This document shows, in pieces, positions 1-64,000 of a stretch of 64,000 nucleotides of DNA. Position numbers and translations under genes: made by a program. Source of the DNA: Actinomycetes bacterium (GTDB taxonomy: Bacteria > Actinomycetota > Acidimicrobiia > Acidimicrobiales > RAAP-2); assembly GCA_021793515.1 (NCBI GenBank), contig JAJYSP010000013.1, positions 1 to 64,000 of the forward strand. Direction: 5' to 3'. The number at the start of each line of letters is the position of its first letter. Position 1 is the stretch's first letter. Below the pieces are notes generated by a model, which saw only the letters and a list, made by a program, of their open reading frames with translations, did no database searches and was not told the DNA's origin.

Positions 1-121
1 TTTCGACTGGAGTTTTCCGGGCGGACGACATCCCTGAACATTATGCGAGCCGAGATTCTCCATCGAGCTCGTTTGGTGGGGCCAAATCAGATGATCACGC
101 TGGGGCCAAATTGACTTGACA
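1..121. mobile_element. Terminal end of an IS21-like insertion sequence (rest outside window)
   Basis: The first 121 bases end in TTGACTTGACA, which on the other strand begins TGTCAAGTCAATTTGGCCCC. Two direct copies of TGGGGCCAAAT lie 24 bases apart (77-87 and 101-111). Short repeated blocks just inside a terminus that starts with TG are typical of IS21-family elements. The transposase genes (istA, istB) would lie left of the window, so the family call rests on the terminus only. The element ends inside a minus-strand gene and cuts off its 3' part. Confidence 0.5.
77..111. repeat. Two direct repeats TGGGGCCAAAT in the IS terminus
   Basis: Identical 11-mers at 77-87 and 101-111, 24 bases start to start. 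They probably are transposase-binding repeats of the IS21-like end. Confidence 0.6.
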
Positions 122-356
122 TTCCCACCTGAAAGTCCGCAAGCACAGATTCAAGGTTTTCGCCAGACGACACTCTTGCGCGAAGCTCCGTAGCAATCGC
201 GGCGAGGGGCCGATATCTGGCCAAGACGGAGTTGAAGCGACTCCGAGTGTCGAACAGTTCATTGGCAAGTGGAGGCCGCTCTTCATAGTACGGAGGAGGA
301 CGACGAGCCGGGTCCGAATCGTATGAGGCACCAGCACCAAGAATGACGGTCAGCAT
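122..356 (-). pseudogene. SIR2-like protein, N-terminal fragment truncated by IS
   Basis: An ATG at 356 opens a minus-strand frame beginning MLTVILGAGASYDSDP, followed by RPPLANELFD about 25 residues later and GENLESVLADF near the break. The GAGAS nucleotide-binding loop followed by a PLxNELF motif is typical of SIR2-like domains found in many antiphage NADase proteins and relatives. Only about 78 native residues remain; the frame then runs into the IS end and stops at 87. The catalytic part is gone, so this is a remnant. The exact family cannot be fixed from the fragment. A longer upstream start at 449 is possible but its extra residues look noncoding. Confidence 0.55.
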
Positions 357-512
357 TTCATAAGGGATTCTGTCACGTTGATTCCACGTTCGTAGGGAGT
401 TGCCCTGCCGACGTCGCTCTGCAGGGCCGCATGCCGGGTCGACATGCACGAATTCGGCTGAAAACTGAGAGCGTGTCCTAGCGAAATCGATTGGAGGGCG
501 TGGCGCGCGTGC

Positions 513-986
513 TCAAGGTGAGTTTGTCTGACTGCAATTCTGCGAACCGCTGATAATGCAGTTCAGCATGCCTCCAAGTTGTGCTGCACGTCCTGCAATG
601 ACTGCGGCTCGGTCGTGAAGGTTGATGAAGTCGCTGGCCTCTGATGTGGGATCGAACGTGTACCACGTATGGCCGAGCGCTCCCTCCCGTTCCTGTTTCG
701 CTTGCAGAGCATCAAACTGCAATATGAATTCGCTGTACTGGTCCTGAGGAGGGTCGGTGCCCATAAGCGTCTGCCCAGCAGTGGAAAGTGCTTGAGCCAG
801 TTGACTCGGGTCCGTAAGAACCGGAGACAACGAACACTGAACTTGATTGAGATTGTCCATGTACACGTAGGGGCATTGCGAAATGCAAGAACCTGAAGAT
901 GTGGTGAGTGAGACTTGTGTCCCTCGCGGGACTCTGGTTCCAACGCCGAGCGTCGACTCTGGTTTGACCTGATTACGTCTCCCCAT
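513..986 (-). CDS. Hypothetical protein (157 aa)
   Basis: I do not recognise this protein. The minus-strand frame opens with ATG at 986 (a TTG five codons upstream is directly preceded by a stop). It has an ordinary amino-acid mix with four cysteines: a CISQC pair near residue 35, one near 52 and another close to the C-terminus. There is an aromatic stretch near HTWYTFDP and an alanine-rich segment before the end. No signal peptide or membrane segment is obvious. It lies between two IS-related structures in the accessory region, no strong ribosome-binding site is visible, and base composition is lower in GC than the core genes. It may be a genuine island gene or a remnant. Confidence 0.4.
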   Translation of the reverse strand: MGRRNQVKPESTLGVGTRVPRGTQVSLTTSSGSCISQCPYVYMDNLNQVQCSLSPVLTDPSQLAQALSTAGQTLMGTDPPQDQYSEFILQFDALQAKQEREGALGHTWYTFDPTSEASDFINLHDRAAVIAGRAAQLGGMLNCIISGSQNCSQTNSP

Positions 987-1001
987 ATCGCCGCTGGGCA
1001 A

Positions 1002-1319
1002 TCAGCCCAGTGCTCAAAGTCCCGCTGAGTTCGATTACCTCAAACTCACGTCCAGCGACGCACTATGCCGCTGGACGGACCGGCGGCACCGCAGTAGGTC
1101 CGCCTTCCGCCGTTGCCGGTTGGGCTGGCGCGAAGTTCGTGGGGCGTCGGAGTTGAGAATTCGTAGCCGCTGGTGCGCATCGAAGTTGACTTGCCAAAAG
1201 TGGCCGGGCCGGGCCAAGTGACCCCCCTTCTACTCACCCCGTCGATTGGCGGCGAACTGCGGCACTTCATCTGGCTCGAAGCGCGAGAGCGAATCGACAA
1301 TCGTCGCGGTCAAGCCGCT
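1002..1319. other. Gap without a supported gene
   Basis: Short frames exist on both strands here, but their residue composition looks like noncoding translation and none has a ribosome-binding site. One plus-strand frame from 1173 runs across the IS boundary at 1328, so it was either created or disrupted by the insertion. Confidence 0.5.
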
Positions 1320-1327
1320 AACCGATA
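1320..1327. repeat. Target-site duplication, left copy (AACCGATA)
   Basis: The 8-mer AACCGATA directly precedes the left inverted repeat at 1328 and is repeated exactly at 3441-3448, just after the right inverted repeat. This marks the boundaries of a transposed unit. Confidence 0.85.
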
Positions 1328-1357
1328 CTTTCGTGTGATAGCGCTTGGAATAACAGA
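1328..1357 (+). repeat. Left terminal inverted repeat of the IS
   Basis: Starts CTTTCGTGTGATAGCGCTTG and continues through GAATAACAGA. Its reverse complement with one mismatch is found at 3411-3440. Confidence 0.85.
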
Positions 1358-1489
1358 TGTGTAGTTTGGCATCTTCTGCCCGCGGGGCGGAAGATGCCAC
1401 ATCGACAGGGCGAGTTCGAATGCCATTTGGTGGCCAAGCCTGTAAGGCTGGGGACGGTTGGGACAGTGACTCTACGGAGGTGGTTCTTG

Positions 1490-2047
1490 ATGAGAAGGCT
1501 CATAGCGGCGGCGATGATGTTCGGAGCTGTGGTCGTGCCACTGGCGTCCCCCGAGGTCACAGCGGGCGCGACAAGCGTGCCGCTCTGCTCCACGTCCCAG
1601 ATCTCGGTCTCTCTGGGCGCAACCCAGCGATGGACGATTGACAAGCCGATGCGCGGAGACCTGGTCTCGGTCACCGCCATCGACTTCACAAACCACGGCT
1701 CGACCTGCCAACTGGCGAGGTCAGGTCCGTCGGTCAGGTTCCTGTGGATGCCCAACACAACCATCAACACCGCGCCCCAGCTCACGGTGGCGGTCTCGGC
1801 GCGAGCCCCCCAGGGTCTCTTGCCCCTGAAGAAGGGAAAGACTGCCGCCCTGAACCTGTTCGTTCGAGGCACCCCTTCGACCAAAAAGGCGTGCCACCCG
1901 GTCACCGCCGCGGCCATCGAGGTCTCGGGTGTGGACGGGGCTGGCGGATGGGCCCACTTCAGTCGGACCATCGCGCACGTGTGCGCGAACCCGGCACTCC
2001 AGAGCGCCAGCTACGGCGTGGGGTGGCAGCAGTACTGGATCGTCTAA
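1490..2047 (+). CDS. Secreted DUF4232-like protein carried inside the IS
   Basis: The start is ATG 1490, with GGAGG at 1476-1480. The 185-aa product opens MRRLIAAAMMFGAVVVPLAS, a Sec signal peptide with likely cleavage after the VTAGA region. The mature part is a small beta-rich domain with four cysteines (PLCSTS, STCQLA, KACHPV, HVCANP). The pattern of an early Cys, an FTNHGSTC segment and PSVRFL resembles DUF4232 exported proteins of actinobacteria, whose function is unknown to me. The gene lies between the inverted repeats, convergent with the transposase, with 42 bases between the stops. It therefore moves as cargo. In-frame codons upstream of 1490 lie in the IS terminus and are unlikely to be translated. 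Confidence 0.7.
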   Translation: MRRLIAAAMMFGAVVVPLASPEVTAGATSVPLCSTSQISVSLGATQRWTIDKPMRGDLVSVTAIDFTNHGSTCQLARSGPSVRFLWMPNTTINTAPQLTVAVSARAPQGLLPLKKGKTAALNLFVRGTPSTKKACHPVTAAAIEVSGVDGAGGWAHFSRTIAHVCANPALQSASYGVGWQQYWIV

Positions 2048-2089
2048 GCGGCCTCGACCAGCCTGAACCACCTGCACCGGATTGAGCAG

Positions 2090-3394
2090 TTATTGATGTA
2101 GCGAGGCCTTCAGAGGTCGCTGCCCCGCCTTGCGTTGAGCCTTGGTGACGCGGGTGCCCTTGTCCCGGCACTGGAGCTGGTGTCCGGGGAGTTGACCGGT
2201 CTCGAGCGCGGCTCGAAGGGTGCGCGCGAAGACCAACTCGTCGGCGCGGTGATTGAGGCGAAGGCGCACGAGCTCGAGCATCCGGTTCGTGCGGACCTTG
2301 TTGCGGAAGGAGAACTCCCGGCCCTCGATGATGGCCTTGACGTCGTCGAGGAGGTTCTCCGCTGCGGCGTTGGAATGGTGGGCCGGCAGCCGGCTGCGCC
2401 ACGAAGTCTGGGCACGGACCTGGGCGTCCACCTGGTCACACCAGGCGTTCAGGGTGATGTAGCCGTCCGGGTCGATCTGGCGGCGAAAGGCCGCCCAGCC
2501 CTGGGGACTGTGGAAGGCTGAGCGCAGGTGCTCAACGACCGTGCCTCCCTCCTGGTCGAGGCCGTAAGGGCGGAGTTGCGCGAGTGCGTTCTCACGAAGG
2601 TGATACTCACAGCGCAGCCAGAACGGCTCGGCCTCCACCGTCGACCAGTTGCGCATCGGCGTGACCTGAGGCCACTTCAGCTTCACCGCCGAGGTGATGG
2701 CCGGGTCCTTGTCCGAGACCACGAGTGTGGGTGTCCCCGGAAGTCGGTCGAAGACCTCGAGCCAGCCCTGTGCGTTGGCGCGGTGGGTCGCGTGCAGGGC
2801 CCAAAGCCGACCGCGCTTGGCGCCCGCCTCGTATCCATAGACCACAAGGACGTTGAACATCATCCGCTGCCTCTTGGTCTTCGGGTCGGTCGACCAGAAG
2901 TCCGTTGAGTCACACACGATGGTCTCGGGCCAGGCTGTCTCGGCCCAGGGCGCGGTCACGATTGGCGACAGGGTCTCGACCCAGTTGCCTACGAGCTGGG
3001 CACCGTAGGACACACTGAGTTCTTCGCGTCCGGCCTGAAGACGCGCAGTGACGGCGGCTCTCGTGTAGGTCTCGCCATTGGCCACGGACATCAGGGCCGC
3101 CGCTACCTCGCGCACGCTGAAGGTGTAGCGACGAGGGGCCTGAGGACCCTGATGAGGTTCGAGATGGACCTCGCAGGTGTCGCACTCCTGGGCCGCGACC
3201 AGCATCCGGCGCGGCAGAACGCCTGCGAAGGTGTGCGACGCACCGCTCACGTAGCAGCGGTAGAGCTGACGACGCGCCAGACCGGTCCCGTAGTGACCGC
3301 AACGCACGACGCGACTACCAGAGTGACGTGGACAGTCGGGTAGCCCCACACGAAGTCCCGAGCCCACTGGGCGGCCACCAGCCACCCGATCCAT
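2090..3394 (-). CDS. DDE transposase, IS256/Mutator-like
   Basis: The 434-aa product has an N-terminal zinc-ribbon-like part (cysteines at 21, 32 and 47, ending in SHTF, then a CDTC pair near 71-74). A helical DNA-binding region follows, then an RNase-H-like catalytic core. Candidate catalytic acids are D162 (in VCDSTDFW), D228 (in VVSDKD) and E346 (in AAAENLL). A CxxHxxRxN segment at 262-269 matches the conserved CxxH of Mutator/IS256 transposases. The start is ATG 3394, preceded by GGTAGG, 16 bases inside the right inverted repeat. The frame is intact, so the element may be active. The exact IS family should be treated as provisional. Confidence 0.8.
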   Translation of the reverse strand: MDRVAGGRPVGSGLRVGLPDCPRHSGSRVVRCGHYGTGLARRQLYRCYVSGASHTFAGVLPRRMLVAAQECDTCEVHLEPHQGPQAPRRYTFSVREVAAALMSVANGETYTRAAVTARLQAGREELSVSYGAQLVGNWVETLSPIVTAPWAETAWPETIVCDSTDFWSTDPKTKRQRMMFNVLVVYGYEAGAKRGRLWALHATHRANAQGWLEVFDRLPGTPTLVVSDKDPAITSAVKLKWPQVTPMRNWSTVEAEPFWLRCEYHLRENALAQLRPYGLDQEGGTVVEHLRSAFHSPQGWAAFRRQIDPDGYITLNAWCDQVDAQVRAQTSWRSRLPAHHSNAAAENLLDDVKAIIEGREFSFRNKVRTNRMLELVRLRLNHRADELVFARTLRAALETGQLPGHQLQCRDKGTRVTKAQRKAGQRPLKASLHQ

Positions 3395-3410
3395 CCTACC
3401 TAACTACATC

Positions 3411-3440
3411 TCTGTTATTCCAAGCACTATCACACGAAAG
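3411..3440 (-). repeat. Right terminal inverted repeat of the IS
   Basis: Reverse complement of 1328-1357 with a single mismatch; ends in CACACGAAAG at 3440. Confidence 0.85.
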
Positions 3441-3448
3441 AACCGATA
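3441..3448. repeat. Target-site duplication, right copy (AACCGATA)
   Basis: Exact copy of 1320-1327 directly outside the right inverted repeat. Confidence 0.85.
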
Positions 3449-3498
3449 GGTGAGACCTTGATCCAACAACGGGTGGGTGCGCGGCGGGGCAATGCCCA

Positions 3499-6132
3499 TC
3501 ACTCTGCCGACACTGGGTCACTTGCAACTCTCACCGACGAAGGCGGGAGGAGGTAGGCGTCGTATGGATCAGCAGGCCAGAGGTGGCCGCCTTCATCACG
3601 TCGACAGTCCTGACAGATGAGACCATCGGGATCGGGTATGGTCGCTGGTCGCCGCCTTGGCGAACTGCAGTGCGGACAGGGCGGTAGGTTCCACGTTCTC
3701 TCCGACCCTCCTTTGTAGGTCCAGTGATCCTTGAACTGGTGCATCTGAATTCTCTGGTGCAATCGATCGAAGGCGTCCGCCTCAATCTTGTCGATGTCTT
3801 CCTCTCGAACTGGCTTCCCCGTCGCAACGATGTCGTACATCGCCGCGACGAGGTTCGACGTATACGGCCGGCACCACTTGGCAGTGGCCGACGTCGTATG
3901 GACCAGGTGTAACCGCCTTAGGAGCTCCACCGGCTCGCCGATCTCGACCGCGAGTGCGTCAAGGTCTGACGAGTCGAGCACGAGCGACACGAGCCGTGAT
4001 AACCGCGGGTCAGCCACTCGATGGAGCATGAACCGCCTCTTGTCCATGCCCAGACGAAGCGCAAGTTCCGTCCCGGCTGCTCGAAATGCACCGGCGTCCG
4101 GGACAAGTGATCGCAAGGTCGCGGGCCCCGACCTCATTTGCTCGAGCAGCGCGTCCGCCGCGGCCGTGTCCGCGAAAAAGGGGCTGTCGATGTGTTCCAC
4201 GCTGACCGGCACGACGAACTCGTTATCGCCATCGTTAATCACAAACTCGAAGTCGATGGTGAGCACCAGGTTGGTGACCCCGTCAACTTCGCGAGAATTC
4301 GACGTGAGAGTGCACTTGCGAAGGGCCGTCGTAAGAAGGTCCCGGTAGCGCGAGTCGAAGGGATCACGAAGGCTCGCAACGAGATGAAGCAGGGATCCCA
4401 GCGCGGCGCTTTGCTGCGTGGACGCCGCAGCGGCGACAGCGTCTTTCACCGTCCTCTCTCGATCGAGAACGAGTTGCTCAGCGGCTGGAATATCGTTATC
4501 GGCCAGGCGGTTGAATCGGTCATTGAGCTCTCTGAGTAGCGCACCGCGAATCATCGGTAGTCCATCCTCGCCCCGTTCAACCAACTGGCATCGAAGAACG
4601 TCATTCTCGTCTTGCAGACCACGGAGTGACGTACGGGCCAGTGCGAGGTCGAGTTCGAAGGACTCGTCTATCGCCTCTATGGGAATATCTCGGACTAGCG
4701 CGTAGGCGGACTCGCCCGCCCCGATGATGGCCTCGGCGAGCGCTCGATTGAGAATGCCGGCCGGCAAGTGCACCTTCAATTTGGGCTTGATCATCTTGAA
4801 GGCACGGTCGTACGGTTCGGCCAGACAGACGCCCAGCGTATAGCGAAGCGATCCGTTGGGACGGCGGAAGGACTTTGTTACGAAGTAGCAGTCCACCCCG
4901 TCAACGCACACTGGTACCTGAGCGAACGCGAGCCCTCTGCTTGGAGCGTGTTTCACCGATGCGCGATATTCCCGGATTCTTACGAAGTCCTCAGGAGTTG
5001 CCCAACCCTCACCATCGGGAGGAAAGCAGTTTGAGACCTGAAGATCGTCGACCCCCTCCACGCCAAACTGAACCAGCAGCACACCCGTTTCGTAGAACGT
5101 CAGATGGTCGAAGATCGGGTCGACGTAGGCCTTGGGGACCGTGATGGCCTTCTTCGGATCTCCCACGGCGTCGGGGCCGAACAACCGTCTCACACCATCG
5201 GTCGAGAACCGCCGTGCGGCGAGACCGGCGGCAACCTCCGCGTGGCCCCAGCCCGGTCGACCAAGCATCGACAGCGCCCATCGCACATTTGCCACCTGAT
5301 CGACGAGGTTCCCGTCATCGTCCCGCACATCGGGCAGACCGGCCGCCACGCTCCGTTCCGGTGGGAAGTACGAAGGCGTATCGAACGTGCCAATCCTGGT
5401 GCCAATCGCGCCGCCGCGTAGTGAGCGATACGAGAACATCCCCGGCGGCAGTGGGTGGCAAAATCCAATGCGGAACTGACCGTCGGCAACTTCCTCCTCC
5501 GTGCCGCTGCGCATGCCCCTACGAGTTTGCTTCGGAATCTTGGCCGCGTCATCCTCGGCGGCACGGACCTCAAAAAACGTGAGGATCGACTCGGGTCCAT
5601 TGACCTTGCTGAAACCCCGACGCGTGTCCGCGAGGTAGCCATTCACTCCTTCCAGTACAAGCATCACCGGTCCAAATGCCCACGAGACTCGGGTCAGTCG
5701 GTCAATCCTCGTCGCGAAAAGACCAGCCACGCCGTACTCGTCGAGAATCTCGGCCAGGCGGTCCACGAAGGGCTGGCGCCTGTTCTTATCCAGCTGATGC
5801 CCCGACCCGCACGAGAGAACACAGACCACGCCGTGCGTGGCAGTGAAGTCCAAAGTGACGTACGAGTTCTTGAAACTCCCACCGTCGCGCTTCGTTGATT
5901 CGACGGGCTTGCTCGCCTTGAGCATGGCGACGAGCTTCATCTTGTCTGGAAGGGAGTCGCGAATGTCCACACCGCAGCTGACGAGGAAATCGACGGCCGA
6001 GAGGAAGTCGTTCACGGCCTGCAACCAGCCAGCTGGGTCGCTGAATCTCCCAACGACACAGATGACCTTCCCGGAGTCGTGCATTCCGATGAGATCCGCC
6101 GGCACTCGTCCCTTAGTTAGATGAGGTCTCAC
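3499..6132 (-). CDS. Divergent large serine recombinase (877 aa)
   Basis: Large serine recombinases cut and rejoin DNA through a serine intermediate. Here the resolvase-type core shows VDRLAEIL at 123-130 and then RIDRLTR at 142-148, the conserved D-R-L-x-R motif. A GRFS at 28-31 is the best candidate for the catalytic Arg and Ser, but it lies about 113 residues before the DRLTR Asp, about twice the usual distance, implying an insertion or a changed active site. After a PPGMFSY segment comes a recombinase-domain-like region with WALSMLGRPGWGHAEVAAGL near residue 300, a probable coiled coil around 500-600, and a C-terminal zinc ribbon (CPHC and CQDC). ATG 6132 overlaps the upstream small gene by four bases. 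It could be an integrase, a transposon resolvase-like enzyme or an inactive relative. Confidence 0.65.
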   Translation of the reverse strand: MRPHLTKGRVPADLIGMHDSGKVICVVGRFSDPAGWLQAVNDFLSAVDFLVSCGVDIRDSLPDKMKLVAMLKASKPVESTKRDGGSFKNSYVTLDFTATHGVVCVLSCGSGHQLDKNRRQPFVDRLAEILDEYGVAGLFATRIDRLTRVSWAFGPVMLVLEGVNGYLADTRRGFSKVNGPESILTFFEVRAAEDDAAKIPKQTRRGMRSGTEEEVADGQFRIGFCHPLPPGMFSYRSLRGGAIGTRIGTFDTPSYFPPERSVAAGLPDVRDDDGNLVDQVANVRWALSMLGRPGWGHAEVAAGLAARRFSTDGVRRLFGPDAVGDPKKAITVPKAYVDPIFDHLTFYETGVLLVQFGVEGVDDLQVSNCFPPDGEGWATPEDFVRIREYRASVKHAPSRGLAFAQVPVCVDGVDCYFVTKSFRRPNGSLRYTLGVCLAEPYDRAFKMIKPKLKVHLPAGILNRALAEAIIGAGESAYALVRDIPIEAIDESFELDLALARTSLRGLQDENDVLRCQLVERGEDGLPMIRGALLRELNDRFNRLADNDIPAAEQLVLDRERTVKDAVAAAASTQQSAALGSLLHLVASLRDPFDSRYRDLLTTALRKCTLTSNSREVDGVTNLVLTIDFEFVINDGDNEFVVPVSVEHIDSPFFADTAAADALLEQMRSGPATLRSLVPDAGAFRAAGTELALRLGMDKRRFMLHRVADPRLSRLVSLVLDSSDLDALAVEIGEPVELLRRLHLVHTTSATAKWCRPYTSNLVAAMYDIVATGKPVREEDIDKIEADAFDRLHQRIQMHQFKDHWTYKGGSERTWNLPPCPHCSSPRRRPATIPDPDGLICQDCRRDEGGHLWPADPYDAYLLPPSSVRVASDPVSAE

Positions 6133-6398
6133 GCCTGGTTCCTCCTATTGCTTCGTCGTGTTGAACGCCGGTTGCGTTGCCCAACTCTCCCGGCGTTTAA
6201 CTCAATGACCTCATACGGCCAACGAACGATGAGCTCGAAGTCTTCGGGCTCAGCATCGCCGGCCCACACAGACCCCACAGCCTCCGTCCAGGTGGATTCC
6301 TCGCCGCTCGAAGTCCTACGGGCCAGAAATTGGGGGCTGTCTTCTCTTGGTTTCATGGCATGGACTGTCCGGGCCACATGCACCAGCGCAATCAACAC
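6129..6398 (-). CDS. Small hypothetical protein coupled to the serine recombinase (89 aa)
   Basis: The frame opens with GTG 6398 (GAGG sits right against it) or ATG 6356, and its stop overlaps the recombinase start in ATGA at 6129-6132. This implies translational coupling. The middle of the protein is acidic and aromatic (WTEAVGSVWAGDAEPEDF, then RWPYEVIEL). The last 20 residues are very basic with repeated RRS/RRN, which could bind nucleic acid. I do not recognise a family. Its position suggests an accessory factor of the recombinase, such as a directionality factor or regulator; that is inference. Confidence 0.5.
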   Translation of the reverse strand: MLIALVHVARTVHAMKPREDSPQFLARRTSSGEESTWTEAVGSVWAGDAEPEDFELIVRWPYEVIELNAGRVGQRNRRSTRRSNRRNQA

Positions 6399-6666
6399 CT
6401 CTTTGAATCAACTCAAGTGGCTCGGATGCCACACTCGCTGTGTGATCGTCATCCAGTCGCCGGTGCGCCGTATCAAACGATCTGCGTTCCAGACCAACTC
6501 TCCTGGCCGGCGCCGCCCGCATGGGCGGGGTCGGCGCGCATCACGACGTCAGTGCCCAGGCCGATCGGGACCCGAACGCTAAATGCGAGCAGGTACGGCC
6601 TCGCCGCGGCACCGCACCATCAGGTTGCGAAAGGAGCGGCGAAACCCAGTAGCCGACGATAAGAAC

Positions 6667-7097
6667 ATGACACTCAGCAGCATCCCAGCGCCACCAAAGG
6701 ACCGCAATCCACTACCCATACCGGGCGAGACGCTGAGCGGCGACGTTCAACGCATCCTGTACCGAATCGAAGCTGAGTACGAGCCCGAGAGCTATCAGAA
6801 CAGATTCGCCTCCGCCAAGAACAAAGTGACGCGGAGTCCAAACTCGGTAGGGCGATCGATGGCATCCTCGGCGGAACGGACAGCGCCGAACTCGGCACCC
6901 TGCTTCAAGCGGAACGCCACGCCGCCAAGCAACGACGCGACGAGGCGTGGCGAACGCTCGAGAAGGTGGAGTTGGCCCAGGAGATACTCGGACTGAGGTT
7001 CAGCCACGCCTACTTCAGCCCCATCGCAGCCCTGCGGCCGCTGCTCGAACTGGTCGAGCGATACGACTATCCCCCGTACGGCCAACTCGAAAGTTGA
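6667..7097 (+). pseudogene. Frameshifted coiled-coil protein gene
   Basis: From ATG 6667 the frame reads as a plausible protein (MTLSSIPAPPKDRNPLPIPG, then GDVQRILYRIEAE) up to about 6775. Past that point this frame becomes serine/arginine-rich nonsense to 6996. The next frame takes over sensibly: RARELSEQIRLRQEQ, AIDGILGG, LLQAERHAAKQRRDEAW, then AALRPLLELVERYDYPPYG, stopping at 7097. That second frame has no start codon of its own after the stop at 6774-6776. A single-base loss near 6775 explains both halves. The joined product would be about 142 residues, mostly helical and charged. Function is unknown. No slippery heptamer is obvious, so I favour a mutation or sequence error over programmed frameshifting. 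Confidence 0.6.
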
Positions 7098-7239
7098 GCG
7101 ACGGGCGCACGGCTTACTCTTCCTTGGGATAGTCGGGTAGACCTCGCCACCGAGCGGCGCGCCGCGCCCGTCAGCGGTGCATCAAATATGCGTTCGCATC
7201 GAGCACCACAGGTGCACCATCAGTCGTCCGAGCTGGCCT

Positions 7240-7617
7240 TCATCCATCCTTGAGCGTCATCGCACCGTGCTCGCCGCCCAGGCGTGCGAGAGCATCAACG
7301 TGCCTCTGGAACGCTTGTCTGGTCTCGTCGATCCATATCATCGAGTACGCATCGAGCTCGTCGAGCGACTGGAGTTCCACGGCACAGCTCAAGGCGTCAA
7401 TGACGCTCCGTTGGCACCGAATGACTGCATCGTGGATCTCCGCGTTGGTCCACTCGTCGATGGTCGTTCGAGTGGGCAGAAGCGCCACTTCGCAATTGGC
7501 TTCACCGATTAGCCGATTGAGCGTGGTCGAGAGATCATGCTCGCGAGACGGTAGCCGAATAGTGGTCTCTGATCTCGGCGCGTTCGACCCGAAAGCTCTG
7601 CGCGGCTCTCCCCTCAT
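7240..7617 (-). CDS. Tandem paralogue A, unknown helical family (125 aa)
   Basis: The start is ATG 7617, overlapping the stop of paralogue B in ATGA (7614-7617). The product carries LP at 47-48, IDEWT at 53-57 and C68-Q69, with the same spacing as its two neighbours (L to I 6 residues, W to C 12 residues). A second helical half ends with FQRHVDAL. There is no signal peptide or membrane segment. It has about 16 extra N-terminal residues compared with B and C. No known function is recognised; the trio reads as one operon C-B-A within the integrated region. Confidence 0.65.
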   Translation of the reverse strand: MRGEPRRAFGSNAPRSETTIRLPSREHDLSTTLNRLIGEANCEVALLPTRTTIDEWTNAEIHDAVIRCQRSVIDALSCAVELQSLDELDAYSMIWIDETRQAFQRHVDALARLGGEHGAMTLKDG

Positions 7618-7961
7618 AGCTCGTCCCACGATCTCGGGAACGCGACCCGAGTGAGTGGTAGAAGGTCCGAATAGACGCTGTCGATGTGAAGATGGACTTG
7701 AATACACATGGCGAGGGCCGCATCGGCGTCGGTCTGCAGTGCGCGAGGGGGGTTGCCGCTCTCGTAGATCTCGATGACGCTTCGCAGAACTCGACTCAGC
7801 ACGTGATGGCACTGCGTCATGGCCTGAAGGACCTCATCACGTGTCCACACATCAATGTCGCGCTCGGAGGGCAGCTTCGCCGCAGTGTCCATCAGCTCGT
7901 CGACGACATCTCGCAGCGAGTGGTACCAATCGGCGTCGTAGACAGGTTCGTACTCGTTCAT
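7614..7961 (-). CDS. Tandem paralogue B, unknown helical family (115 aa)
   Basis: The start is ATG 7961 with GGAG a few bases upstream; longer frames upstream read through paralogue C and are noncoding. The product has LP at 30-31, IDVWT at 36-40, C51-H52, and a C-terminal block I93-D94-x-V96 followed by LLP at 100-102. These positions match paralogue C without a gap. It is predicted all-helical and soluble. It is translationally coupled to paralogue A. No database family comes to mind. Confidence 0.65.
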   Translation of the reverse strand: MNEYEPVYDADWYHSLRDVVDELMDTAAKLPSERDIDVWTRDEVLQAMTQCHHVLSRVLRSVIEIYESGNPPRALQTDADAALAMCIQVHLHIDSVYSDLLPLTRVAFPRSWDEL

Positions 7962-7998
7962 CGTGCTCCAATCACTCTGAGTAGGGGACGTCGTCGCT

Positions 7999-8316
7999 TC
8001 AGTTGGCGATGGGGAGAAGTTCGTACCGGACGACGTCAATGTCGCGCTGACAGTCCCGGCACACGGCCTCGGCGAAGAGAATCGTCGCTCGCGTGGATTC
8101 ATCGAGATCCTCCGGTACGCCAAAGCCCGAAACCGTATCCTCGACGAAGCGCACGAGGCGCTGGCACCGTTCGAGTGCGGCGGTGGCGGCCTCGCGGCTC
8201 CACTGATCGATGCACCACCAGGTCGGTAGTTCGAATGCGGCGTCCAAGAGAAGCGTGGTTAGGCGGTACACCTTGATGCGTTGATCGGTCATTCGATTGT
8301 CGGCTACTTGGGTCAT
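7999..8316 (-). CDS. Tandem paralogue C, unknown helical family (105 aa)
   Basis: The start is ATG 8316, preceded by a good GGAAGGGA site. The 105-aa product shows LP at 30-31, IDQWS at 36-40, C51-Q52, a CRDC pair at 86-89 and I93-D94-V-V96 followed by LLP at 100-102. It lines up with paralogue B over its whole length without gaps although most residues differ. It is the first gene of the C-B-A unit, 37 bases before B. The role is unknown. Confidence 0.65.
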   Translation of the reverse strand: MTQVADNRMTDQRIKVYRLTTLLLDAAFELPTWWCIDQWSREAATAALERCQRLVRFVEDTVSGFGVPEDLDESTRATILFAEAVCRDCQRDIDVVRYELLPIAN

Positions 8317-8616
8317 GGGTTCCCTTCCGGGTCAGTAACTCGTCAGCACTTCGTAGACATCGATGCGGTGTTTGGTCTCCTGGCGCCGACGGACCGGCCG
8401 ACACCACCTCCTCTCTGGTTCCCTGACTGGCTTCGCCGCCGAGCCCGTTCTCTGGGCGGTCCTGACTCGTTCCGCGGGTTAACCAGCATCACCATGCCGC
8501 GAGGCGGTGTTTCGCGCACTCGCCCCTTACGGCCCGGTCGCCCCGGTATCGACCGTCATGTGACCGGACGACCCGTCCAGCGGGCCGTTCATGGCTTCAC
8601 CTCTCGGTGGTGACCC
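8317..8616. other. Gap between paralogue operon and integrase
   Basis: No long protein is supported. It should contain the promoter of the C-B-A operon and the end of the integrase unit. A 21-codon minus-strand frame (ATG 8592, stop 8527-8529) has a good AGAGGTGA site before it and could be a tiny peptide, but nothing else supports it. Confidence 0.4.
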
Positions 8617-9948
8617 TTAACGAAACTCCCCGGTCCCCGTCAACCACTGGTGAGCCGTGGCCACCTCGTCCTCGCCCGCCACGGTGTAACCGTCGGTCAC
8701 GTCGTTCTGGGCGTGGCGCAGGAAGGCCCGGGCCGTCGCGTGGCCGTAGGAGCGCTCGATCAAGGTACCGACGGTCTTTCGCAAGTCGTGGGGCCGACCG
8801 TGCAGGGCGTCGAGCCACGGGAGCTCACGCTTCAGGCGGGACCACAGCGAGTCGAACCGGCGCCGGGTGAGCGGGTGGGGACGTAAGACTTTCGTCCCGT
8901 CGGGCTCGGTGAAGTGCCGGGAATGACGGTAGTAGAAGACGGGTGCGTCGGGACGCAACACGATCTGGCCCGACTTGACGTCATCGAGCGTCAACGATTC
9001 GGGGTCGAAGTCCTCGGGTGCGCGCAGCACCACCTCGCCGCGCGCGACGGCGTGTCGTAGAAGTGCGAGCATCAGTGCCTCGCTGATCGGCTGCTCGTCG
9101 ATCTTGTCGGCCTTTTCTCCCAGCCGAACCTTCATCTCGTTCACCAGCAGGTCTCCGATGCGCACCTTCACGGGCGCGCTGCGCCGTCCCCCGGTCTCAA
9201 GAAAGAAGCCGACCGAGAGCGCGTCAAGCTCGACGTCGTCGCTGCCCGACGTGAACAGAGCCCGCCACAGTTCTTCCAACCGCTCGGCGCTGTAGCTGCG
9301 CTTCTGCACGTCCGGGCGGGGGAAGCGGCTCATCTTGATGGCAATGTTCTCGGAAACGCCCGTCGTGCGGTCGCCGCTCGCGATCTTGTAGGCGAAACTG
9401 AGGAAGCCCCGCAGGTGCTCGACGGCCGAGTGACCCTGGTAGGCGAATTGGGGGCGACCTTCGTCGGCCCGAATGAGGTTGCGCACCCGGGTGCGCTTTC
9501 GCGCGCGCAGCTGCGCCCAGTGGCTGAGTTGCTCAAGCTGGCTCAGCGTAATCGCGGCGAACTCGACTTTGGCGAGTACCGGGCAGTGCTCGAGGCAGCT
9601 TTTCGCTTGTACCGGACCCTCGCCGAGGTTCGCGCGGCGACAGTCACACGAACCTCTGGCGACGCACGCGCACGGCGTCCACTGCGAGTCGGCGCGAAAG
9701 GCGCCCAGACACGTCGGACAGAAGCAGGCGCAGAGGGCCGGCAACCCCTCGCACGCGGTGGTGATGTAGGTCTGCCACGCGATGGCCTGGCCCTTGGAGA
9801 GCGCCGGCACGACGTCTGTCGCGACGAACGTTCCGAAGCGCACGACGTTCTCGTTGGGCTCACCGAGGAGGTCCTGCGCCGTCAGTCCCAGGGCGGCGAG
9901 CGTGGTGCGCGCGGTCGCGAAGGCCGTCGCGCGGTCGATGCTCGCCAT
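8617..9948 (-). CDS. Tyrosine-family site-specific integrase with Cys-rich N-terminus
   Basis: The 443-aa product shows the tyrosine recombinase signature: TGGRR at 252-256, K282 near the beta-hairpin, HDLR at 387-390, H412 in LRHAQND and the nucleophile Y421 in DGYT. The core-binding region lies around 130-220. Between residues 66 and 122 there are eleven cysteines (ALCACFCPTC, then CACV, CDC, CLEHC), an unusual probable zinc-binding insertion. ATG 9948 is one base after the stop of the AbrB-like gene, so the two are coupled. It is the first complete enzyme next to tRNA-Leu(GAG), the usual position for an island integrase, and presumably drives integration of this island. Confidence 0.85.
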   Translation of the reverse strand: MASIDRATAFATARTTLAALGLTAQDLLGEPNENVVRFGTFVATDVVPALSKGQAIAWQTYITTACEGLPALCACFCPTCLGAFRADSQWTPCACVARGSCDCRRANLGEGPVQAKSCLEHCPVLAKVEFAAITLSQLEQLSHWAQLRARKRTRVRNLIRADEGRPQFAYQGHSAVEHLRGFLSFAYKIASGDRTTGVSENIAIKMSRFPRPDVQKRSYSAERLEELWRALFTSGSDDVELDALSVGFFLETGGRRSAPVKVRIGDLLVNEMKVRLGEKADKIDEQPISEALMLALLRHAVARGEVVLRAPEDFDPESLTLDDVKSGQIVLRPDAPVFYYRHSRHFTEPDGTKVLRPHPLTRRRFDSLWSRLKRELPWLDALHGRPHDLRKTVGTLIERSYGHATARAFLRHAQNDVTDGYTVAGEDEVATAHQWLTGTGEFR

Positions 9949-9949
9949 C

Positions 9950-10606
9950 TCAGACCACCGTCCGCAGTCGCGTGGGCACGTCGAGCGCCGGCGTGCCAGC
10001 GTCCTCGAGCGCGCAGAGCGCGGCGAGGGCCGGTTCGAGCAGCGCGGCGTTGGCGACCGCGACGATGCCGTTCGGCGCCCCGTTGGCGTCGCGCTCGGCC
10101 CACACCATCACCGGGTCACCACCGCCGAGACCGAGGTGGGCGCGCAGGTCCGCGGTCAGCACCAGGCGGCCCATGTTGTCGAGGTGGCCGCGCTTGGTGC
10201 CGACGACCGGCCCGACGTGGTCGGCCCGTGCGCGCAGGCGCAGCCGGTGCGCTCGACCGTTGTCCACTTCGAGCGCGAGACCCGGGCTCCAGCCGACGAG
10301 CGCCATGAGGTCCGGCGCGCAGAGCCGAGCTCCGTCGAGGCGCCGCAGCACCATCTCGAGCGGCGGCGCGAGGGCCACCGGAAAGCGCAGGGCACCGAGC
10401 GGTGAGGGCGTGTTCGTAGCGGCCGGCGGTGGCGGCGCCGCGGTGCGGATCGGCATCCTGGGGACGATGTCATGGCGAGCGCGCCGCTGTCCGGCGCGCG
10501 CCTGAATGGGTGGAGCGGTGGGTGTCATGGGTCGTACCGTGCGCGAATCCCGGCCCGGGTCGATCGGCGATGTATTCGAATCGAGCTCGTCGTCTGACTC
10601 GTGCAC
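9950..10606 (-). CDS. AbrB/SpoVT-like domain protein upstream of integrase
   Basis: The frame opens with GTG 10606; ATG 10528 and ATG 10456 are alternative starts, and the proline/arginine-rich first 50 residues may not be real. Toward the C-terminal half, DNMGRLVLTADLRAHLGLGG followed by DPVMVWAER resembles the swapped-hairpin AbrB/MazE DNA-binding fold (typically G-R-hydrophobic-x-hydrophobic-P-x-x-hydrophobic-R with GD). That suggests a transcriptional regulator, perhaps controlling the integrase, whose start lies one base after this stop. The similarity is modest. It could also be a recombination accessory protein. Confidence 0.5.
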   Translation of the reverse strand: MHESDDELDSNTSPIDPGRDSRTVRPMTPTAPPIQARAGQRRARHDIVPRMPIRTAAPPPPAATNTPSPLGALRFPVALAPPLEMVLRRLDGARLCAPDLMALVGWSPGLALEVDNGRAHRLRLRARADHVGPVVGTKRGHLDNMGRLVLTADLRAHLGLGGGDPVMVWAERDANGAPNGIVAVANAALLEPALAALCALEDAGTPALDVPTRLRTVV

Positions 10607-10719
10607 TTCGGGTTCGGATCGACACGGTGGGACCGTGCGTAACGATCCTTCTAGGGAGTCAGGCGGCTCACGTCGAGTGAGCGGCTCGGACTTCGAAATT
10701 CGGGACTGCTCCCACTGAA

Positions 10720-10745
10720 TGGTGTCGGAGGCGGGACTTGAACCC
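10720..10745. other. Candidate island attachment site at tRNA 3' end
   Basis: The 3' acceptor and T-arm end of tRNA-Leu(GAG) faces the integrase unit 110 bases away, the usual attB arrangement for tyrosine integrases. I did not find a second copy of this sequence inside the window, so the far end would be to the left. Confidence 0.35.
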
Positions 10746-10806
10746 GCACGCCCCTAAGGGCACCAGCCCCTCAAGCTGGCGCGTCTGCCTATTCCGCCAC
10801 TCCGAC
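10723..10806 (-). tRNA. tRNA-Leu (anticodon GAG)
   Basis: On the minus strand the acceptor stem GTCGGAG (10806-10800) pairs with CTCCGAC near 10724-10730. The anticodon stem CCAGC/GCTGG encloses loop TTGAGGG, giving anticodon GAG. A long variable arm (TGCCCTTAGGGGCGT area) and the T-arm GGTTCAAGTCC are present; CCA follows in the genome (10722-10720). It decodes CUC/CUU. It lies 34 bases beyond the solute-binding protein gene on the same strand and may be part of that transcript. Confidence 0.93.
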
Positions 10807-10840
10807 GCGGCGACTCAGTTTAACCGATTCTGCCGATCGA

Positions 10841-12505
10841 TCATGACGACGCGTTGACCGGCACGATTGTGTTCCACGACGGCACCTCATCGACGAATCC
10901 GGGCACTGATGCGGCACCCAGGACGCCCTGTAATTGCGGCGACCATTCCACGAGCGATGGTGGTGTGAAGAGCGGGCGAACCCAGAATGCGTCAAGCAGC
11001 GTCTGGTCATACGTCGACCACGTTGCGCGTGCGGTCACAGGATTGAACGTGTTCATAGCGGTGGAATAGAGCTGGTTCAATACTTTCAAGCGAAGCCCCG
11101 ACGGAAACGAGTCCGCGTAGAGGGGTCCCGACCACGAACTGGCGCTGAACGAGGGCGCTGAATTGGTCGGACGGTCGAAGAGCGCGACGTCAGCGTCATT
11201 GAATGCGAGGGTCATGGCAGCCGACGCTTCACTTGGTGCCGTGACAACGTAGGTGGCGATGCCCAATCTCGCCCACGAACGCACGATGGACGTCGCAGTC
11301 GCAGCATCAAGCGCCGATGGACCCCGCACCAAACGGATCGACAAGGGGCGACCCTGGGGGGAGATCCAACCTAGGGGGCCACGCACGAAGCCGGCGTTAC
11401 GCAACGCCCGAACAGCACACGGCGCACAGTCGGCCAGGTTTACCGGTGATGATGGTGCCGCGGGAACCGTGGTGGGGGTGGTCGACGACTCGCTTGGCGC
11501 CTGGCCGGGTGAACCTGGGTAGAACGGCGAACCTTGTGAGAACAGGACCGACGCGCCAGGCGACGGTGAGAACGTCACCTGACCCCAGAGCCCGCTGATC
11601 ATCGCGAGACGGTTGAGTGACCAGCTGAGGCCCTCTCGAACAGCGAGTTCACTCGTCAAGGGGCGATGGGCGTTAAAGAAGAGTTCTTCAATCGAACTCG
11701 ACGATCCGATATGACTGAGTACTGATGGGTGAGCGCTCAACGCGTCTACCTGGGACCGGTTGACCGTCAGGGTGTAGCGCGCGAACGGCTCGTTCACGTT
11801 GGGCGGTATCGGTGCGTTTGCGCGGATGACGATCCGTCCGAAGCGACTGGTCGAGGATGGCCACGCTCGATTCATTACCATGACCATCGACGACGCGTTC
11901 GCCGACACGAGCCGATACGGGCCGAGCGACGGCCGACTCAGCAGGTCGCTGAAGGAACAGCCCCCGTGCGTCGAACGACTCTCCACGTCGCGAAATAGCA
12001 GGTTCCAGTCCGAGTAGGGCTGCGAGAACGTGGCGGTCACCGTCAGTGCCCTATTGGTGAGTTTCATCGACTTGATCGCGCGATACCCGTCGCTGAGTAC
12101 GCTCGGAATCGACCGCGCACGGCGCCACCAAGCGACGAGGTCTCGTCCGTCAAAGGGCTGGTGGTCACTCCAACGCAGCCTCGGGGCGATCGTGTAGACG
12201 ACGGTCTCGGGGCTGAGCGACGTGAGTTCGGCTGATGCGATCGCGCCCTGGGAGCCGACCAGCGTGCCGCTCACGCTGCTCTGGAAGGCCGACGGTCTAA
12301 CGAGGTCAAGGACCGCGTCACTCGTGGGGTTCGCGTTCGGTCCGAGGAAGGTGCACCCGTTGAAGGGTCCCGGCAGTGAGAGCAGCAATGTGCGTGCGTT
12401 GTCGCCGACCGGCGTCGATGCACCGGTCAGGCTGCTCGAACCCGCCACCAGCAGTGCCGCGACGATGACACCGACGGCGCGCCATCGCGAACCGCGCCAG
12501 GACAT
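10841..12505 (-). CDS. Extracellular solute-binding protein, family 5 (peptide) type
   Basis: The 554-aa product begins with a basic stretch and hydrophobic segment (VGVIVAALLVAGSSSLTGAS), a signal peptide without a lipobox cysteine. The body follows family 5 substrate-binding proteins of ABC importers: an N-terminal ETVVYTIAPRLRWSDHQPFD block (the usual x-LR-x-x-x-WSDGxPF region), a helix-rich middle and a segment with LAVREGLSWSLNRLAMI (usual VR-AL-x-x-AID-R). It likely captures oligopeptides or similar ligands. It follows secG after 5 bases, an odd place, while a dppBCDF set without its own binding protein starts at 24.8 kb. Partnership is possible but unproven. Confidence 0.75.
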   Translation of the reverse strand: MSWRGSRWRAVGVIVAALLVAGSSSLTGASTPVGDNARTLLLSLPGPFNGCTFLGPNANPTSDAVLDLVRPSAFQSSVSGTLVGSQGAIASAELTSLSPETVVYTIAPRLRWSDHQPFDGRDLVAWWRRARSIPSVLSDGYRAIKSMKLTNRALTVTATFSQPYSDWNLLFRDVESRSTHGGCSFSDLLSRPSLGPYRLVSANASSMVMVMNRAWPSSTSRFGRIVIRANAPIPPNVNEPFARYTLTVNRSQVDALSAHPSVLSHIGSSSSIEELFFNAHRPLTSELAVREGLSWSLNRLAMISGLWGQVTFSPSPGASVLFSQGSPFYPGSPGQAPSESSTTPTTVPAAPSSPVNLADCAPCAVRALRNAGFVRGPLGWISPQGRPLSIRLVRGPSALDAATATSIVRSWARLGIATYVVTAPSEASAAMTLAFNDADVALFDRPTNSAPSFSASSWSGPLYADSFPSGLRLKVLNQLYSTAMNTFNPVTARATWSTYDQTLLDAFWVRPLFTPPSLVEWSPQLQGVLGAASVPGFVDEVPSWNTIVPVNASS

Positions 12506-12510
12506 CTGGC

Positions 12511-12741
12511 TTACTGCAAGCGCAGGTCGAGGGTCAGCGTCGCGAAGGTAAAGATGAGCGCGACCGCGACAGTGATGCGGTCCAGGTTCTTCTCGACCAC
12601 GGTCGAGCCCGACGCCGCGGCGCCGAGGCTGCCACCCATCAGGTCTGAGATGCCGCCGCCTCGCCCGGAGTGCAGGAGAACCAGAAAGATGAGGCCGATA
12701 GCCGACAACGCCTCAATAACTATGAACGACCAGGTGAACAC
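12511..12741 (-). CDS. secG: Protein translocase subunit SecG
   Basis: The 76-aa membrane protein has two hydrophobic segments (about 5-23 and 55-72) separated by the conserved SGRGGGISDLMGG loop. This is the SecG layout; SecG assists SecYE in Sec export. The start is GTG 12741, 12 bases after tpiA. The order gap-pgk-tpi-secG is the standard actinobacterial one, so it is transcribed with the glycolytic genes. Confidence 0.92.
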   Translation of the reverse strand: MFTWSFIVIEALSAIGLIFLVLLHSGRGGGISDLMGGSLGAAASGSTVVEKNLDRITVAVALIFTFATLTLDLRLQ

Positions 12742-12753
12742 CGCAACCTCCGA

Positions 12754-13527
12754 TTAGCGCCTCTCAGCGTAGCAGTCGTTGCACGCGTGGACGATGGCGC
12801 CAAAGGATTCGGTCTTGAGACTCGCCCCGCCGACCAGGAACCCGTCGACCCCACCCTCAGTCACGATCTCGCCCGCGTTATCGGCGTTGACCGACCCACC
12901 GTAGAGCACGCGGCTCGAGACGAAGCCGAGCGACGCGAGTTGGGTCCGGATCGTCGTCATCATCGCGTCGATCTGCGTCGACGTCGCGGTCATGCCCGTG
13001 CCAATGGCCCAGATCGGCTCGTAGGCGACGGTCACGTGCTCGCTGAACTCCTCGACCCCCGTCAGGGCGCTCGTGAGCTGCCCGCTGACGAAGGACTCGT
13101 GATCTTCCGCCTCGCGTGTGACGAGGTCCTCGCCCACGCACAGCACCGCATCGAGCCCGCCGCGCAGCACTGCACGCACCGTGCTCGCGACCAGCGCGTC
13201 ATCCATGTGATACATCGTTCGTCGCTCGGAGTGCCCCACGATGACCGAACTGACCCCGAGACGCTTTAGCATCGCCACGCTGACCTCGCCGGTGAAGGCG
13301 CCATTGTCGCGGTCACTCACGTGCTGGGCCGCCACGGCAATCGACGCGCGCTCGGCCTCGAGCACTGAGGTGACACTGCGAAGATCCACGAATGGCGGGG
13401 CCACCGCCACGTCCACCCGCTCCACGGGCCGACTCGCGAGCAGCGCCGCAATCTGCTGAGTGAGGTGCACCGCCTCGACGTAGTCCAGATTCATCTTCCA
13501 GTTGCCGATGACCAACGCTTTGCTCAT
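12754..13527 (-). CDS. tpiA: Triosephosphate isomerase
   Basis: The 257-aa enzyme interconverts dihydroxyacetone phosphate and glyceraldehyde 3-phosphate in the cytoplasm. K11 in GNWKMN, H99 in VIVGHSERR and E170 in AYEPIWAIGTG are the catalytic residues, and GGSVNADN forms the phosphate-binding loop. The length is normal. The ATG start overlaps the pgk stop by four bases (13524-13527), so translation is coupled. Confidence 0.96.
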   Translation of the reverse strand: MSKALVIGNWKMNLDYVEAVHLTQQIAALLASRPVERVDVAVAPPFVDLRSVTSVLEAERASIAVAAQHVSDRDNGAFTGEVSVAMLKRLGVSSVIVGHSERRTMYHMDDALVASTVRAVLRGGLDAVLCVGEDLVTREAEDHESFVSGQLTSALTGVEEFSEHVTVAYEPIWAIGTGMTATSTQIDAMMTTIRTQLASLGFVSSRVLYGGSVNADNAGEIVTEGGVDGFLVGGASLKTESFGAIVHACNDCYAERR

Positions 13528-14663
13528 ACCCGAATCCCCTCACGAAGAGCCCGAAGACCTGGCAGGTCGCCGAACTCGACGAGCTCGAGGGACGCTCCCC
13601 CGCCGGTCGAGACGAAACTCACCTCGCCCTCCAGGCCGAATTGTTGCAGGGCGGCGACCGAGTCGCCGCCCCCGATCACCGAAAGCGCCGGGGACGCCGC
13701 CACCGCGCGCGCGATCGCCTCAGTTCCGAGCGCGAAGCGCGGGTCCTCGAAGACGCCCATGGGACCGTTCCACAAGATGGTCTTCGCGGTCGCGATCACC
13801 TCGGTGAACGCCTCGATTGACCGAGGTCCGATGTCGAATCCCTCGAACCCCTCGGGCACGTTCGCCCCGAAGTCCACCACCGGGTCAGTCCCGCCACCGC
13901 TGCCGAACGGCGCGCCGTCGGCCAGACCGCGCGTGTCCACGGGGATGTGGACCTTGCCGCCCTCGAGCAGCGCCGCGCACTCGGCGAGGAACGATTCGTC
14001 AAAGAGCGACGAGCCGATCGTGCGGCCCTGAGTCGCCTCGAAGGTGTAGGCCATCCCGCCACCCACGAGCACCACGTCGGCGCGTGCGGCGAGTACCTTG
14101 ACGATGCCGAGTTTGTCGGCGACCTTCGCGCCGCCGACGATCGCCACGAAGGGCCTCGCTGGTTCGTCGAGCAAGTCGAGCAGATAGGCGACCTCACGGC
14201 GCAAGTTCGGCCCGGCCGCGCTCGCAACGAGGGTCGGGGGGACCATGATTGAGGCGTGCGCACGATGCGACGCGCCGAAGGCCTCGTTGATGTAGAAATC
14301 GACGCCGTCTACGAGCGAGGCGCCAAACTCCGGGTCGTTCGCCTCCTCGCCGGGATTGAAGCGCAGGTTCTCGAGCAGTTCCACCCCGGGACAAAGTTCG
14401 TTGAGGCGACGGCGAATCGGCTCCACCCGGAACCGCTCGTCGACGCGACCCTTCGGTCGCCCGAAGTGCGTGCAGGCGACGACCGAGGCTCCCCGGGCGA
14501 GCAGGTCCGTAAAGAGGGGCACCGCGGAACGAATCCGAAAGTCGTCGGTGATCACCAACTCCCCGTCGACGTCGGCGACGGGCGTGTTGAAATCGACCCG
14601 AACGAGGACACGCTTGCCGCGTACATCCCAGTCGTCCGAGGTTGGCAGCGACTCGCCCCCCAT
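13524..14663 (-). CDS. pgk: Phosphoglycerate kinase
   Basis: The 379-aa product makes ATP from 1,3-bisphosphoglycerate. It has the N-terminal VRVDFNTPVAD substrate loop, the THFGRPKG basic motif, GGAKVADK and VVLVGGGMAYTF in the hinge region, and a C-terminal GGGDSVAAL nucleotide-binding loop. It is a little shorter than most homologues (around 390-400). ATG 14663 directly follows the gapA stop. Confidence 0.96.
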   Translation of the reverse strand: MGGESLPTSDDWDVRGKRVLVRVDFNTPVADVDGELVITDDFRIRSAVPLFTDLLARGASVVACTHFGRPKGRVDERFRVEPIRRRLNELCPGVELLENLRFNPGEEANDPEFGASLVDGVDFYINEAFGASHRAHASIMVPPTLVASAAGPNLRREVAYLLDLLDEPARPFVAIVGGAKVADKLGIVKVLAARADVVLVGGGMAYTFEATQGRTIGSSLFDESFLAECAALLEGGKVHIPVDTRGLADGAPFGSGGGTDPVVDFGANVPEGFEGFDIGPRSIEAFTEVIATAKTILWNGPMGVFEDPRFALGTEAIARAVAASPALSVIGGGDSVAALQQFGLEGEVSFVSTGGGASLELVEFGDLPGLRALREGIRV

Positions 14664-15671
14664 CTAGCGACCGACGTGATTGGCGAGGTCTACCAGACGG
14701 TTCGAGTAGCCCCACTCGTTGTCGTACCAGCCAAAGACCTTGACGAGGCACGTCTCATCATCGATCCGCTGGACCATGGTCATCTGAGCGTCGAAGGTGC
14801 ATGACGCCGGTGATCCGACGATGTCCGAGGAGACGATCGGGTCCTCGGTGTAGACCAGCACACCGCGCAACGCGCCGTCCGCCGCGGCGCGGAAGGCGGC
14901 GTTCACCTCGTCAACGGTCGTGGCGCGCACGACCGCAGTGAAGTCCGTGATGCTCCCGTCAGGGATCGGCACGCGAAGCGACGTCCCGTCGAGACGGCCC
15001 TTCATCGCTTCGAGGACGAGGCTCGTGGCCCGCGCGGCCCCGGTGGACGACGGCACGATGTTGACCGCCGCCGCGCGAGCGCGACGCAGGTCCTTGTGGG
15101 GCAGGTCGAGCAGGTTCTGGTCGTTGGTGTAGGCGTGCACCGTGGTCATGAGACCCGAGCGCACCCCAAAGGCGTCGTCGAGGACCTTGACCATCGGGAC
15201 GAAGCAGTTCGTCGTGCACGACGCGTTGGAAATCACGTGGTGGGCCGCCTCGTCGTAGGTGTCCTGGTTGACGCCCATCACGAAGGTCGCGTCGACGTCA
15301 CTCGCCGGTGCGGAGATGATGACCTTGCGCGCGCCAGCCGCCAGGTGCACGGCGGCTGCCTCGCGGCTCGTGAACCGGCCAGTGGACTCGATCACGACGT
15401 CGACCTCGAGGTCACGCCAGGGCAGCAGGGCGGGCTCGCGCTCAGCGAGTACGCGGATAAAGCGCTCCCCCACCTTGATCCCGCCCTCGGTGACCGTCAC
15501 GTCGCGGTCCAGGCGGCCCTGGGTCGAGTCGTACTTGAGCAGATGCGCGTTGACCTCGGGCGACGTCAAGTCGTTGACCGCCACGACCTCGATGTTGGGG
15601 TTCGGGAGCGACGCCCGTAAAAAGCCCCGCCCGATACGGCCGAAACCGTTGATCGCTACGCGAATAGTCAT
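14664..15671 (-). CDS. gapA: Glyceraldehyde-3-phosphate dehydrogenase, NAD type
   Basis: I place the start at ATG 15671 because AGGAGGAGAAGG lies just upstream; the frame itself extends ten codons further. The 335-aa enzyme has the NGFGRIGR nucleotide-binding loop, N33-D34 (the aspartate that favours NAD), catalytic C152 in SNASCTTNC and the usual SSTGAA phosphate site. It heads the gap-pgk-tpi block that follows yvcK after 26 bases. Actinobacteria normally have whiA in that gap. Confidence 0.96.
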   Translation of the reverse strand: MTIRVAINGFGRIGRGFLRASLPNPNIEVVAVNDLTSPEVNAHLLKYDSTQGRLDRDVTVTEGGIKVGERFIRVLAEREPALLPWRDLEVDVVIESTGRFTSREAAAVHLAAGARKVIISAPASDVDATFVMGVNQDTYDEAAHHVISNASCTTNCFVPMVKVLDDAFGVRSGLMTTVHAYTNDQNLLDLPHKDLRRARAAAVNIVPSSTGAARATSLVLEAMKGRLDGTSLRVPIPDGSITDFTAVVRATTVDEVNAAFRAAADGALRGVLVYTEDPIVSSDIVGSPASCTFDAQMTMVQRIDDETCLVKVFGWYDNEWGYSNRLVDLANHVGR

Positions 15672-15697
15672 GTCCTTCTCCTCCTGGACGCCCGTGG

Positions 15698-16555
15698 TCA
15701 CTCGGTAGCGGCGCGGATGGCGTCAGACAAGTGTTGCACATCGTGCACGAGTCCCCCGCTCCCCGACAGCGGTGCGACGTAGGTCGGCGCCGTGCACGAA
15801 GCCGCGGCGAACTCGCCGAGGCCGTCGACGAGTACGACGTCGGGAACCACGCCGTGGCGCGCCAGCGCGTCGACGTGATCCTGCAGGCTGTAGCCCGAGG
15901 TCTCGGGCAACTCGGGGTGCAGGTTCGCTACGTAGACGATCCGGGCTCGCGTGCCGGCGATCGCCTGGGTGATCCCCGGGATCGCCGCCGCCGCGATCAC
16001 GCTCGTGTAGAGCGAACCGGGACCCACCACGACCACGTCGGCCCGTTCGATGGCCTCGACCGCTCGGATCGGGGCCGCCACGTTCGGGGGGTCGAAACTG
16101 ATGCGCCGGATCGTGGCGCAGTCGGCGATTGCGCTCTGGCCACGCGTGTCACCGTCCTCGGTGCTCGCACACAACACCACCCCGGTCGTGCTCGCCGGCA
16201 CGATCGATCCCGTCACGCCCATGACCTCGGCCAGGGCGAGCACTGACTCCTCGAGGTCACCGGTGGCGTCGACGAGCCCGACGAGCAAGAGGTTGCCCAC
16301 CGCGTGTCCGGCGAGTTCACCGACGCTAAAGCGGTGCTCGAAGGACCGGGTGAGCGGATTCTCGGGGTCGGCGAGCGCACCGAGGCACTTGCGTAGGTCA
16401 CCGACCGCCGCCACGTTGAGCATGGCCCGCAGTCGTCCCGTCGATCCCCCGTCGTCGGCAACCGAGACAATCCCGGTGACCTGTTCGGTCAGCCGTTTGA
16501 GCGCCCGCAGCGAGACGGCCGTGCCGTGGCCGCCCCCGACCGCGACCGCCCTCAT
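15698..16555 (-). CDS. yvcK: YvcK/CofD-like gluconeogenesis factor
   Basis: The 285-aa protein begins with VGGGHGTAVSLRALK and has SVADDGGSTGRLR, both typical of the YvcK/CofD fold, which binds UDP-sugars and influences carbon flow and cell-wall precursor supply in Gram-positive bacteria. GDLRKCLGAL and VVVGPGSLYTSV are further family blocks. The start overlaps the rapZ stop (16552-16555). It is somewhat shorter than the roughly 320-aa Bacillus type. Confidence 0.9.
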   Translation of the reverse strand: MRAVAVGGGHGTAVSLRALKRLTEQVTGIVSVADDGGSTGRLRAMLNVAAVGDLRKCLGALADPENPLTRSFEHRFSVGELAGHAVGNLLLVGLVDATGDLEESVLALAEVMGVTGSIVPASTTGVVLCASTEDGDTRGQSAIADCATIRRISFDPPNVAAPIRAVEAIERADVVVVGPGSLYTSVIAAAAIPGITQAIAGTRARIVYVANLHPELPETSGYSLQDHVDALARHGVVPDVVLVDGLGEFAAASCTAPTYVAPLSGSGGLVHDVQHLSDAIRAATE

Positions 16556-17394
16556 CGGTTGATGTCGCGGTGGTAGACGGCGTTGGTGATGTTAAGCCGA
16601 CGTCGGATCTCCTCGGCGATCGCGACCGAGCGGTGCCGTCCGCCGGTGCAGCCGAAGGCGACCGAGAGATAGGACTTGCCCTCCTTCGCGAAGGCCGGGA
16701 TCTGCCACTCGAGCATCGACACCACGTCGGCCACTAGGTGCTGCGCCGGCTCTTGGTCGAGCACGTAGCGCGCCACCGGCGTATCCAGTCCACTCATCGG
16801 GCGAAGTTCCTCAATCCAGTGGGGGTTGGGCAGGAACCGGCAGTCGAACACGAGGTCCACGTCGCGCGGGATGCCGTTCGCGTAGCCGAAGGAGACGAGT
16901 GACACCCGCAACGAGTCCGTGCCCACCGGCGCGAAGGTCTCCACGATGCGCGAACGCAGCTGGTTGGTGTTGATGGACCCGGTGTCGATCACCAGGTCCG
17001 CCGCGTCGCGCAATGGCTGGAGCAGCGAGCGCTCAGCCGCGATCGAGTCAGCGAGTGTTGGCGCCGGGTACGGGTGGCGCCGTCGGTTGCCCTCGTAGCG
17101 GTGGATGAGTACGTCATCAGGGGCGTCGAGAAACAGGATTTTCGCTCCACCGTGCTTGAGCTGCAACTCCTGTTCGACCTCGAGCAGGGCCGCCGGCTGG
17201 ACGCGCCCGCTGCGCCCCACGACGAAGGCCACCCCGGCGTAGTCGAGGTTTCCCGCAGTCGCGAGTTCACCGACTCGCACAACGAGCTCGAGGGGCAAGT
17301 TGTCGATCACGAACCACCCAAGGTCCTCCAGAGCCGCCGACACGGTTGAACGTCCGGCCCCCGACATCCCCGTCACCAGCAGAATCTCACCCAT
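16552..17394 (-). CDS. rapZ: RapZ/YvcJ family nucleotide-binding protein
   Basis: The 280-aa P-loop protein has Walker A GMSGAGRST near the N-terminus, FVIDNLPLEL, a VFDCRFLPNPHW block and the C-terminal GCTGGRHRSVAIAEE motif. In enterobacteria RapZ controls glmS mRNA decay; in actinobacteria its role is less clear. The start overlaps the uvrC end by eight bases. The uvrC-rapZ-yvcK order is conserved. Confidence 0.93.
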   Translation of the reverse strand: MGEILLVTGMSGAGRSTVSAALEDLGWFVIDNLPLELVVRVGELATAGNLDYAGVAFVVGRSGRVQPAALLEVEQELQLKHGGAKILFLDAPDDVLIHRYEGNRRRHPYPAPTLADSIAAERSLLQPLRDAADLVIDTGSINTNQLRSRIVETFAPVGTDSLRVSLVSFGYANGIPRDVDLVFDCRFLPNPHWIEELRPMSGLDTPVARYVLDQEPAQHLVADVVSMLEWQIPAFAKEGKSYLSVAFGCTGGRHRSVAIAEEIRRRLNITNAVYHRDINR

Positions 17395-19248
17395 CGTCAG
17401 TCGTCTCCTTGGACGGCCGCCGCACCGTCGGCGCTTGTAGGTGATCGTAGAGGCTCCGCGCGACCTCGTCGGGCAGCCACCGGATCGCGAGCAACTCCTC
17501 GAGGGTCATCGCGCGCAGATTATCGAGTGAACCGCACTCGAGTAATAGCCGACTTCGGCGCTGAGGACCCAGTCCGGACACGCCCTCGAGCGAGGTCGCC
17601 ACCATCGCCTTTCCTCGTTTGGAGCGGTGAAACGTGATAGCGAAGCGGTGTGCCTCGTCGCGAATCCGTTGAACCAGGTACAGCGACTCCGAACCTCGTT
17701 CGAGCATGATCGGATTGGCCACATCGGGTCGGTAGAGGAGCTCCTCGCGCTTGGCGAGCGCAGTGAACTCCACTCGTCCGAGTAGTCCGACCGCCTCGGC
17801 TGAACGCATCGCCGCGTGCAATTGGGGCAGTCCGCCGTCGATCACGATCAGGTCCGCATCGCGGAACGAGGCCCCGTCGCCGGTCTCGCCCCAGTGGCTG
17901 AGGCGCCGGCGTACGACCTCGAACATCGCGCCCACGTCGTCGTTGCCGACCGTCTCACGCACGTGGAAGCGGCGGTAGTCGGACTTCTTGGCCACGCCGT
18001 CTTCGAAGACGACCATGGAGCCCACGTAATTCGTGCCCTGGAGGTGGCTCATGTCAAAACACTCGATGCGAAACGGCGGGCGCGCGAGGCCGAGCGCGGC
18101 GCCGATCTCCTGGAGCGCCCGAGAGCGAACGTTGTAGTCGTACTCGCGGCGATGCGAGTCACGGTCCATCACGGCGTCCGCGTCAGCCTCGGCCATGTCG
18201 AGTACCCGACGACGCCGGCCACGCTGAGGCGTTCCCACCGAGACCGCCGCACCACACCGCTCGCTCAAGAAGGCGCGTACCAGCGTCGAATCCGCATCCA
18301 CATTCGTGATCACCTCGCGCGGCACATCGAGCGGATCGGCGAAGAGTGACGCCAAGACCGACTCGAGGACCTCGACCGGGCTCTCGTCGAGGGCGCGATC
18401 CACGAAGTGCACCTGACGCCCGATGATGCGACCATGTCGAATCCGGAAGCGCACGACGCCAGCCCGATTGCCCGCGATCCGCACCGCGACCGCGTCGAGA
18501 TTCGTGTGGTCGTCGAGCACGATGATCTGGTCGTTCGAGGCGCGTGCGAGCGCCCCGAGCCCGTCACGCAGGCGTGCGGCCGCTTCGTAGTGCTGGTTCG
18601 CCGAGGCCTCGGCCATGCGGGTCTCGAGAGTTCGTCGTAGGGGTCGGACCTCGCCCTCGAAGAACCGGGCCCACGACTCGACCAACCCGGCGTACCCGTC
18701 GGGGTCGATGGCCCCGACACACGGACCCGAGCACTTGCCGATGTCATAGAGCAGACACGGGCGCTGGATCCGGCGTTGGTAGTCGTACTTGTGACGTGAA
18801 CAGGTGCGAAGTGGGTAGACCTGCAAGAGCTCGTCCATCGTCGCGCGCAACGCACGCACCTCGACGAATGGTCCGAAATACCGCACCCCGCTGACGTGCT
18901 GGGAACGGGTCACGTAGGGCACCGGGAAGGGCGTACGCGAGTCGATCGCCACGTACGGGTAGGTCTTGTCGTCCTTTAGCCGCAGGTTGTAATGCGGCTG
19001 GTTCTCCTTGATGAGTTCGTTCTCGAGGATCAGCGCGTCGACCTCACTCGGGGTGACGATCCACTCCACCGAAGTCGCCTCGTCCATCAGTGCCTGGGTC
19101 TTGGGACTGAGCGCTTCTCGCCGTTGGAAGTAGCTGGCGAGACGCTGGGCCAGCGAGCGAGCCTTGCCCACGTAGATCACCGTGCCGCGCTCATTTCGAA
19201 ACAGGTAGCAACCGCTCGCCCGCGGGATCGCGCCGGGCTTGGTGAGCA

Positions 19249-19249
<1 letters not shown>
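17387..19249 (-). CDS. uvrC: Excinuclease ABC subunit C
   Basis: UvrC makes the two incisions of nucleotide excision repair. The 620-aa product has an N-terminal GIY-YIG nuclease (GCYLFRNERGTVIYVGKARS), a cysteine cluster (CSRHKYDYQRRIQRPCLLYD area), a UVR domain, the RNase-H-like endonuclease (RIECFDMSHLQGTN and DLIVIDGG), and a C-terminal helix-hairpin-helix (LEGVSGLGPQRRSRLL). GTG 19249 shares one base with the uvrA stop. Confidence 0.96.
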
Positions 19250-22086
<2,837 letters not shown>

Positions 22087-22102
22087 GAGGTGAATCTACC
22101 GG

Positions 22103-24118
22103 TCAGAGGTCAACGGACCCGCCGAAGACGCCTTGATCGACCCCCTGTCGCTGCAGGGTGTGCAGCAGGTCGCGCAGCGTGGCGGCCTCCTCGAAGCGCA
22201 GTTCGCGCGCCGCCTCGAGCATGGCGGCCTCCACCCGGGCGATCTCGCGCGAGAGGTCATCAGGTAGTGATCCCTCGAGTCCCACGAACTCGGGCGCGCG
22301 CTCGCGCGAGGGTCCGGCGTCACTGCGCAGCCGGTTCAAGATGTCCGCAACGTTCTTCGTGACCGTGCGCGGCTCGATCCCGTGTTCGAGGTTGTACTCG
22401 ATCTGGCGCTGGCGTCGTCGTTGGGTAAGTCCAATCGCGTCGCGCATCGAGTCGGTGATGCGGTCGGCGTAGAGCACCGCGCCACCATTGGCGTTTCGAG
22501 CGGCGCGGCCGATGGTTTGGATGAGCGCGCTGCGTGAGCGCAGGAAGCCCTCCTTGTCGGCGTCAAGGATCGCCACGAGTGACACCTCGGGCAGGTCGAG
22601 CCCCTCGCGTAGGAGGTTGATCCCCACGAGGATGTCGAACTCGCCGAGGCGTAAGGAGCGCAGGATCTCGATCCGTTGGATCGTATCGATGTCGCTGTGG
22701 AGGTACTGAACCCGGTACCCAGCCTTGGTGAGGAATGTCGTCAGGTCCTCGGCCATCCGCTTGGTCAGCGTCGTCACGAGGGCTCGCTCACCCCGGGCGA
22801 TCACCTCGTCGAGACGCGTCCGTAGGTCATCGATCTGATTCTTCGTGGGCACCACGTGGACCACGGGGTCGACCAGCCCGGTCGGACGGATCACCTGCTC
22901 GGCGATCTGGTCACTCACCTCGAGTTCGAAGGGACCGGGTGTCGCCGAGACGAAGACGATCTGGGGTACGAGGTCGATGAACTCCTCGAAGTTGAGCGGA
23001 CGGTTGTCCAGCGCGCTCGGGAGGCGGAAGCCGTGTTCGACCAGGGTCTCCTTGCGCGAACGGTCACCCGCGTACTGCCCGCGTACTTGGGGCACGGCGA
23101 CGTGGGACTCGTCGATGACCACCAGGTAGTCGTCGGGAAAGTAGTCGAGCAGTGTGTAGGGGCGCTCACCACGGCTGCGCCCGTCGAGGTGGGCGGAGTA
23201 GTTTTCGATACCCGCGCAGACCCCCGTCTGTTCCAGCATCTCCAGGTCGTGCTCGGTGCGCGAGCGCAGCCGTTGGGCCTCGAGCAGCTTGCCCTCGGAC
23301 TCGAACGTCGCCAGCTGGACCTGGAGTTCGGCTTCGATCGATCGACAGGCGCGCTGCAGGGTGGCCGAGCTGGTCGCGTAGTGAGTCGCCGCGAATAGGG
23401 TGACCTCGTCCACCGCGCCGCGCGTCTCCTGGGTGAGCGGGTTAAAGAAGGTAATGCTCTCGATCTCGTCGAAGAAGAACGACACGCGCAACGCCTCGTT
23501 CGAGTACGCCGGCTGGATCTCGAGGGTGTCGCCCTTCATCCGAAAGGTGCCGCGCTCGAGCACGGTCTCATTGCGGTGATACTGCATCTCAACCAGTCGG
23601 CGCAGCAACTGGCGCTGGTCCACCGCCTCGCCTCGCGCGAGGGGCAACATCCGCTCTCGATACTCGAGCGGGCTACCGAGCCCGTAGATGCACGAGACCG
23701 AGGCCACCACGATGGTGTCGCGGTGGGTCAACAGCGACGAGGTCGCGGCGTGGCGTAGCCGGTCGATCTCCTCGTTGATCGAGCTGTCCTTCTCAATGAA
23801 GGTGTCGGTACGGGGGATGTAGGCCTCAGGCTGGTAGTAGTCGTAGTAGGAGACGAAGAACTCCACCCGGTTCTGGGGCATCATCTCGCGCAGCTCCGAG
23901 GCGAGTTGGGCGGCGAGGGACTTGTTGGGCTCGAGGATGAGCGTCGGGCGTTGGACCCGCTCGACCAGCCAGGCGATGGTGGCCGTCTTGCCGCTGCCGG
24001 TGATCCCTTCCAGGGTCTGGTAACGCAGGCCGTCGGTCACCCCGCGCGCGAGCGTCTCGATAGCGGTCGGCTGGTCCCCCGAGGGCTGGAACGGGGACTC
24101 GACCTTGAACTCGGTCAC
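22103..24118 (-). CDS. uvrB: Excinuclease ABC subunit B
   Basis: The 671-aa helicase-like protein has Walker [13 protein letters not shown], the beta-hairpin [12 protein letters not shown] that clamps [12 protein letters not shown] (Walker B), helicase VI GRAARN and a C-terminal UVR domain ([19 protein letters not shown] area) that contacts UvrC. The GTG start overlaps the coaE stop by four bases. coaE next to uvrB is a conserved actinobacterial order. Confidence 0.97.
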
Positions 24119-24705
24119 GCCAGCCCCCGCTCGCCGAGCAGCTCGTCGACGCGCGCGTAGAGCGCCGCGGTCGTGCCCTCGTTCCAGATCACGTCATCCA
24201 CCACGGCCAGGCGCTCCTCATTGGTGGGCTGGTTCGCCAGACGGGCCCGAGCGTCTCGCTCGTCAAGGCCACGCTGCTCGACCAGCCGGCGAAGGGCCAC
24301 CTCGGGCGTCACCAGGACACCCCATACCCTCGTGAAGGCAAAGATCTGCCGGTGTTCGGGTCGGAACAATGGGAGGGCCACGAAGGCGGCCGGCCCGGAA
24401 GCGTGCTCCAGCCGGGCACGGATCTCGGCACCGATGTGCCCGTGCGTGATGCCATTAAGACGTGTGAGCGCCGACGCGTCGTGGAACACGACGTCGGCGA
24501 GAAAGGCCCGGTCAATGTTCCGATCCGGTGCGAGCACGGCGTCACCGAAGGCGTCGCGCAGGGCCCGCCACGCGGGCCGCTCGGGCTCAACGACCTCGCG
24601 CGCAACCTCATCGGCGTCAATGACCGCGAACCCGCGCCGTCCCAGATAGTCCGTGACCGTGCTCTTGCCCGCGCCGATGCCCCCGGCCACACCGATAATC
24701 TCCAC
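24115..24705 (-). CDS. coaE: Dephospho-CoA kinase
   Basis: CoaE phosphorylates dephospho-CoA, the last step of coenzyme A synthesis. I choose GTG 24705 (product [16 protein letters not shown]...) because homologues start right at this P-loop and a GGAA precedes it; 15 extra upstream codons are open. The 196-aa protein has Walker [21 protein letters not shown] and [11 protein letters not shown]. It is divergent from dppB, with the control region in between. Confidence 0.92.
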
Positions 24706-24799
24706 CGTTCCACGGTAGTCACCGGGTCTGACATCGACGCGTGGCCCCACCTGGGCGATGCGTTCGCTATTGTCCTACCAAGTCAGTAGGGGGGCAAGT
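24706..24799. promoter_or_regulatory. Divergent control region between coaE and dppB
   Basis: This 94-base stretch separates the starts of the minus-strand uvr run and the plus-strand peptide importer and must hold at least one promoter for each. I see no convincing -35/-10 pair or operator. The only clear signal is the purine-rich AGGGGGGC ribosome-binding site before GTG 24800. Confidence 0.4.
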
Positions 24800-25750
24800 G
24801 TGCTGAGGTACGTGCTGCGACGGCTCGTCATGCTCGTCGGCATCGTCTTCATCATCTCGGTCGGTAGCTTCTACCTGATCCACCTACTCCCCGGAGACCC
24901 CGCAACGGTCATCCTCGGCACCGGGGCGAGCCCCGCCAACCGCGCAATCCTCTACAAGCAGCTCGGTCTCAACAAGCCGATAATCGAGCAGTACTTCGTG
25001 TGGATCGGTAACGTCCTGCACGGCAACCTCGGGACCTCGTTCATCTCCCAGACGTCGGTCGCGTCGACGATTCGTGCCGCCTACCCCATCGACCTCGAGT
25101 TGATCTTCCTGAGCCAGGTCCTCGCCTTCGCCGCCGCCATCCCACTCGCGATGCGCTCAGCGCGCAAGCCCAACGGACTGCTCGATCGGCTCCTCAGCGC
25201 CGGTAGTTTCACCCTGCTCTCGATCCCCCCGTTCATCGTCATCGTTCTGCTCGTGCTGATCGTTTCGATCAAACTCGGCATCGCGAACACCGGGCCGTCA
25301 TCCTTCGTCTCGTTCGCCTCGAACTGGCGCGTGAACCTCACGAGTCTCGCGCTGCCCTCGATAACCCTGGCCACAGCGAGTTTCGTGTTGTACTTCCGCG
25401 TGCTGCGCAGCGACATGATCGCCACCCTGCAAGAGGAGTTCATCACGATGGCCCGCTCCAAGGGCCTCAGCCAGCGTCGGATCATGTGGCGTCACGCCTT
25501 CCGGCCGTCCTCGGTGGCACTACTCGGCACCGCTGGGGTCAACATCGGCGGTCTGCTCGCCGGCGGGTTCGTCGTCCAGTACCTCCTCGGTATCCCGGGA
25601 CTCGGCTACACCCTGATCTCGGCAATCGCGAGCAGTGACTACCTCCTCGTCCAGGGCATCGTGCTCGTCGTCTCGGTGGGCGTGGTGCTGATCAACTTCT
25701 TCTTCGACTTCCTGACCAGTCTCGTTGACCCAAGGATCAGCCGTGAGTGA
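24800..25750 (+). CDS. dppB: Peptide ABC transporter permease DppB-like
   Basis: The start is GTG 24800 after AGGGGGGC. The 316-aa product has six hydrophobic segments, the DppB-type start (LRYVLRRLVMLVG) and HLLPGDPA, followed by an EAA loop (EEFITMARSKGLSQRRIMWR) that docks with the ATPases. It forms the translocation pore with DppC in the membrane. It overlaps dppC by eight bases. Ligands could be di- or oligopeptides, nickel or other family substrates; the sequence does not decide this. Confidence 0.9.
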   Translation: MLRYVLRRLVMLVGIVFIISVGSFYLIHLLPGDPATVILGTGASPANRAILYKQLGLNKPIIEQYFVWIGNVLHGNLGTSFISQTSVASTIRAAYPIDLELIFLSQVLAFAAAIPLAMRSARKPNGLLDRLLSAGSFTLLSIPPFIVIVLLVLIVSIKLGIANTGPSSFVSFASNWRVNLTSLALPSITLATASFVLYFRVLRSDMIATLQEEFITMARSKGLSQRRIMWRHAFRPSSVALLGTAGVNIGGLLAGGFVVQYLLGIPGLGYTLISAIASSDYLLVQGIVLVVSVGVVLINFFFDFLTSLVDPRISRE

Positions 25751-26606
25751 CCTGCTCGACCAGTCCCCAGGAATCGAGCCGCTACGCGAGCAACGGCTCG
25801 GACCGCTCTTTTGGATCTGCGTGGGCTGGCTGACGCTCAACGTGCTCGGGGCGATCTTTGCGAACGTGCTGCCGCTCGTGAACCCGCTCTACCAGAACTA
25901 CATCGTCATCAACGCCGGACCGTCGCTGCACCACCTCTTTGGCACCGACGACCTCGGTCGCGACATCTTGTCGCGCGTCGTCTTCGGCTCGCGCGTCTCC
26001 CTCGCCGTCGGTAGCGGCGCCATGCTCATCGGCTTCGGCATCGGAATGCCCCTCGGGATGCTCGCCGCCTATCGACGCGGTCGGCTCGATTCCATCCTCA
26101 CCGCCGTGATGTACGTCCTCCTCGCCTTCCCCGCGATCATCGCGGTCATCGCGGTCATCTCCTTTTGGACCCCGCGGACCCTCGTCAAGATCATCGTCGT
26201 GATCGGGCTCGCGTCGGTGCCGCTCGTCTACCGTGTGATCCGCAGCGCCACACTGGCCGTGGCGACCAAGGACTACGTGACGGCGGCCAAGGTGCAGGGT
26301 TCGACCGATCGACGAATCCTGTTTCGTGAGCTGCTGCCCAACATCGCCCCGATCGCCGTCTCCTTCCTGCTCATCGGCGTGGCGACCGTGGTGACCCTTG
26401 AGGGCGCCCTCGCTTTCCTCGGACTCTCGGTGAATCCACCGACGCCCTCCTGGGGCAACATGATCAACGAGTCGCGCACCGTGATGGCCCAGAACCCCTG
26501 GCTCGTCATCTTCCCCTCGCTCGCGCTCTGCCTGTTCCTGCTGTGCCTTAATTTCATCGGCGATCGACTACGCAGCTACTTCGACGTGACCGAGGTAAAG
26601 CTGTGA
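25743..26606 (+). CDS. dppC: Peptide ABC transporter permease DppC-like
   Basis: The start is GTG 25743 with AAGGA upstream; a TTG at 25725 is less likely. The 287-aa protein has the GTDDLGRDILSRVVFGSRVS motif that defines DppC/OppC, five or six membrane segments and an EAA loop (KDYVTAAKVQGSTDRRILFR). It pairs with DppB. It overlaps both neighbours, so B, C, D and F are one operon. Confidence 0.92.
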   Translation: MSDLLDQSPGIEPLREQRLGPLFWICVGWLTLNVLGAIFANVLPLVNPLYQNYIVINAGPSLHHLFGTDDLGRDILSRVVFGSRVSLAVGSGAMLIGFGIGMPLGMLAAYRRGRLDSILTAVMYVLLAFPAIIAVIAVISFWTPRTLVKIIVVIGLASVPLVYRVIRSATLAVATKDYVTAAKVQGSTDRRILFRELLPNIAPIAVSFLLIGVATVVTLEGALAFLGLSVNPPTPSWGNMINESRTVMAQNPWLVIFPSLALCLFLLCLNFIGDRLRSYFDVTEVKL

Positions 26607-27601
26607 GTGAGCGCCTGCTCGAGGTGACTGACCTGCGAACCACCTTCCGCACGGTCACCGGCGCCGTGCCGGCCGTCGGCGGAGTCAGTTTCGATCTCCA
26701 CGGTAACGAGACCCTCGGCATCGTGGGTGAATCGGGGTCGGGCAAGACCGTCCTCGCACGCACCATCATGGGCCTCCAGCCCCGCACCAACGTCGAGGTG
26801 ACCGGCTCGGTCCTGCTCAACGGTCACCAAGTGGTTGGCGCGAGTGAGCGCACCATGCGCACCATGTGGGCGACTGAGGTCGCCATGGTGTTTCAGGACC
26901 CGATGACCTCGCTCAACCCCGTCATGCGCATCGGCCGCCAAATCGACGAGACCCTCCGGGTGCGGCTCGGCATGGACCGCCACGCGGCGCGCGCTCGCGC
27001 GATCGAGCTCTTGACCATGGTGGGCATCCCGTCGGCGCAGTCACGCTATCGGGCCTACCCCACGGAGCTCTCGGGTGGGATGCGCCAGCGCGTGGTCATC
27101 GCCACCGCGCTCGCCTGCTCGCCGAAGCTCATCATCGCCGACGAGCCCACCACCGGACTCGACGTGACAATCCAGGCCCAGATACTGAACCTGCTCGACT
27201 CACTCAAAGAGCAGCTGTCGATGTCGGTCATCCTGATCACCCACGACCTTGGCGTCGTGGCGACGCGCGCCACGCGCATCATCGTCATGTACGCCGGTCA
27301 GATCGTCGAGATGGGCGACACTCGCGACGTCTTCTTCCACCACCGGATGCCCTACACGCGGGCCCTGCTCGACAGCTCACCCAAGGTCACCAACGCCCCC
27401 CACACGCGCCTCGCGGTCATCCCGGGCCGGCCCCCGAACCTCTCGACGCCGCAACCGGGCTGTGCCTTCGCCCCGCGGTGCGCCTACGCGACCGAGCGCT
27501 GCCACGTGGAGGCCCCCACGCTCGTCGACGCGTCCGCTCCTGGGCACCGCTTCGCGTGCTGGAACCCTCTGCCCGAGACCAGCGACCGGGAGGCGCGATG
27601 A
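26603..27601 (+). CDS. dppD: Peptide ABC transporter ATP-binding protein DppD-like
   Basis: The 332-aa ATPase has Walker A GESGSGKT, the Q-loop FQDPMTSLNP, signature LSGGMRQR, Walker B LIIADEPTTGLD and H-loop ITHDLG, and the C-terminal cysteine-rich oligopeptide extension (GCAFAPRCAYATERCHVEAP). It energises import with DppF. The GTG start overlaps dppC by four bases. Confidence 0.94.
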   Translation: MSERLLEVTDLRTTFRTVTGAVPAVGGVSFDLHGNETLGIVGESGSGKTVLARTIMGLQPRTNVEVTGSVLLNGHQVVGASERTMRTMWATEVAMVFQDPMTSLNPVMRIGRQIDETLRVRLGMDRHAARARAIELLTMVGIPSAQSRYRAYPTELSGGMRQRVVIATALACSPKLIIADEPTTGLDVTIQAQILNLLDSLKEQLSMSVILITHDLGVVATRATRIIVMYAGQIVEMGDTRDVFFHHRMPYTRALLDSSPKVTNAPHTRLAVIPGRPPNLSTPQPGCAFAPRCAYATERCHVEAPTLVDASAPGHRFACWNPLPETSDREAR

Positions 27602-28566
27602 GCGACGAGCGCCAACCACTCCTCAAGGTCCGCGACCTCACCGTGACCTTCGGCAAGGGGGCCCACGCGGTCTCGGCCGTGGCTGGCGTCAGTTTTGACA
27701 TTTACGAGGGTGAGACCCTCGGACTCGTCGGCGAGTCGGGTTGTGGCAAGTCCACGACCGGCAAGGCCCTCATGAAGATCGTGGCGCCGTCGTCGGGGAC
27801 CGTTGAACTGGACGGGGTCGACATCACCCACCAGCGCGGTCGCGCCCTGCGCCAAGCGCGCACGCGCATGCAGATGATCTTCCAAGATCCCATCAGCTCG
27901 CTCAACCCTCGTCGACGCGTCCGTGGCATCGTCGCCGAGCCCCTCGACGCGTGGAAGACAGTCACCGGCGAGCAGCGAGATCGCCTCGTGGACGAGCTAT
28001 TGAACCAGGTCGGCATCGACCCCGAGGTCTACGGCGACCGCTACGCCCGCCAGTTCTCCGGTGGTCAGTGTCAGCGCATCTCGATCGCCCGCGCCCTTGC
28101 GATGCGCCCACAGCTCTTGATCTGTGACGAGGTGGTCTCCGCCTTGGACGTCTCGGTGCAGGCCCAGATCTTGAACCTGCTCGAAGACCTGAAAGCCGAG
28201 TACGGTTTGACGCTGCTCTTCATCGCTCACGACCTCGCAGTCGTCAAGAACATCAGTGACCGCGTGGCCGTGATGTACCTCGGGCGGATCGGTGAGATCG
28301 GCCCCTCGGAGGTGCTCTATGAGGCGCCCGCGCACCCCTATACGAAGTTCCTCCTCGGTGCCTCGCTCGAGGCCGATCCCGACAGCGCTCCGACCGGTGC
28401 CGTGCTCGAGGGCGAGCCGCCGAGCCCGCTCGATCCACCGAGCGGGTGCCGGTTCCGCTCGCGCTGCCCGTACGCGACCGAGCGCTGCGCCCGTGAGGAA
28501 CCCGTGTTAACCGAGGTGGCTCCGGGACACCAAGTCGCTTGCCACTTCCCCTTCATCGCCCAGTGA
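27598..28566 (+). CDS. dppF: Peptide ABC transporter ATP-binding protein DppF-like
   Basis: ATG 27598 overlaps the dppD stop in ATGA. The 322-aa product has Walker A GESGCGKST, Q-loop FQDPISSLNPR, signature FSGGQCQR, Walker B LLICDEVVSALDVS and IAHDLAVV, and the same C-terminal CRFRSRCPYATERC extension. The signature glutamine-cysteine (GGQCQR instead of GGQRQR) is a small oddity. It is the last gene of the importer; a hairpin terminator begins four bases after the stop. Confidence 0.94.
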   Translation: MSDERQPLLKVRDLTVTFGKGAHAVSAVAGVSFDIYEGETLGLVGESGCGKSTTGKALMKIVAPSSGTVELDGVDITHQRGRALRQARTRMQMIFQDPISSLNPRRRVRGIVAEPLDAWKTVTGEQRDRLVDELLNQVGIDPEVYGDRYARQFSGGQCQRISIARALAMRPQLLICDEVVSALDVSVQAQILNLLEDLKAEYGLTLLFIAHDLAVVKNISDRVAVMYLGRIGEIGPSEVLYEAPAHPYTKFLLGASLEADPDSAPTGAVLEGEPPSPLDPPSGCRFRSRCPYATERCAREEPVLTEVAPGHQVACHFPFIAQ

Positions 28567-28569
28567 CAA

Positions 28570-28597
28570 CGAACGCCCCGCACGAGCGGGGCGTTCG
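28570..28597. terminator. Perfect bidirectional hairpin terminator
   Basis: The arms 28570-28580 (CGAACGCCCCG) and 28587-28597 (CGGGGCGTTCG) are exactly complementary over 11 bases with a 6-base loop. It lies between the converging dppF and rpsA stops and can serve both. No long T-tract follows, as is common in GC-rich actinobacteria. Confidence 0.85.
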
Positions 28598-28616
28598 TCA
28601 GCACAACTGCGGGCGA

Positions 28617-29981
28617 CTACTCGCTCGCGGGAGTCTCCTCGACGTCCACGGCCTCGATGTCTACAGCCTCGACGTCGTCCTTCGGGGCCGCCTCAACCGC
28701 GTACTCGGCCCACGCGGCCTGCGCCTCGGTCTCGGGCGTGAACTCGCCGTACTCGATCCCGCCGATGTAGTTGCCCTCGCTGTCATAGGCGTGTGACCCG
28801 AAGGCCTCGCGGTACTCCTCGGAGACCTCACCACCTTCGGCCGCCTGCTTGATCGAAAGACTGATCCGGCGTCGCGCGGTGTCGAGCTCGATGATCTTGA
28901 CCCAGAGCTCTTCACCCGCGGTGACCACCTGATCGGGCGATTCCACGTGGTGGGCCGCCATCTCTGAGATGTGCACGAGTCCCTCGATGCCGTCACCCAC
29001 CTGGATGAACGCGCCGAACGGCACGAGCTTGGTGACCCGGCCGTAGACCAGCTGGTCGACCGCGTGGCTGTCGGCGAAGACCTGCCACGGGTCGGACTGA
29101 GTCGCCTTCAGCGACAACGAGATCCGCTCCTTGGAGAAGTCGACGTCCAAGACCTCGACGTCGACTTCGTCGCCCACGGCAACCACCTGACTCGGGTGGT
29201 CGATGTGCTTCCACGACAGCTCCGAGACGTGGATGAGGCCGTCCATGCCGCCCAGGTCGACGAAGGCACCGAAATTGACCACCGAGGAGATGACGCCGTG
29301 GCGACGCTCACCGGGCTTTAGGTTGTTGAGGAAGTCGCCGCGCTGTTCCTTCTGGGTCTCTTCGAGCCACGCGCGACGCGACAGCACGACGTTGTTGCGA
29401 TTGCGGTCCAATTCGATGATCTTGGCCTCAACGGTCTTGCCGATGTAGGGCTGGAGCTCGCGGACCCGACGTAGTTCGACGAGTGAGGCGGGCAAGAAGC
29501 CGCGCAGACCGATGTCCACGATCAGGCCGCCCTTGACGACCTCGATGACGACGCCCTTGACGATCTCGTCGCGATTCTTGAGCTCTTCGATGTTGGCCCA
29601 CGCCTTCTCGTACTGGGCCCGCTTCTTGGACAGGACCAGTCGGCCCTCCTTGTCCTCTTTCTGCAGGACCAGGCACTCGATGCGCTCACCGAGCGACACG
29701 ATGTCGGCGGGGTCGGCGTCGTTACGGATCGACAGCTCACGGGCGGGGATGACGCCCTCGGATTTGAAGCCGATGTCGAGCAGGACTTCGTCGTGGTCGA
29801 TCTTGACGACGATTCCGCTGACCAGGTCGCCATCGTCAAACTCAAGGACGCTGTTGCCGACGAGGGCAGTTAGGTCGGTGCCGACCAAGTTGTCTTCAGT
29901 GACGACGCGGGGAATGTAGTTTCCCTCGGCGTCGAAGGTGCCCATCGGCTGGGAGGAGAGGAGGCTGGAGCCTTCCGACAT
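28617..29981 (-). CDS. rpsA: 30S ribosomal protein S1
   Basis: S1 binds mRNA on the small subunit. The start is ATG 29981, with AAAAGG about nine bases upstream; a GTG eight codons earlier is less likely. The 454-aa protein has four S1 (OB-fold) domains, recognisable by their GxVxxVxxxGAFVDLG-type strands: about 45-115, 130-200, 215-285 and 300-370. An acidic tail ends in DVEAVDIEAVDVEE. Four domains instead of the six of E. coli is the usual Gram-positive and actinobacterial form. Confidence 0.95.
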   Translation of the reverse strand: MSEGSSLLSSQPMGTFDAEGNYIPRVVTEDNLVGTDLTALVGNSVLEFDDGDLVSGIVVKIDHDEVLLDIGFKSEGVIPARELSIRNDADPADIVSLGERIECLVLQKEDKEGRLVLSKKRAQYEKAWANIEELKNRDEIVKGVVIEVVKGGLIVDIGLRGFLPASLVELRRVRELQPYIGKTVEAKIIELDRNRNNVVLSRRAWLEETQKEQRGDFLNNLKPGERRHGVISSVVNFGAFVDLGGMDGLIHVSELSWKHIDHPSQVVAVGDEVDVEVLDVDFSKERISLSLKATQSDPWQVFADSHAVDQLVYGRVTKLVPFGAFIQVGDGIEGLVHISEMAAHHVESPDQVVTAGEELWVKIIELDTARRRISLSIKQAAEGGEVSEEYREAFGSHAYDSEGNYIGGIEYGEFTPETEAQAAWAEYAVEAAPKDDVEAVDIEAVDVEETPASE

Positions 29982-30074
29982 TGGTACTACCTTTTCGTTG
30001 ACCACACCGGGGTCTGACTAGCGGACAGGAGTCGGAGTACCGGCGTTAACCCGACGCGCAATCCTAGCACCGGG

Positions 30075-32681
30075 TCATCCCTTGGCCTGCGCCCAGTTCT
30101 CGCCCCATCGCAGCGTGACGTCCAGCGGCACGGTCAGCGCGGCCGCGTTGGTCAGGGCGTCGGTGATGACCGCACCGACCGCCGCTTGCTCCTCGGGCGG
30201 CGCTTCGACCAGGACCTCGTCGTGAACCTGCAAGATGAGTCGGGCCTCATAACCACCGTCACGCAAGAAGTCGTCCAGTCGCACGAGCGCCGACTTGAAC
30301 ACGTCGGCCGCTAGCCCTTGGATGCCTGCGTTCATCGCCTGGCGTTCAGCCGCCTGGCGTTGAGGTCCCGTCGCGGTCGCGAGGTCCGGGAACGGCCGGA
30401 TGCGCCCCAACTCAGTGCGCGAGTAGCCCCGTTCGCGAATCTGGCGCACTGTCTCATCCATGTAGTGGCGCAGCGTCGGGAACCCGTCGAAGTAGCGGTC
30501 CATGATGGCCCGAGCGTTGGCGACCGTGAGCCCGAGCCGTTGACTGAGCCCGAAGGCCTCCATTCCGTAGGCGAGCCCGTAGGAGACGGCCTTGGCCTGC
30601 TCGCGCTGCTCGTGGGTGATAGCACTCGGCGCGACCCCGAACACCGAGCTCGCGATCGCCCGATGGACATCCTCGCCAGCGGCGAAGGCGCCCAGAAGCC
30701 CCTCGTCCTGGGAGAGGTGCGCGAGGATCCGCAGCTCGATCTGGTTGTAGTCAGCCACCGCGAGCAGCCAGCCCTCGGCGGGCACGAAGGCGTAGCGCAG
30801 CCGTCGACCCTCCTCACTTCGCACCGGGATGTTGTGCAGGTTCGGGTTCTCCGACGAGAGTCGACCGGTCCTCGCCACCGTCTGCTGGAACACGGCGTGG
30901 ATCCGTCCGTCAGAGCCGACACTGTCGATCAACGTCGCGCCGTAGGTGCTACGCAGTTTCTCCACCTCGCGATAGCGCAGGATCATCGCGACGACCCGAT
31001 GTTCGTCGATGATCGCCTCGAGACTGGACGCGTCAGTTGAGTAACCAGTCTTAATCTTGCGAACTGCCGTCAGCCCGAGCTCGTCGAAGAGCACCGTCTG
31101 CAGCTGTTGGGGTGAGTTGAGTTTGAACGGGTGCCCGACGACGTCCTGGATCGACGCGTCGAGCAGCGCCGCTTCCGCGGTGAACTCCTGGAGGATCGTG
31201 CGCAACAACCCGACGTCCACGCGCACGCCGCGCGATTCCATGCGCGCGAGCACCGCGACGAGCGGGAGCTCGATGGATTCATAGACGTAGCCGAGCTCCC
31301 AGGTGACGATCGCTTCGCGCAAGACATCGATGAGCTGGGCAATGCGCGCGAGGTCACCGCGCAGGCTCGCACCGTCGCTCTCGGTGAAGAGCGTGGGCGC
31401 CGCCGGCGCGCTCGACACACCGAGATAGCGCTGGGTCAGGTCATCGAGCGCGTAGCGACCGCTCACCGAGTCCACGAGGAAGGCCATGATCGCCGTGTCA
31501 TCGATCGGGTTCGGCATCGGGACCGCCCGGTCGGCGCCGTGCCGGAGCAGTCCCTTGACGTCGTGACCCGCGATGAGTTGGCCGTGGTAGCGCTCAAAGA
31601 ACTCGTCGAAGGATAGGACCGCCGCGGTGCCCCCGGCGCGGTCCCCGACGGCGACGTGGCTTTCGTCAAAGGCCACCACCAACGACGTGGCGGCCATCAC
31701 CTCGTCGGCGGGAGCGTCGCGCCACGTCACCACCGATGCCACCCGCACCGCCGGTGCGCCGTCGAAGGACTCGCCCTCGCCGAGCAGGCCGTCGGACATG
31801 AGCTGGTCGAAGCGGTTACGCATCGCCTTCATCTCGAAGCGATCGAAGAAGGCGAGGGCGTCTGCGCGGTTCCAGCCCCCGAGGGTCAGTTCCTCAAAGG
31901 TGAAGTCGAGCGGCACGTCGCGCACGAGGCGCATCACGCGCTCGTTGTTGCGCGCGCGCTCTTCGAAGGCAGCGAGGTTCTCTCGTAGTTTGGGCGTCAG
32001 CTCGTCGAGGTGCTGGTAGAGCTCGTCGAAGTCCCGGTACTGGGCGAGCAGCTTCGCCGCGGTCTTCTCGCCCACCCCGGGCACGCCGGGCAGATTGTCC
32101 GAAGGGTCACCGCGCAGCGCGGCGAGCAGCGGGTAGCGCGCGGGTTCGACGCCACAGCGCTCCACAATCCCCGCCTCGTCGTAGAGGGAGTAATCCGAGA
32201 CGCCGCGACGGTTGTAGAGCACCTTCACGTAGGGGTCCTCGACCAATTGGAACGTGTCGCGGTCCCCCGTGACCACCGTGACCGCGACCCGGTTCTCCCG
32301 ACCCCAGGTCGCGAGCGTTGCGAGGACGTCGTCGGCCTCGAAGCCCGGCACCGCGAGCACGGGGATGTGCAGTGCTTCACAGAGCGAGCGGATGAAGCCG
32401 AACTGCGGTTCAAGCTCCGGCGGCGTTGCCGCACGCCCACCCTTGTAGTCCTCGCTCATCGCGTCACGGAAGGTTCCTCCAGGCAGGTCGAAGGCCACCG
32501 CGAGCGCCCGGGGATGCTGGGTACGCACGAGCGAGTGCAGCATGGCGGCGAACCCGTGCAATGCGTTGGTGGTGACGCCGTTGGACGTCGCGATCTCCGG
32601 CGAGAGGGCGAAGAACGCCCGGAACGCTAGGGACATGCCGTCAAGGACGATCAGTGGCGCGTCAGCTGGCTGCTCAGCCAC
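30075..32681 (-). CDS. polA: DNA polymerase I
   Basis: The 868-aa product starts at GTG 32681, which overlaps the pdtaR stop by eight bases; earlier in-frame codons lie inside pdtaR. The N-terminal 5'-3' exonuclease has ALAVAFDLPGGTFRD, GFEADDVLAT and VTGDRDTFQLV. The middle 3'-5' exonuclease-like domain lacks the first DxE acids (VVAFDESHVAVG), so proofreading is probably lost. Polymerase motifs are A DYNQIELRILAHLS, B with a tyrosine in AVSYGLAYG, and C QVHDEVLVE. It fills repair gaps after UvrABC and matures Okazaki fragments. Confidence 0.96.
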   Translation of the reverse strand: MAEQPADAPLIVLDGMSLAFRAFFALSPEIATSNGVTTNALHGFAAMLHSLVRTQHPRALAVAFDLPGGTFRDAMSEDYKGGRAATPPELEPQFGFIRSLCEALHIPVLAVPGFEADDVLATLATWGRENRVAVTVVTGDRDTFQLVEDPYVKVLYNRRGVSDYSLYDEAGIVERCGVEPARYPLLAALRGDPSDNLPGVPGVGEKTAAKLLAQYRDFDELYQHLDELTPKLRENLAAFEERARNNERVMRLVRDVPLDFTFEELTLGGWNRADALAFFDRFEMKAMRNRFDQLMSDGLLGEGESFDGAPAVRVASVVTWRDAPADEVMAATSLVVAFDESHVAVGDRAGGTAAVLSFDEFFERYHGQLIAGHDVKGLLRHGADRAVPMPNPIDDTAIMAFLVDSVSGRYALDDLTQRYLGVSSAPAAPTLFTESDGASLRGDLARIAQLIDVLREAIVTWELGYVYESIELPLVAVLARMESRGVRVDVGLLRTILQEFTAEAALLDASIQDVVGHPFKLNSPQQLQTVLFDELGLTAVRKIKTGYSTDASSLEAIIDEHRVVAMILRYREVEKLRSTYGATLIDSVGSDGRIHAVFQQTVARTGRLSSENPNLHNIPVRSEEGRRLRYAFVPAEGWLLAVADYNQIELRILAHLSQDEGLLGAFAAGEDVHRAIASSVFGVAPSAITHEQREQAKAVSYGLAYGMEAFGLSQRLGLTVANARAIMDRYFDGFPTLRHYMDETVRQIRERGYSRTELGRIRPFPDLATATGPQRQAAERQAMNAGIQGLAADVFKSALVRLDDFLRDGGYEARLILQVHDEVLVEAPPEEQAAVGAVITDALTNAAALTVPLDVTLRWGENWAQAKG

Positions 32682-33252
32682 CAAATTCACCGCGCAGGAT
32701 CTGTTGGGCAACGTCACGCATCCGCGTACGCCCCCGCATCGCGGTCTGCTGGATGATCTCAAAGGCCGACGGCTCGTCGAGTCCCCGTTCGGCCATGAGG
32801 TGTTCCTTCGCTCGTTGGACGATCTCGCGGGTCTCGATCTTGTCCTCCACGTGGTGCACGTCGGTGCCCACGAAGTCCTCGTCGGCCGTGAGGTTCAAGA
32901 TCGCCGCGAGCTTGGGCAGCAGCTCGCTGCTGCGGAAGGGCTTGACGAGGTAGGCGGCGACACCCGCGTCGCGGGCGTTCTCGATCAACGATCGCTGGCT
33001 GAACGCGGTGAGCAGCACCACGACGGTCGACGAGTCCTTCACCGCTCGCGCGACCTCGATCCCGTCCAGTCCCGGCATCTTCACGTCGAGCAGCGCCAGG
33101 TCGGGTCGATGCTCTTGGATCAGGGCCAGCGCGTCGTCGCCCCGGGCCGCCTCGCCGACCACCAGGTAGCCGTCGCTCTCCAGGATCTCCTTGAGGTCGA
33201 GACGAATGATCGACTCGTCATCGGCGATTACCACGCGCTTTTCCATAGTCAT
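32674..33252 (-). CDS. pdtaR: ANTAR-domain response regulator, PdtaR-like
   Basis: The 192-aa product has a receiver domain with acidic pocket ADDE near the N-terminus, phospho-acceptor Asp in ALLDVKMPG, and VKPF. A helical linker precedes a C-terminal ANTAR domain (REIVQRAKEHLMAERG, then AFEIIQQTAM and DVAQQIL). ANTAR proteins bind paired hairpins in nascent mRNA and prevent termination. The neighbouring polA and rpsA match the mycobacterial pdtaR locus. The cognate histidine kinase is not in this window. ATG 33252 overlaps the upstream small gene in ATGA. Confidence 0.9.
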   Translation of the reverse strand: MTMEKRVVIADDESIIRLDLKEILESDGYLVVGEAARGDDALALIQEHRPDLALLDVKMPGLDGIEVARAVKDSSTVVVLLTAFSQRSLIENARDAGVAAYLVKPFRSSELLPKLAAILNLTADEDFVGTDVHHVEDKIETREIVQRAKEHLMAERGLDEPSAFEIIQQTAMRGRTRMRDVAQQILRGEFGG

Positions 33253-33539
33253 TCCTTCGGTGTCCAGCTTCGTAACAGGTCGTCTCGTTCCGCCACGAGG
33301 TCCTCGACCTCGCGACGCCGTCGCGTCAACTCGGCATTAGCCGCGGCGACGTGGCGCGAGAGCTCGTCATATTCTTGCGCCTGCAGGGGGGTCTCAGACA
33401 CCAAGGCGCGAATCCTCGACTCATCGAGGGCGTCGTTCCACACCACCACCTGCTCTTCGAGCACGTGCAGACTCTCCCGCGCGGCCGAGAGACGCCGCTG
33501 TACGTCTTCCAAGCGTCGACGAACCAGACGAATCCCCAC
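33249..33539 (-). CDS. Small coiled-coil protein coupled to pdtaR (96 aa)
   Basis: The 96-aa frame from GTG 33539 is rich in Arg, Glu, Leu and Ala. It has heptad-like stretches at 5-35 (RRLEDVQRRLSAARESLHVL) and 60-90 (AAANAELTRRRREVEDLVAE), pointing to an antiparallel coiled coil. It has no signal peptide or recognised domain. It is the first gene of the unit leading into pdtaR and polA and overlaps pdtaR by four bases. A role in the ANTAR pathway is a guess. The ribosome-binding site is weak. Confidence 0.55.
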   Translation of the reverse strand: MGIRLVRRRLEDVQRRLSAARESLHVLEEQVVVWNDALDESRIRALVSETPLQAQEYDELSRHVAAANAELTRRRREVEDLVAERDDLLRSWTPKE

Positions 33540-33630
33540 GAGTAGCAGTGTAAGGCGTTAATCCAACCCGTTTTTGCCAGTCGACCCGATCGCCGCTGGG
33601 CCCGCAGTGAGCGTGAGGACGGCTGCTCGA

Positions 33631-34680
33631 TCACCCGCGCACGTGGACCAGCACCTCGTCGGTCGCGCGGCGCACCGGTGCCCAGCCAACGCCGCCGGGC
33701 CGCTTCACGACCGAGGCTCCATCGAGCCCGAGAACGGGTGCGACGTCACTCGGCTCGTCGACCATGGCGGCAACTAGCTGGCGGTGCACCGCCCGGGCGA
33801 GGGGCGTCTCGAAGAACCCCCCGACGTAGGGCCGCAGCCCACGTTCCAGCGCCTCAAGGATCATCGTGCGCGCCACGGCTAGTCCCCCGACTCGCGCGGG
33901 CTTCACGCACACGAGGGCGCCGGCGTTGTAACGCGCGATATGTCGCAGGTCCACGATCGAGCGAACGCCCTCGTCCAGGCTCACGGCGACGGCGCTGCGA
34001 GCGTGCAGTCGGGCGTGCTCGATGAGGTTGCCCGGCGCGAATGGCTGCTCGACGGCCACTACGACGAGCGAGGCGCACAGGATCTCGAGGTCCTCGAGCA
34101 CCTCATCGACGTCGTGCGCGGAGCAGTTGTAGTCGGCGATGACCGGCCGTCCGAGCTCGTGAACGGCGTCGAGCACGGGGCTCGGGCGGATCCCGGGCGC
34201 GACCTTGACCCGGAGCCGTTCGACGTCGCTCGCAACCACCGGCACCGACTCATCGAGTAGTGACACCGTGGCCATGACGCGCGGCTCCTGGCTCGACGGC
34301 CAGCGCTCGGCGAGCGAGACCCCGTCGCGGCGCAGCTCGAGGTCGAACAAGGCCATCTCGATCAGAGCCCAGGCCACCACGCTCGACGCCCGTGGACCGG
34401 CGAGCTGATGGATACGCGCCCAGCCACCCTCGTCGCGCGCCGCGCTGACGATACGTTCACGATGGACCGGGACTTCCTCAGCCAGTGCCGTCACCACCGA
34501 CGCCGCGCTCGGATCCCCGTTCAGCGACCGGGGCTGGGGCGAGACCTCGCCGTAGCCCACAACCCCATCGACCTCGAGCTCGATGAAGAGATGGTCACGG
34601 ACGTCGTGGCGCTGCGCGGCACCCCGTATCGGGGTCGTCATCACCGTCTCGGACCGCCAGATCGTTAGCTCCACCACCAC
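33631..34680 (-). CDS. menC: o-Succinylbenzoate synthase, enolase superfamily (MenC-like)
   Basis: The 349-aa enolase-superfamily enzyme has metal ligands D183 (IADYNC), E211 (VEQPF) and D236 (SLDEG), and acid/base lysines K159 (RVKVAPG) and K260 (VCVKPAR). The GGFFETPLARAVH region closes the barrel. Members dehydrate SHCHC to o-succinylbenzoate in menaquinone synthesis, or act as cycloisomerases or racemases. menG and menF lie 7 kb away on the other strand, which favours MenC. GTG 34680 is the first of three consecutive GTG codons, so the start is uncertain by two residues. Confidence 0.75.
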   Translation of the reverse strand: MVVELTIWRSETVMTTPIRGAAQRHDVRDHLFIELEVDGVVGYGEVSPQPRSLNGDPSAASVVTALAEEVPVHRERIVSAARDEGGWARIHQLAGPRASSVVAWALIEMALFDLELRRDGVSLAERWPSSQEPRVMATVSLLDESVPVVASDVERLRVKVAPGIRPSPVLDAVHELGRPVIADYNCSAHDVDEVLEDLEILCASLVVVAVEQPFAPGNLIEHARLHARSAVAVSLDEGVRSIVDLRHIARYNAGALVCVKPARVGGLAVARTMILEALERGLRPYVGGFFETPLARAVHRQLVAAMVDEPSDVAPVLGLDGASVVKRPGGVGWAPVRRATDEVLVHVRG

Positions 34681-34714
34681 AACATTACGGTTGCTGCTAC
34701 CGTGTTCCCCGCAA

Positions 34715-34798
34715 GCCCGGATGGCGGAATCGGCAGACGCGGAGGCCTCAAAAGCCTTTACTCGAGAGGGTGTGTGGGTTCAAGTCCCACTCCGGGCA
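34715..34798 (+). tRNA. tRNA-Leu (anticodon CAA)
   Basis: The acceptor stem GCCCGGA (34715-34721) pairs with TCCGGGC (34791-34797). The anticodon loop CTCAAAA inside stem GAGGC/GCCTT gives CAA, reading UUG. It has a long variable arm (TTACTCGAGAGGGTGT area) and T-arm GGTTCAAGTCC. No CCA is encoded. fabD starts 18 bases downstream, so read-through from the tRNA promoter is likely. Confidence 0.94.
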
Positions 34799-34816
34799 CG
34801 CGAGTAGCGTTAGCGC

Positions 34817-35743
34817 ATGGCTGCTTCAGACCACGCGGCGCTGCGCGCCCACCTCGTCGGACTGTTCCCCGGTCAGGGCTCGATCGCACCGGGCGCGGGC
34901 GAGCCGTGGCGCGCCTCACCGCACTGGCGGGTCGTGGACCGCGTCAGCGAGGTCACCGGCGCCGACGTCGGGCACCTGCTGATCGACGCGGACGAGGCCG
35001 AGGTGATCCGCACCGATAACGCCCAACTGGCCACGTTCGCACTATCGCTCGTCGCGTTCCACACCCTCGTCGAACAAGGCGTGCGTCCCCAGTTCCACCT
35101 CGGTCACAGCCTCGGTGAGTTCAGCGCGCTCACCGCGGCCGGTGTGCTCGACCTCGAGGACGGCGCCCGGCTCATCGCCGCACGCGGCGCGGCCATGGCG
35201 CGCGCCGCCAGCGAACGCGCCGGCTCGATGGTGGCCCTGATGGGCGGCGACGACGATGCCCGCCGCGCGCTCGTTGACCTCGCCGACCTGTGGGTGGCCA
35301 ACATCAACGGCACCGGTCAGCTTGTCGTCAGCGGTACGCGAGCGGCACTCGATGATCTCCTCGAACGTCACCGCGAACTCGGCTGGCGTCGCGCGGCCCC
35401 CCTGGCGGTGGGCGGGGCCTTTCACTCCCCGCTCATGGCGAGTGCTCAGGCCGACCTCGACGGGGCGCTCGCCCGCGTGACGTGGCACGACTCCGACGTC
35501 ACCGTCATCGCCAACGTCGACGCGGCCGTGCACCACGGCGCACAGTGGCGTGACCTGCTCTCGAGACAGCTCACCGAGCCCGTCGACTTCCTCGGCGCGA
35601 CCCTCGCGCTCGCCGACACCGTTACCACGTCCGTCGAGATGGCCCCGGGCGCGGTACTTACGGGACTGTGCAAGCGGATCCGCGACTTCGACACCCAGGT
35701 CGTGCTGAGCGACCCCGCCACCACGCAAGGAGTGAGCCTATGA
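34817..35743 (+). CDS. fabD: Malonyl-CoA:ACP transacylase
   Basis: FabD loads malonyl groups on ACP for fatty-acid elongation. The 308-aa product has LFPGQGS near the N-terminus, the GHSLGE nucleophile motif (S98 next to H97) and catalytic H203 in GAFHSPLM, with GQLVVSG in between. Length is normal. It is the first protein gene of fabD-fabG-acpP-fabF and lies directly behind tRNA-Leu(CAA). Confidence 0.95.
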   Translation: MAASDHAALRAHLVGLFPGQGSIAPGAGEPWRASPHWRVVDRVSEVTGADVGHLLIDADEAEVIRTDNAQLATFALSLVAFHTLVEQGVRPQFHLGHSLGEFSALTAAGVLDLEDGARLIAARGAAMARAASERAGSMVALMGGDDDARRALVDLADLWVANINGTGQLVVSGTRAALDDLLERHRELGWRRAAPLAVGGAFHSPLMASAQADLDGALARVTWHDSDVTVIANVDAAVHHGAQWRDLLSRQLTEPVDFLGATLALADTVTTSVEMAPGAVLTGLCKRIRDFDTQVVLSDPATTQGVSL

Positions 35744-36444
35744 GTCGTCACGTGATCGTCACCGGCGCGAGCCGGGGCATCGGCGCCGCCGTCGCCCAGC
35801 ACTTCGTCGAACTCGGCGACAGCGTCGTCGCGTTCTCGCGTTCCGGCGACGCCCCCGAGGGCTGCGCGGCCACGTACGCCGTAGACGTCGCGGACTCGGC
35901 CGCGGTCACCGAGGCAACCAAGAGCGCGATCGAGCGGTTCGGACCGGTCGGCGTCGTCGTCGCCAACGCCGGGGTCACCCGCGATGGGCTCGCTCTGCGT
36001 ATGGGTGACGAGCAGTGGCGCGAGGTGCTCGCTACGAACCTCGACGGCGCGTTCTACACCGCCCGCGCGGTGCTCGCATCCATGGTGCGCGCGCGCGGCG
36101 GCTCGATCATCTTTATGGGTTCGGTCAGCCCCTTCCTCGGGGTGCCGGGTCAGGCCAACTACGCCGCAGCCAAGGCCGGCCTGGTGGGCCTCGCGCGCTC
36201 ACTGGCCAAGGAGGTCGCGAGCCGCGCCATCACGGTCAACGTCGTCGCCCCGGGCTTCATCGACACGGACATGACCCGGGCGCTCGGCGAGAGCGGCGAG
36301 CAGATGACCGCGCTGATCCCCATGGGCCGGGTCGGCACGCCCGCCGAAATCGCTGACGCGGTGGGGTTCCTGGCCAGTAACCAGGCTCGCTACATTACCG
36401 GCACTGTTCTCGCCGTGGACGGTGGACTGGCGATGGGGCTGTGA
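35740..36444 (+). CDS. fabG: 3-Oxoacyl-ACP reductase
   Basis: ATG 35740 overlaps the fabD stop in ATGA. The 234-aa short-chain dehydrogenase has the TGASRGIG nucleotide loop, VVANAGVTRD, catalytic Ser in GSVSPFLG and the YxxxK motif in NYAAAKAGLVG. It ends with the usual ITGTVLAVDGGLAMG. It reduces beta-ketoacyl-ACP with NADPH between the FabF and dehydratase steps. Confidence 0.94.
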   Translation: MSRHVIVTGASRGIGAAVAQHFVELGDSVVAFSRSGDAPEGCAATYAVDVADSAAVTEATKSAIERFGPVGVVVANAGVTRDGLALRMGDEQWREVLATNLDGAFYTARAVLASMVRARGGSIIFMGSVSPFLGVPGQANYAAAKAGLVGLARSLAKEVASRAITVNVVAPGFIDTDMTRALGESGEQMTALIPMGRVGTPAEIADAVGFLASNQARYITGTVLAVDGGLAMGL

Positions 36445-36507
36445 GTGGTTCGCGTGCCGCACTCGATTTAGTACGATACGTCGATACCAAACAAGGGGTT
36501 AAGAGCA

Positions 36508-36747
36508 ATGGATCGCGACGAAGCATTTAAGAAGTTCACGGACAACGCGGTCGAGGTTCTCGCCGTGGACGCGTCCAAGGTGACCCCCGACGCGTCCTTC
36601 GCCGACGACCTCGGCGCTGACAGCCTCGACCTCGTCGAGCTGGTGATGGCCCTCGAGGAGACCTTCGACATCGAGGTCGGCGAAGACGAGTTGAAGGACA
36701 TCTCCACGGTGGGTCAGGCCTTCGAACTCGTCTACGCGAAGCTGTAG
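36508..36747 (+). CDS. acpP: Acyl carrier protein
   Basis: The 79-aa acidic protein carries the DLGADSLDLVEL motif with S39 as phosphopantetheine attachment site. The start is ATG 36508 with AAGGGG upstream. The 63-base gap after fabG is the largest in this cluster and may contain an extra promoter, which would fit the high demand for ACP. The stop shares one base with the fabF GTG. Confidence 0.96.
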   Translation: MDRDEAFKKFTDNAVEVLAVDASKVTPDASFADDLGADSLDLVELVMALEETFDIEVGEDELKDISTVGQAFELVYAKL

Positions 36748-37946
36748 TGCGCGTCGCGGTCACACCGAACGGTCCCATCGAGGGCTACCGCGTCGCGGTC
36801 ACCGGACTCGGCGCGTTGTCCTGCGCCGGGGTCGGCGTGGCCGCGCTGTGGGAGGCGCTGCAGCGACCTTCGGCACCGACGTCCAAGCGAGTCGCCGCCT
36901 TTGACGCGTCCCACATCGGTGGCCCAAAGGAACTACGGCGCCTCGACCCGTTCACGCTCTACGCCCTGATGGCCGCCGACGAGGCGTGGCGTCAGAGTGG
37001 ACTGGCCGGTCCGCTGACCGACGCCGGGTCGATCGTGACCACTGGCATCGGTGGACTGCAGACGGTCCTCGAACAGGTGCGGGTGCTCACCGAGAAGGGT
37101 CCGGACCGTGTGTCGCCCTTCATGGTGCCCATGATGATGCCAAACGCCGCGGCCGCGGCGGTGTCCATGCGCTTCGGTCTCGGAGGTCCCTGTGAGACCG
37201 TTACGACCGCCTGCGCGGCCGGCACTCACGCCATCGGCAACGGGGCTCGTCTGATCGCGACTGGCCGATCGCCGATCGCGATCGTCGGCGGCGCCGAAGC
37301 GGTGCTCGTCGAAATCGCCGAGGCGGGCTTTCGCAACATGACCGCACTGAGCAATGACGACTTCTCACGACCCTTCGACGTCAGCCGGAACGGCTTCGTG
37401 ATGGGCGAAGGCGCGGGGATCCTCGTGCTCGAGGAGTGGAACCACGCCATTGAGCGTGGCGCGACCATTCTCGCTGAGGTGGTCGGCGCCGCGTCCACGG
37501 CCGACGCCCACCACGTCACCGCACCGGACCCGAGCGGTCAGGGTGCCATTCGCTGCATGGAGTTGGCCCTCGCCGACGCCGGGATGAGCCCGAGCGACGT
37601 CTCACACATCAACGCCCACGGCACCTCGACGCCGCTCAACGACCTCGCTGAAGCCCTCGCCGTGCGCCACGTCTTCGGCGACAACCCGCCACCGGTGACC
37701 TCGATCAAGGGACACCTCGGCCACTCGCTCGCCGCCGCCGGGGCTCTCGAGGGAGTCGCGTCGGTCAAGACGTTGCTTGAGCAGGTCATCCCCCCCACCG
37801 CCGGCACCACGAACGTGGACCCCGAGGTCGGACTCGACGTCGTGATCGACGAGCCGCGTCGTGCGCAGGTGGACGTCGTGCTCTCGAACTCCTTCGGCTT
37901 CGGTGGCCACAACGGCAGCGTCGTCTTCCGCCGTTTCCAGGGTTAA
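36747..37946 (+). CDS. fabF: 3-Oxoacyl-ACP synthase II
   Basis: The 399-aa condensing enzyme has the Cys-His-His triad: C156 in TTACAAGTH, H291 in INAHGTSTPLND and H323 in KGHLGHSLAAAGA. It extends acyl-ACP chains. GTG 36747 overlaps acpP by one base. No FabH or enoyl reductase is nearby, so initiation and the last reduction are encoded elsewhere. Confidence 0.95.
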   Translation: MRVAVTPNGPIEGYRVAVTGLGALSCAGVGVAALWEALQRPSAPTSKRVAAFDASHIGGPKELRRLDPFTLYALMAADEAWRQSGLAGPLTDAGSIVTTGIGGLQTVLEQVRVLTEKGPDRVSPFMVPMMMPNAAAAAVSMRFGLGGPCETVTTACAAGTHAIGNGARLIATGRSPIAIVGGAEAVLVEIAEAGFRNMTALSNDDFSRPFDVSRNGFVMGEGAGILVLEEWNHAIERGATILAEVVGAASTADAHHVTAPDPSGQGAIRCMELALADAGMSPSDVSHINAHGTSTPLNDLAEALAVRHVFGDNPPPVTSIKGHLGHSLAAAGALEGVASVKTLLEQVIPPTAGTTNVDPEVGLDVVIDEPRRAQVDVVLSNSFGFGGHNGSVVFRRFQG

Positions 37947-37947
37947 C

Positions 37948-38601
37948 TCAGTCGTTCAGTCGCCGAGTGACGTAGGCGTTCGCCTCCGCCCAGCGCGCGT
38001 TGGCGATGAACTCGCCGAGCAGGACCGGGTCCTTGGTCGCGGGGTCGGACTCGACACAGGACCGCGCGTCGACCCCGAAGACCGGGTAGTTCTGGACTAC
38101 CTCGACCACGTTGGTCGCACTCAACCCGCCCGAGACAATGATTGGTCGTGCAACGTCGCCGTCGGCGAAAATCGACAGGCAGTCCTCCAGTGCGTCACGC
38201 TCGTCTAGTTCGGGCATCGCGAAGTAGTCGACCAGTTGCTCGACGCCAGTGCGAATCGAGTCCCCCGGTCCCACCGAGCGGATGACCGTGTTCACGCGTT
38301 CTGAGACGTAACGGATCTCCTCGACGGTCATACGGCCGGTGAGCTGGGCGGCGTGCAGCCCGAGCCGGTTCGTCACATCGACGATCCGTTGGGGCATCTC
38401 GTTGCGGAACGTGCCCACGGTGAACGTCCCCGCCGGCAAGCGGTGAATGATGTCGCGCGCGTCATCACTGCCGATTCGTTGGGGGGTCGGGCCAAAGTCG
38501 AAGGCCACCGCGTTGGCCCCGAGGCCGATCGACATCAGCGCATCTTGCTCGGTCGTCACCCCCGAGACCATGATGAAGAGTTCTTCGACGAACAGACGCA
38601 C
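37948..38601 (-). CDS. TrpF-like barrel protein lacking catalytic residues
   Basis: The 217-aa product follows phosphoribosylanthranilate isomerase: VSGVTTEQDA at 12-21, FDFGPTPQR at 34-42, VGTFRN at 62-67, QLTG at 86-89, SGGLSATNVVEVV at 157-169, GVDARSCVES at 176-185 and KD at 190-191. However, the catalytic Cys of the KICG motif is Ser13, and the LDxxxGGTG segment with the general acid is replaced by FAMPELDERDA at 127-137. QLHG has become QLTG. Tryptophan-pathway isomerase activity is therefore doubtful. It has no trp neighbours. The start is GTG 38601 with GAGGTCCTG before it. It may bind a sugar phosphate or have a new activity. Confidence 0.65.
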   Translation of the reverse strand: MRLFVEELFIMVSGVTTEQDALMSIGLGANAVAFDFGPTPQRIGSDDARDIIHRLPAGTFTVGTFRNEMPQRIVDVTNRLGLHAAQLTGRMTVEEIRYVSERVNTVIRSVGPGDSIRTGVEQLVDYFAMPELDERDALEDCLSIFADGDVARPIIVSGGLSATNVVEVVQNYPVFGVDARSCVESDPATKDPVLLGEFIANARWAEANAYVTRRLND

Positions 38602-38637
38602 CAGGACCTCCTAGGCGAACGCTAACGCACCGTTAGC

Positions 38638-39330
38638 TCACGCCAGCGCTTCGACGCTCACGGCCGACGGTGGTTCCACCGTAAGCAGCGTCCGGTGCGC
38701 GAAGCCCAGGGCGAGGATTCCCCCGTCGTCCGGAGCCGAGGAGGTCACCCCGGACGGTCCCGCTGGGCCCGCCGAACGCAGGAACGCGTCGATCGCCTCG
38801 ATGGACTCGCCACGGGCCCGCATGAGCCGCCAGGGCACGCTCGACGCGCGCGCGTCGAGTCGACCCACGAGCTCTTGACCGGTGAAGCACCCCTTGCTGA
38901 AGGACACTGTTCGCGCCACGAAACGTGATCCGTAGGACTGGGCCACCAGGCGAGCGACGAACTCCTCGGCGCCCGGCCACCCGTCTCTGATCGCCGCCAC
39001 GCGGCTCGGGTAGGGGCCGGAAACCTCGCGCTGACTCGTAATAGTCAGGCGCGCCCGGAGCCGGAATCGATTGAGCCGCGCGAGCACCGCGTCGTGCGTC
39101 GCGTCGGGCACGACGAGTTCAAGTCCGGCTTCGACCGGCTTGAGCACACCAGCACTGACGACCGTCCCGTCGGGGTCGAGCACCGCCGTCCAGCGCGGCC
39201 ACGCACCATCTCCCTCGAGGTCCTGGCTCACCTGGGACTGTAGGAACGTCACCGCATCCTCACCCACGACGCGCAACGCGCACCAATCGCGGTCGCCCTG
39301 CGTCGGGGCCGAGTCGTCCTGCATCGCCAC
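38638..39330 (-). CDS. ygfZ: YgfZ/GcvT-like folate-binding Fe-S assembly protein
   Basis: The 230-aa product carries the YgfZ signature SFSKGCFTGQELVGRLDAR (K146 and C148) and an N-terminal GcvT-like half (LRVVGEDAVTFLQSQVSQDL). YgfZ proteins bind tetrahydrofolate and support Fe-S cluster enzymes. It is shorter than E. coli YgfZ (about 326 aa), like many actinobacterial forms. The start is GTG 39330 or ATG 39324. It is divergent from a small gene at 39373. Confidence 0.85.
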   Translation of the reverse strand: MAMQDDSAPTQGDRDWCALRVVGEDAVTFLQSQVSQDLEGDGAWPRWTAVLDPDGTVVSAGVLKPVEAGLELVVPDATHDAVLARLNRFRLRARLTITSQREVSGPYPSRVAAIRDGWPGAEEFVARLVAQSYGSRFVARTVSFSKGCFTGQELVGRLDARASSVPWRLMRARGESIEAIDAFLRSAGPAGPSGVTSSAPDDGGILALGFAHRTLLTVEPPSAVSVEALA

Positions 39331-39372
39331 TACAGTATGCGCCGAGCCGCGCGAGTGAACCGAAACGGACCG

Positions 39373-39561
39373 ATGACCGTACAGAGTGAATTGAACACGA
39401 TCACCTCGACCTTGGAGGAACTGGCGACTCGTCTCACCGCACTGGTCGAGGTCGACGGCACCGCGGTCGACAGCGACGTCTACACCGAGTTGGTTGCCGC
39501 CGAACGCGCCGTGACCACGCTGCTACGCCGCCTCAACCGGGTCTCGCGCTCCATGCGCTGA
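39373..39561 (+). CDS. Small hypothetical helical protein (62 aa)
   Basis: I place the start at ATG 39373 (MTVQSELNTIT); the frame is open 12 codons further back, over the ygfZ promoter region. The product is predicted as two helices (LEELATRLTALVEV and YTELVAAERAVTTLLRRL), amphipathic with a basic end (RVSRSMR). No family is recognised. It lies 21 bases ahead of the mycothiol synthase gene on the same strand and is probably co-transcribed. Confidence 0.5.
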   Translation: MTVQSELNTITSTLEELATRLTALVEVDGTAVDSDVYTELVAAERAVTTLLRRLNRVSRSMR

Positions 39562-39582
39562 CCTCACCGGTAGCGTTGACCC

Positions 39583-40440
39583 ATGGCTACGTGGTGTTCG
39601 ACGAGTTCCCTGACGGCCGAACAGCGCCTCGAGGTCCTCGACCTGTTCAACCGCACCGAGAGTGAACTCGGCCGCGAGGCGATCGACGAAGGTCGACGGC
39701 GCACCGTCGTGCACCGAGGGATCGGCGAACACTGGCTGGACCTCGACGGCGACCGCGTACGTCGCTACGCCCTCCTGACCCCGGGCGAACCCGCGAGCGT
39801 CGAGATGTGCGGCGGCGGCGTCGACGAACGCCTGCTCGAGGCGATCTTGACGCGCCACGAGACGGTGGACTGGTGGACCCGCGGTGACGCCGACACCACC
39901 GCAGGGACCGTCGTACGCACCCTCCAACTCTTGCGCGTAACCTTGCCCGTTCGCGTCGAGCACGCGCCCATCGCTCCCGGCGTAATCCGGACTTTCGACC
40001 CCGAGCGTGACGCGCTGAGCTGGCTCGCCCAGAACAACGCGGCCTTCGCCGATCACCCCGAGCAGGGCGCCTGGACCGAGCGTCAGCTCGACGAGCGGCT
40101 CTCGGAGCCCTGGTTCGACCCGTCGGGCTTCTTCCTCCTCGAGATCGACGGCCGCCTCGCCGCCTCGTGCTGGACCAAAGTCCACGAGTTGCACCCCGAT
40201 CGCTTCGGTGAGATCTACGTCATCGCCGTGCACCCAGATTTCCGGGGTCGAGGACTGGGGCGCATGATGGTGTTGCACGGTCTAGACGCCATCCGGCGAA
40301 AGGGCGTCTCGAGCGCGACACTCTTCGTGGACGAGTCCAACGTTGCGGCGCGCGGCCTCTATGAGTCTCTTGGCTTCACACTCGAGCGAGAGGACTGCCT
40401 CGTGCGCTTCAGCGCCCTCGACACACCACTGAAGCGTTAG
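39583..40440 (+). CDS. mshD: Mycothiol synthase (MshD-like acetyltransferase)
   Basis: MshD acetylates Cys-GlcN-Ins with acetyl-CoA in the last step of mycothiol synthesis. The 285-aa product has two GNAT halves. The C-terminal one has WLAQNNAAFADHPEQGAW, WFDPSGFFLLE, CWTKVHELHPDRFGEIYV, then PDFRGRGLGRMMV (acetyl-CoA loop) and AARGLYESLGF. The N-terminal half is degenerate, as usual. Mycothiol is confined to actinobacteria, which supports the taxonomic call. The end overlaps the converging membrane gene by four bases. Confidence 0.88.
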   Translation: MATWCSTSSLTAEQRLEVLDLFNRTESELGREAIDEGRRRTVVHRGIGEHWLDLDGDRVRRYALLTPGEPASVEMCGGGVDERLLEAILTRHETVDWWTRGDADTTAGTVVRTLQLLRVTLPVRVEHAPIAPGVIRTFDPERDALSWLAQNNAAFADHPEQGAWTERQLDERLSEPWFDPSGFFLLEIDGRLAASCWTKVHELHPDRFGEIYVIAVHPDFRGRGLGRMMVLHGLDAIRRKGVSSATLFVDESNVAARGLYESLGFTLEREDCLVRFSALDTPLKR

Positions 40441-41135
40441 CCGCCAACGAGACGGCCCACCCCGAAGGTCACCAGTGCCGCGAGCGCGGTAACGCTGACC
40501 TGGCGCAAGGCCCAGGCGACGACACCCTTTCGGGTGAACCAGCCGATCGAGCCGCCGACCGTCGCGGAACCGATCGCACCGAAGAGGATCGACCAGGGCA
40601 CCTCGTTCCCACTCGCCGACCAAAGCCACGGCAACAGTGGCACGAAGGCGCCGACGGCGAAGGCGATAAGCGAGGAGATCGCGGCCGAGATCGGTGAACC
40701 GGTCGCCGAGGGGTCGATGCCCAGCTCCTCGCGCGTGTGGGTGCGAAGCGCGAGATCGGGGTCTCGCATGAGATCGACCGAGAGCCGCTCGGCCAGTTCC
40801 ATCTCGATGCCCCGGGCTACGAAGATGTCGCGCAGCTCGGCCTGCTCGGCCGCGGGGCTTGACTCGATCGAACGCCGTTCCACGTCGATCTCGTACTCGA
40901 GCAGCTCCTTCTGGGCGCGCATTGAGAGGTACTCGCCCGTGGCCATCGAGAATCCGCCGGCCACGAGTCCGGCCAGTCCCGCGAGGCGCACGACGTCGTG
41001 CCCGGGGTTCGCCCCCGCGAATCCGAGGATCAGCGACACGTTGGTCACCAACCCGTCGCTCACCCCGAAGATCCCCGCCCGCACCCAACCGCCGGAGATC
41101 TGTCGGTGCTCCTCTTCGTGTACGCCTGGCTCCAT
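40437..41135 (-). CDS. VIT1/CCC1-family membrane transporter
   Basis: The 232-aa product (ATG 41135) has the VIT1/CCC1 pattern: a first membrane helix with GIFGVSDGLVTNVSLILGFAG, then GLVAGGFSMATGEYLSMRAQ, a charged cytoplasmic segment of about 70 residues rich in Glu (ELLEYEIDVERR) and three more membrane helices near the C-terminus. Relatives export Fe2+ or Mn2+ into vacuoles or out of cells. The metal-binding domain with several Glu residues is present, so iron or manganese detoxification is the best guess. Confidence 0.85.
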   Translation of the reverse strand: MEPGVHEEEHRQISGGWVRAGIFGVSDGLVTNVSLILGFAGANPGHDVVRLAGLAGLVAGGFSMATGEYLSMRAQKELLEYEIDVERRSIESSPAAEQAELRDIFVARGIEMELAERLSVDLMRDPDLALRTHTREELGIDPSATGSPISAAISSLIAFAVGAFVPLLPWLWSASGNEVPWSILFGAIGSATVGGSIGWFTRKGVVAWALRQVSVTALAALVTFGVGRLVGG

Positions 41136-41209
41136 GCCATCAGTGTACGAGCCCAAGGTGAACGGCTCTTGACGAGAGACCCGAGGATAGGCTCTTCGGG
41201 GAGGTTGCG

Positions 41210-41665
41210 ATGACGACGAGCGTGGCGGGCATCGAGGAGCTGACGACCATGGTGGGCCAGCATCTCGGGTATTCGGAGTTCCAGACGGTGACCCAGGAAC
41301 AGGTCAACCTCTTCGCGGCCGCGACGGGTGACCACCAGTGGATCCACGAAGACGTCGAACGGGCCAAGCAGGGTCCCTTCGGCGGCACGATTGCCCACGG
41401 CTACCTCACACTCTCGCTGTTGCCGGTGCTACTCGGTGGGGTGCTGCGGGTGGACGGCGTGACGATGGGCGTCAACTACGGCACGAACAAGGTTCGCTTC
41501 ACCAACCCCGTCCCCGTGGGCTCGTCAATTCGCGCCGGCGCTACCTTGGCCTCGGTGGAGCCCTTTGAGGGTGGAGCCACCGTCGCGCTCGACACCGTGA
41601 TCGAGATCCGCGACCAGGCCAAGCCCGCCTGCATCGCCCAGGTCATCTACCGGTACTACCGCTGA
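41210..41665 (+). CDS. MaoC-like (R)-specific enoyl-CoA hydratase
   Basis: The 151-aa hot-dog-fold protein has VNLFAAATGDHQWIH (catalytic Asp-His dyad D41-H42 and H45), GGTIAHGYLTLSL and VRFTNPVPVGSSIRA. This fits the MaoC/PhaJ hydratase family. The start is ATG 41210 with GGGGAGG upstream. It lies one to two bases ahead of menG in the same transcript. It could serve fatty-acid oxidation or synthesis, or have a lipid-related role unconnected to quinones. Confidence 0.85.
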   Translation: MTTSVAGIEELTTMVGQHLGYSEFQTVTQEQVNLFAAATGDHQWIHEDVERAKQGPFGGTIAHGYLTLSLLPVLLGGVLRVDGVTMGVNYGTNKVRFTNPVPVGSSIRAGATLASVEPFEGGATVALDTVIEIRDQAKPACIAQVIYRYYR

Positions 41666-41667
41666 CC

Positions 41668-42360
41668 GTGGACCCCAACCGGTTGCCGCAGGGCAACGAG
41701 AAGACCCGTCAGGTGCGCGCGATGTTCGACGCGATCGCCGGACGCTACGAGCTGGTGAACCACCTCATGACCTTCGGCTTGGACGCGCGGTGGCGCCGTC
41801 GCGCCGTGCGCGACCTGCGACTGCCTGCGGCGAGCCTCATCCTGGACATCGCCGCGGGGACGGGCGACTTCACGCGCGAGCTCGAGCGCCAGGGACATCG
41901 CGCCGTGGCGACCGACCTCAGTTTTGGCATGCTGAGCGCCGGAAACGGCATGAAGGTGCGCGTCCAGGCCAACGCCGCCGAACTACCCTTCGCCACGGGC
42001 GTCTTCGACGGGGTGACCTGTGGGTACGCGTTGCGCAACTTCACTGACCTGCGCGCCACACTCGTCGAGATGGGCCGCGTCGTACGTCCCGGGGGTCGCA
42101 TCTCGCTGCTCGAGGTCGCCGAGCCGAGCAGCGCACTGCTGCGCACCGGGTTCCGGATCTGGTTCCGCGGCGTGGTTCCCCTGGTGGGCTCACTCGTATC
42201 GGACCGCAACGCCTATCACTACCTGCCCAAGTCGACGGCGTACCTGCCCCCGACACCGGAACTGGTCGCCATGTTGCGCGACGCCGGCTTCAGCGCCGTC
42301 AACCACCGGTTCGTGATGGGAGGGTTGAGCCAACAGTTCCTCGCCACGAGGTCGGCGTGA
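41668..42360 (+). CDS. menG: Demethylmenaquinone methyltransferase
   Basis: The 230-aa class I SAM methyltransferase has the UbiE/MenG signature: VRAMFDAIAGRYELVNHLMT and DARWRRRAV at the start, motif I LDIAAGTGDF, CGYALRNFTDL and ISLLEVAEP. It methylates demethylmenaquinone, the last step of menaquinone synthesis. The start is GTG 41668. Its stop overlaps menF by four bases, which supports a menaquinone function instead of ubiquinone. Confidence 0.93.
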   Translation: MDPNRLPQGNEKTRQVRAMFDAIAGRYELVNHLMTFGLDARWRRRAVRDLRLPAASLILDIAAGTGDFTRELERQGHRAVATDLSFGMLSAGNGMKVRVQANAAELPFATGVFDGVTCGYALRNFTDLRATLVEMGRVVRPGGRISLLEVAEPSSALLRTGFRIWFRGVVPLVGSLVSDRNAYHYLPKSTAYLPPTPELVAMLRDAGFSAVNHRFVMGGLSQQFLATRSA

Positions 42361-43595
42361 AGTTCCGCCGTACCCGAATTCCCGCCCAGTCGACCCAGGT
42401 GCTGCGGGCGCTCAGCGCACGGAGCGGCTGGCTCGTCGAGTCCCCCACCGTGCTGCGCTGCGGCTTCGGTGGCGCGGTCGACGAGCTCTCCCTCGCTTCG
42501 GGTGTGGACGGGCGCACCGTGGACACGCTGTTCGCGGGACACGAGCTGACCGGCGAGGATGGTCCGGTTGGATCGGGCATCGTCGCCTTTGCGAGCCTGC
42601 CCTTTGACCGCCACGAGCCCGGCCTCCTCGTCATCCCACGCTTCACGATCACCCAGGACCGCGCCGGCGCCGCTTGGCTGAGCGAACGCGTGGGATCACC
42701 GGCCTGGTCACCCCTGCTCGACGAGGTGTCCCTCCCCACCCAAGAGCCCCAATCGATCCGCTCAGTCTCCTATCAGCCCACGCCCGAGGAGTACGCGCAC
42801 CAGGTCGCCCTCGCCGTCGAGATCCTGCGCCGCAAGGAGTTGGACAAGGTCGTGCTCGCGCGCGCGGTCGCTGGGACTGTACCCGAACCCATCGACCCCG
42901 CGGCGATTGCCCAGCGCCTGCGCACCCGTGAGCCCTACTGCACCGTCTACAGCCTCCCGTTGCCCGACGGACGGCGATTCGTCGGCGCGAGCCCCGAACT
43001 GCTCGCGCGGCGCATCGGCGCGTCCATCCAGTTGCACCCGTTGGCGGGCACGATCGCCCTGCCCGCCAACGTCGCGCCCGACGACTACGAGAACTGGCTG
43101 CTCGGCAGTACCAAGAACCTCCACGAGCACGAGTTACTCGTGGACGACCTTGTCGCGCGCCTACGCGACGACTACGAGAACCTCGTCGCCGACCCGACAC
43201 CGTCGATCGTGGCGTTGCGCACGGTGGCCCACCTCGGCACCTGGATCAATGGCGTGCACCAGGGTTCCACCTCAGCGCCCGACGCCCTCGCGATCCTTCG
43301 CCTGCTCCATCCCACCGCCGCGGTGGGCGGCATCCCCCGCGAGCCCGCCACCGCCCTCATCGCCCGTCTCGAGCCGCACGCCCGCGGTCACTACGCCGGG
43401 CCGGTCGGCTGGCTCGACGCCGGGGGTGACGGTGAATGGTGGATCGGGATCCGCGGGGTCATGGTGGGCGCCACGACCTTCGAGGCCTGGGCGGGCGCGG
43501 GCATCGTGAGTGAGTCAGATCCCATCGCCGAACGCGAGGAGACTCGCGACAAGCTAGCGAGCGTCCTGTCCTCGGTACTAGCTGATCGGGTGTGA
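42357..43595 (+). CDS. menF: Isochorismate synthase (MenF-like)
   Basis: The 412-aa chorismate-binding enzyme has KELDKVVLARAV (general-base lysine region), FVGASPELLARR, HPLAGTIALP, LLGSTKNLHEHELLVDDL, TVAHLGTWINGV and LHPTAAVGGIPREPA, all conserved in isochorismate synthases. These feed menaquinone or salicylate-siderophore pathways; coupling to menG indicates menaquinone. GTG 42357 overlaps the menG stop. The end overlaps the converging glycosyltransferase by 18 bases. Confidence 0.92.
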   Translation: MKFRRTRIPAQSTQVLRALSARSGWLVESPTVLRCGFGGAVDELSLASGVDGRTVDTLFAGHELTGEDGPVGSGIVAFASLPFDRHEPGLLVIPRFTITQDRAGAAWLSERVGSPAWSPLLDEVSLPTQEPQSIRSVSYQPTPEEYAHQVALAVEILRRKELDKVVLARAVAGTVPEPIDPAAIAQRLRTREPYCTVYSLPLPDGRRFVGASPELLARRIGASIQLHPLAGTIALPANVAPDDYENWLLGSTKNLHEHELLVDDLVARLRDDYENLVADPTPSIVALRTVAHLGTWINGVHQGSTSAPDALAILRLLHPTAAVGGIPREPATALIARLEPHARGHYAGPVGWLDAGGDGEWWIGIRGVMVGATTFEAWAGAGIVSESDPIAEREETRDKLASVLSSVLADRV

Positions 43596-44309
43596 GCGGG
43601 TCTTCGCGAACGGTCGCTCGACGGCCCACTTGGTCACGAGCCACAGCGCCTCGACAACGATCGCGCTCGACATCTTGGACTCGCCGCGGGTCCGATCAGT
43701 GAAGGAGATTGGCACCTCGGTGATCGAGGCACCGCCGCGTCGGGCCCGAAAGGTCATCTCGATTTGGAAGCCGTAGCCGTCGGCGGTCACGGTCGTGTAG
43801 TCGATCAGTCGTAGTGCCCGGTCCGAGTAGACGCGGTACCCCGCGGTGGAGTCCTTCACCCCGAGCCCGAGCATGATCGAGGCGTACTGATTCCCCCCTC
43901 GCGACAAGAGCAGGCGCAGCAACGACCACTTGGGGATCGACCCGCCGCGCACGTAGCGAGAACCGATGACGACGTCGTGATCGGCCGCGGCGGCGAGCAG
44001 TGTGGGCAGGGCGTTGGGGTCGTGGGAGAAGTCGCAGTCGATCTCGACGAAGTGGTCGTAGCCCCGCTCGAGCCCCCAGGCGAATCCGGCCCGGTACGCC
44101 CCGCCCAGGCCACTCTTGGCCGCGCGTTCGAGCACCGAGATCGAACCCAGCTCACCGGCGAGGTCGCGGGCCCGCCCGGCGGTACCGTCGGGACTCCCAT
44201 CGTCGACGACCAAGATCGACGACTCGGGTACGACGGCGCGCAGCGCGCGCAGCATCGGCTCAATGTTGAGGATTTCGTTGTAGGTCGGCAGTACGACGAG
44301 CGTGCGCAC
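43578..44309 (-). CDS. Polyprenol-phosphate mannosyltransferase (Dpm1/Ppm1 catalytic type)
   Basis: The 243-aa GT-A glycosyltransferase (family 2) has LVVLPTYNEILNI, VVDDGSPDGT (nucleotide site), FVEIDCDFSHDP (metal-binding DxD-like) and KDSTAGYRVYSDRAL, the typical Dpm1 profile. It makes polyprenyl-phosphate-mannose from GDP-mannose at the inner membrane face for protein or lipoglycan mannosylation. There are no membrane helices, as in Ppm1 domain 2. The start is GTG 44309. It is divergent from a flippase-like gene 74 bases away. Confidence 0.88.
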   Translation of the reverse strand: MRTLVVLPTYNEILNIEPMLRALRAVVPESSILVVDDGSPDGTAGRARDLAGELGSISVLERAAKSGLGGAYRAGFAWGLERGYDHFVEIDCDFSHDPNALPTLLAAAADHDVVIGSRYVRGGSIPKWSLLRLLLSRGGNQYASIMLGLGVKDSTAGYRVYSDRALRLIDYTTVTADGYGFQIEMTFRARRGGASITEVPISFTDRTRGESKMSSAIVVEALWLVTKWAVERPFAKTRSHPIS

Positions 44310-44383
44310 CGATCGATTCTACTCATGGCGCCACGGCGCAACAGTGGCCCCACGTCCGCTACGGACGTGTAAGGCTGGTGGGG

Positions 44384-45442
44384 ATGTCGCCCGATACGCC
44401 GAAGCCCCGGTTCTCCGTACCCCGCGAGATCCGCATCACCGTCAGCATCGGGCTCATCGTCTTCGTTTTCGCGTACTTCGTCATCCCCCAGTTCGCCTCG
44501 GGGAGAAAGTCGCTGCACCTGCTCGCGACGATCAACCCCCTCCTCGTGGGAGTCGCAGTCTTGTGTGAGATGGCCGCCATCTACTCCTACGTCGAGTTGA
44601 CGCGTACCGTGCTCTTCCCGTACTCACCCCATCGTTTCGATACCCTGCGCGTCAACCTCGCCGGCCTCGCGATCAGCCACGTGATCCCCGGCGGCACCGC
44701 CCCGGCCGGTGCACTTTCCTATCGGATCTTTAACCAGCTCGGCGTACCCAAGGAGACCAACGCCTTCGGCCTCGCGACCCAGGGCACCGGATCGGCGGTC
44801 GTGCTCAACATCATCTTCTGGTGCGCCCTGGTGGTCTCGATCCCCCTGCGCGGGTTCAACCCCGCCTACGGCTTTGCCGCACTCGCCGGGGTGTTCTTGC
44901 TGCTCGCCTTCTTTGGCACGCTGGTACTGCTCACCCGCGGCCAGCGCCACGCCGACAACTGGATGCGCGCCATCGTCGCCCACATTCCGCGCATCGACCC
45001 CGACAAGGTCTCGGCCCTGCTCGTCAAGATCGCCGACCGGATCACCGTCCTCATCAACAACCGCCGAACGCTCTGGTGGGCCTTTACGTGGGCGGGGCTC
45101 AACTGGCTCTTTGACGCGGGCTGTCTATGGGTTTTCATCTGGTCCTTCGGCCACCTGATCTCGCCCATCGACCTGCTCGTCGCCTACGGGCTCGCCAACG
45201 TCCTCGCTGCGATCCCCATCACGCCGGCCGGGCTCGGCGTCGTCGAGGGTGTGCTCATCCCCACCTTGGTCGGCTTCGGCGTGCCCCACAGCCAGGCGAT
45301 CCTCGCGGTCCTCGCTTACCGTTTGATCAACTTCTGGATCCCAATCCCCATCGGGGGCGTGGCCTACGCGAGCCTCGAGTGGCGAAAGACGCCACCTAGT
45401 GGGTCGATAGCGCCCGGGCCCGGGCCAACGCCCGCCGTTTGA
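44384..45442 (+). CDS. Flippase-like (LPG synthase transmembrane/UPF0104) membrane protein
   Basis: The 352-aa integral membrane protein has about eight hydrophobic segments and the family blocks VNLAGLAISHVIPGGTAPAG, FGLATQGTGSAVVLN and YGLANVLAAIPITPAGLGVVEG. It belongs to the LPG-synthase transmembrane/UPF0104 family, some of whose members flip or transfer lipids. The start is ATG 44384. It is divergent from the polyprenol-phosphate mannose synthase, so a role in translocating a lipid-linked sugar is an attractive guess. Its 3' end overlaps ppk by 47 bases on the other strand. Confidence 0.75.
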   Translation: MSPDTPKPRFSVPREIRITVSIGLIVFVFAYFVIPQFASGRKSLHLLATINPLLVGVAVLCEMAAIYSYVELTRTVLFPYSPHRFDTLRVNLAGLAISHVIPGGTAPAGALSYRIFNQLGVPKETNAFGLATQGTGSAVVLNIIFWCALVVSIPLRGFNPAYGFAALAGVFLLLAFFGTLVLLTRGQRHADNWMRAIVAHIPRIDPDKVSALLVKIADRITVLINNRRTLWWAFTWAGLNWLFDAGCLWVFIWSFGHLISPIDLLVAYGLANVLAAIPITPAGLGVVEGVLIPTLVGFGVPHSQAILAVLAYRLINFWIPIPIGGVAYASLEWRKTPPSGSIAPGPGPTPAV

Positions 45443-47465
45443 ACTCCGCCTGAGCCGAGAACTCGGTCACCGGCTGGACCCGACGCCAGCGGCGATCGGT
45501 GCCGAGAACCCACGTGAACTCGTCGTCACGCCAGGTCACTTCGAAGGCGTCGCGTAACTCGTCACGCAGTGCGTGGTCCTCGATCGGCACGAGCACCTCG
45601 ACGCGACGGTCCAGGTTGCGCTCCATCAGGTCCGCCGAACCCATGTAGACCGACGAACTCTCCTCGCCGGGATTGCCGAAGATGAAGACGCGCGAGTGCT
45701 CGAGGAACTCACCCACCAGGCTGCGCACCGCGATCGTCCCCGAGAGCCCGGTCACCCCCGGACGTAGACAGCAGAGCGTGCGCACCGCCAGGCGAATCGG
45801 GACGCGTGCGTCACTCGCCTCGTAGAGCGCGTCGATGATCGCCGGGTCAGTGAGCCCGTTCACCTTCATGTCGATGCGGCCCTGCATCCCCCGGTCGCGT
45901 TGTCCGTTGATCAGCTCGATGATCCGCGTGCGGGTCATCGTCGGGCTGACAATGATCTTCTCGTAGTCGGCGTTTCGCGCGAAACCGGTGAGGAAGTTGA
46001 AGAGTTCCCCAACGTCATGGGTGATCGCCGAGTCGGCCGTGAGCAGCCCGAAGTCCTCGTAGTTACGGGCGGTTTTGGAGTTGTAGTTCCCGGTAGCGAT
46101 GTGCGCGTAGCGCACCGTGCGGTCGCCCTCGCTGCGCACGACGAGCGCTGTCTTGGAGTGGGTCTTTAAGCCAACAACCCCGTAGACGACGTGGACGCCG
46201 GCGTCTTCGAGCGCTTTAGCCCATTCGATGTTGGCGGCCTCGTCGAAGCGCGCCTTCAACTCGACGAGTGCCACAACCTGCTTACCGCGCTCCGCGGCGC
46301 GGATCAGCGAACCGACCACCGGTGAGTCCCCCGAAGTGCGATAGAGCGTCTGCTTGATGGCGACCACCTTGGGGTCGTCGGCCGCCTGGGCGATGAACAT
46401 CTCCACGGAGTCGCTGAACGACTCGTAGGGGTGGTGCAAGAGCAGGTCGCCATCACGGATGACGGCGAACACGTCACCGACGTGGTCCCCCGCGAGCAGA
46501 CGCGGCGGGGTGAGCGGCGACCACCCTTCGCCCTTCAAGTCGGGTCGGTCGAACTCATAGAGACCCCACAGGTCGTGCAGTCCGAGCGGGGCATCGGACA
46601 CGTAGACGTTCTCGTGATTGAGATCGAGCTGCTCGACGAGCAGGTCAAGAAACTCGGCCGACATTCCGCGCAGGATCTCTACGCGCAGCGCCTCGCCGAA
46701 GCGCCGTCGGCGTAGTTCGACCTCGAGGGCCACGAGTAGGTCGTCCGCCTCGTCCTCTTCCAAGGTCAAGTCGGCGTTTCGCGTCACGCGGAACAGGTCG
46801 GCCCGGCCGATCGACATGCCCGGGAAGAGTCGCCCGAGATTGGCCACGATCAGCTCTTCGATCAGGCACCACCGACCCGGACCGGCGGGCAGGAATCGCG
46901 GAAGCGAACTCGGCACCTTCACCCGGGCGCTTCGCTCCTCGCCCGTCTCGGAATCACGCACCGCGACCGCGATGTTGAGTGACAGGTTCGAGATCATGGG
47001 GAACGGATGACCCGGGTCGACGGCGAGGGGCGTAAGGACCGGATACACGTTCTGCTCGAAGTACCGGTTGAGTCGCGCGTGCTCCTCGACGTCGAGATCG
47101 GCGTAGTGGATGATGGTGATCCCGGCCCGCGTCAGTTCCGGCAGCAGGCCGTCGAGCACGATCCGGTCCTGACGCTCGATGAGCGCGAGGACGCGCTCGC
47201 GGATCGCGTTCAACTGCTGACGGGGCCGCACCCCGTCCACCGATGGCGTCTGAACACCCGCGGCGACCTTGTCTTGGAGGCTAACGACTCGGACCTGGAA
47301 GAACTCGTCGATCATGTCGGCGAAGATCGCGACGAACTTGCAACGTTCCAGGATGGGCAGGCGTTGGTCCTCGGCGAGGTCGAGCAGTCGTGCGCCGAAC
47401 TCGAGGCGCGAGAGCTCGCGACTCGAGAATCGTTCGGGGCCGAAGGCCTGAACGTCGAAACTCAC
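45396..47465 (-). CDS. ppk: Polyphosphate kinase 1
   Basis: The 689-aa enzyme makes polyphosphate from ATP. The start is GTG 47465 (product begins VSFDVQAFGPERFSSRELS), preceded by GAGAGGCGGGG; the upstream open frame overlaps ftsW antisense and is not real. There is ELSRLEFGARLLDLAED at the N-terminus, HHPYESF, VVAIKQTLYRTSGDSPV, the phosphorylated His in GLKTHSKTAL, HIATGNYN and a second His in FLEHSRVFIFGN. Domain order and length are typical. Confidence 0.95.
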   Translation of the reverse strand: MSFDVQAFGPERFSSRELSRLEFGARLLDLAEDQRLPILERCKFVAIFADMIDEFFQVRVVSLQDKVAAGVQTPSVDGVRPRQQLNAIRERVLALIERQDRIVLDGLLPELTRAGITIIHYADLDVEEHARLNRYFEQNVYPVLTPLAVDPGHPFPMISNLSLNIAVAVRDSETGEERSARVKVPSSLPRFLPAGPGRWCLIEELIVANLGRLFPGMSIGRADLFRVTRNADLTLEEDEADDLLVALEVELRRRRFGEALRVEILRGMSAEFLDLLVEQLDLNHENVYVSDAPLGLHDLWGLYEFDRPDLKGEGWSPLTPPRLLAGDHVGDVFAVIRDGDLLLHHPYESFSDSVEMFIAQAADDPKVVAIKQTLYRTSGDSPVVGSLIRAAERGKQVVALVELKARFDEAANIEWAKALEDAGVHVVYGVVGLKTHSKTALVVRSEGDRTVRYAHIATGNYNSKTARNYEDFGLLTADSAITHDVGELFNFLTGFARNADYEKIIVSPTMTRTRIIELINGQRDRGMQGRIDMKVNGLTDPAIIDALYEASDARVPIRLAVRTLCCLRPGVTGLSGTIAVRSLVGEFLEHSRVFIFGNPGEESSSVYMGSADLMERNLDRRVEVLVPIEDHALRDELRDAFEVTWRDDEFTWVLGTDRRWRRVQPVTEFSAQAEFKRRALARARALSTH

Positions 47466-47516
47466 TGGCCCCGCCTCTCTCAGTATTTTCGCCCTTCCTA
47501 CGACTACTCTAAGAGG

Positions 47517-48887
47517 ATGGCGAAGCAGATGCGCGCTCTGACGCCCCCGACACCGCTCGAGTCCGGTGAGGGTGAGCGCGCCCGACGCTCGACCGAGCTC
47601 GGACTCATGGTGTTGGCCTGGGTGATCACGTCGTCGTTCTACGTGCTCGCGTGGCTCGGCGCGGTCGGCCACTTGCCACCCGACCTATGGCTCTTCCTCG
47701 TGGCGATCGTGGCGATCTCGCTGATGATGCACGTCGCGATCCGCATCTACGCGCCCCAGGCTTCCCAGGTGCTGCTACCCATCGCGACGTTGCTCAACGG
47801 GATCGGCTACGTCGAAATCGCGCGCTGGGACCCACACCAGGCCGCGCTCCAATCGCTCTGGTTCTTCGTGAGCGCCATCGGGCTCGTGCTCACTCTCGCG
47901 CTCGTGCGCCACGTGCGCGACCTCGACCGCTACCGCTACCTCTCCCTCGTGGGCGCCATCGGGCTGCTGCTGTTGCCACTCGTGCCGGGGCTCGGGATCA
48001 GCGTGGGCGGCGCGCGACTGTGGATCGGGCTCGGACCGATCACCTTCCAGCCGGTCGAGGTCGCCAAGATCCTCCTCGCGTTCTTCTTCGCCTCCTACTT
48101 CGCCGCCAACCGCGACCTGCTGTCCACCCCGACCCAGCGAATCGGGCGCCGCCTGATCGTCCCTCCGCGGACCCTGCTGCCAATCCTCGCGGCGTGGGGC
48201 TTCGCCATGGTGATCCTCGGCGCGGAGAACGACATCGGCTTCGCCATGCTGCTCTTCGCCCTCTTCGTGGCGATGCTCTGGGTGACGACCGGACTCAAGA
48301 CCTACATCGCGATCAGCGGCGTGTTGTTCGTCGGCGGTGCCTTGGTCGCGGCGAAGTACTTCACCCAGGTCCACGCGCGCGTGAGTCTCTGGATCGACCC
48401 GTGGTCGGCGAAGAACTTCGCCTTCTCCCACCAACTCGCCTACGGCTGGTTCTCCCTCGCCGCGGGCGGCGTCACGGGCACCGGTCTCGGACTCGGCCAG
48501 TCTGGGACGATCCCCGAGATCACCTCGGACATGATCATCGCCGCCATTGGCGAGGAGCTCGGTCTACTCGGCATCGTCGTCGTGCTGAGCCTGTTCGTAC
48601 TCTTCGTTGGGGAGGGCTTCCGCATCGCGCAGCGCGCCCACTCGGACTACGTGCGCCTCGCGAGCACCGCGCTCACGGCCGTCGTCGGGCTCCAGGCCTT
48701 CTTCATCATGGCCGGGGTCCTGCGACTCCTGCCCTTCACGGGCATCACCCTGCCGTTCATGGCCTACGGCGGCAGCTCACTCGTGGCCAACTACATCATC
48801 GTCGCGCTGCTGTTGCGGATATCCCACGAGAACAGCCTCGACCTACGCGGCGGCGCGATCCGCCGCGTCGAGTTCAAGCGTCGTTGA
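47517..48887 (+). CDS. SEDS-family peptidoglycan polymerase (FtsW/RodA type)
   Basis: The 456-aa membrane protein (ATG 47517; ATG 47529 also possible and better spaced from AAGAGG) has about ten to twelve membrane segments. SEDS motifs include GGARLWIGLGPITFQPVEVAKI, ENDIGFAMLLF, GTIPEITSDMIIAAIGEELG and TLPFMAYGGSSLVANY. SEDS proteins polymerise glycan strands with a partner class B PBP. The catalytic Asp is expected in the ENDIGF area. A second SEDS gene (rodA) lies 0.5 kb downstream on the opposite strand, so this one may be FtsW or an extra RodA. No PBP gene is adjacent. Confidence 0.88.
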   Translation: MAKQMRALTPPTPLESGEGERARRSTELGLMVLAWVITSSFYVLAWLGAVGHLPPDLWLFLVAIVAISLMMHVAIRIYAPQASQVLLPIATLLNGIGYVEIARWDPHQAALQSLWFFVSAIGLVLTLALVRHVRDLDRYRYLSLVGAIGLLLLPLVPGLGISVGGARLWIGLGPITFQPVEVAKILLAFFFASYFAANRDLLSTPTQRIGRRLIVPPRTLLPILAAWGFAMVILGAENDIGFAMLLFALFVAMLWVTTGLKTYIAISGVLFVGGALVAAKYFTQVHARVSLWIDPWSAKNFAFSHQLAYGWFSLAAGGVTGTGLGLGQSGTIPEITSDMIIAAIGEELGLLGIVVVLSLFVLFVGEGFRIAQRAHSDYVRLASTALTAVVGLQAFFIMAGVLRLLPFTGITLPFMAYGGSSLVANYIIVALLLRISHENSLDLRGGAIRRVEFKRR

Positions 48888-49356
48888 ACGGTTCGAAGAT
48901 ACTCTCGAGGCACAGGATCGGTGCCACGACTGGCTGACGCAGGGCCAGGATCAACGCGTCACTCGTTCGACAGTCCACCACTTCGCGGCCCCGCGGGGTC
49001 ATCAGGTCGAGTTCCGCGTAGAAGATCCCACCCTCGTGGCGCACGATCTTGGCGGCGATGACGTCGCACTGGAGACGAGTGAGCACGGTCGAGAAGAGCT
49101 CGTGGGTGCTCGGGCGACGTCCCGCGCGGTTGAACAACGCCGCGTGCAGCGCCGTCGCGTCAGCGAGGGCCATCGGGATCGAGACGTTTCGGTACGGCGC
49201 TTCGGCCTCCATCAGGTGCACGACGGGCGACGAGTCACCGAGATCGAAGAGCACCGATTCGACGTGCACCACGCGGAACGTCTCGACGAGACGGTCGGCC
49301 GGCTTGACGTAGGGTGTCGACGCGTCGTCGCCCTCCGCCTCGACCTCATCACTCAC
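48874..49356 (-). CDS. Bifunctional nuclease-domain (DUF151) protein
   Basis: The 160-aa protein shows the DUF151/bifunctional nuclease profile: RVVHVESVLFDL, VVHLMEAEAPYRNVSIPMAL, RRPSTHELF, FYAELDLMT and VVDCRTSDALILALR (usual VDARPSDAIALALR). Family members are linked to nuclease activity and redox or stress functions, but the biochemical role is unclear. It overlaps the rodA stop in ATGA and the converging SEDS gene by 14 bases. Confidence 0.85.
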   Translation of the reverse strand: MSDEVEAEGDDASTPYVKPADRLVETFRVVHVESVLFDLGDSSPVVHLMEAEAPYRNVSIPMALADATALHAALFNRAGRRPSTHELFSTVLTRLQCDVIAAKIVRHEGGIFYAELDLMTPRGREVVDCRTSDALILALRQPVVAPILCLESIFEPFNDA

Positions 49357-50495
49357 GACCCACCCCTACGCCTCGACACCGACAGCACGAGCCCACCGGC
49401 GCTGTAGAACACGAGCACCGCAGACCCGCCGTAGCTGAGCAGCGGCAGCGGGATACCCGTCACCGGCATGATACCCATCGTCATCCCGATGTTCTCAAAG
49501 CAGCTGAACGCGAAGAAGATGAACACGCCCAGTCCGAGCACGCGACCCATGGTGTCCTTAGCCGTGCGACCGATCCGGAACATGCGAAAGGCCACGAATG
49601 CGAGCAGCAGCACGATCGCGACCGAGCCAATGAAGCCCAGCTGCTCGCCGATCGCGGTGAAGATGAAGTCAGTGCGCTGCTCGGGGACGTAGCCGAGCAC
49701 CGTTTGGAGCCCCTGGAAGAGTCCGGCACCGTGCAGTCCGCCCGAACCGATCGCACTCTTGGCGTTAGAGACCTCGTAGATCAGCGGCGCGAGCGCCGGG
49801 TTGGTCGAGTTCTGATTGAGGAACGAGACGAAACGGTCGACCTGGTACTTGTGCAACAGGTCGAAGTAGACCGCCCCAGCGACCCCCACCGAGCCGATGA
49901 TCGCGAGAAAGGTCATGAACCGTGGTGGAACCCCGGCGATGACCATCATCGCCGCGACCACCAAGACGATGATGATCGCCGTGCCGAGGTCTGGCTGGAG
50001 CACGATCAGCAGCAACGGCGTGCCGCCCATCACGAGGATCCGCAGCACGTCGTACATCGTCAGGCCGTCGGCACGCCGCTGGGTGTAGGTCGCGACCGCA
50101 AGGATGATGACGAGCACCGTGAACTCACTGGGCTGGAACTGGATGAATCCGAGGTTGTACCACCGCTGCGCACCGAGGGCGCTCTGACCGGCGACGAACA
50201 CCCCCGCGAGGGCGAACAGTGAGATTACGTAGAGCGGCGTGGCGAGGATCTCGAGGCGCCGGTAGTCGATCCGCGAAATCGCCCACATCACGACGATGCC
50301 CACCACCACGAAGATGCCCTGGCGTTCGAGGTAGTAATGCGGGTTGTAGCCGGCATTCACGAGCGCGGTGCGCGTCGCGGAGTAGATCATCACCACCCCG
50401 ATCAGACCCAGTACGACGAGTCCCACGAAGAGGCTCCGGTCCATCGACTCGCGGCTGCGAATCCGCGTCGTGATGGCGTTGAGGGTGTCGCTCAC
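49353..50495 (-). CDS. rodA: Rod shape-determining SEDS protein RodA
   Basis: The 380-aa membrane protein has about ten membrane segments, ALGAQRWYNLGFIQFQPSEF, LQPDLGTAII, a YQVDRF periplasmic loop, GSGGLHGAGLFQG, YVPEQRTDFIFTAIGEQLGF and a C-terminal TGIPLPLLSYGGSA. This is the RodA/MrdB type, which elongates the lateral wall. The start overlaps the aroE stop by four bases. The order mltG-aroE-rodA mixes wall synthesis with shikimate metabolism. Confidence 0.9.
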   Translation of the reverse strand: MSDTLNAITTRIRSRESMDRSLFVGLVVLGLIGVVMIYSATRTALVNAGYNPHYYLERQGIFVVVGIVVMWAISRIDYRRLEILATPLYVISLFALAGVFVAGQSALGAQRWYNLGFIQFQPSEFTVLVIILAVATYTQRRADGLTMYDVLRILVMGGTPLLLIVLQPDLGTAIIIVLVVAAMMVIAGVPPRFMTFLAIIGSVGVAGAVYFDLLHKYQVDRFVSFLNQNSTNPALAPLIYEVSNAKSAIGSGGLHGAGLFQGLQTVLGYVPEQRTDFIFTAIGEQLGFIGSVAIVLLLAFVAFRMFRIGRTAKDTMGRVLGLGVFIFFAFSCFENIGMTMGIMPVTGIPLPLLSYGGSAVLVFYSAGGLVLSVSRRRGGS

Positions 50496-51265
50496 CGGAT
50501 CGCCTCGAGTAGGGCGGCCCCGTCAATGGGCACTCCCAACCACCACGAGAGCTGTCGGGCGGCCTGGTACGCCAACATCGCAAGACCGTTCACCACTCGA
50601 CAACCACTCTCTTCATACTGCGCCAACCAGGGCGAGATCCGTGGCTCATACGTTATATCGACGGCCACCGCGGCGGACTTCGTGGCGACGGGCGTCGCGA
50701 CGACCCGGCCGCTGACTGGCGTCGTATTGACCACGAGATCGACGGGCTCATCACCACTGACGCCCTCGTGAACGACGTCGTAGGCCGCGGCGAGGGCCCG
50801 CACCGACGCCGCGGTGCGCCCGACCACGTCGACGCGGCGCACGCCCGCAGCGGCCAACGCGTCGACAATCGCACGTGCCGCGCCCCCGGCGCCCAACAGC
50901 ACGACGGCGCGGCCCTCGACGTGGAACCCGAGTTCGCCCACGAGCGAATCGACGAACCCCAGGCCGTCGGTGTTCGCGCCATGGACGCGTCCGTCGCGCA
51001 CGAGCAGCGAGTTCACAGCCCCGACGCGCGCCGCGGTCTCCTCGAGCACATCACAGAGCTCCACCACCTGGGTCTTGAGGGGCATCGTCACCGATAGCGC
51101 GTCGTAGTCGGCGAGCAATTCGGCCACGCGCGCAACGTCGCCGCTTCCTACCTCGATGCGCGTCGAGGTCCCCGCGACCCCGGCTATGGCCAGCCCCGCC
51201 TCGTGAAGCTGGGGCGAGAGCGAGTGAGTGATCGGCGAGCCGATCACTCCGAGTCGCCAGCTCAC
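50492..51265 (-). CDS. aroE: Shikimate dehydrogenase
   Basis: The 257-aa enzyme reduces 3-dehydroshikimate. It has GVIGSPITHSLSPQLHEAG (shikimate pocket), ALSVTMPLKTQV (catalytic Lys), GANTDGLGFVDSL, the LLGAGGAARAIVDAL NADPH loop and VNTTPV. Length is normal. The start overlaps mltG by four bases. The alaS-ruvX-mltG-aroE order is conserved in actinobacteria. Confidence 0.94.
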   Translation of the reverse strand: MSWRLGVIGSPITHSLSPQLHEAGLAIAGVAGTSTRIEVGSGDVARVAELLADYDALSVTMPLKTQVVELCDVLEETAARVGAVNSLLVRDGRVHGANTDGLGFVDSLVGELGFHVEGRAVVLLGAGGAARAIVDALAAAGVRRVDVVGRTAASVRALAAAYDVVHEGVSGDEPVDLVVNTTPVSGRVVATPVATKSAAVAVDITYEPRISPWLAQYEESGCRVVNGLAMLAYQAARQLSWWLGVPIDGAALLEAIR

Positions 51266-52248
51266 CCGAACCCATTCGTCACTGCACGGCGTTCATTGGC
51301 GAGCTGTTGGGCAAAAGTCGTCGCGAAGGCTTCGGTGCCCGAGCGGTCCACAACGGTGAAGTACAGCCACGGTCCCGGTGGTGGGTTAAGCACGGCCTTG
51401 ATGGCGTCCGAGGAGATGGTGCAGATGGGCGTCGGCGTGAGCCCGGCGACCAGATAGGTGTTGTAGGGCGACTTGGTCTTAAGCATCGCGTGGGTGACCG
51501 TGCCGCCGTCCAGGCCGAGAGCGTAGAGCACCGTCGCGTCCATCTGCAGCGGACCGCCCCGGGCGAGGCGGTTGAAGATCACGCGGGCGACCTTGGGCAT
51601 GTTTCGAGGGTAGTAGCCCTCCTTGTCGACAATCGACGCGGCGATGATCAGCTGATACGCGTCGAGGCCGTTGCGCGTCGTGCTCGGCGTGAGCCCGAGT
51701 GCCGCCGCTTGCGCGCTAAAAGCGGCCGTCATCTCCCCGAGGAGATCCTTCGCCGTTGCCTGGGGCGTGATCCGGTACTGACCGGCGCCGATGAGCCCCT
51801 CCAGCGAGCCGGCGGGGTGGAAGGGACTCGTCGCGGCGGCGGCCGTGGCGTCGGTGACGAAGTGATCGGCGTAGGTGGCCCCCTCGCGCGCCGCGACCTG
51901 CAGGGCCACCTCGTGCAGCGTGAGACCGGGCACCACCGTGATCACCGGAGCCGCCAAGACGCCCTTCACCGAAGCGAAGGACGAGTTCTGGTGGAACCGA
52001 TATGTGCCGGGGTCAACGGTCGGTGCGCCGAGGATGAGGTCGAGGCGAAAGGCCAACGGACTCGCGATCACCCCTTTGCTATGGAGTTTCCCGGCGATCG
52101 TCGCGAGTGAGTCCCCCGGTTGCACCGTGACACTCACCAATTGTCCGGGTCCGCCGAGCGGATACGCCTCGAGCAGGAACCACCCCATGGCGACGATGCA
52201 GACACCAAGAATGCTCGCGAGGACCCACCGCAGCGCTTTAGTGAGCAC
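51262..52248 (-). CDS. mltG: Endolytic transglycosylase MltG
   Basis: MltG cleaves nascent glycan strands within peptidoglycan and helps set their length. The 328-aa product has one N-terminal membrane anchor (LASILGVCIVAMGWFLLEA), a LysM-like QPGDSLATIAGKLHSKGV segment and the YceG domain with catalytic E210 (ASIVDKE), VARVIFNRL, LQMDATVLYALG, SPYNTYLVAGLTPTPI and LYFTVVD. GTG 52248 overlaps ruvX by eleven bases. Confidence 0.93.
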   Translation of the reverse strand: MLTKALRWVLASILGVCIVAMGWFLLEAYPLGGPGQLVSVTVQPGDSLATIAGKLHSKGVIASPLAFRLDLILGAPTVDPGTYRFHQNSSFASVKGVLAAPVITVVPGLTLHEVALQVAAREGATYADHFVTDATAAAATSPFHPAGSLEGLIGAGQYRITPQATAKDLLGEMTAAFSAQAAALGLTPSTTRNGLDAYQLIIAASIVDKEGYYPRNMPKVARVIFNRLARGGPLQMDATVLYALGLDGGTVTHAMLKTKSPYNTYLVAGLTPTPICTISSDAIKAVLNPPPGPWLYFTVVDRSGTEAFATTFAQQLANERRAVTNGFG

Positions 52249-52654
52249 GAAGACCGTCGAGATAGTGCTGGAGCAGCACGACCGCCGCCGCGCTGTCGAC
52301 CCGATCGCGGTGATCGGCGGAGCGGTGTCCCGCGGCGTGCAGCCCCCTCGTCGCTTCCTGGGTCGTCAGTCGCTCGTCCCACTGGATGACCGTCGCGTGG
52401 TGCAACGCAGCTCGAAGCTCGTGGAACAAGCCGTCGGCCATGACCGTGCTCGCGGTCTCGCGACCCGACAGCGCGACGGGGCGGCCGACAACCACGAGAT
52501 CGACGGACTCGTCGTCGACGATCTGACTGATCAGCACGAGTAACGAGTCATCCACGGTAAAGGCCGGGCGCGGGAAAGCCATGGTGCGCGCCGAGTCACT
52601 GATCGCGACGCCGCAGCGCTTCGAGCCGGGATCGAGTCCGAGAATGCGTCCCAC
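52238..52654 (-). CDS. ruvX: RuvX/YqgF RNase H-fold protein
   Basis: The start is GTG 52654, five bases after the alaS stop; earlier codons lie inside alaS. The 138-aa protein has the GLDPGSKRCGVAISD metal-binding first strand, VVVGRPVALSG, WDERLTTQEA and DSAAAVVLLQHYLD. YqgF acts as a resolvase-like nuclease and in 16S rRNA 5' maturation. It bridges alaS and mltG in the conserved order. Confidence 0.92.
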   Translation of the reverse strand: MGRILGLDPGSKRCGVAISDSARTMAFPRPAFTVDDSLLVLISQIVDDESVDLVVVGRPVALSGRETASTVMADGLFHELRAALHHATVIQWDERLTTQEATRGLHAAGHRSADHRDRVDSAAAVVLLQHYLDGLRAH

Positions 52655-52658
52655 GGCG

Positions 52659-55205
52659 TTACATCGCCGACGCGGCGGCGACCACCTTGTCGATGCCGGA
52701 CGGGTCACGACCCCCAGCCAGTGCCACGCGGCTCGAGCCGCCTCCCCCACCACCGACCATCGGCGCCAGCTCCTTGACCACCTGGACGGCGTCGAGGGAC
52801 TCGTCGGTCGCCACGGCGATGGCGACCTTGCCGTCGGCCAACCCCGCGACGACACTGAGGCGATGCCCGCGGCGCTGGACCTCCTGGGCGAGCGAGCGCA
52901 ACTGCTCACCGCTAAAGCCGTCGACGCGCGCGGCCACGACCGGCGACGGCGTCGCCGCGTGCAACTGATCAGCGATCGCCACGAGCTGGGCCTGGCGAAG
53001 GTTCCCGACCTCGCGCTCGAGGTCGCGTTGACGCTCGAGCAGTCGACTAAGCGCGGGTACCACGTCGTCCTGGGCCGTCTTCAAGATGCCCGCCACGCTC
53101 GAGACCACCCGTTCGAGTTCCTGGGCGCGCCGCAAGGCGCCGAGTCCGCTCACCGCCTCGATCCGACGAGTGTTCGCCCCGATCGAGGATTCGCCGAGGA
53201 CCTGGACCTGGCCGATGTCCCCGAGGCGGTCCACGTGTGTACCGCCACAGAACTCCAGGCTGTGCGATCCGGCGCGCACCACGCGGACCTGGTCGCCGTA
53301 CTTGTCCCCGAAGAAGGCGATCGCGCCCATCGTCTCGGCCTCTTGCTTGCTCGTTTGGATGGTGTCGACGTCCTCGTTGTGCACGACGTCGCCGTTGACC
53401 ATGGTGAGGATGGCCGCGAGCTCCTCGTCGGCCAGCCCCGTCCCGTGCGAGAAGTCAAAGCGCAACCGATCGGGTCCGACGTAGGAACCCTGCTGGCGTA
53501 CGTGGTCACCGAGCACCGCGCGCAGCCCAGCGTGTAACAGGTGCGTTGCGGTGTGGTTCCGTCGCGTCGCGTCACGACGCTCCGGGTCGATCGTCGCCAC
53601 GGCCAACTGGCCGGGCAGGATTTCGCCGTGGAGTCGACCACGGTGCGCGATCAGGCCGCCCGCGACGGACTGGGTGTCGCGCACGTCAAATCGCCCCGTC
53701 TCGGTCACAATCACACCCGTGTCGCCCACCTGACCGCCCGACTCGGCGTAGAACGGCGTCACGTCAAGGAAGAGCTCGCTGAAGTCCTCCCCGTTCAAGA
53801 TCGCGACCACCTCGGACTCGACGCTGTAGCGCGAGACGTCTCGGCCCACGAACTCGGTGGCGCCGTGACGCTCGACGAGGTCCCGGTACTGTGAGTCATC
53901 GGCGAGGCGGAGGGTCTTGGCCGCCGAGCGGGCCCGTTCACGCTGGGCCGTCATCGCGGCGCTGAAGCCATCGTGGTCGACGACCAGCCCCGACTCGGCG
54001 GCGATTTCGTCGGTGAGCTCGATGGGGAACCCGTGGGTGTCGTGCAGGCGAAACGCCACGTCACCCGAGATGACCGTGCCGCCCGACGCGCGCACCGCCG
54101 CCTGGGCCTCGTCGAGCAGGGACATGCCCGTACGCAGCGTGCGGCCGAAACCGAACTCCTCGCGCTCAAGGATCTCGATGATGAGTTCACGGTCCTTCAC
54201 CAGCACGGGGTAGGCCCCACCCATCTTCTCGATCGTGGCGTCCACGAGCGAGGCCACGAGCGGCGCGTCCGAACCCGAACGGCGCGCGGCCAGGATCGCC
54301 CGTCGGATGATGCGCCGCAACACGTAGCCGCGACCCTCGTTGGTCGGCAAGACCCCGTCGGCCACGAGCATCGACATGGCCCGACCATGCTCGGCGATCC
54401 GTCGGATCGCCACGTCGGTGGACTCCGAGCGTCCGAGCGGCACCCCGACGGCACGCGAGGCGGTCTCGAGGAGCGGCGCGAACAGGTCAGTCGCGAAGAC
54501 CGACTCCACCCCGTTCAGAATTGACAGTACGCGTTCGAAGCCCGCACCCGTGTCGATGTTCTTCGTCGGCAGGTCGGTGAGTGAGCCGCCCGGACCCCGT
54601 TCGTACTGCATGAACACGAGGTTCCAAAACTCGATGAAGCGGTCGTCGCCACCGAAGGCCGGTCCACCGTCGGCGCCGAAGGACGGACCCTTGTCGTAGA
54701 AGATCTCCGAACACGGACCACAGGGCCCCGTGTCGCCCATCCCCCAGAAGTTGTCCTCGTCAAGGCGCTGGATCCGTTCGGGCCGCACGCCGATGACGTC
54801 ACGCCAGATGGCCTCGGCTTCGTCGTCCGAGAGGTGCACCGTCACCCAGAGCCGGTCCGGATCGAGCCCGAATCCCTCGGTGATGAGGCCCCACGCGAAT
54901 TCGATGGCCCGGTCCTTGAAGTAGTCCCCGAAGGAGAAATTGCCCATCATCTCGAAGAACGTGAGGTGGCGCTGGGTGGTGCCGATGATGTCGATATCCG
55001 GGGCCCGGAAGCACTTCTGGATCGAGACGGCCCGGTCATAGGGCGGGGTCTCCTCCTCGAGGAAGTAGGGCTTGAAGGGGACCATGCCGGCGATCGTGAA
55101 CAGCAGCGAGGGGTCGTGGGGTATCAGGCTCGCCGACGGCACCACGGCGTGGCCCCGCTCAGCGAAATAGGACAAAAAGATCGATCGGAGTTCGGCGGCT
55201 TCCAC
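52659..55205 (-). CDS. alaS: Alanine-tRNA ligase
   Basis: The 848-aa class II synthetase has LRSIFLSYFAERGHAVVPSAS, QKCFRAPDIDIIG, TFFEMMGNFSFGDYFK (motif 2), WGMGDTGPCGPCSEI and motif 3 GRGYVLRRIIRRA. The editing domain carries HTATHLLHAGLRAVLG and the FCGGTHV zinc motif, and a DHHA1-type C-terminus ends with GGGGGGSSRVALAGGRD. Length is slightly below E. coli AlaRS. The start is ATG 55205, five bases after rarA. Confidence 0.96.
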   Translation of the reverse strand: MEAAELRSIFLSYFAERGHAVVPSASLIPHDPSLLFTIAGMVPFKPYFLEEETPPYDRAVSIQKCFRAPDIDIIGTTQRHLTFFEMMGNFSFGDYFKDRAIEFAWGLITEGFGLDPDRLWVTVHLSDDEAEAIWRDVIGVRPERIQRLDEDNFWGMGDTGPCGPCSEIFYDKGPSFGADGGPAFGGDDRFIEFWNLVFMQYERGPGGSLTDLPTKNIDTGAGFERVLSILNGVESVFATDLFAPLLETASRAVGVPLGRSESTDVAIRRIAEHGRAMSMLVADGVLPTNEGRGYVLRRIIRRAILAARRSGSDAPLVASLVDATIEKMGGAYPVLVKDRELIIEILEREEFGFGRTLRTGMSLLDEAQAAVRASGGTVISGDVAFRLHDTHGFPIELTDEIAAESGLVVDHDGFSAAMTAQRERARSAAKTLRLADDSQYRDLVERHGATEFVGRDVSRYSVESEVVAILNGEDFSELFLDVTPFYAESGGQVGDTGVIVTETGRFDVRDTQSVAGGLIAHRGRLHGEILPGQLAVATIDPERRDATRRNHTATHLLHAGLRAVLGDHVRQQGSYVGPDRLRFDFSHGTGLADEELAAILTMVNGDVVHNEDVDTIQTSKQEAETMGAIAFFGDKYGDQVRVVRAGSHSLEFCGGTHVDRLGDIGQVQVLGESSIGANTRRIEAVSGLGALRRAQELERVVSSVAGILKTAQDDVVPALSRLLERQRDLEREVGNLRQAQLVAIADQLHAATPSPVVAARVDGFSGEQLRSLAQEVQRRGHRLSVVAGLADGKVAIAVATDESLDAVQVVKELAPMVGGGGGGSSRVALAGGRDPSGIDKVVAAASAM

Positions 55206-55210
55206 GGCCC

Positions 55211-56524
55211 TTACTCTACTGGTGGCCCCGTCGTGCCCGGGTCCTGGCGCGCGGTGCGCGCACGCCAGTCACGCGCCAATCCCGCCTCCTCGCCGTGCGG
55301 TGACGGCTCGAAGAATGCCGTGCCCACCAGGGGGTCCGGCAGGTACTGCTGATCGACCCAGCCCGACGGGTCGTCGTGGGGGTAGCGGTACTCGAGACCG
55401 AATCCCTCGCTCGCGGCCCCCCGGTAGTGGGCGTCACGCAGGTGGTCGGGCACGTCGGCGCCCGCGCGGCGCACGGCCTCGGTCACCTGACCAAGCGCAC
55501 GGGTCACGCTGTTACTCTTGGGCGCGAGGGCGAGGGCGAGGGTCACCTGGGCCAAGGTGAGACGTGCCTCGGGCAACCCGACGAGTTCGATCGCGCTAGC
55601 ACCCGCCTGGGCCGTGAGCAGGGCCGTCGGATCGGCGAGTCCCACGTCCTCGCTCGCGAGGATCACGAGGCGCCGCGCGATGAACCGTGCGCTCTCGCCG
55701 CTCTCGAGCAGCGTGACGAGCCAGTAGAGCGCCGCGTCGGGGTCCGAGCCGCGGATTGACTTGATCAGGGCGCTCACCTGGTCGTAGTGGGTGTCGCGCG
55801 ACTGGTGATAGACCCGGCCGTCACGCGCGCGCACGACGTGCTCGACCTCGACGGGGCCGTCGGGGCGCGCGAGTACCGCGGCCGTGTCGAGGGTTGTCAG
55901 CACGCTTCGCGCGTCACCGTCGCCCGACTCGACGAGCGCTTCGAGGGCGGCCTCGCTCACGCTCACCCCCCGCAGTAGCGCGCCGCGTTCGACCAGCACG
56001 CGCAGGTCGTTCGCGCCCAGTCGCACCAGGCGCCAAAGGGTCGAACGGCTGAGCAGCGCGGCGTTGACCTCGAAGTACGGGTTCTCGGTGGTGGCCCCGA
56101 TCAACACGACGTCGCCCACCTCGGTCGCCGGCAACAACAGGTCCTGCTGGGCCTTGTTGAAGCGGTGCACCTCGTCGATGAACAAGACGGTGGCGCGATC
56201 GTGCTCACCCAAACGCGCCCGAGCCCGCTCTAAGGCGTCGCGCACGTCGCGTACCCCGCTCGTCACGGCGGACAGGCTCTCCATCGCATAGCCCGCCCCC
56301 TCGGCGACCAGGCGGGCGATGGTCGTCTTGCCGGTGCCGGCTGGACCCCAGAGGATCATCGAACTCAGTCGTCGCGCGGCCACCATGGCGCGGATCGGCC
56401 CCGCCGTCCCGACCAGGTGCGCCTGGCCGACGACCTCGTCGAGCGAGCGGGGCCGCAGCAACTCAGCGAGTGGCGCCGAACGCCGACGGCGCTCGTTGGC
56501 GGCGTCCTCGAAGAGTGACGTCAC
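55211..56524 (-). CDS. rarA: Replication-associated recombination protein A
   Basis: RarA (MgsA) is an AAA+ ATPase related to clamp loaders that acts at stalled forks. The 437-aa protein has Walker A WGPAGTGKTTIA, Walker B VLFIDEVHRFNKAQQDLLLP, sensor 1 GATTENPYFEVN, and the C-terminal SALIKSIRGSDPDAALYWL and ASEDVGLADP blocks of the family. Its stop precedes alaS by five bases, and aspS overlaps its start by four. Confidence 0.94.
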   Translation of the reverse strand: MTSLFEDAANERRRRSAPLAELLRPRSLDEVVGQAHLVGTAGPIRAMVAARRLSSMILWGPAGTGKTTIARLVAEGAGYAMESLSAVTSGVRDVRDALERARARLGEHDRATVLFIDEVHRFNKAQQDLLLPATEVGDVVLIGATTENPYFEVNAALLSRSTLWRLVRLGANDLRVLVERGALLRGVSVSEAALEALVESGDGDARSVLTTLDTAAVLARPDGPVEVEHVVRARDGRVYHQSRDTHYDQVSALIKSIRGSDPDAALYWLVTLLESGESARFIARRLVILASEDVGLADPTALLTAQAGASAIELVGLPEARLTLAQVTLALALAPKSNSVTRALGQVTEAVRRAGADVPDHLRDAHYRGAASEGFGLEYRYPHDDPSGWVDQQYLPDPLVGTAFFEPSPHGEEAGLARDWRARTARQDPGTTGPPVE

Positions 56525-58272
56525 GAACCCTTCGGTGCCGGGCGCAGGTGCAGGTCGCGCAACTGGCGTTCCCCAATGGCCTTAGGCGCGCCGGTCATGA
56601 GGTCGGCCCCAGACTGGGTCTTCGGGTAGGCAATCACCTCGCGGATGTTCTCCTCGCCGGCAAAGATCGCCACCAACCGGTCGATGCCGAAGGCGAAGCC
56701 GGCGTGGGGTGGTGCGCCGTATTTAAAGGCGCCGAGCAGGAAGCCGAAGCGGCTCGCCGCCTCCTCGTCAGAGATCCCGAGTGCGGAGAAGATCCGCGAC
56801 TGGATGTCCGCGCGGTGGATACGTACCGAGCCACTGCCGAGCTCCCAGCCGTTGAGGACGAGGTCGTAGGCCTGGGAACGCACCTGCAGCGGATCGGTCT
56901 CGATTCGGTCCAGGTCGTCTGCGTGGGGCATCGTGAAGGGGTGGTGGGCGGCCATCAGGTTGCCATCCTCATCCACGCCCTCGAACATCGGGAACTCAGT
57001 GACCCAGAGGTAGCGGTGCGGGCCCTCGCTCACCGGTGGCGCGCCGATGGCCACGCGAAGCGCCCCGAGCACGTGGCAGGCCAGGTCGTGTTCGTCGGCG
57101 ACGACGAGTATGAGGTCGCCCTCGCTCGCCCCGTCGACTGTCCTGATCGCGAGGCGTTCGTCGTCGTTGAGGAACCGGTCGAGCGGCGAGTCGAGCCCCT
57201 CGGAGGTGACGCGGAACCAGGCGAGCCCCTTCGCCCCGAGGGACTTCGCCTGTTCGGTGAGCTGGTCGAGGCGGCTACGCGCGAAGGAAGCGCCGCCCGT
57301 CACGCGGATCGCTTTCACGGTCGGTGCGCTAAAGGCCTTCACCGAGGTCGTGGCGAAGGCCGTCGAGAGGTCCTGAAGTGTCATCTCGAAGCGCAGGTCG
57401 GGCTTGTCGGTCCCGTAGCGCTCGAGCGCCTCGGCCCAGGTCATCGAGTCGATGGTGCTCGGACGAACGCCGGTGGCGACCTCGGCGGCGTCGAGCACCG
57501 CGCGCGAGACGAAACCCATGATGTCCTCTTGGGTCACGAAGCTCGCCTCGATGTCGAGCTGGGTGAACTCGAACTGACGGTCCGCGCGCAGGTCCTCGTC
57601 GCGCAAACAGCGCGCGATCTGGTAGTAGCGGTCAAAGCCGCCAACCATGAGAAGTTGCTTGGCGATCTGGGGGCTCTGGGGTAGCACGTAGAACTCCCCG
57701 GGGTGCAGGCGCGAGGGCACCACGAACTCCCGCGCGCCTTCGGGGGTCGGGGCCCACAACAACGGCGTCTCGACCTCACAGAAGCCCTGGTCATCCATGG
57801 CGAGACGCAACGCGCGGTTCACGCTGGCACGAAGTCGCAGGTTTCGCTGCATCGCGTCGCGACGCAGGTCGAGGAATCGGAAGCGAAGTCTGACCTGTTC
57901 GTCGATGGCCGCGCGCTCGTCGAGCTGGAAGGGTGGTGGCTCGGCCGCCGAGAGGACTTCGACGACACAGTCGCTCAACTCGACCTGGCCAGTCGCGAGA
58001 CGCTCGTTCGCCGTCCCCTCAGGCCGGCGCGTCACCGTGCCCGTGACACGTACGACGTACTCGCTACGAACGTCCACCGAACCCTCGACCACCGCTTGGA
58101 CCACGCCCGAGCGGTCGCGCACGTCCACGAAGGCGAGGTGCTCGCCGTGTTCACGCCGCTTGGCGACCCATCCACACACGGTGACGCGCTGGCCGATCAT
58201 CGCCTCATCGACCGAGGCGCACAGGGCGTCACGCATGCTCGTGGCTTCACTACCGGTCACTGTCATGGTCAC
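56521..58272 (-). CDS. aspS: Aspartate-tRNA ligase
   Basis: The 583-aa class II enzyme has an N-terminal OB fold (VTVCGWVAKRREHGEHLAFV), motif 2 YYQIARCLRDEDLRADRQFE with EFTQLDIE, a GAD insertion domain and motif 3 GFAFGIDRLVAIFAG. The start is GTG 58272, forming GTGA with the hisS stop, or ATG 58266. Whether it also charges tRNA-Asn cannot be told from the window. aspS-hisS adjacency is usual. Confidence 0.95.
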   Translation of the reverse strand: MTMTVTGSEATSMRDALCASVDEAMIGQRVTVCGWVAKRREHGEHLAFVDVRDRSGVVQAVVEGSVDVRSEYVVRVTGTVTRRPEGTANERLATGQVELSDCVVEVLSAAEPPPFQLDERAAIDEQVRLRFRFLDLRRDAMQRNLRLRASVNRALRLAMDDQGFCEVETPLLWAPTPEGAREFVVPSRLHPGEFYVLPQSPQIAKQLLMVGGFDRYYQIARCLRDEDLRADRQFEFTQLDIEASFVTQEDIMGFVSRAVLDAAEVATGVRPSTIDSMTWAEALERYGTDKPDLRFEMTLQDLSTAFATTSVKAFSAPTVKAIRVTGGASFARSRLDQLTEQAKSLGAKGLAWFRVTSEGLDSPLDRFLNDDERLAIRTVDGASEGDLILVVADEHDLACHVLGALRVAIGAPPVSEGPHRYLWVTEFPMFEGVDEDGNLMAAHHPFTMPHADDLDRIETDPLQVRSQAYDLVLNGWELGSGSVRIHRADIQSRIFSALGISDEEAASRFGFLLGAFKYGAPPHAGFAFGIDRLVAIFAGEENIREVIAYPKTQSGADLMTGAPKAIGERQLRDLHLRPAPKGS

Positions 58273-59552
58273 TTCTTCACTAGATCGAGCATGGTCGCGA
58301 CGAGCTCGTCGTGCGCCACGCTGCGCTGGGTCTGGTCATGGTCCCCGCTTCGCAGGTCCCTAATCGTAACCTGGGCTGCGGCGAGCTCCGCTGGTCCCAC
58401 GAGTACCGCGAAGCGCGCCCCGGAGCGGTCCGCGACCTTCATCTGGGCTTTCATCGAACGATTGTCGTAGGCCCGCTGCACGGCGAGGCCCGCGAGTCGC
58501 AGCGCGTCCGCGTAGCGGGTTGCGGCGTCAGTGCCCGTCGTGTCAACGACGAACACGTCGGGCGTTCGCTCGAGGAGCGGATCGAGCGCGCCCTCCGCTT
58601 CACGCGCGAGCAGCAGCCGTTCGATGCCGCTGCCAAATCCGATACCGCTCGTCGCTGGTCCGCCGAGCTGCTCGGCCAACTTGTCGTAGCGTCCGCCGCC
58701 ACCGATCGCGTTCTGGGCGCCGTCGAGGGCGTCGGCGACGAACTCGAAGGTCGTGCGGGTGTAGTAGTCGAAGCCGCGCACCAGGCGTGGCTCGAGGGTC
58801 GACACGATCCCCAGCCCGTTCAGTCCGTCGACGACCCGCTCGAAGTGGGCGCGACAGTCCGCGCAGAGGTGGTCGGGCAGCATCGGGCCGGCCTCGGTGG
58901 CCGCCCGGCACGCTGCGCGCTTGCAGTCGAGCACCCGTAGCGGGTTCGTCGACCACGTCTCGCGGTGCTCGTCACAGAGCGACGATTCGTTTGCCGCGAG
59001 GTGCGCCATGAGCAGCTCGACGTAGCGACCACGACACTCGTCGTGGCCCATTGAGTTGATGAGAAGCCGGACCCGGCGAAGCCCGATCGCCTGGTAGAAC
59101 CGCCAGGCGAGCGCGATCACCTCGACGTCGAGCGCCGGGTCGTCAGTTCCGAGTGCCTCCACGCCGAGTTGATGGTGCTGGCGATACCGCCCGGCCTGGG
59201 GTCGCTCGTAGCGGAACGCCGGGGTGACGTACCACGCCTTCCACGGTGTCGGCGGTTGGTGCTGGACGAAGGCCCGTACCACCGACGCGGTGCCCTCGGG
59301 GCGTAGCGCGAGGGTGCGGTTCCCTCGGTCGGTGAAGACGTACATCTCCTTGGTCGCTACTTCGCTCTGCTCGCCGATGCCGCGGTTGAATACGCCGACG
59401 TCTTCGAAGAGCGGCGTGAGCACGAGCGAGAAGCCGTAGCGGTACGCGAGTGTCGCGAAGGTCCCGATCAAGCCCTCCCAAAGGGCGGACTGGGGGGCGA
59501 GGACGTCGTGGGTGCCCACCGGGGCACGAAACTGCGCTGGCGGTTCGTTCAT
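58269..59552 (-). CDS. hisS: Histidine-tRNA ligase
   Basis: The 427-aa class II enzyme has VGTHDVLAP, TPLFEDVGVF, LALRPEGTASVVRAF (motif 2 start), FRYERPQAGRYRQHHQLGVE, the histidine-specific LVRGFDYYTRTTFE and a GGGRYDKL loop with GFGSGIERLLLA motif 3. Length is normal. The rel gene upstream overlaps it by four bases. Confidence 0.96.
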   Translation of the reverse strand: MNEPPAQFRAPVGTHDVLAPQSALWEGLIGTFATLAYRYGFSLVLTPLFEDVGVFNRGIGEQSEVATKEMYVFTDRGNRTLALRPEGTASVVRAFVQHQPPTPWKAWYVTPAFRYERPQAGRYRQHHQLGVEALGTDDPALDVEVIALAWRFYQAIGLRRVRLLINSMGHDECRGRYVELLMAHLAANESSLCDEHRETWSTNPLRVLDCKRAACRAATEAGPMLPDHLCADCRAHFERVVDGLNGLGIVSTLEPRLVRGFDYYTRTTFEFVADALDGAQNAIGGGGRYDKLAEQLGGPATSGIGFGSGIERLLLAREAEGALDPLLERTPDVFVVDTTGTDAATRYADALRLAGLAVQRAYDNRSMKAQMKVADRSGARFAVLVGPAELAAAQVTIRDLRSGDHDQTQRSVAHDELVATMLDLVKK

Positions 59553-61759
59553 GTTCCCTTATTCTGTCCGGGGATCTGGCGGAAGGCGTCAAAGACCCCG
59601 TCAACCGCTTTCAGCGCGCTGAGCAGGCTCGAGAGGTGGGTCGGGTCCACCAGCTCCACGTCAAAGACCATGCGCACGATGCGCGCGCCCGAGGTCGTGG
59701 AACTGCTCGAGATGATGTTGAGGTGATACTCGGCGACGACCTTGGACACGTCGAGCAGCAGCCTCGAGCGGTCAAAGGCGAGCACCTCAAGGACGGCCCG
59801 GTACTGTCCGCCGACCGATCCGTCCCACTCGACGTCGATGATCCGCTCCCCCAGCCGGTGCGCGAGCGCGACGGCGTTGGAGCAGTCGTCTCGGTGCACC
59901 GACACGCCCCGGCCCTGCGTGATGAAGCCCATGATGGCGTCGCCGGGCACCGGTGAGCAGCAGCGCGCCAGGTGGATCATGACGTCGTCGAGACCCTCGA
60001 CGTAGACCCCCGCCGTGCGTCGCGCCGAGCGGTTGTTGCGGGGCATCTTCGTGACCGTCGTGGGCAGCTGTTCGGCCTCGCCGCCGTGCAGTTCACGCTC
60101 GAGTCGCTGGACGACCGCGAGTGCCGAGATCTGTCCGCTGTCGATCGCCATGAACAGGGCGTCTAAGTCCTCTAAGTTGAGCGATGTGATCACCGCGTCG
60201 AGGGCACTCGACGCGAGCGAGGTCGCGATGGGTAACCCCTCGCGGCGAAGCGCCTTGGTCAGCTCCTCACGCCCGCCCTCGATCGCGTCCTCACGGCGCT
60301 CACGCTGGAACCACTGGCGGATCTTGGACTTGGCACGCGAGGACTTGGCGATCTTCAGCCAGTCGCGCGACGGCCCCGCGGACTGGTGCTTGCTCGTGAC
60401 GATCTCGACGACGTCGGCCGAGTGCAGCACCGTGTCGAGGGGCACGAGGCGTCCGTTGACCTTGGCGCCCACACAGTGGTGGCCGACCTCGGTGTGCACC
60501 GCGTAGGCGAAATCGATGGGGGTCGCCCCCTCGACCAGGGCAATCACGCGTCCTTTGGGGGTGAAGACGTAGACCTCGTCGTTGCCCAAGTCCAGTTTGA
60601 GCGCCTCGAGGAAGGCGATCGGGTCGTCCTCTTCCTGTTCCACGTCGGCGAGGCGCTGCATCCAGGCGATCTCCTTGGTGGACGCGCCCTCCTTGTAACC
60701 CCAGTGCGCCGCGATACCGAACTCGGCGCGTCGATGCATCTCCTGGGTTCGCACCTGCACCTCGACCGACTTGCCACGCGGCCCGATCACCGTCGTGTGC
60801 AACGACTGGTAGAGGTTGAACTTCGGTGAGTTGATGTAGTCCTTGAAGCGCCCCTGAACCGGCGACCAGAGCGCGTGGATCGCACCCAGCACCGCCCAAC
60901 AGTCGCGTTCCTCCTCGACGATGACCCGTAGTCCCACCAGGTCAAAGATTTCGTCGAACTCCTTGCCGCCGACGACCATCTTCTCGTAGATGCTCCAGAG
61001 GTGCTTCGGGCGACCCCGGACCTCGGCGTGGATGCCAAACCCCTCCACCTTGGCCATCAGTGCGTCCATCACCTCGTGCAAGTAGGCCTCGCGCTCGGGC
61101 TGGCGCGCGGCGACCATCTGTTCGATCTCGGCGTAGCGCTTCGGGTGCAGCGTGGCGAAGCTCAGATCCTCGAGCTGCCACTTGACCTGTTGGACTCCCA
61201 GGCGGTGCGCGAGGGGCGCGTAGACGTCGAGGGTCTCCTGGGCGATCGCGCGCTGGCGGTGCATCGGCATGACCGAGATCGTGCGCATGTTGTGTAGACG
61301 GTCGGCGAGCTTGATGATCAGCACCCGCCAGTCACGGGCCATCGCGATAAACATCTTGCGAATCGTCGCGGCCTGCTGAGCCTCTTTGGAATCGAATTCG
61401 AGGCGGTCGAGCTTGGTCACCCCGTCGACCACGGCCGCGACCTGCTCACCGAACTCGCGCGCGAGCCAGCTCGTCGTCATGCCCGTGTCCTCGACCGCGT
61501 CGTGCAACAGTGCCGCCGCGATCGTCGGCGCATCAAGGCCCAGGTCGGCCACTATCCCCGCCACCGCGATGGGGTGGGTGACGTAGGGCTCACCGGTGCG
61601 TCGCAACTGACCTTCGTGAGCGGCAATCGCCGCCAGGCCGGCCCGGCGGATGATTTCGACGTCGCCGTCGGCGTGGTGCTCGCCGAAGCGCGCCACCACC
61701 CGATCGAGCGAACTGACCAGGGCAGCGTCCGTCGGCAGTCGTGACGTCAAGCTCACCAT
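59549..61759 (-). CDS. rel: Bifunctional (p)ppGpp synthetase/hydrolase Rel
   Basis: The 736-aa protein has a hydrolase HD domain with H86-D87 and E90-D91 (LLHDAVEDTGM) and LADRLHNMRTI. The synthetase domain has RFKDYINSPKFNLYQSLHTT and REAYLHEVMD upstream. A TGS domain (VYVFTPKGRVIALVEGATPIDFAY) and a C-terminal ACT domain follow a conserved Cys-rich LARCCSPVPGD. Both activities look intact. It sits between secF and hisS, as in mycobacteria, but apt, usually found between secF and rel, is absent. Confidence 0.95.
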   Translation of the reverse strand: MVSLTSRLPTDAALVSSLDRVVARFGEHHADGDVEIIRRAGLAAIAAHEGQLRRTGEPYVTHPIAVAGIVADLGLDAPTIAAALLHDAVEDTGMTTSWLAREFGEQVAAVVDGVTKLDRLEFDSKEAQQAATIRKMFIAMARDWRVLIIKLADRLHNMRTISVMPMHRQRAIAQETLDVYAPLAHRLGVQQVKWQLEDLSFATLHPKRYAEIEQMVAARQPEREAYLHEVMDALMAKVEGFGIHAEVRGRPKHLWSIYEKMVVGGKEFDEIFDLVGLRVIVEEERDCWAVLGAIHALWSPVQGRFKDYINSPKFNLYQSLHTTVIGPRGKSVEVQVRTQEMHRRAEFGIAAHWGYKEGASTKEIAWMQRLADVEQEEDDPIAFLEALKLDLGNDEVYVFTPKGRVIALVEGATPIDFAYAVHTEVGHHCVGAKVNGRLVPLDTVLHSADVVEIVTSKHQSAGPSRDWLKIAKSSRAKSKIRQWFQRERREDAIEGGREELTKALRREGLPIATSLASSALDAVITSLNLEDLDALFMAIDSGQISALAVVQRLERELHGGEAEQLPTTVTKMPRNNRSARRTAGVYVEGLDDVMIHLARCCSPVPGDAIMGFITQGRGVSVHRDDCSNAVALAHRLGERIIDVEWDGSVGGQYRAVLEVLAFDRSRLLLDVSKVVAEYHLNIISSSSTTSGARIVRMVFDVELVDPTHLSSLLSALKAVDGVFDAFRQIPGQNKGT

Positions 61760-61779
61760 GGCGTCAGCCTACCGGTCGA

Positions 61780-62910
61780 CTATCGCCGCTTCTGCTTGCG
61801 CGCACGGGCCTGGACGCCCGCGGACTTGGTCGCACTCGCCGCTCGCGTCGAGCGCTGCGTACCCTCATTGGACAGCTTCGCCGCCTCGGCGGGGCTGAAG
61901 ATGTGGTGATCTGACCGTGAGGCGACCCGGGCCGCGAGGTCCACGTAGCGCGGCTCGCGCTCCTTCAGAATGGCGAGCAGCGGGCTCGCGATGAAGATCG
62001 ACGAGTAGGCCCCACTGATCAACCCGACCGTCAGGGCGAGTCCGTAGTTCTGCAGCGTCGTCGCGCCGAGGATGTACGCACCCACGATCAAGACCGACAG
62101 CACGGGCAGGATCGCCACCAGCGAGGTGTTGATCGAGCGCGCCAGCGTCTGGTTCATCGACAGGTTCACCATGTCGCTGTAGGTGAGTTCGCCGCCCTTC
62201 AGCACCGAACTAGTGTTATCGCGCACGCGGTCAAAGACCACCACGGTGTCATAGAGCGAGTACCCGAGGATGGTGAGCACCGCGATCACCGTGTCCGGCG
62301 TGATCTGGAAACCGAAGAGCGAGTAGACCCCGATCGTGATCAAGAGGTCGTGGATCATCGCCACGAACGCCGCGAGGGCCATTTTGGGCTCGAAACGCAG
62401 ACTGATGTAGATGATGACCGCGACGAAGAACACCAGCAGCGCCTCGAGGGCACGACGGGTGATCTGTCCGCCCCAGGTCGGGCCCACATTGCTCGTGGAC
62501 ACCTGGTTCGCGTTCACTTTCGCGATCCGGGCCATGGCGTTGATCACCTTGTTGGTCACGGCGTTCTGCTGGGTGCTCGAGAGCGAGTTGATGTCCGCCG
62601 AGACCTGGTAGGTGTCCGCGCCTAACTTCTCCACAACCGGCTGGGGAAGCCCGGCGTGCTCCACCGCCGTGGTGACCGCGCTGATCGAGGTGTTCGGCGC
62701 GAGCACCTCCCACGAGCTGCCGCCCTTGAAGTCGATGCCGAGGTTGAACCCACGGATCGACAGCGAAGCGATGCCGAGAATGATGATCGCGATGGAGACG
62801 CTGAACCAGATCTTGCGCCGTCCGACGAAGTCGAACTTGGTCAGGCCGCGATAGACCCGACTCAGGCGTCCCGGTGTTGAGACCGTGGTCGTTGCTGTCG
62901 CGCTACTCAT
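61780..62910 (-). CDS. secF: Protein translocase subunit SecF
   Basis: The start is ATG 62910, overlapping the secD stop by eight bases. The 376-aa protein has six membrane segments, the GIDFKGGSSWEV motif after the first, a periplasmic domain, and VLTILGYSLYDTVVVFDRVRDN. SecDF uses the proton gradient to complete Sec export. The C-terminal tail is basic (ARARKQKRR), unusually long after residue 330. Confidence 0.94.
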   Translation of the reverse strand: MSSATATTTVSTPGRLSRVYRGLTKFDFVGRRKIWFSVSIAIIILGIASLSIRGFNLGIDFKGGSSWEVLAPNTSISAVTTAVEHAGLPQPVVEKLGADTYQVSADINSLSSTQQNAVTNKVINAMARIAKVNANQVSTSNVGPTWGGQITRRALEALLVFFVAVIIYISLRFEPKMALAAFVAMIHDLLITIGVYSLFGFQITPDTVIAVLTILGYSLYDTVVVFDRVRDNTSSVLKGGELTYSDMVNLSMNQTLARSINTSLVAILPVLSVLIVGAYILGATTLQNYGLALTVGLISGAYSSIFIASPLLAILKEREPRYVDLAARVASRSDHHIFSPAEAAKLSNEGTQRSTRAASATKSAGVQARARKQKRR

Positions 62911-64000
62911 TGGATGCTCCCATTGCGAGACCGGCGGCCATGGACAACGCACTCGTCTCGTCGGTGCTGCGTCGGCCCAGCAGAATCACGAGGGGTCGGG
63001 TGAAGTACCACGTGATGCCGATGTCGAGCAACGTCGACAGTCCGAGGAAGAAGGCGAAGCCGCGCACGTCACCGACGGCGATCAGATAGAGCAGGATCGC
63101 CGCGAGCAAGCTGACCGTGTCGGCGGCGAGCACCGTGCGCCACGCCGAACGGAACCCTCGGTCAACCGAGGTCCGAATGGACCGGCCGGCTCTGGCTTCA
63201 TCCTTTAATCGCTCGAAGTACACGATGTAACTGTCCACCGTGATACCGATGGACACAATCAATCCGGTGACACCAGCCAACGTGAAGCTTGGTGCGAAGG
63301 CCGTGTGACCGAGCGCGGAGATGATGGCCCACAGCAACGCGCCGGTGACCCCGAGTCCGAGCACGATCACGAGACCGAGCAAGCGGTAATAGACGATGGT
63401 GTAGAGCAACACGAGGCCGAGTCCGACGAGACCGGCACCGAGACCCGCGACGAGCGCGCTGTGACCCAAGGTCGGCGAAACCGTCTGGGTGGTCAACGCG
63501 ACGAGTCGCACTGGCAGCGCACCGAACTGCATCGCCAGCGCGAGGTTCTTCGCCGAGGACTCGGTGAAGGACCCCGAGATCTGGCCCTGACCGTTGAACG
63601 AACTAAACGTCGTTTGGCCCGGCTGAATCAGGGGCGCCGACTGGACGACGCCGTCGAGTTCGATGGCGAGCTCGGCGTGGAAGTTGGCCTGGGCGACGCG
63701 GTCCCACGCGGGGCTCCCCGCGCCGGTGAGGGTGTAGTTGACGACCCACGCGCCAACCTGGTCTTGCTGGGCGATGGCGGTCTTGACCGCCTGACCGGTC
63801 AGCTGCGCCGGCCCGAGCACGTAGCGCACGCTATTGGTGCCGAGTGTGGGCAGGATGACCGTCTGGTTCTTGTTGTCGTTCTGGGGCGAGGTCGACGCGA
63901 TGTTCGTGTACTTGGGGTCCAGACCAATGTTGTTGGTCGGCGCCTGGGTGTTGGTATTCACGGCCAAGTTGGCCGCGGTCATGAGGTAGTTCGCGCCACA
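62903..64000 (-). CDS. secD: Protein translocase subunit SecD, C-terminal part (cut by window edge)
   Basis: The frame is open to the right window edge, so the N-terminus is missing; about 365 residues are visible. They include the end of the periplasmic P1/P4 region (IQPGQTTFSSFNGQGQISG with QFGALPVRL) and five membrane segments with LAGVTGLIVSIGITVDSYIV and YFERLKDEARAGRS, the SecD signature. It is coupled to secF. Confidence 0.93.
   Translation of the reverse strand, partial: CGANYLMTAANLAVNTNTQAPTNNIGLDPKYTNIASTSPQNDNKNQTVILPTLGTNSVRYVLGPAQLTGQAVKTAIAQQDQVGAWVVNYTLTGAGSPAWDRVAQANFHAELAIELDGVVQSAPLIQPGQTTFSSFNGQGQISGSFTESSAKNLALAMQFGALPVRLVALTTQTVSPTLGHSALVAGLGAGLVGLGLVLLYTIVYYRLLGLVIVLGLGVTGALLWAIISALGHTAFAPSFTLAGVTGLIVSIGITVDSYIVYFERLKDEARAGRSIRTSVDRGFRSAWRTVLAADTVSLLAAILLYLIAVGDVRGFAFFLGLSTLLDIGITWYFTRPLVILLGRRSTDETSALSMAAGLAMGASNE

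Follow-up and report, generated by a model that had tools for sequence, protein, structure and literature searches.

Three tandem paralogues

What are the three small genes that stand in a row downstream of a recombinase gene in the window, by which we mean the whole stretch of 64,000 nucleotides analysed here, and what could they do there? A sequence-only reading had described them as tandem, divergent paralogues, and they are located where it placed them, at 7240-8316, all on the minus strand and in the order A, B, C:

7999-8316, minus: A, 105 aa, first gene of the trio, modelled as a three-helix bundle
7614-7961, minus: B, 115 aa, paralogue of A and C
7240-7617, minus: C, 125 aa, paralogue; its ATG overlaps the stop codon of B (ATGA)

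The motif that the three proteins share is exact (LPTWWCIDQWS in A, LPSERDIDVWT in B and LPTRTTIDEWT in C), with a spacing of 6 from L to I and of 12 from W to Cys. A further proposed correspondence, IDxV followed by LLP at residues 93-102, does exist in the 105-aa A and the 115-aa B, but not under the names that it was given; these two are presumably the C and B of that reading, which would have numbered the trio along the plus strand. Coupled translation, which had also been proposed, holds for B and C, whose ATGA overlap recurs in the relative L031, but not for A and B, which are separated by a gap of 37 nt.

Pairwise Smith-Waterman alignment gave z values of 11.3 for A-B, 8.2 for A-C and 7.8 for B-C, the score being reached by 0 of 3000 shuffles for each pair, and profile-profile comparison gave E values of 4.7e-9 for A-C, 4e-9 for B-C and 1.6e-4 for A-B. 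Judged by these alignments, A, B and C are genuine paralogues from an ancient duplication. The suggested age of the tandem duplication is borne out by a tree of 19 proteins, in which A (97/98) and B (90/94) each form a single, separate line across loci, whereas a single C line is not resolved; the tree took 19 of the 40 members known, and the program warned of long branches. Each of the three genes represents a subfamily of its own.

A family without recognised relatives

The family was said to be unrecognised, and as far as it was tested this is so: searches of Pfam, PHROGs, NCBIfam and PADLOC with the window proteins A, B and C gave no convincing match, the best E value over the four libraries being 0.012. 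The PADLOC defence models gave nothing significant (best E 0.012, a partial match), nine members searched against Pfam hit seven families with one member apiece (best E 0.006), and a PDB sequence search with the A and C profiles returned nothing below E 0.2. We thus rule out identity with a known family on the strength of the four libraries for the window proteins, Pfam for nine members and the PDB profiles for A and C. The weak matches to Nudix_N, phrog_858, HEC-01B, UDPG_MGDP_dh_N and similar models were rejected, being partial and varying between members. Rfam gave 0 matches in eight loci. In the titles and abstract openings consulted, mostly from non-subscription literature, we found no description of such a trio.

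AlphaFold models of A (pLDDT 90.3, pTM 0.79; helices 2-28, 41-63 and 73-103) and of the 107-aa core of C (pLDDT 85.0; helices 5-27, 40-65 and 72-106) are three-helix bundles in which the LP...W stretch lies in the loop joining helices 1 and 2. The overall fold is like that of generic three-helix bundles such as the GAT, BAG, Habc and MIT domains and PTS IIA chitobiose, with VIA Z scores up to 11.6 for the A and C models; these scores lie below the level of 13 that the tool states for helical bundles, the best Foldseek E values are 0.2 for C (PDB) and 0.48 (PDB) and 0.21 (BFVD) for A, and no shared function is implied. Naming the proteins by fold was therefore given up, as the searches with A and C returned generic bundles only and no known effector fold. 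The HEPN ribonuclease motif is R-x4-6-H. A HEPN domain was rejected as well, since this motif occurs in 4 of 19 members and at non-equivalent positions.

All 19 proteins examined are acidic, with a net charge of -2 to -12, and this raises the possibility that they are anti-restriction DNA mimics carried on mobile islands, the more so as restriction genes, recognised by eye, lie nearby at three loci (L028, L063 and L110). Ocr and ArdA are strongly acidic DNA mimics. The charge of the present proteins is modest, however, with Asp and Glu making up 10-19% of residues, well short of the acidity of Ocr and ArdA, and their LP...W loop is conserved and hydrophobic; we regard mimicry as very improbable.

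Distribution

Members were found in 13 of the 99 genomes of the window's genus, its own included (12 when the C profile is used by itself), with a total of 40 members at 18 loci in these 13 genomes. Wider draws, in which the best ~10 candidates per genome were considered, gave 1 of 395 genomes for the class and 1 of 396 for the phylum, in both cases the window's own genome only, and 3 of 397 for the order, namely its own and two marginal matches inside long frames; a number of genomes in these three draws belong to the window's genus, and weak relatives may escape detection in them. Among 100 genomes of the family, seven had matches at E <= 0.1, two of them strong (its own and G098) and five weak (E 0.05-0.1). 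A profile search of genome contigs returned eight loci from Acidimicrobiaceae/Actinomycetes MAGs, all eight already in the genus set (G856, G864, G098, G865, G887 and G880). We judge the few and weak matches outside the genus to be due to chance. Left out of the counts were the five weak family-level matches, an own-genome match at E 0.24, a match on G880:C35 (E 9e-4) that was absent from the later genus search, and the order-level matches in G372 (E 5.7e-4) and G1081 (E 7.4e-4), which lie within frames of 425 and 1200 aa.

A phage or plasmid origin was considered and rejected, as two C profiles and a B profile found no relative in IMG/VR and a tblastn search with one C protein (P0006) drew a blank in INPHARED. 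In PLSDB the same protein had four matches at E 0.6-0.7, of which three carry the annotation uvrA and the fourth lies in a record without annotation.

Locus layouts and selection

The member census draws on the window and on 18 fetched loci; these 19 sequences amount to 18 genomic loci, as G865 is split across two contigs with A and C at contig ends and was counted as one locus. There are 14 A, 8 B and 18 C members, the C count including a weak C-like member at L110 (18.8 bits), and a separate genus search also totals 40 matches. The layouts are:

A-B-C, 5 loci: the window, L019, L031, L064, L068
B-C, 2 loci: L026, L063
A-C, 8 loci: L021, L027, L030, L033, L065, L066, L067 (where a second C is present), G865
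C alone, 1 locus: L028
A-B, 1 locus: L069
Distant single gene, 1 locus: L110

Wherever at least two members share a contig, they lie on one strand in the order A-(B)-C. At L064 the start of A lies beyond the contig, and a stop interrupts the A frame close to the end of the contig. At L069 (3329-5035), where C is absent, B runs in frame into a protein that looks by eye like an amino-acid permease, an apparent deletion junction.

The motif spacing of the window proteins, LP-x7-W-x11-C, is kept in 14 of the 18 C members, but most A and B members no longer have it (it is present in 6 of 14 and 3 of 8, respectively). Its conservation among homologues, which the sequence-only reading had set as a test, is only partial. 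By a Nei-Gojobori count, dN/dS was below 1 in all pairs and lowest in the C line (0.08-0.39 in six pairs, as compared to 0.23-0.56 in four pairs of A and 0.31-0.58 in three of B); the values for two comparison neighbours were 0.11 (helicase) and 0.14 (DpdE-like). Between the window and L031, dS is high for C (1.24) and low for A (0.33) and B (0.26), which suggests that C was swapped by recombination near the B-C border.

One explanation that fits part of this pattern is that the two or three genes make up a small module that is complete in itself, serves defence or is toxin-antitoxin-like, and has been collected into islands. C is found at 17 of the 18 loci (or at 16, without the weak member of L110), apart from A, B and C no gene was seen common to all loci, dN/dS is below 1 in every pair, the B-containing type has its own leader element, and defence genes lie nearby. 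On the other hand, members drop out freely, leaving A-C at 8 of the 18 loci and B-C at 2, and the proteins have neither a HEPN motif nor a known effector fold. We consider such a stand-alone module improbable.

The recombinase side of the trio

Two features of the window lie upstream of A:

8617-9948, minus: tyrosine recombinase, 443 aa, the trio's nearest long upstream gene, on the same strand
10720-10806, minus: tRNA-Leu(GAG), found by ARAGORN, the chromosomal edge of the island

The recombinase adjoins the tRNA gene and matches the phrog_1 integrase at E 2.6e-10 and Pfam Phage_integrase at 26.5 bits, just below the cut-off of 27.1. The matches of relatives that run across the tRNA gene mostly start at window positions 10720-10722 and in a few cases up to 17 bp further left, and the trio therefore most likely lies on an island with one end at this tRNA gene. 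A 33-bp, 94% copy of the 3' part of tRNA-Leu at G000:C5:31792-31824 (L091) was considered as the attachment site and rejected; it could be an old site. As it borders nothing that has homology with the window's island or with the chromosomal DNA fetched from relatives, the far end of the island was not located.

An upstream gene is visible at 13 loci (not at L021, L027, L033, L064 and L067), with long open frames taken as genes and unassigned frames of up to ~160 aa ignored. The proximity to mobile genes for which the sequence-only reading had proposed to look recurs in other genomes: a recombination-type gene is nearest upstream at 10 of these 13 loci, a descriptive count without a base-rate control. 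At six of them (the window, L031, L030, L065, L068 and L110) it is a tyrosine recombinase, profile-supported or homologous, of which the L031 contig holds the last 33 residues only. At two it is a protein of 1114-1139 aa with excisionase-family HTH domains (L066 and L111; TIGR01764 above cut-off), and at two it is a weakly IS1182-like transposase with an unassigned partner of 593/649 aa (L028 and L063). The latter two transposases match the IS1182 model at E 1.8e-5 (L063) and 0.0094 (L028) and are 27% identical; at L063 the partner gene is the nearest and the transposase pair is divergent from B-C. The remaining three loci (L019, L026 and L069) have neither a recombinase nor another recombination-type gene nearest upstream. 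The gap to the recombination protein is ~300-1370 bp, except at L110, where the C-like gene and an integrase frame overlap by 4 nt. On the other side of the trio, different cargo follows immediately after C, as is seen in L029 and L030, which share 94.7% identity up to a point 19 bp beyond the C stop codon and then do not match.

In L026 an integrase-like scrap is fused in frame before B. It resembles the 649-aa L028 protein (p 0.0005, 2000 shuffles) and not the L063 relative of that protein (p 0.33); the resemblance is suggestive only. Large recombination-type proteins with a C-terminal MerR/excisionase-type HTH were seen at L068 (5877-7847), L110 (3930-6536), L066 (3956-7375) and L111 (1575-4919). 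In L068 and L110 the HTH part is fused to a tyrosine recombinase, and integrase and excisionase-like parts may thus be combined in one chain.

A 42-bp upstream element

The leader of the window's trio contains a conserved element:

8487-8528, minus: conserved 42-bp element, supported by position weight matrix, starting 212 bp before A

On the coding strand its sequence is about AAGNGGCGWGTGCACGARAYCGANNNNCGCGTCACCGTGGCG. It is present at all seven B-containing loci with visible upstream DNA (the window, L031, L019, L026, L063, L068 and L069; that of L064 is not visible), where it begins 147-503 bp ahead of the first gene. A matrix built from L019, L026, L063 and L068 scored the window at 23.9, L031 at 23.4 and L069 at 9.9, with a background maximum of 6.8 over 126,940 positions, and the reverse matrix from the window, L031 and L068 scored L019 at 28.8, L026 at 24.3, L063 at 27.8 and L069 at 19.0, with a background maximum of 5.8 over 102,918 positions; L068 contributed to both matrices, the window is closely related to L031, and BLAST had preceded the choice of sites. 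None of seven A-C loci scanned scored above background (L021 was left out, and some upstream stretches are short), and L028 has a gapped form with a low matrix score.

Scans of whole loci gave one strong copy per locus, which makes terminal repeats unlikely, and weaker matches elsewhere, the highest of which (15.3) lies within an L064 gene; a BLAST search with the C14 leader gave no other good copy in its own genome. A promoter, an operator, a recombinase arm site and the end of a short frame are candidates for what the element is.

Defence genes beside the trio

That such genes could also lie near defence genes in other genomes, as had been anticipated, agrees with what we see: clear defence-type neighbours are present at 8 of the 18 loci (L019, L021, L028, L030, L033, L063, L065 and L066) and more generic ones at three, the rest being only partly scanned, and these counts are descriptive and without a base-rate control. 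The neighbours are:

L019: HmaA helicase, CBASS cyclase and patatin effector on one side, Wadjet JetD/JetC on the other
L030, L033, L021, L065, L066: DruE-like helicase, with an MZB domain in L030; the L021 contig ends within the helicase
L066: a cyclase is also present
L028: DUF4238 and GmrSD_N; type I restriction by eye
L063: Fic; restriction genes by eye
L064, 1310-5133: SbcD-like metallophosphoesterase and SbcC/SMC-type ATPase directly behind the trio; generic
L067: PD-T4-6-like kinase and NYN; generic
L068: AAA_21 ATPase; generic
L026: AlbA_2 and NERD
G865: SIR2_2
L110: restriction genes by eye
L027: ars-type operon by eye

A DpdE/DrmD-like helicase and a DrmMI-like methyltransferase were found by scan in L030 and by sequence likeness in L033, L065 and L066. 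In L030 (10483-20293), and also in L033, L065 and L066, the MZB DruE-like, DpdE/DrmD-like and DrmMI-like genes stand in a row and make up a mixed helicase-methyltransferase defence set.

These neighbourhoods could mean that the three proteins belong to the adjacent defence systems as subunits with an accessory or regulatory task, such as that of an adaptor or sensor gating a downstream helicase or nuclease machine. The DruE-like helicase has seven matches in the genus, and the five that are 80-100% identical all have A-C directly upstream on the same strand. In standing first, before the DruE-like helicase, A-C are comparable to accessory genes of defence operons (Druantia, DISARM and Dpd, by their PADLOC names), and in L030 the DpdE- and DrmMI-like genes follow behind; co-directional neighbours also include the SbcCD-like pair of L064, DUF4238 in L028 and Fic in L063. 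In contrast to those accessory genes, the A, B and C of the window have no meaningful PADLOC match, and members of the family also stand beside unrelated systems, among which we saw no common component. Furthermore, neighbours are convergent or divergent at L019, L026 and L027, A-C are found without the helicase at L029/G865, and the two helicases of 51% identity (G096 and G878), one of which is preceded by a frame that looks SIR2-like by eye, come from genomes without a family match. We consider a role as defence accessory somewhat unlikely.

A possible role in island movement

We tentatively favor another reading, namely that A, B and C are an ordered paralogous module of acidic three-helix bundles at the recombinase-proximal end of islands, a position seen at most but not all visible loci, and that they act as an accessory or regulatory factor for island movement. 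We give this reading a probability of about 0.35, and rank it slightly before the defence accessory and the stand-alone module. The sequence-only reading had suggested a multi-subunit complex or recognition set; members can be missing from it, as the eight A-C and two B-C loci among the 18 show. In the present reading the three proteins would bind one another, with C as the core and A and B as subunits that may be gained or lost, and the complex would assist or regulate island movement as TnpC, GinD and Srap do; the trio would be expressed from its leader, with the 42-bp element as part of that leader where B is present. The position on the recombinase side, the change of cargo behind C, the element and the fixed order A-(B)-C argue for such a role. 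Against it count the unrelated types of the recombination proteins, the three loci without an adjacent recombinase (L019, L026 and L069), the acidity of all 19 proteins examined, which is unlike a typical DNA binder, and the absence of the element from the seven A-C loci scanned. In G886 the same block of A-C and helicase stands behind two different recombination-type genes (L065 and L066), an arrangement that links A-C with the cargo more than with the recombinase. It is because the recombination proteins are unrelated, the proteins acidic and A-C linked to one defence set that we hold the mobility reading no higher.

Two reports describe TnpC (Tn554), GinD (GInts) and Srap (SEs) as small recombination helpers encoded right after tyrosine recombinases (PMC5385486, PMC10214605). 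There, the cargo of GInts starts at the ginD stop codon (PMC5385486), attL x attR recombination of SEs requires srap (PMC10214605), and Srap and GinD are reported to have coiled-coil C-termini (PMC5385486, PMC10214605). Compared with these descriptions, the trio proteins are likewise small and without a recognised enzymatic domain, and at 6 of the 13 visible loci they too are encoded beside a tyrosine recombinase, toward an end of a mobile island; as in GInts, variable cargo begins just behind the small gene, and as with Srap the host range is narrow. Unlike these helpers, which are described as single per locus, the trio loci have up to three paralogues, and these stand beside several unrelated recombination proteins, usually at least 300 bp away. 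No sequence link to these helpers emerged from Pfam, PHROGs and NCBIfam, which may lack models of the three and in which A, B and C had no meaningful match. The parallel that we draw is positional, and we do not claim membership in those families.

Combining mobility and defence, the trio could be an undescribed, genus-specific module, a hetero-oligomer of the three anciently duplicated bundle proteins with its own 42-bp control element, which serves islands with unrelated recombinases and couples their movement or expression to defence cargo. We think this doubtful. If the role in island movement is right, C and the 42-bp element would mark where the control end of such defence islands lies in this actinobacterial lineage, represented here mainly by MAGs, one small-protein module serving several recombinase types would be a testable case, and it would show how mobility and defence can share a module.

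Other features of the window

Downstream of the trio the window encodes a large protein:

3499-6132, minus: 877-aa protein, serine-recombinase-like by eye, with no meaningful library match

A 99%-identical piece of 312 aa of this protein is found at L026 (11264-12199), beside the other trio type in G856. Between it and the trio, plus-strand frames at 6583-7097 are convergent with the trio and look by eye like one gene split over two frames. At 1328-3440 the window holds an insertion sequence with imperfect terminal inverted repeats of ~47 nt and an 8-bp direct repeat, AACCGATA; it contains a transposase-like frame at 2090-3394 (weak IS1249/MULE match) and a plus-strand passenger frame at 1394-2047, and L026 has the unoccupied site of this insertion sequence near 11212.
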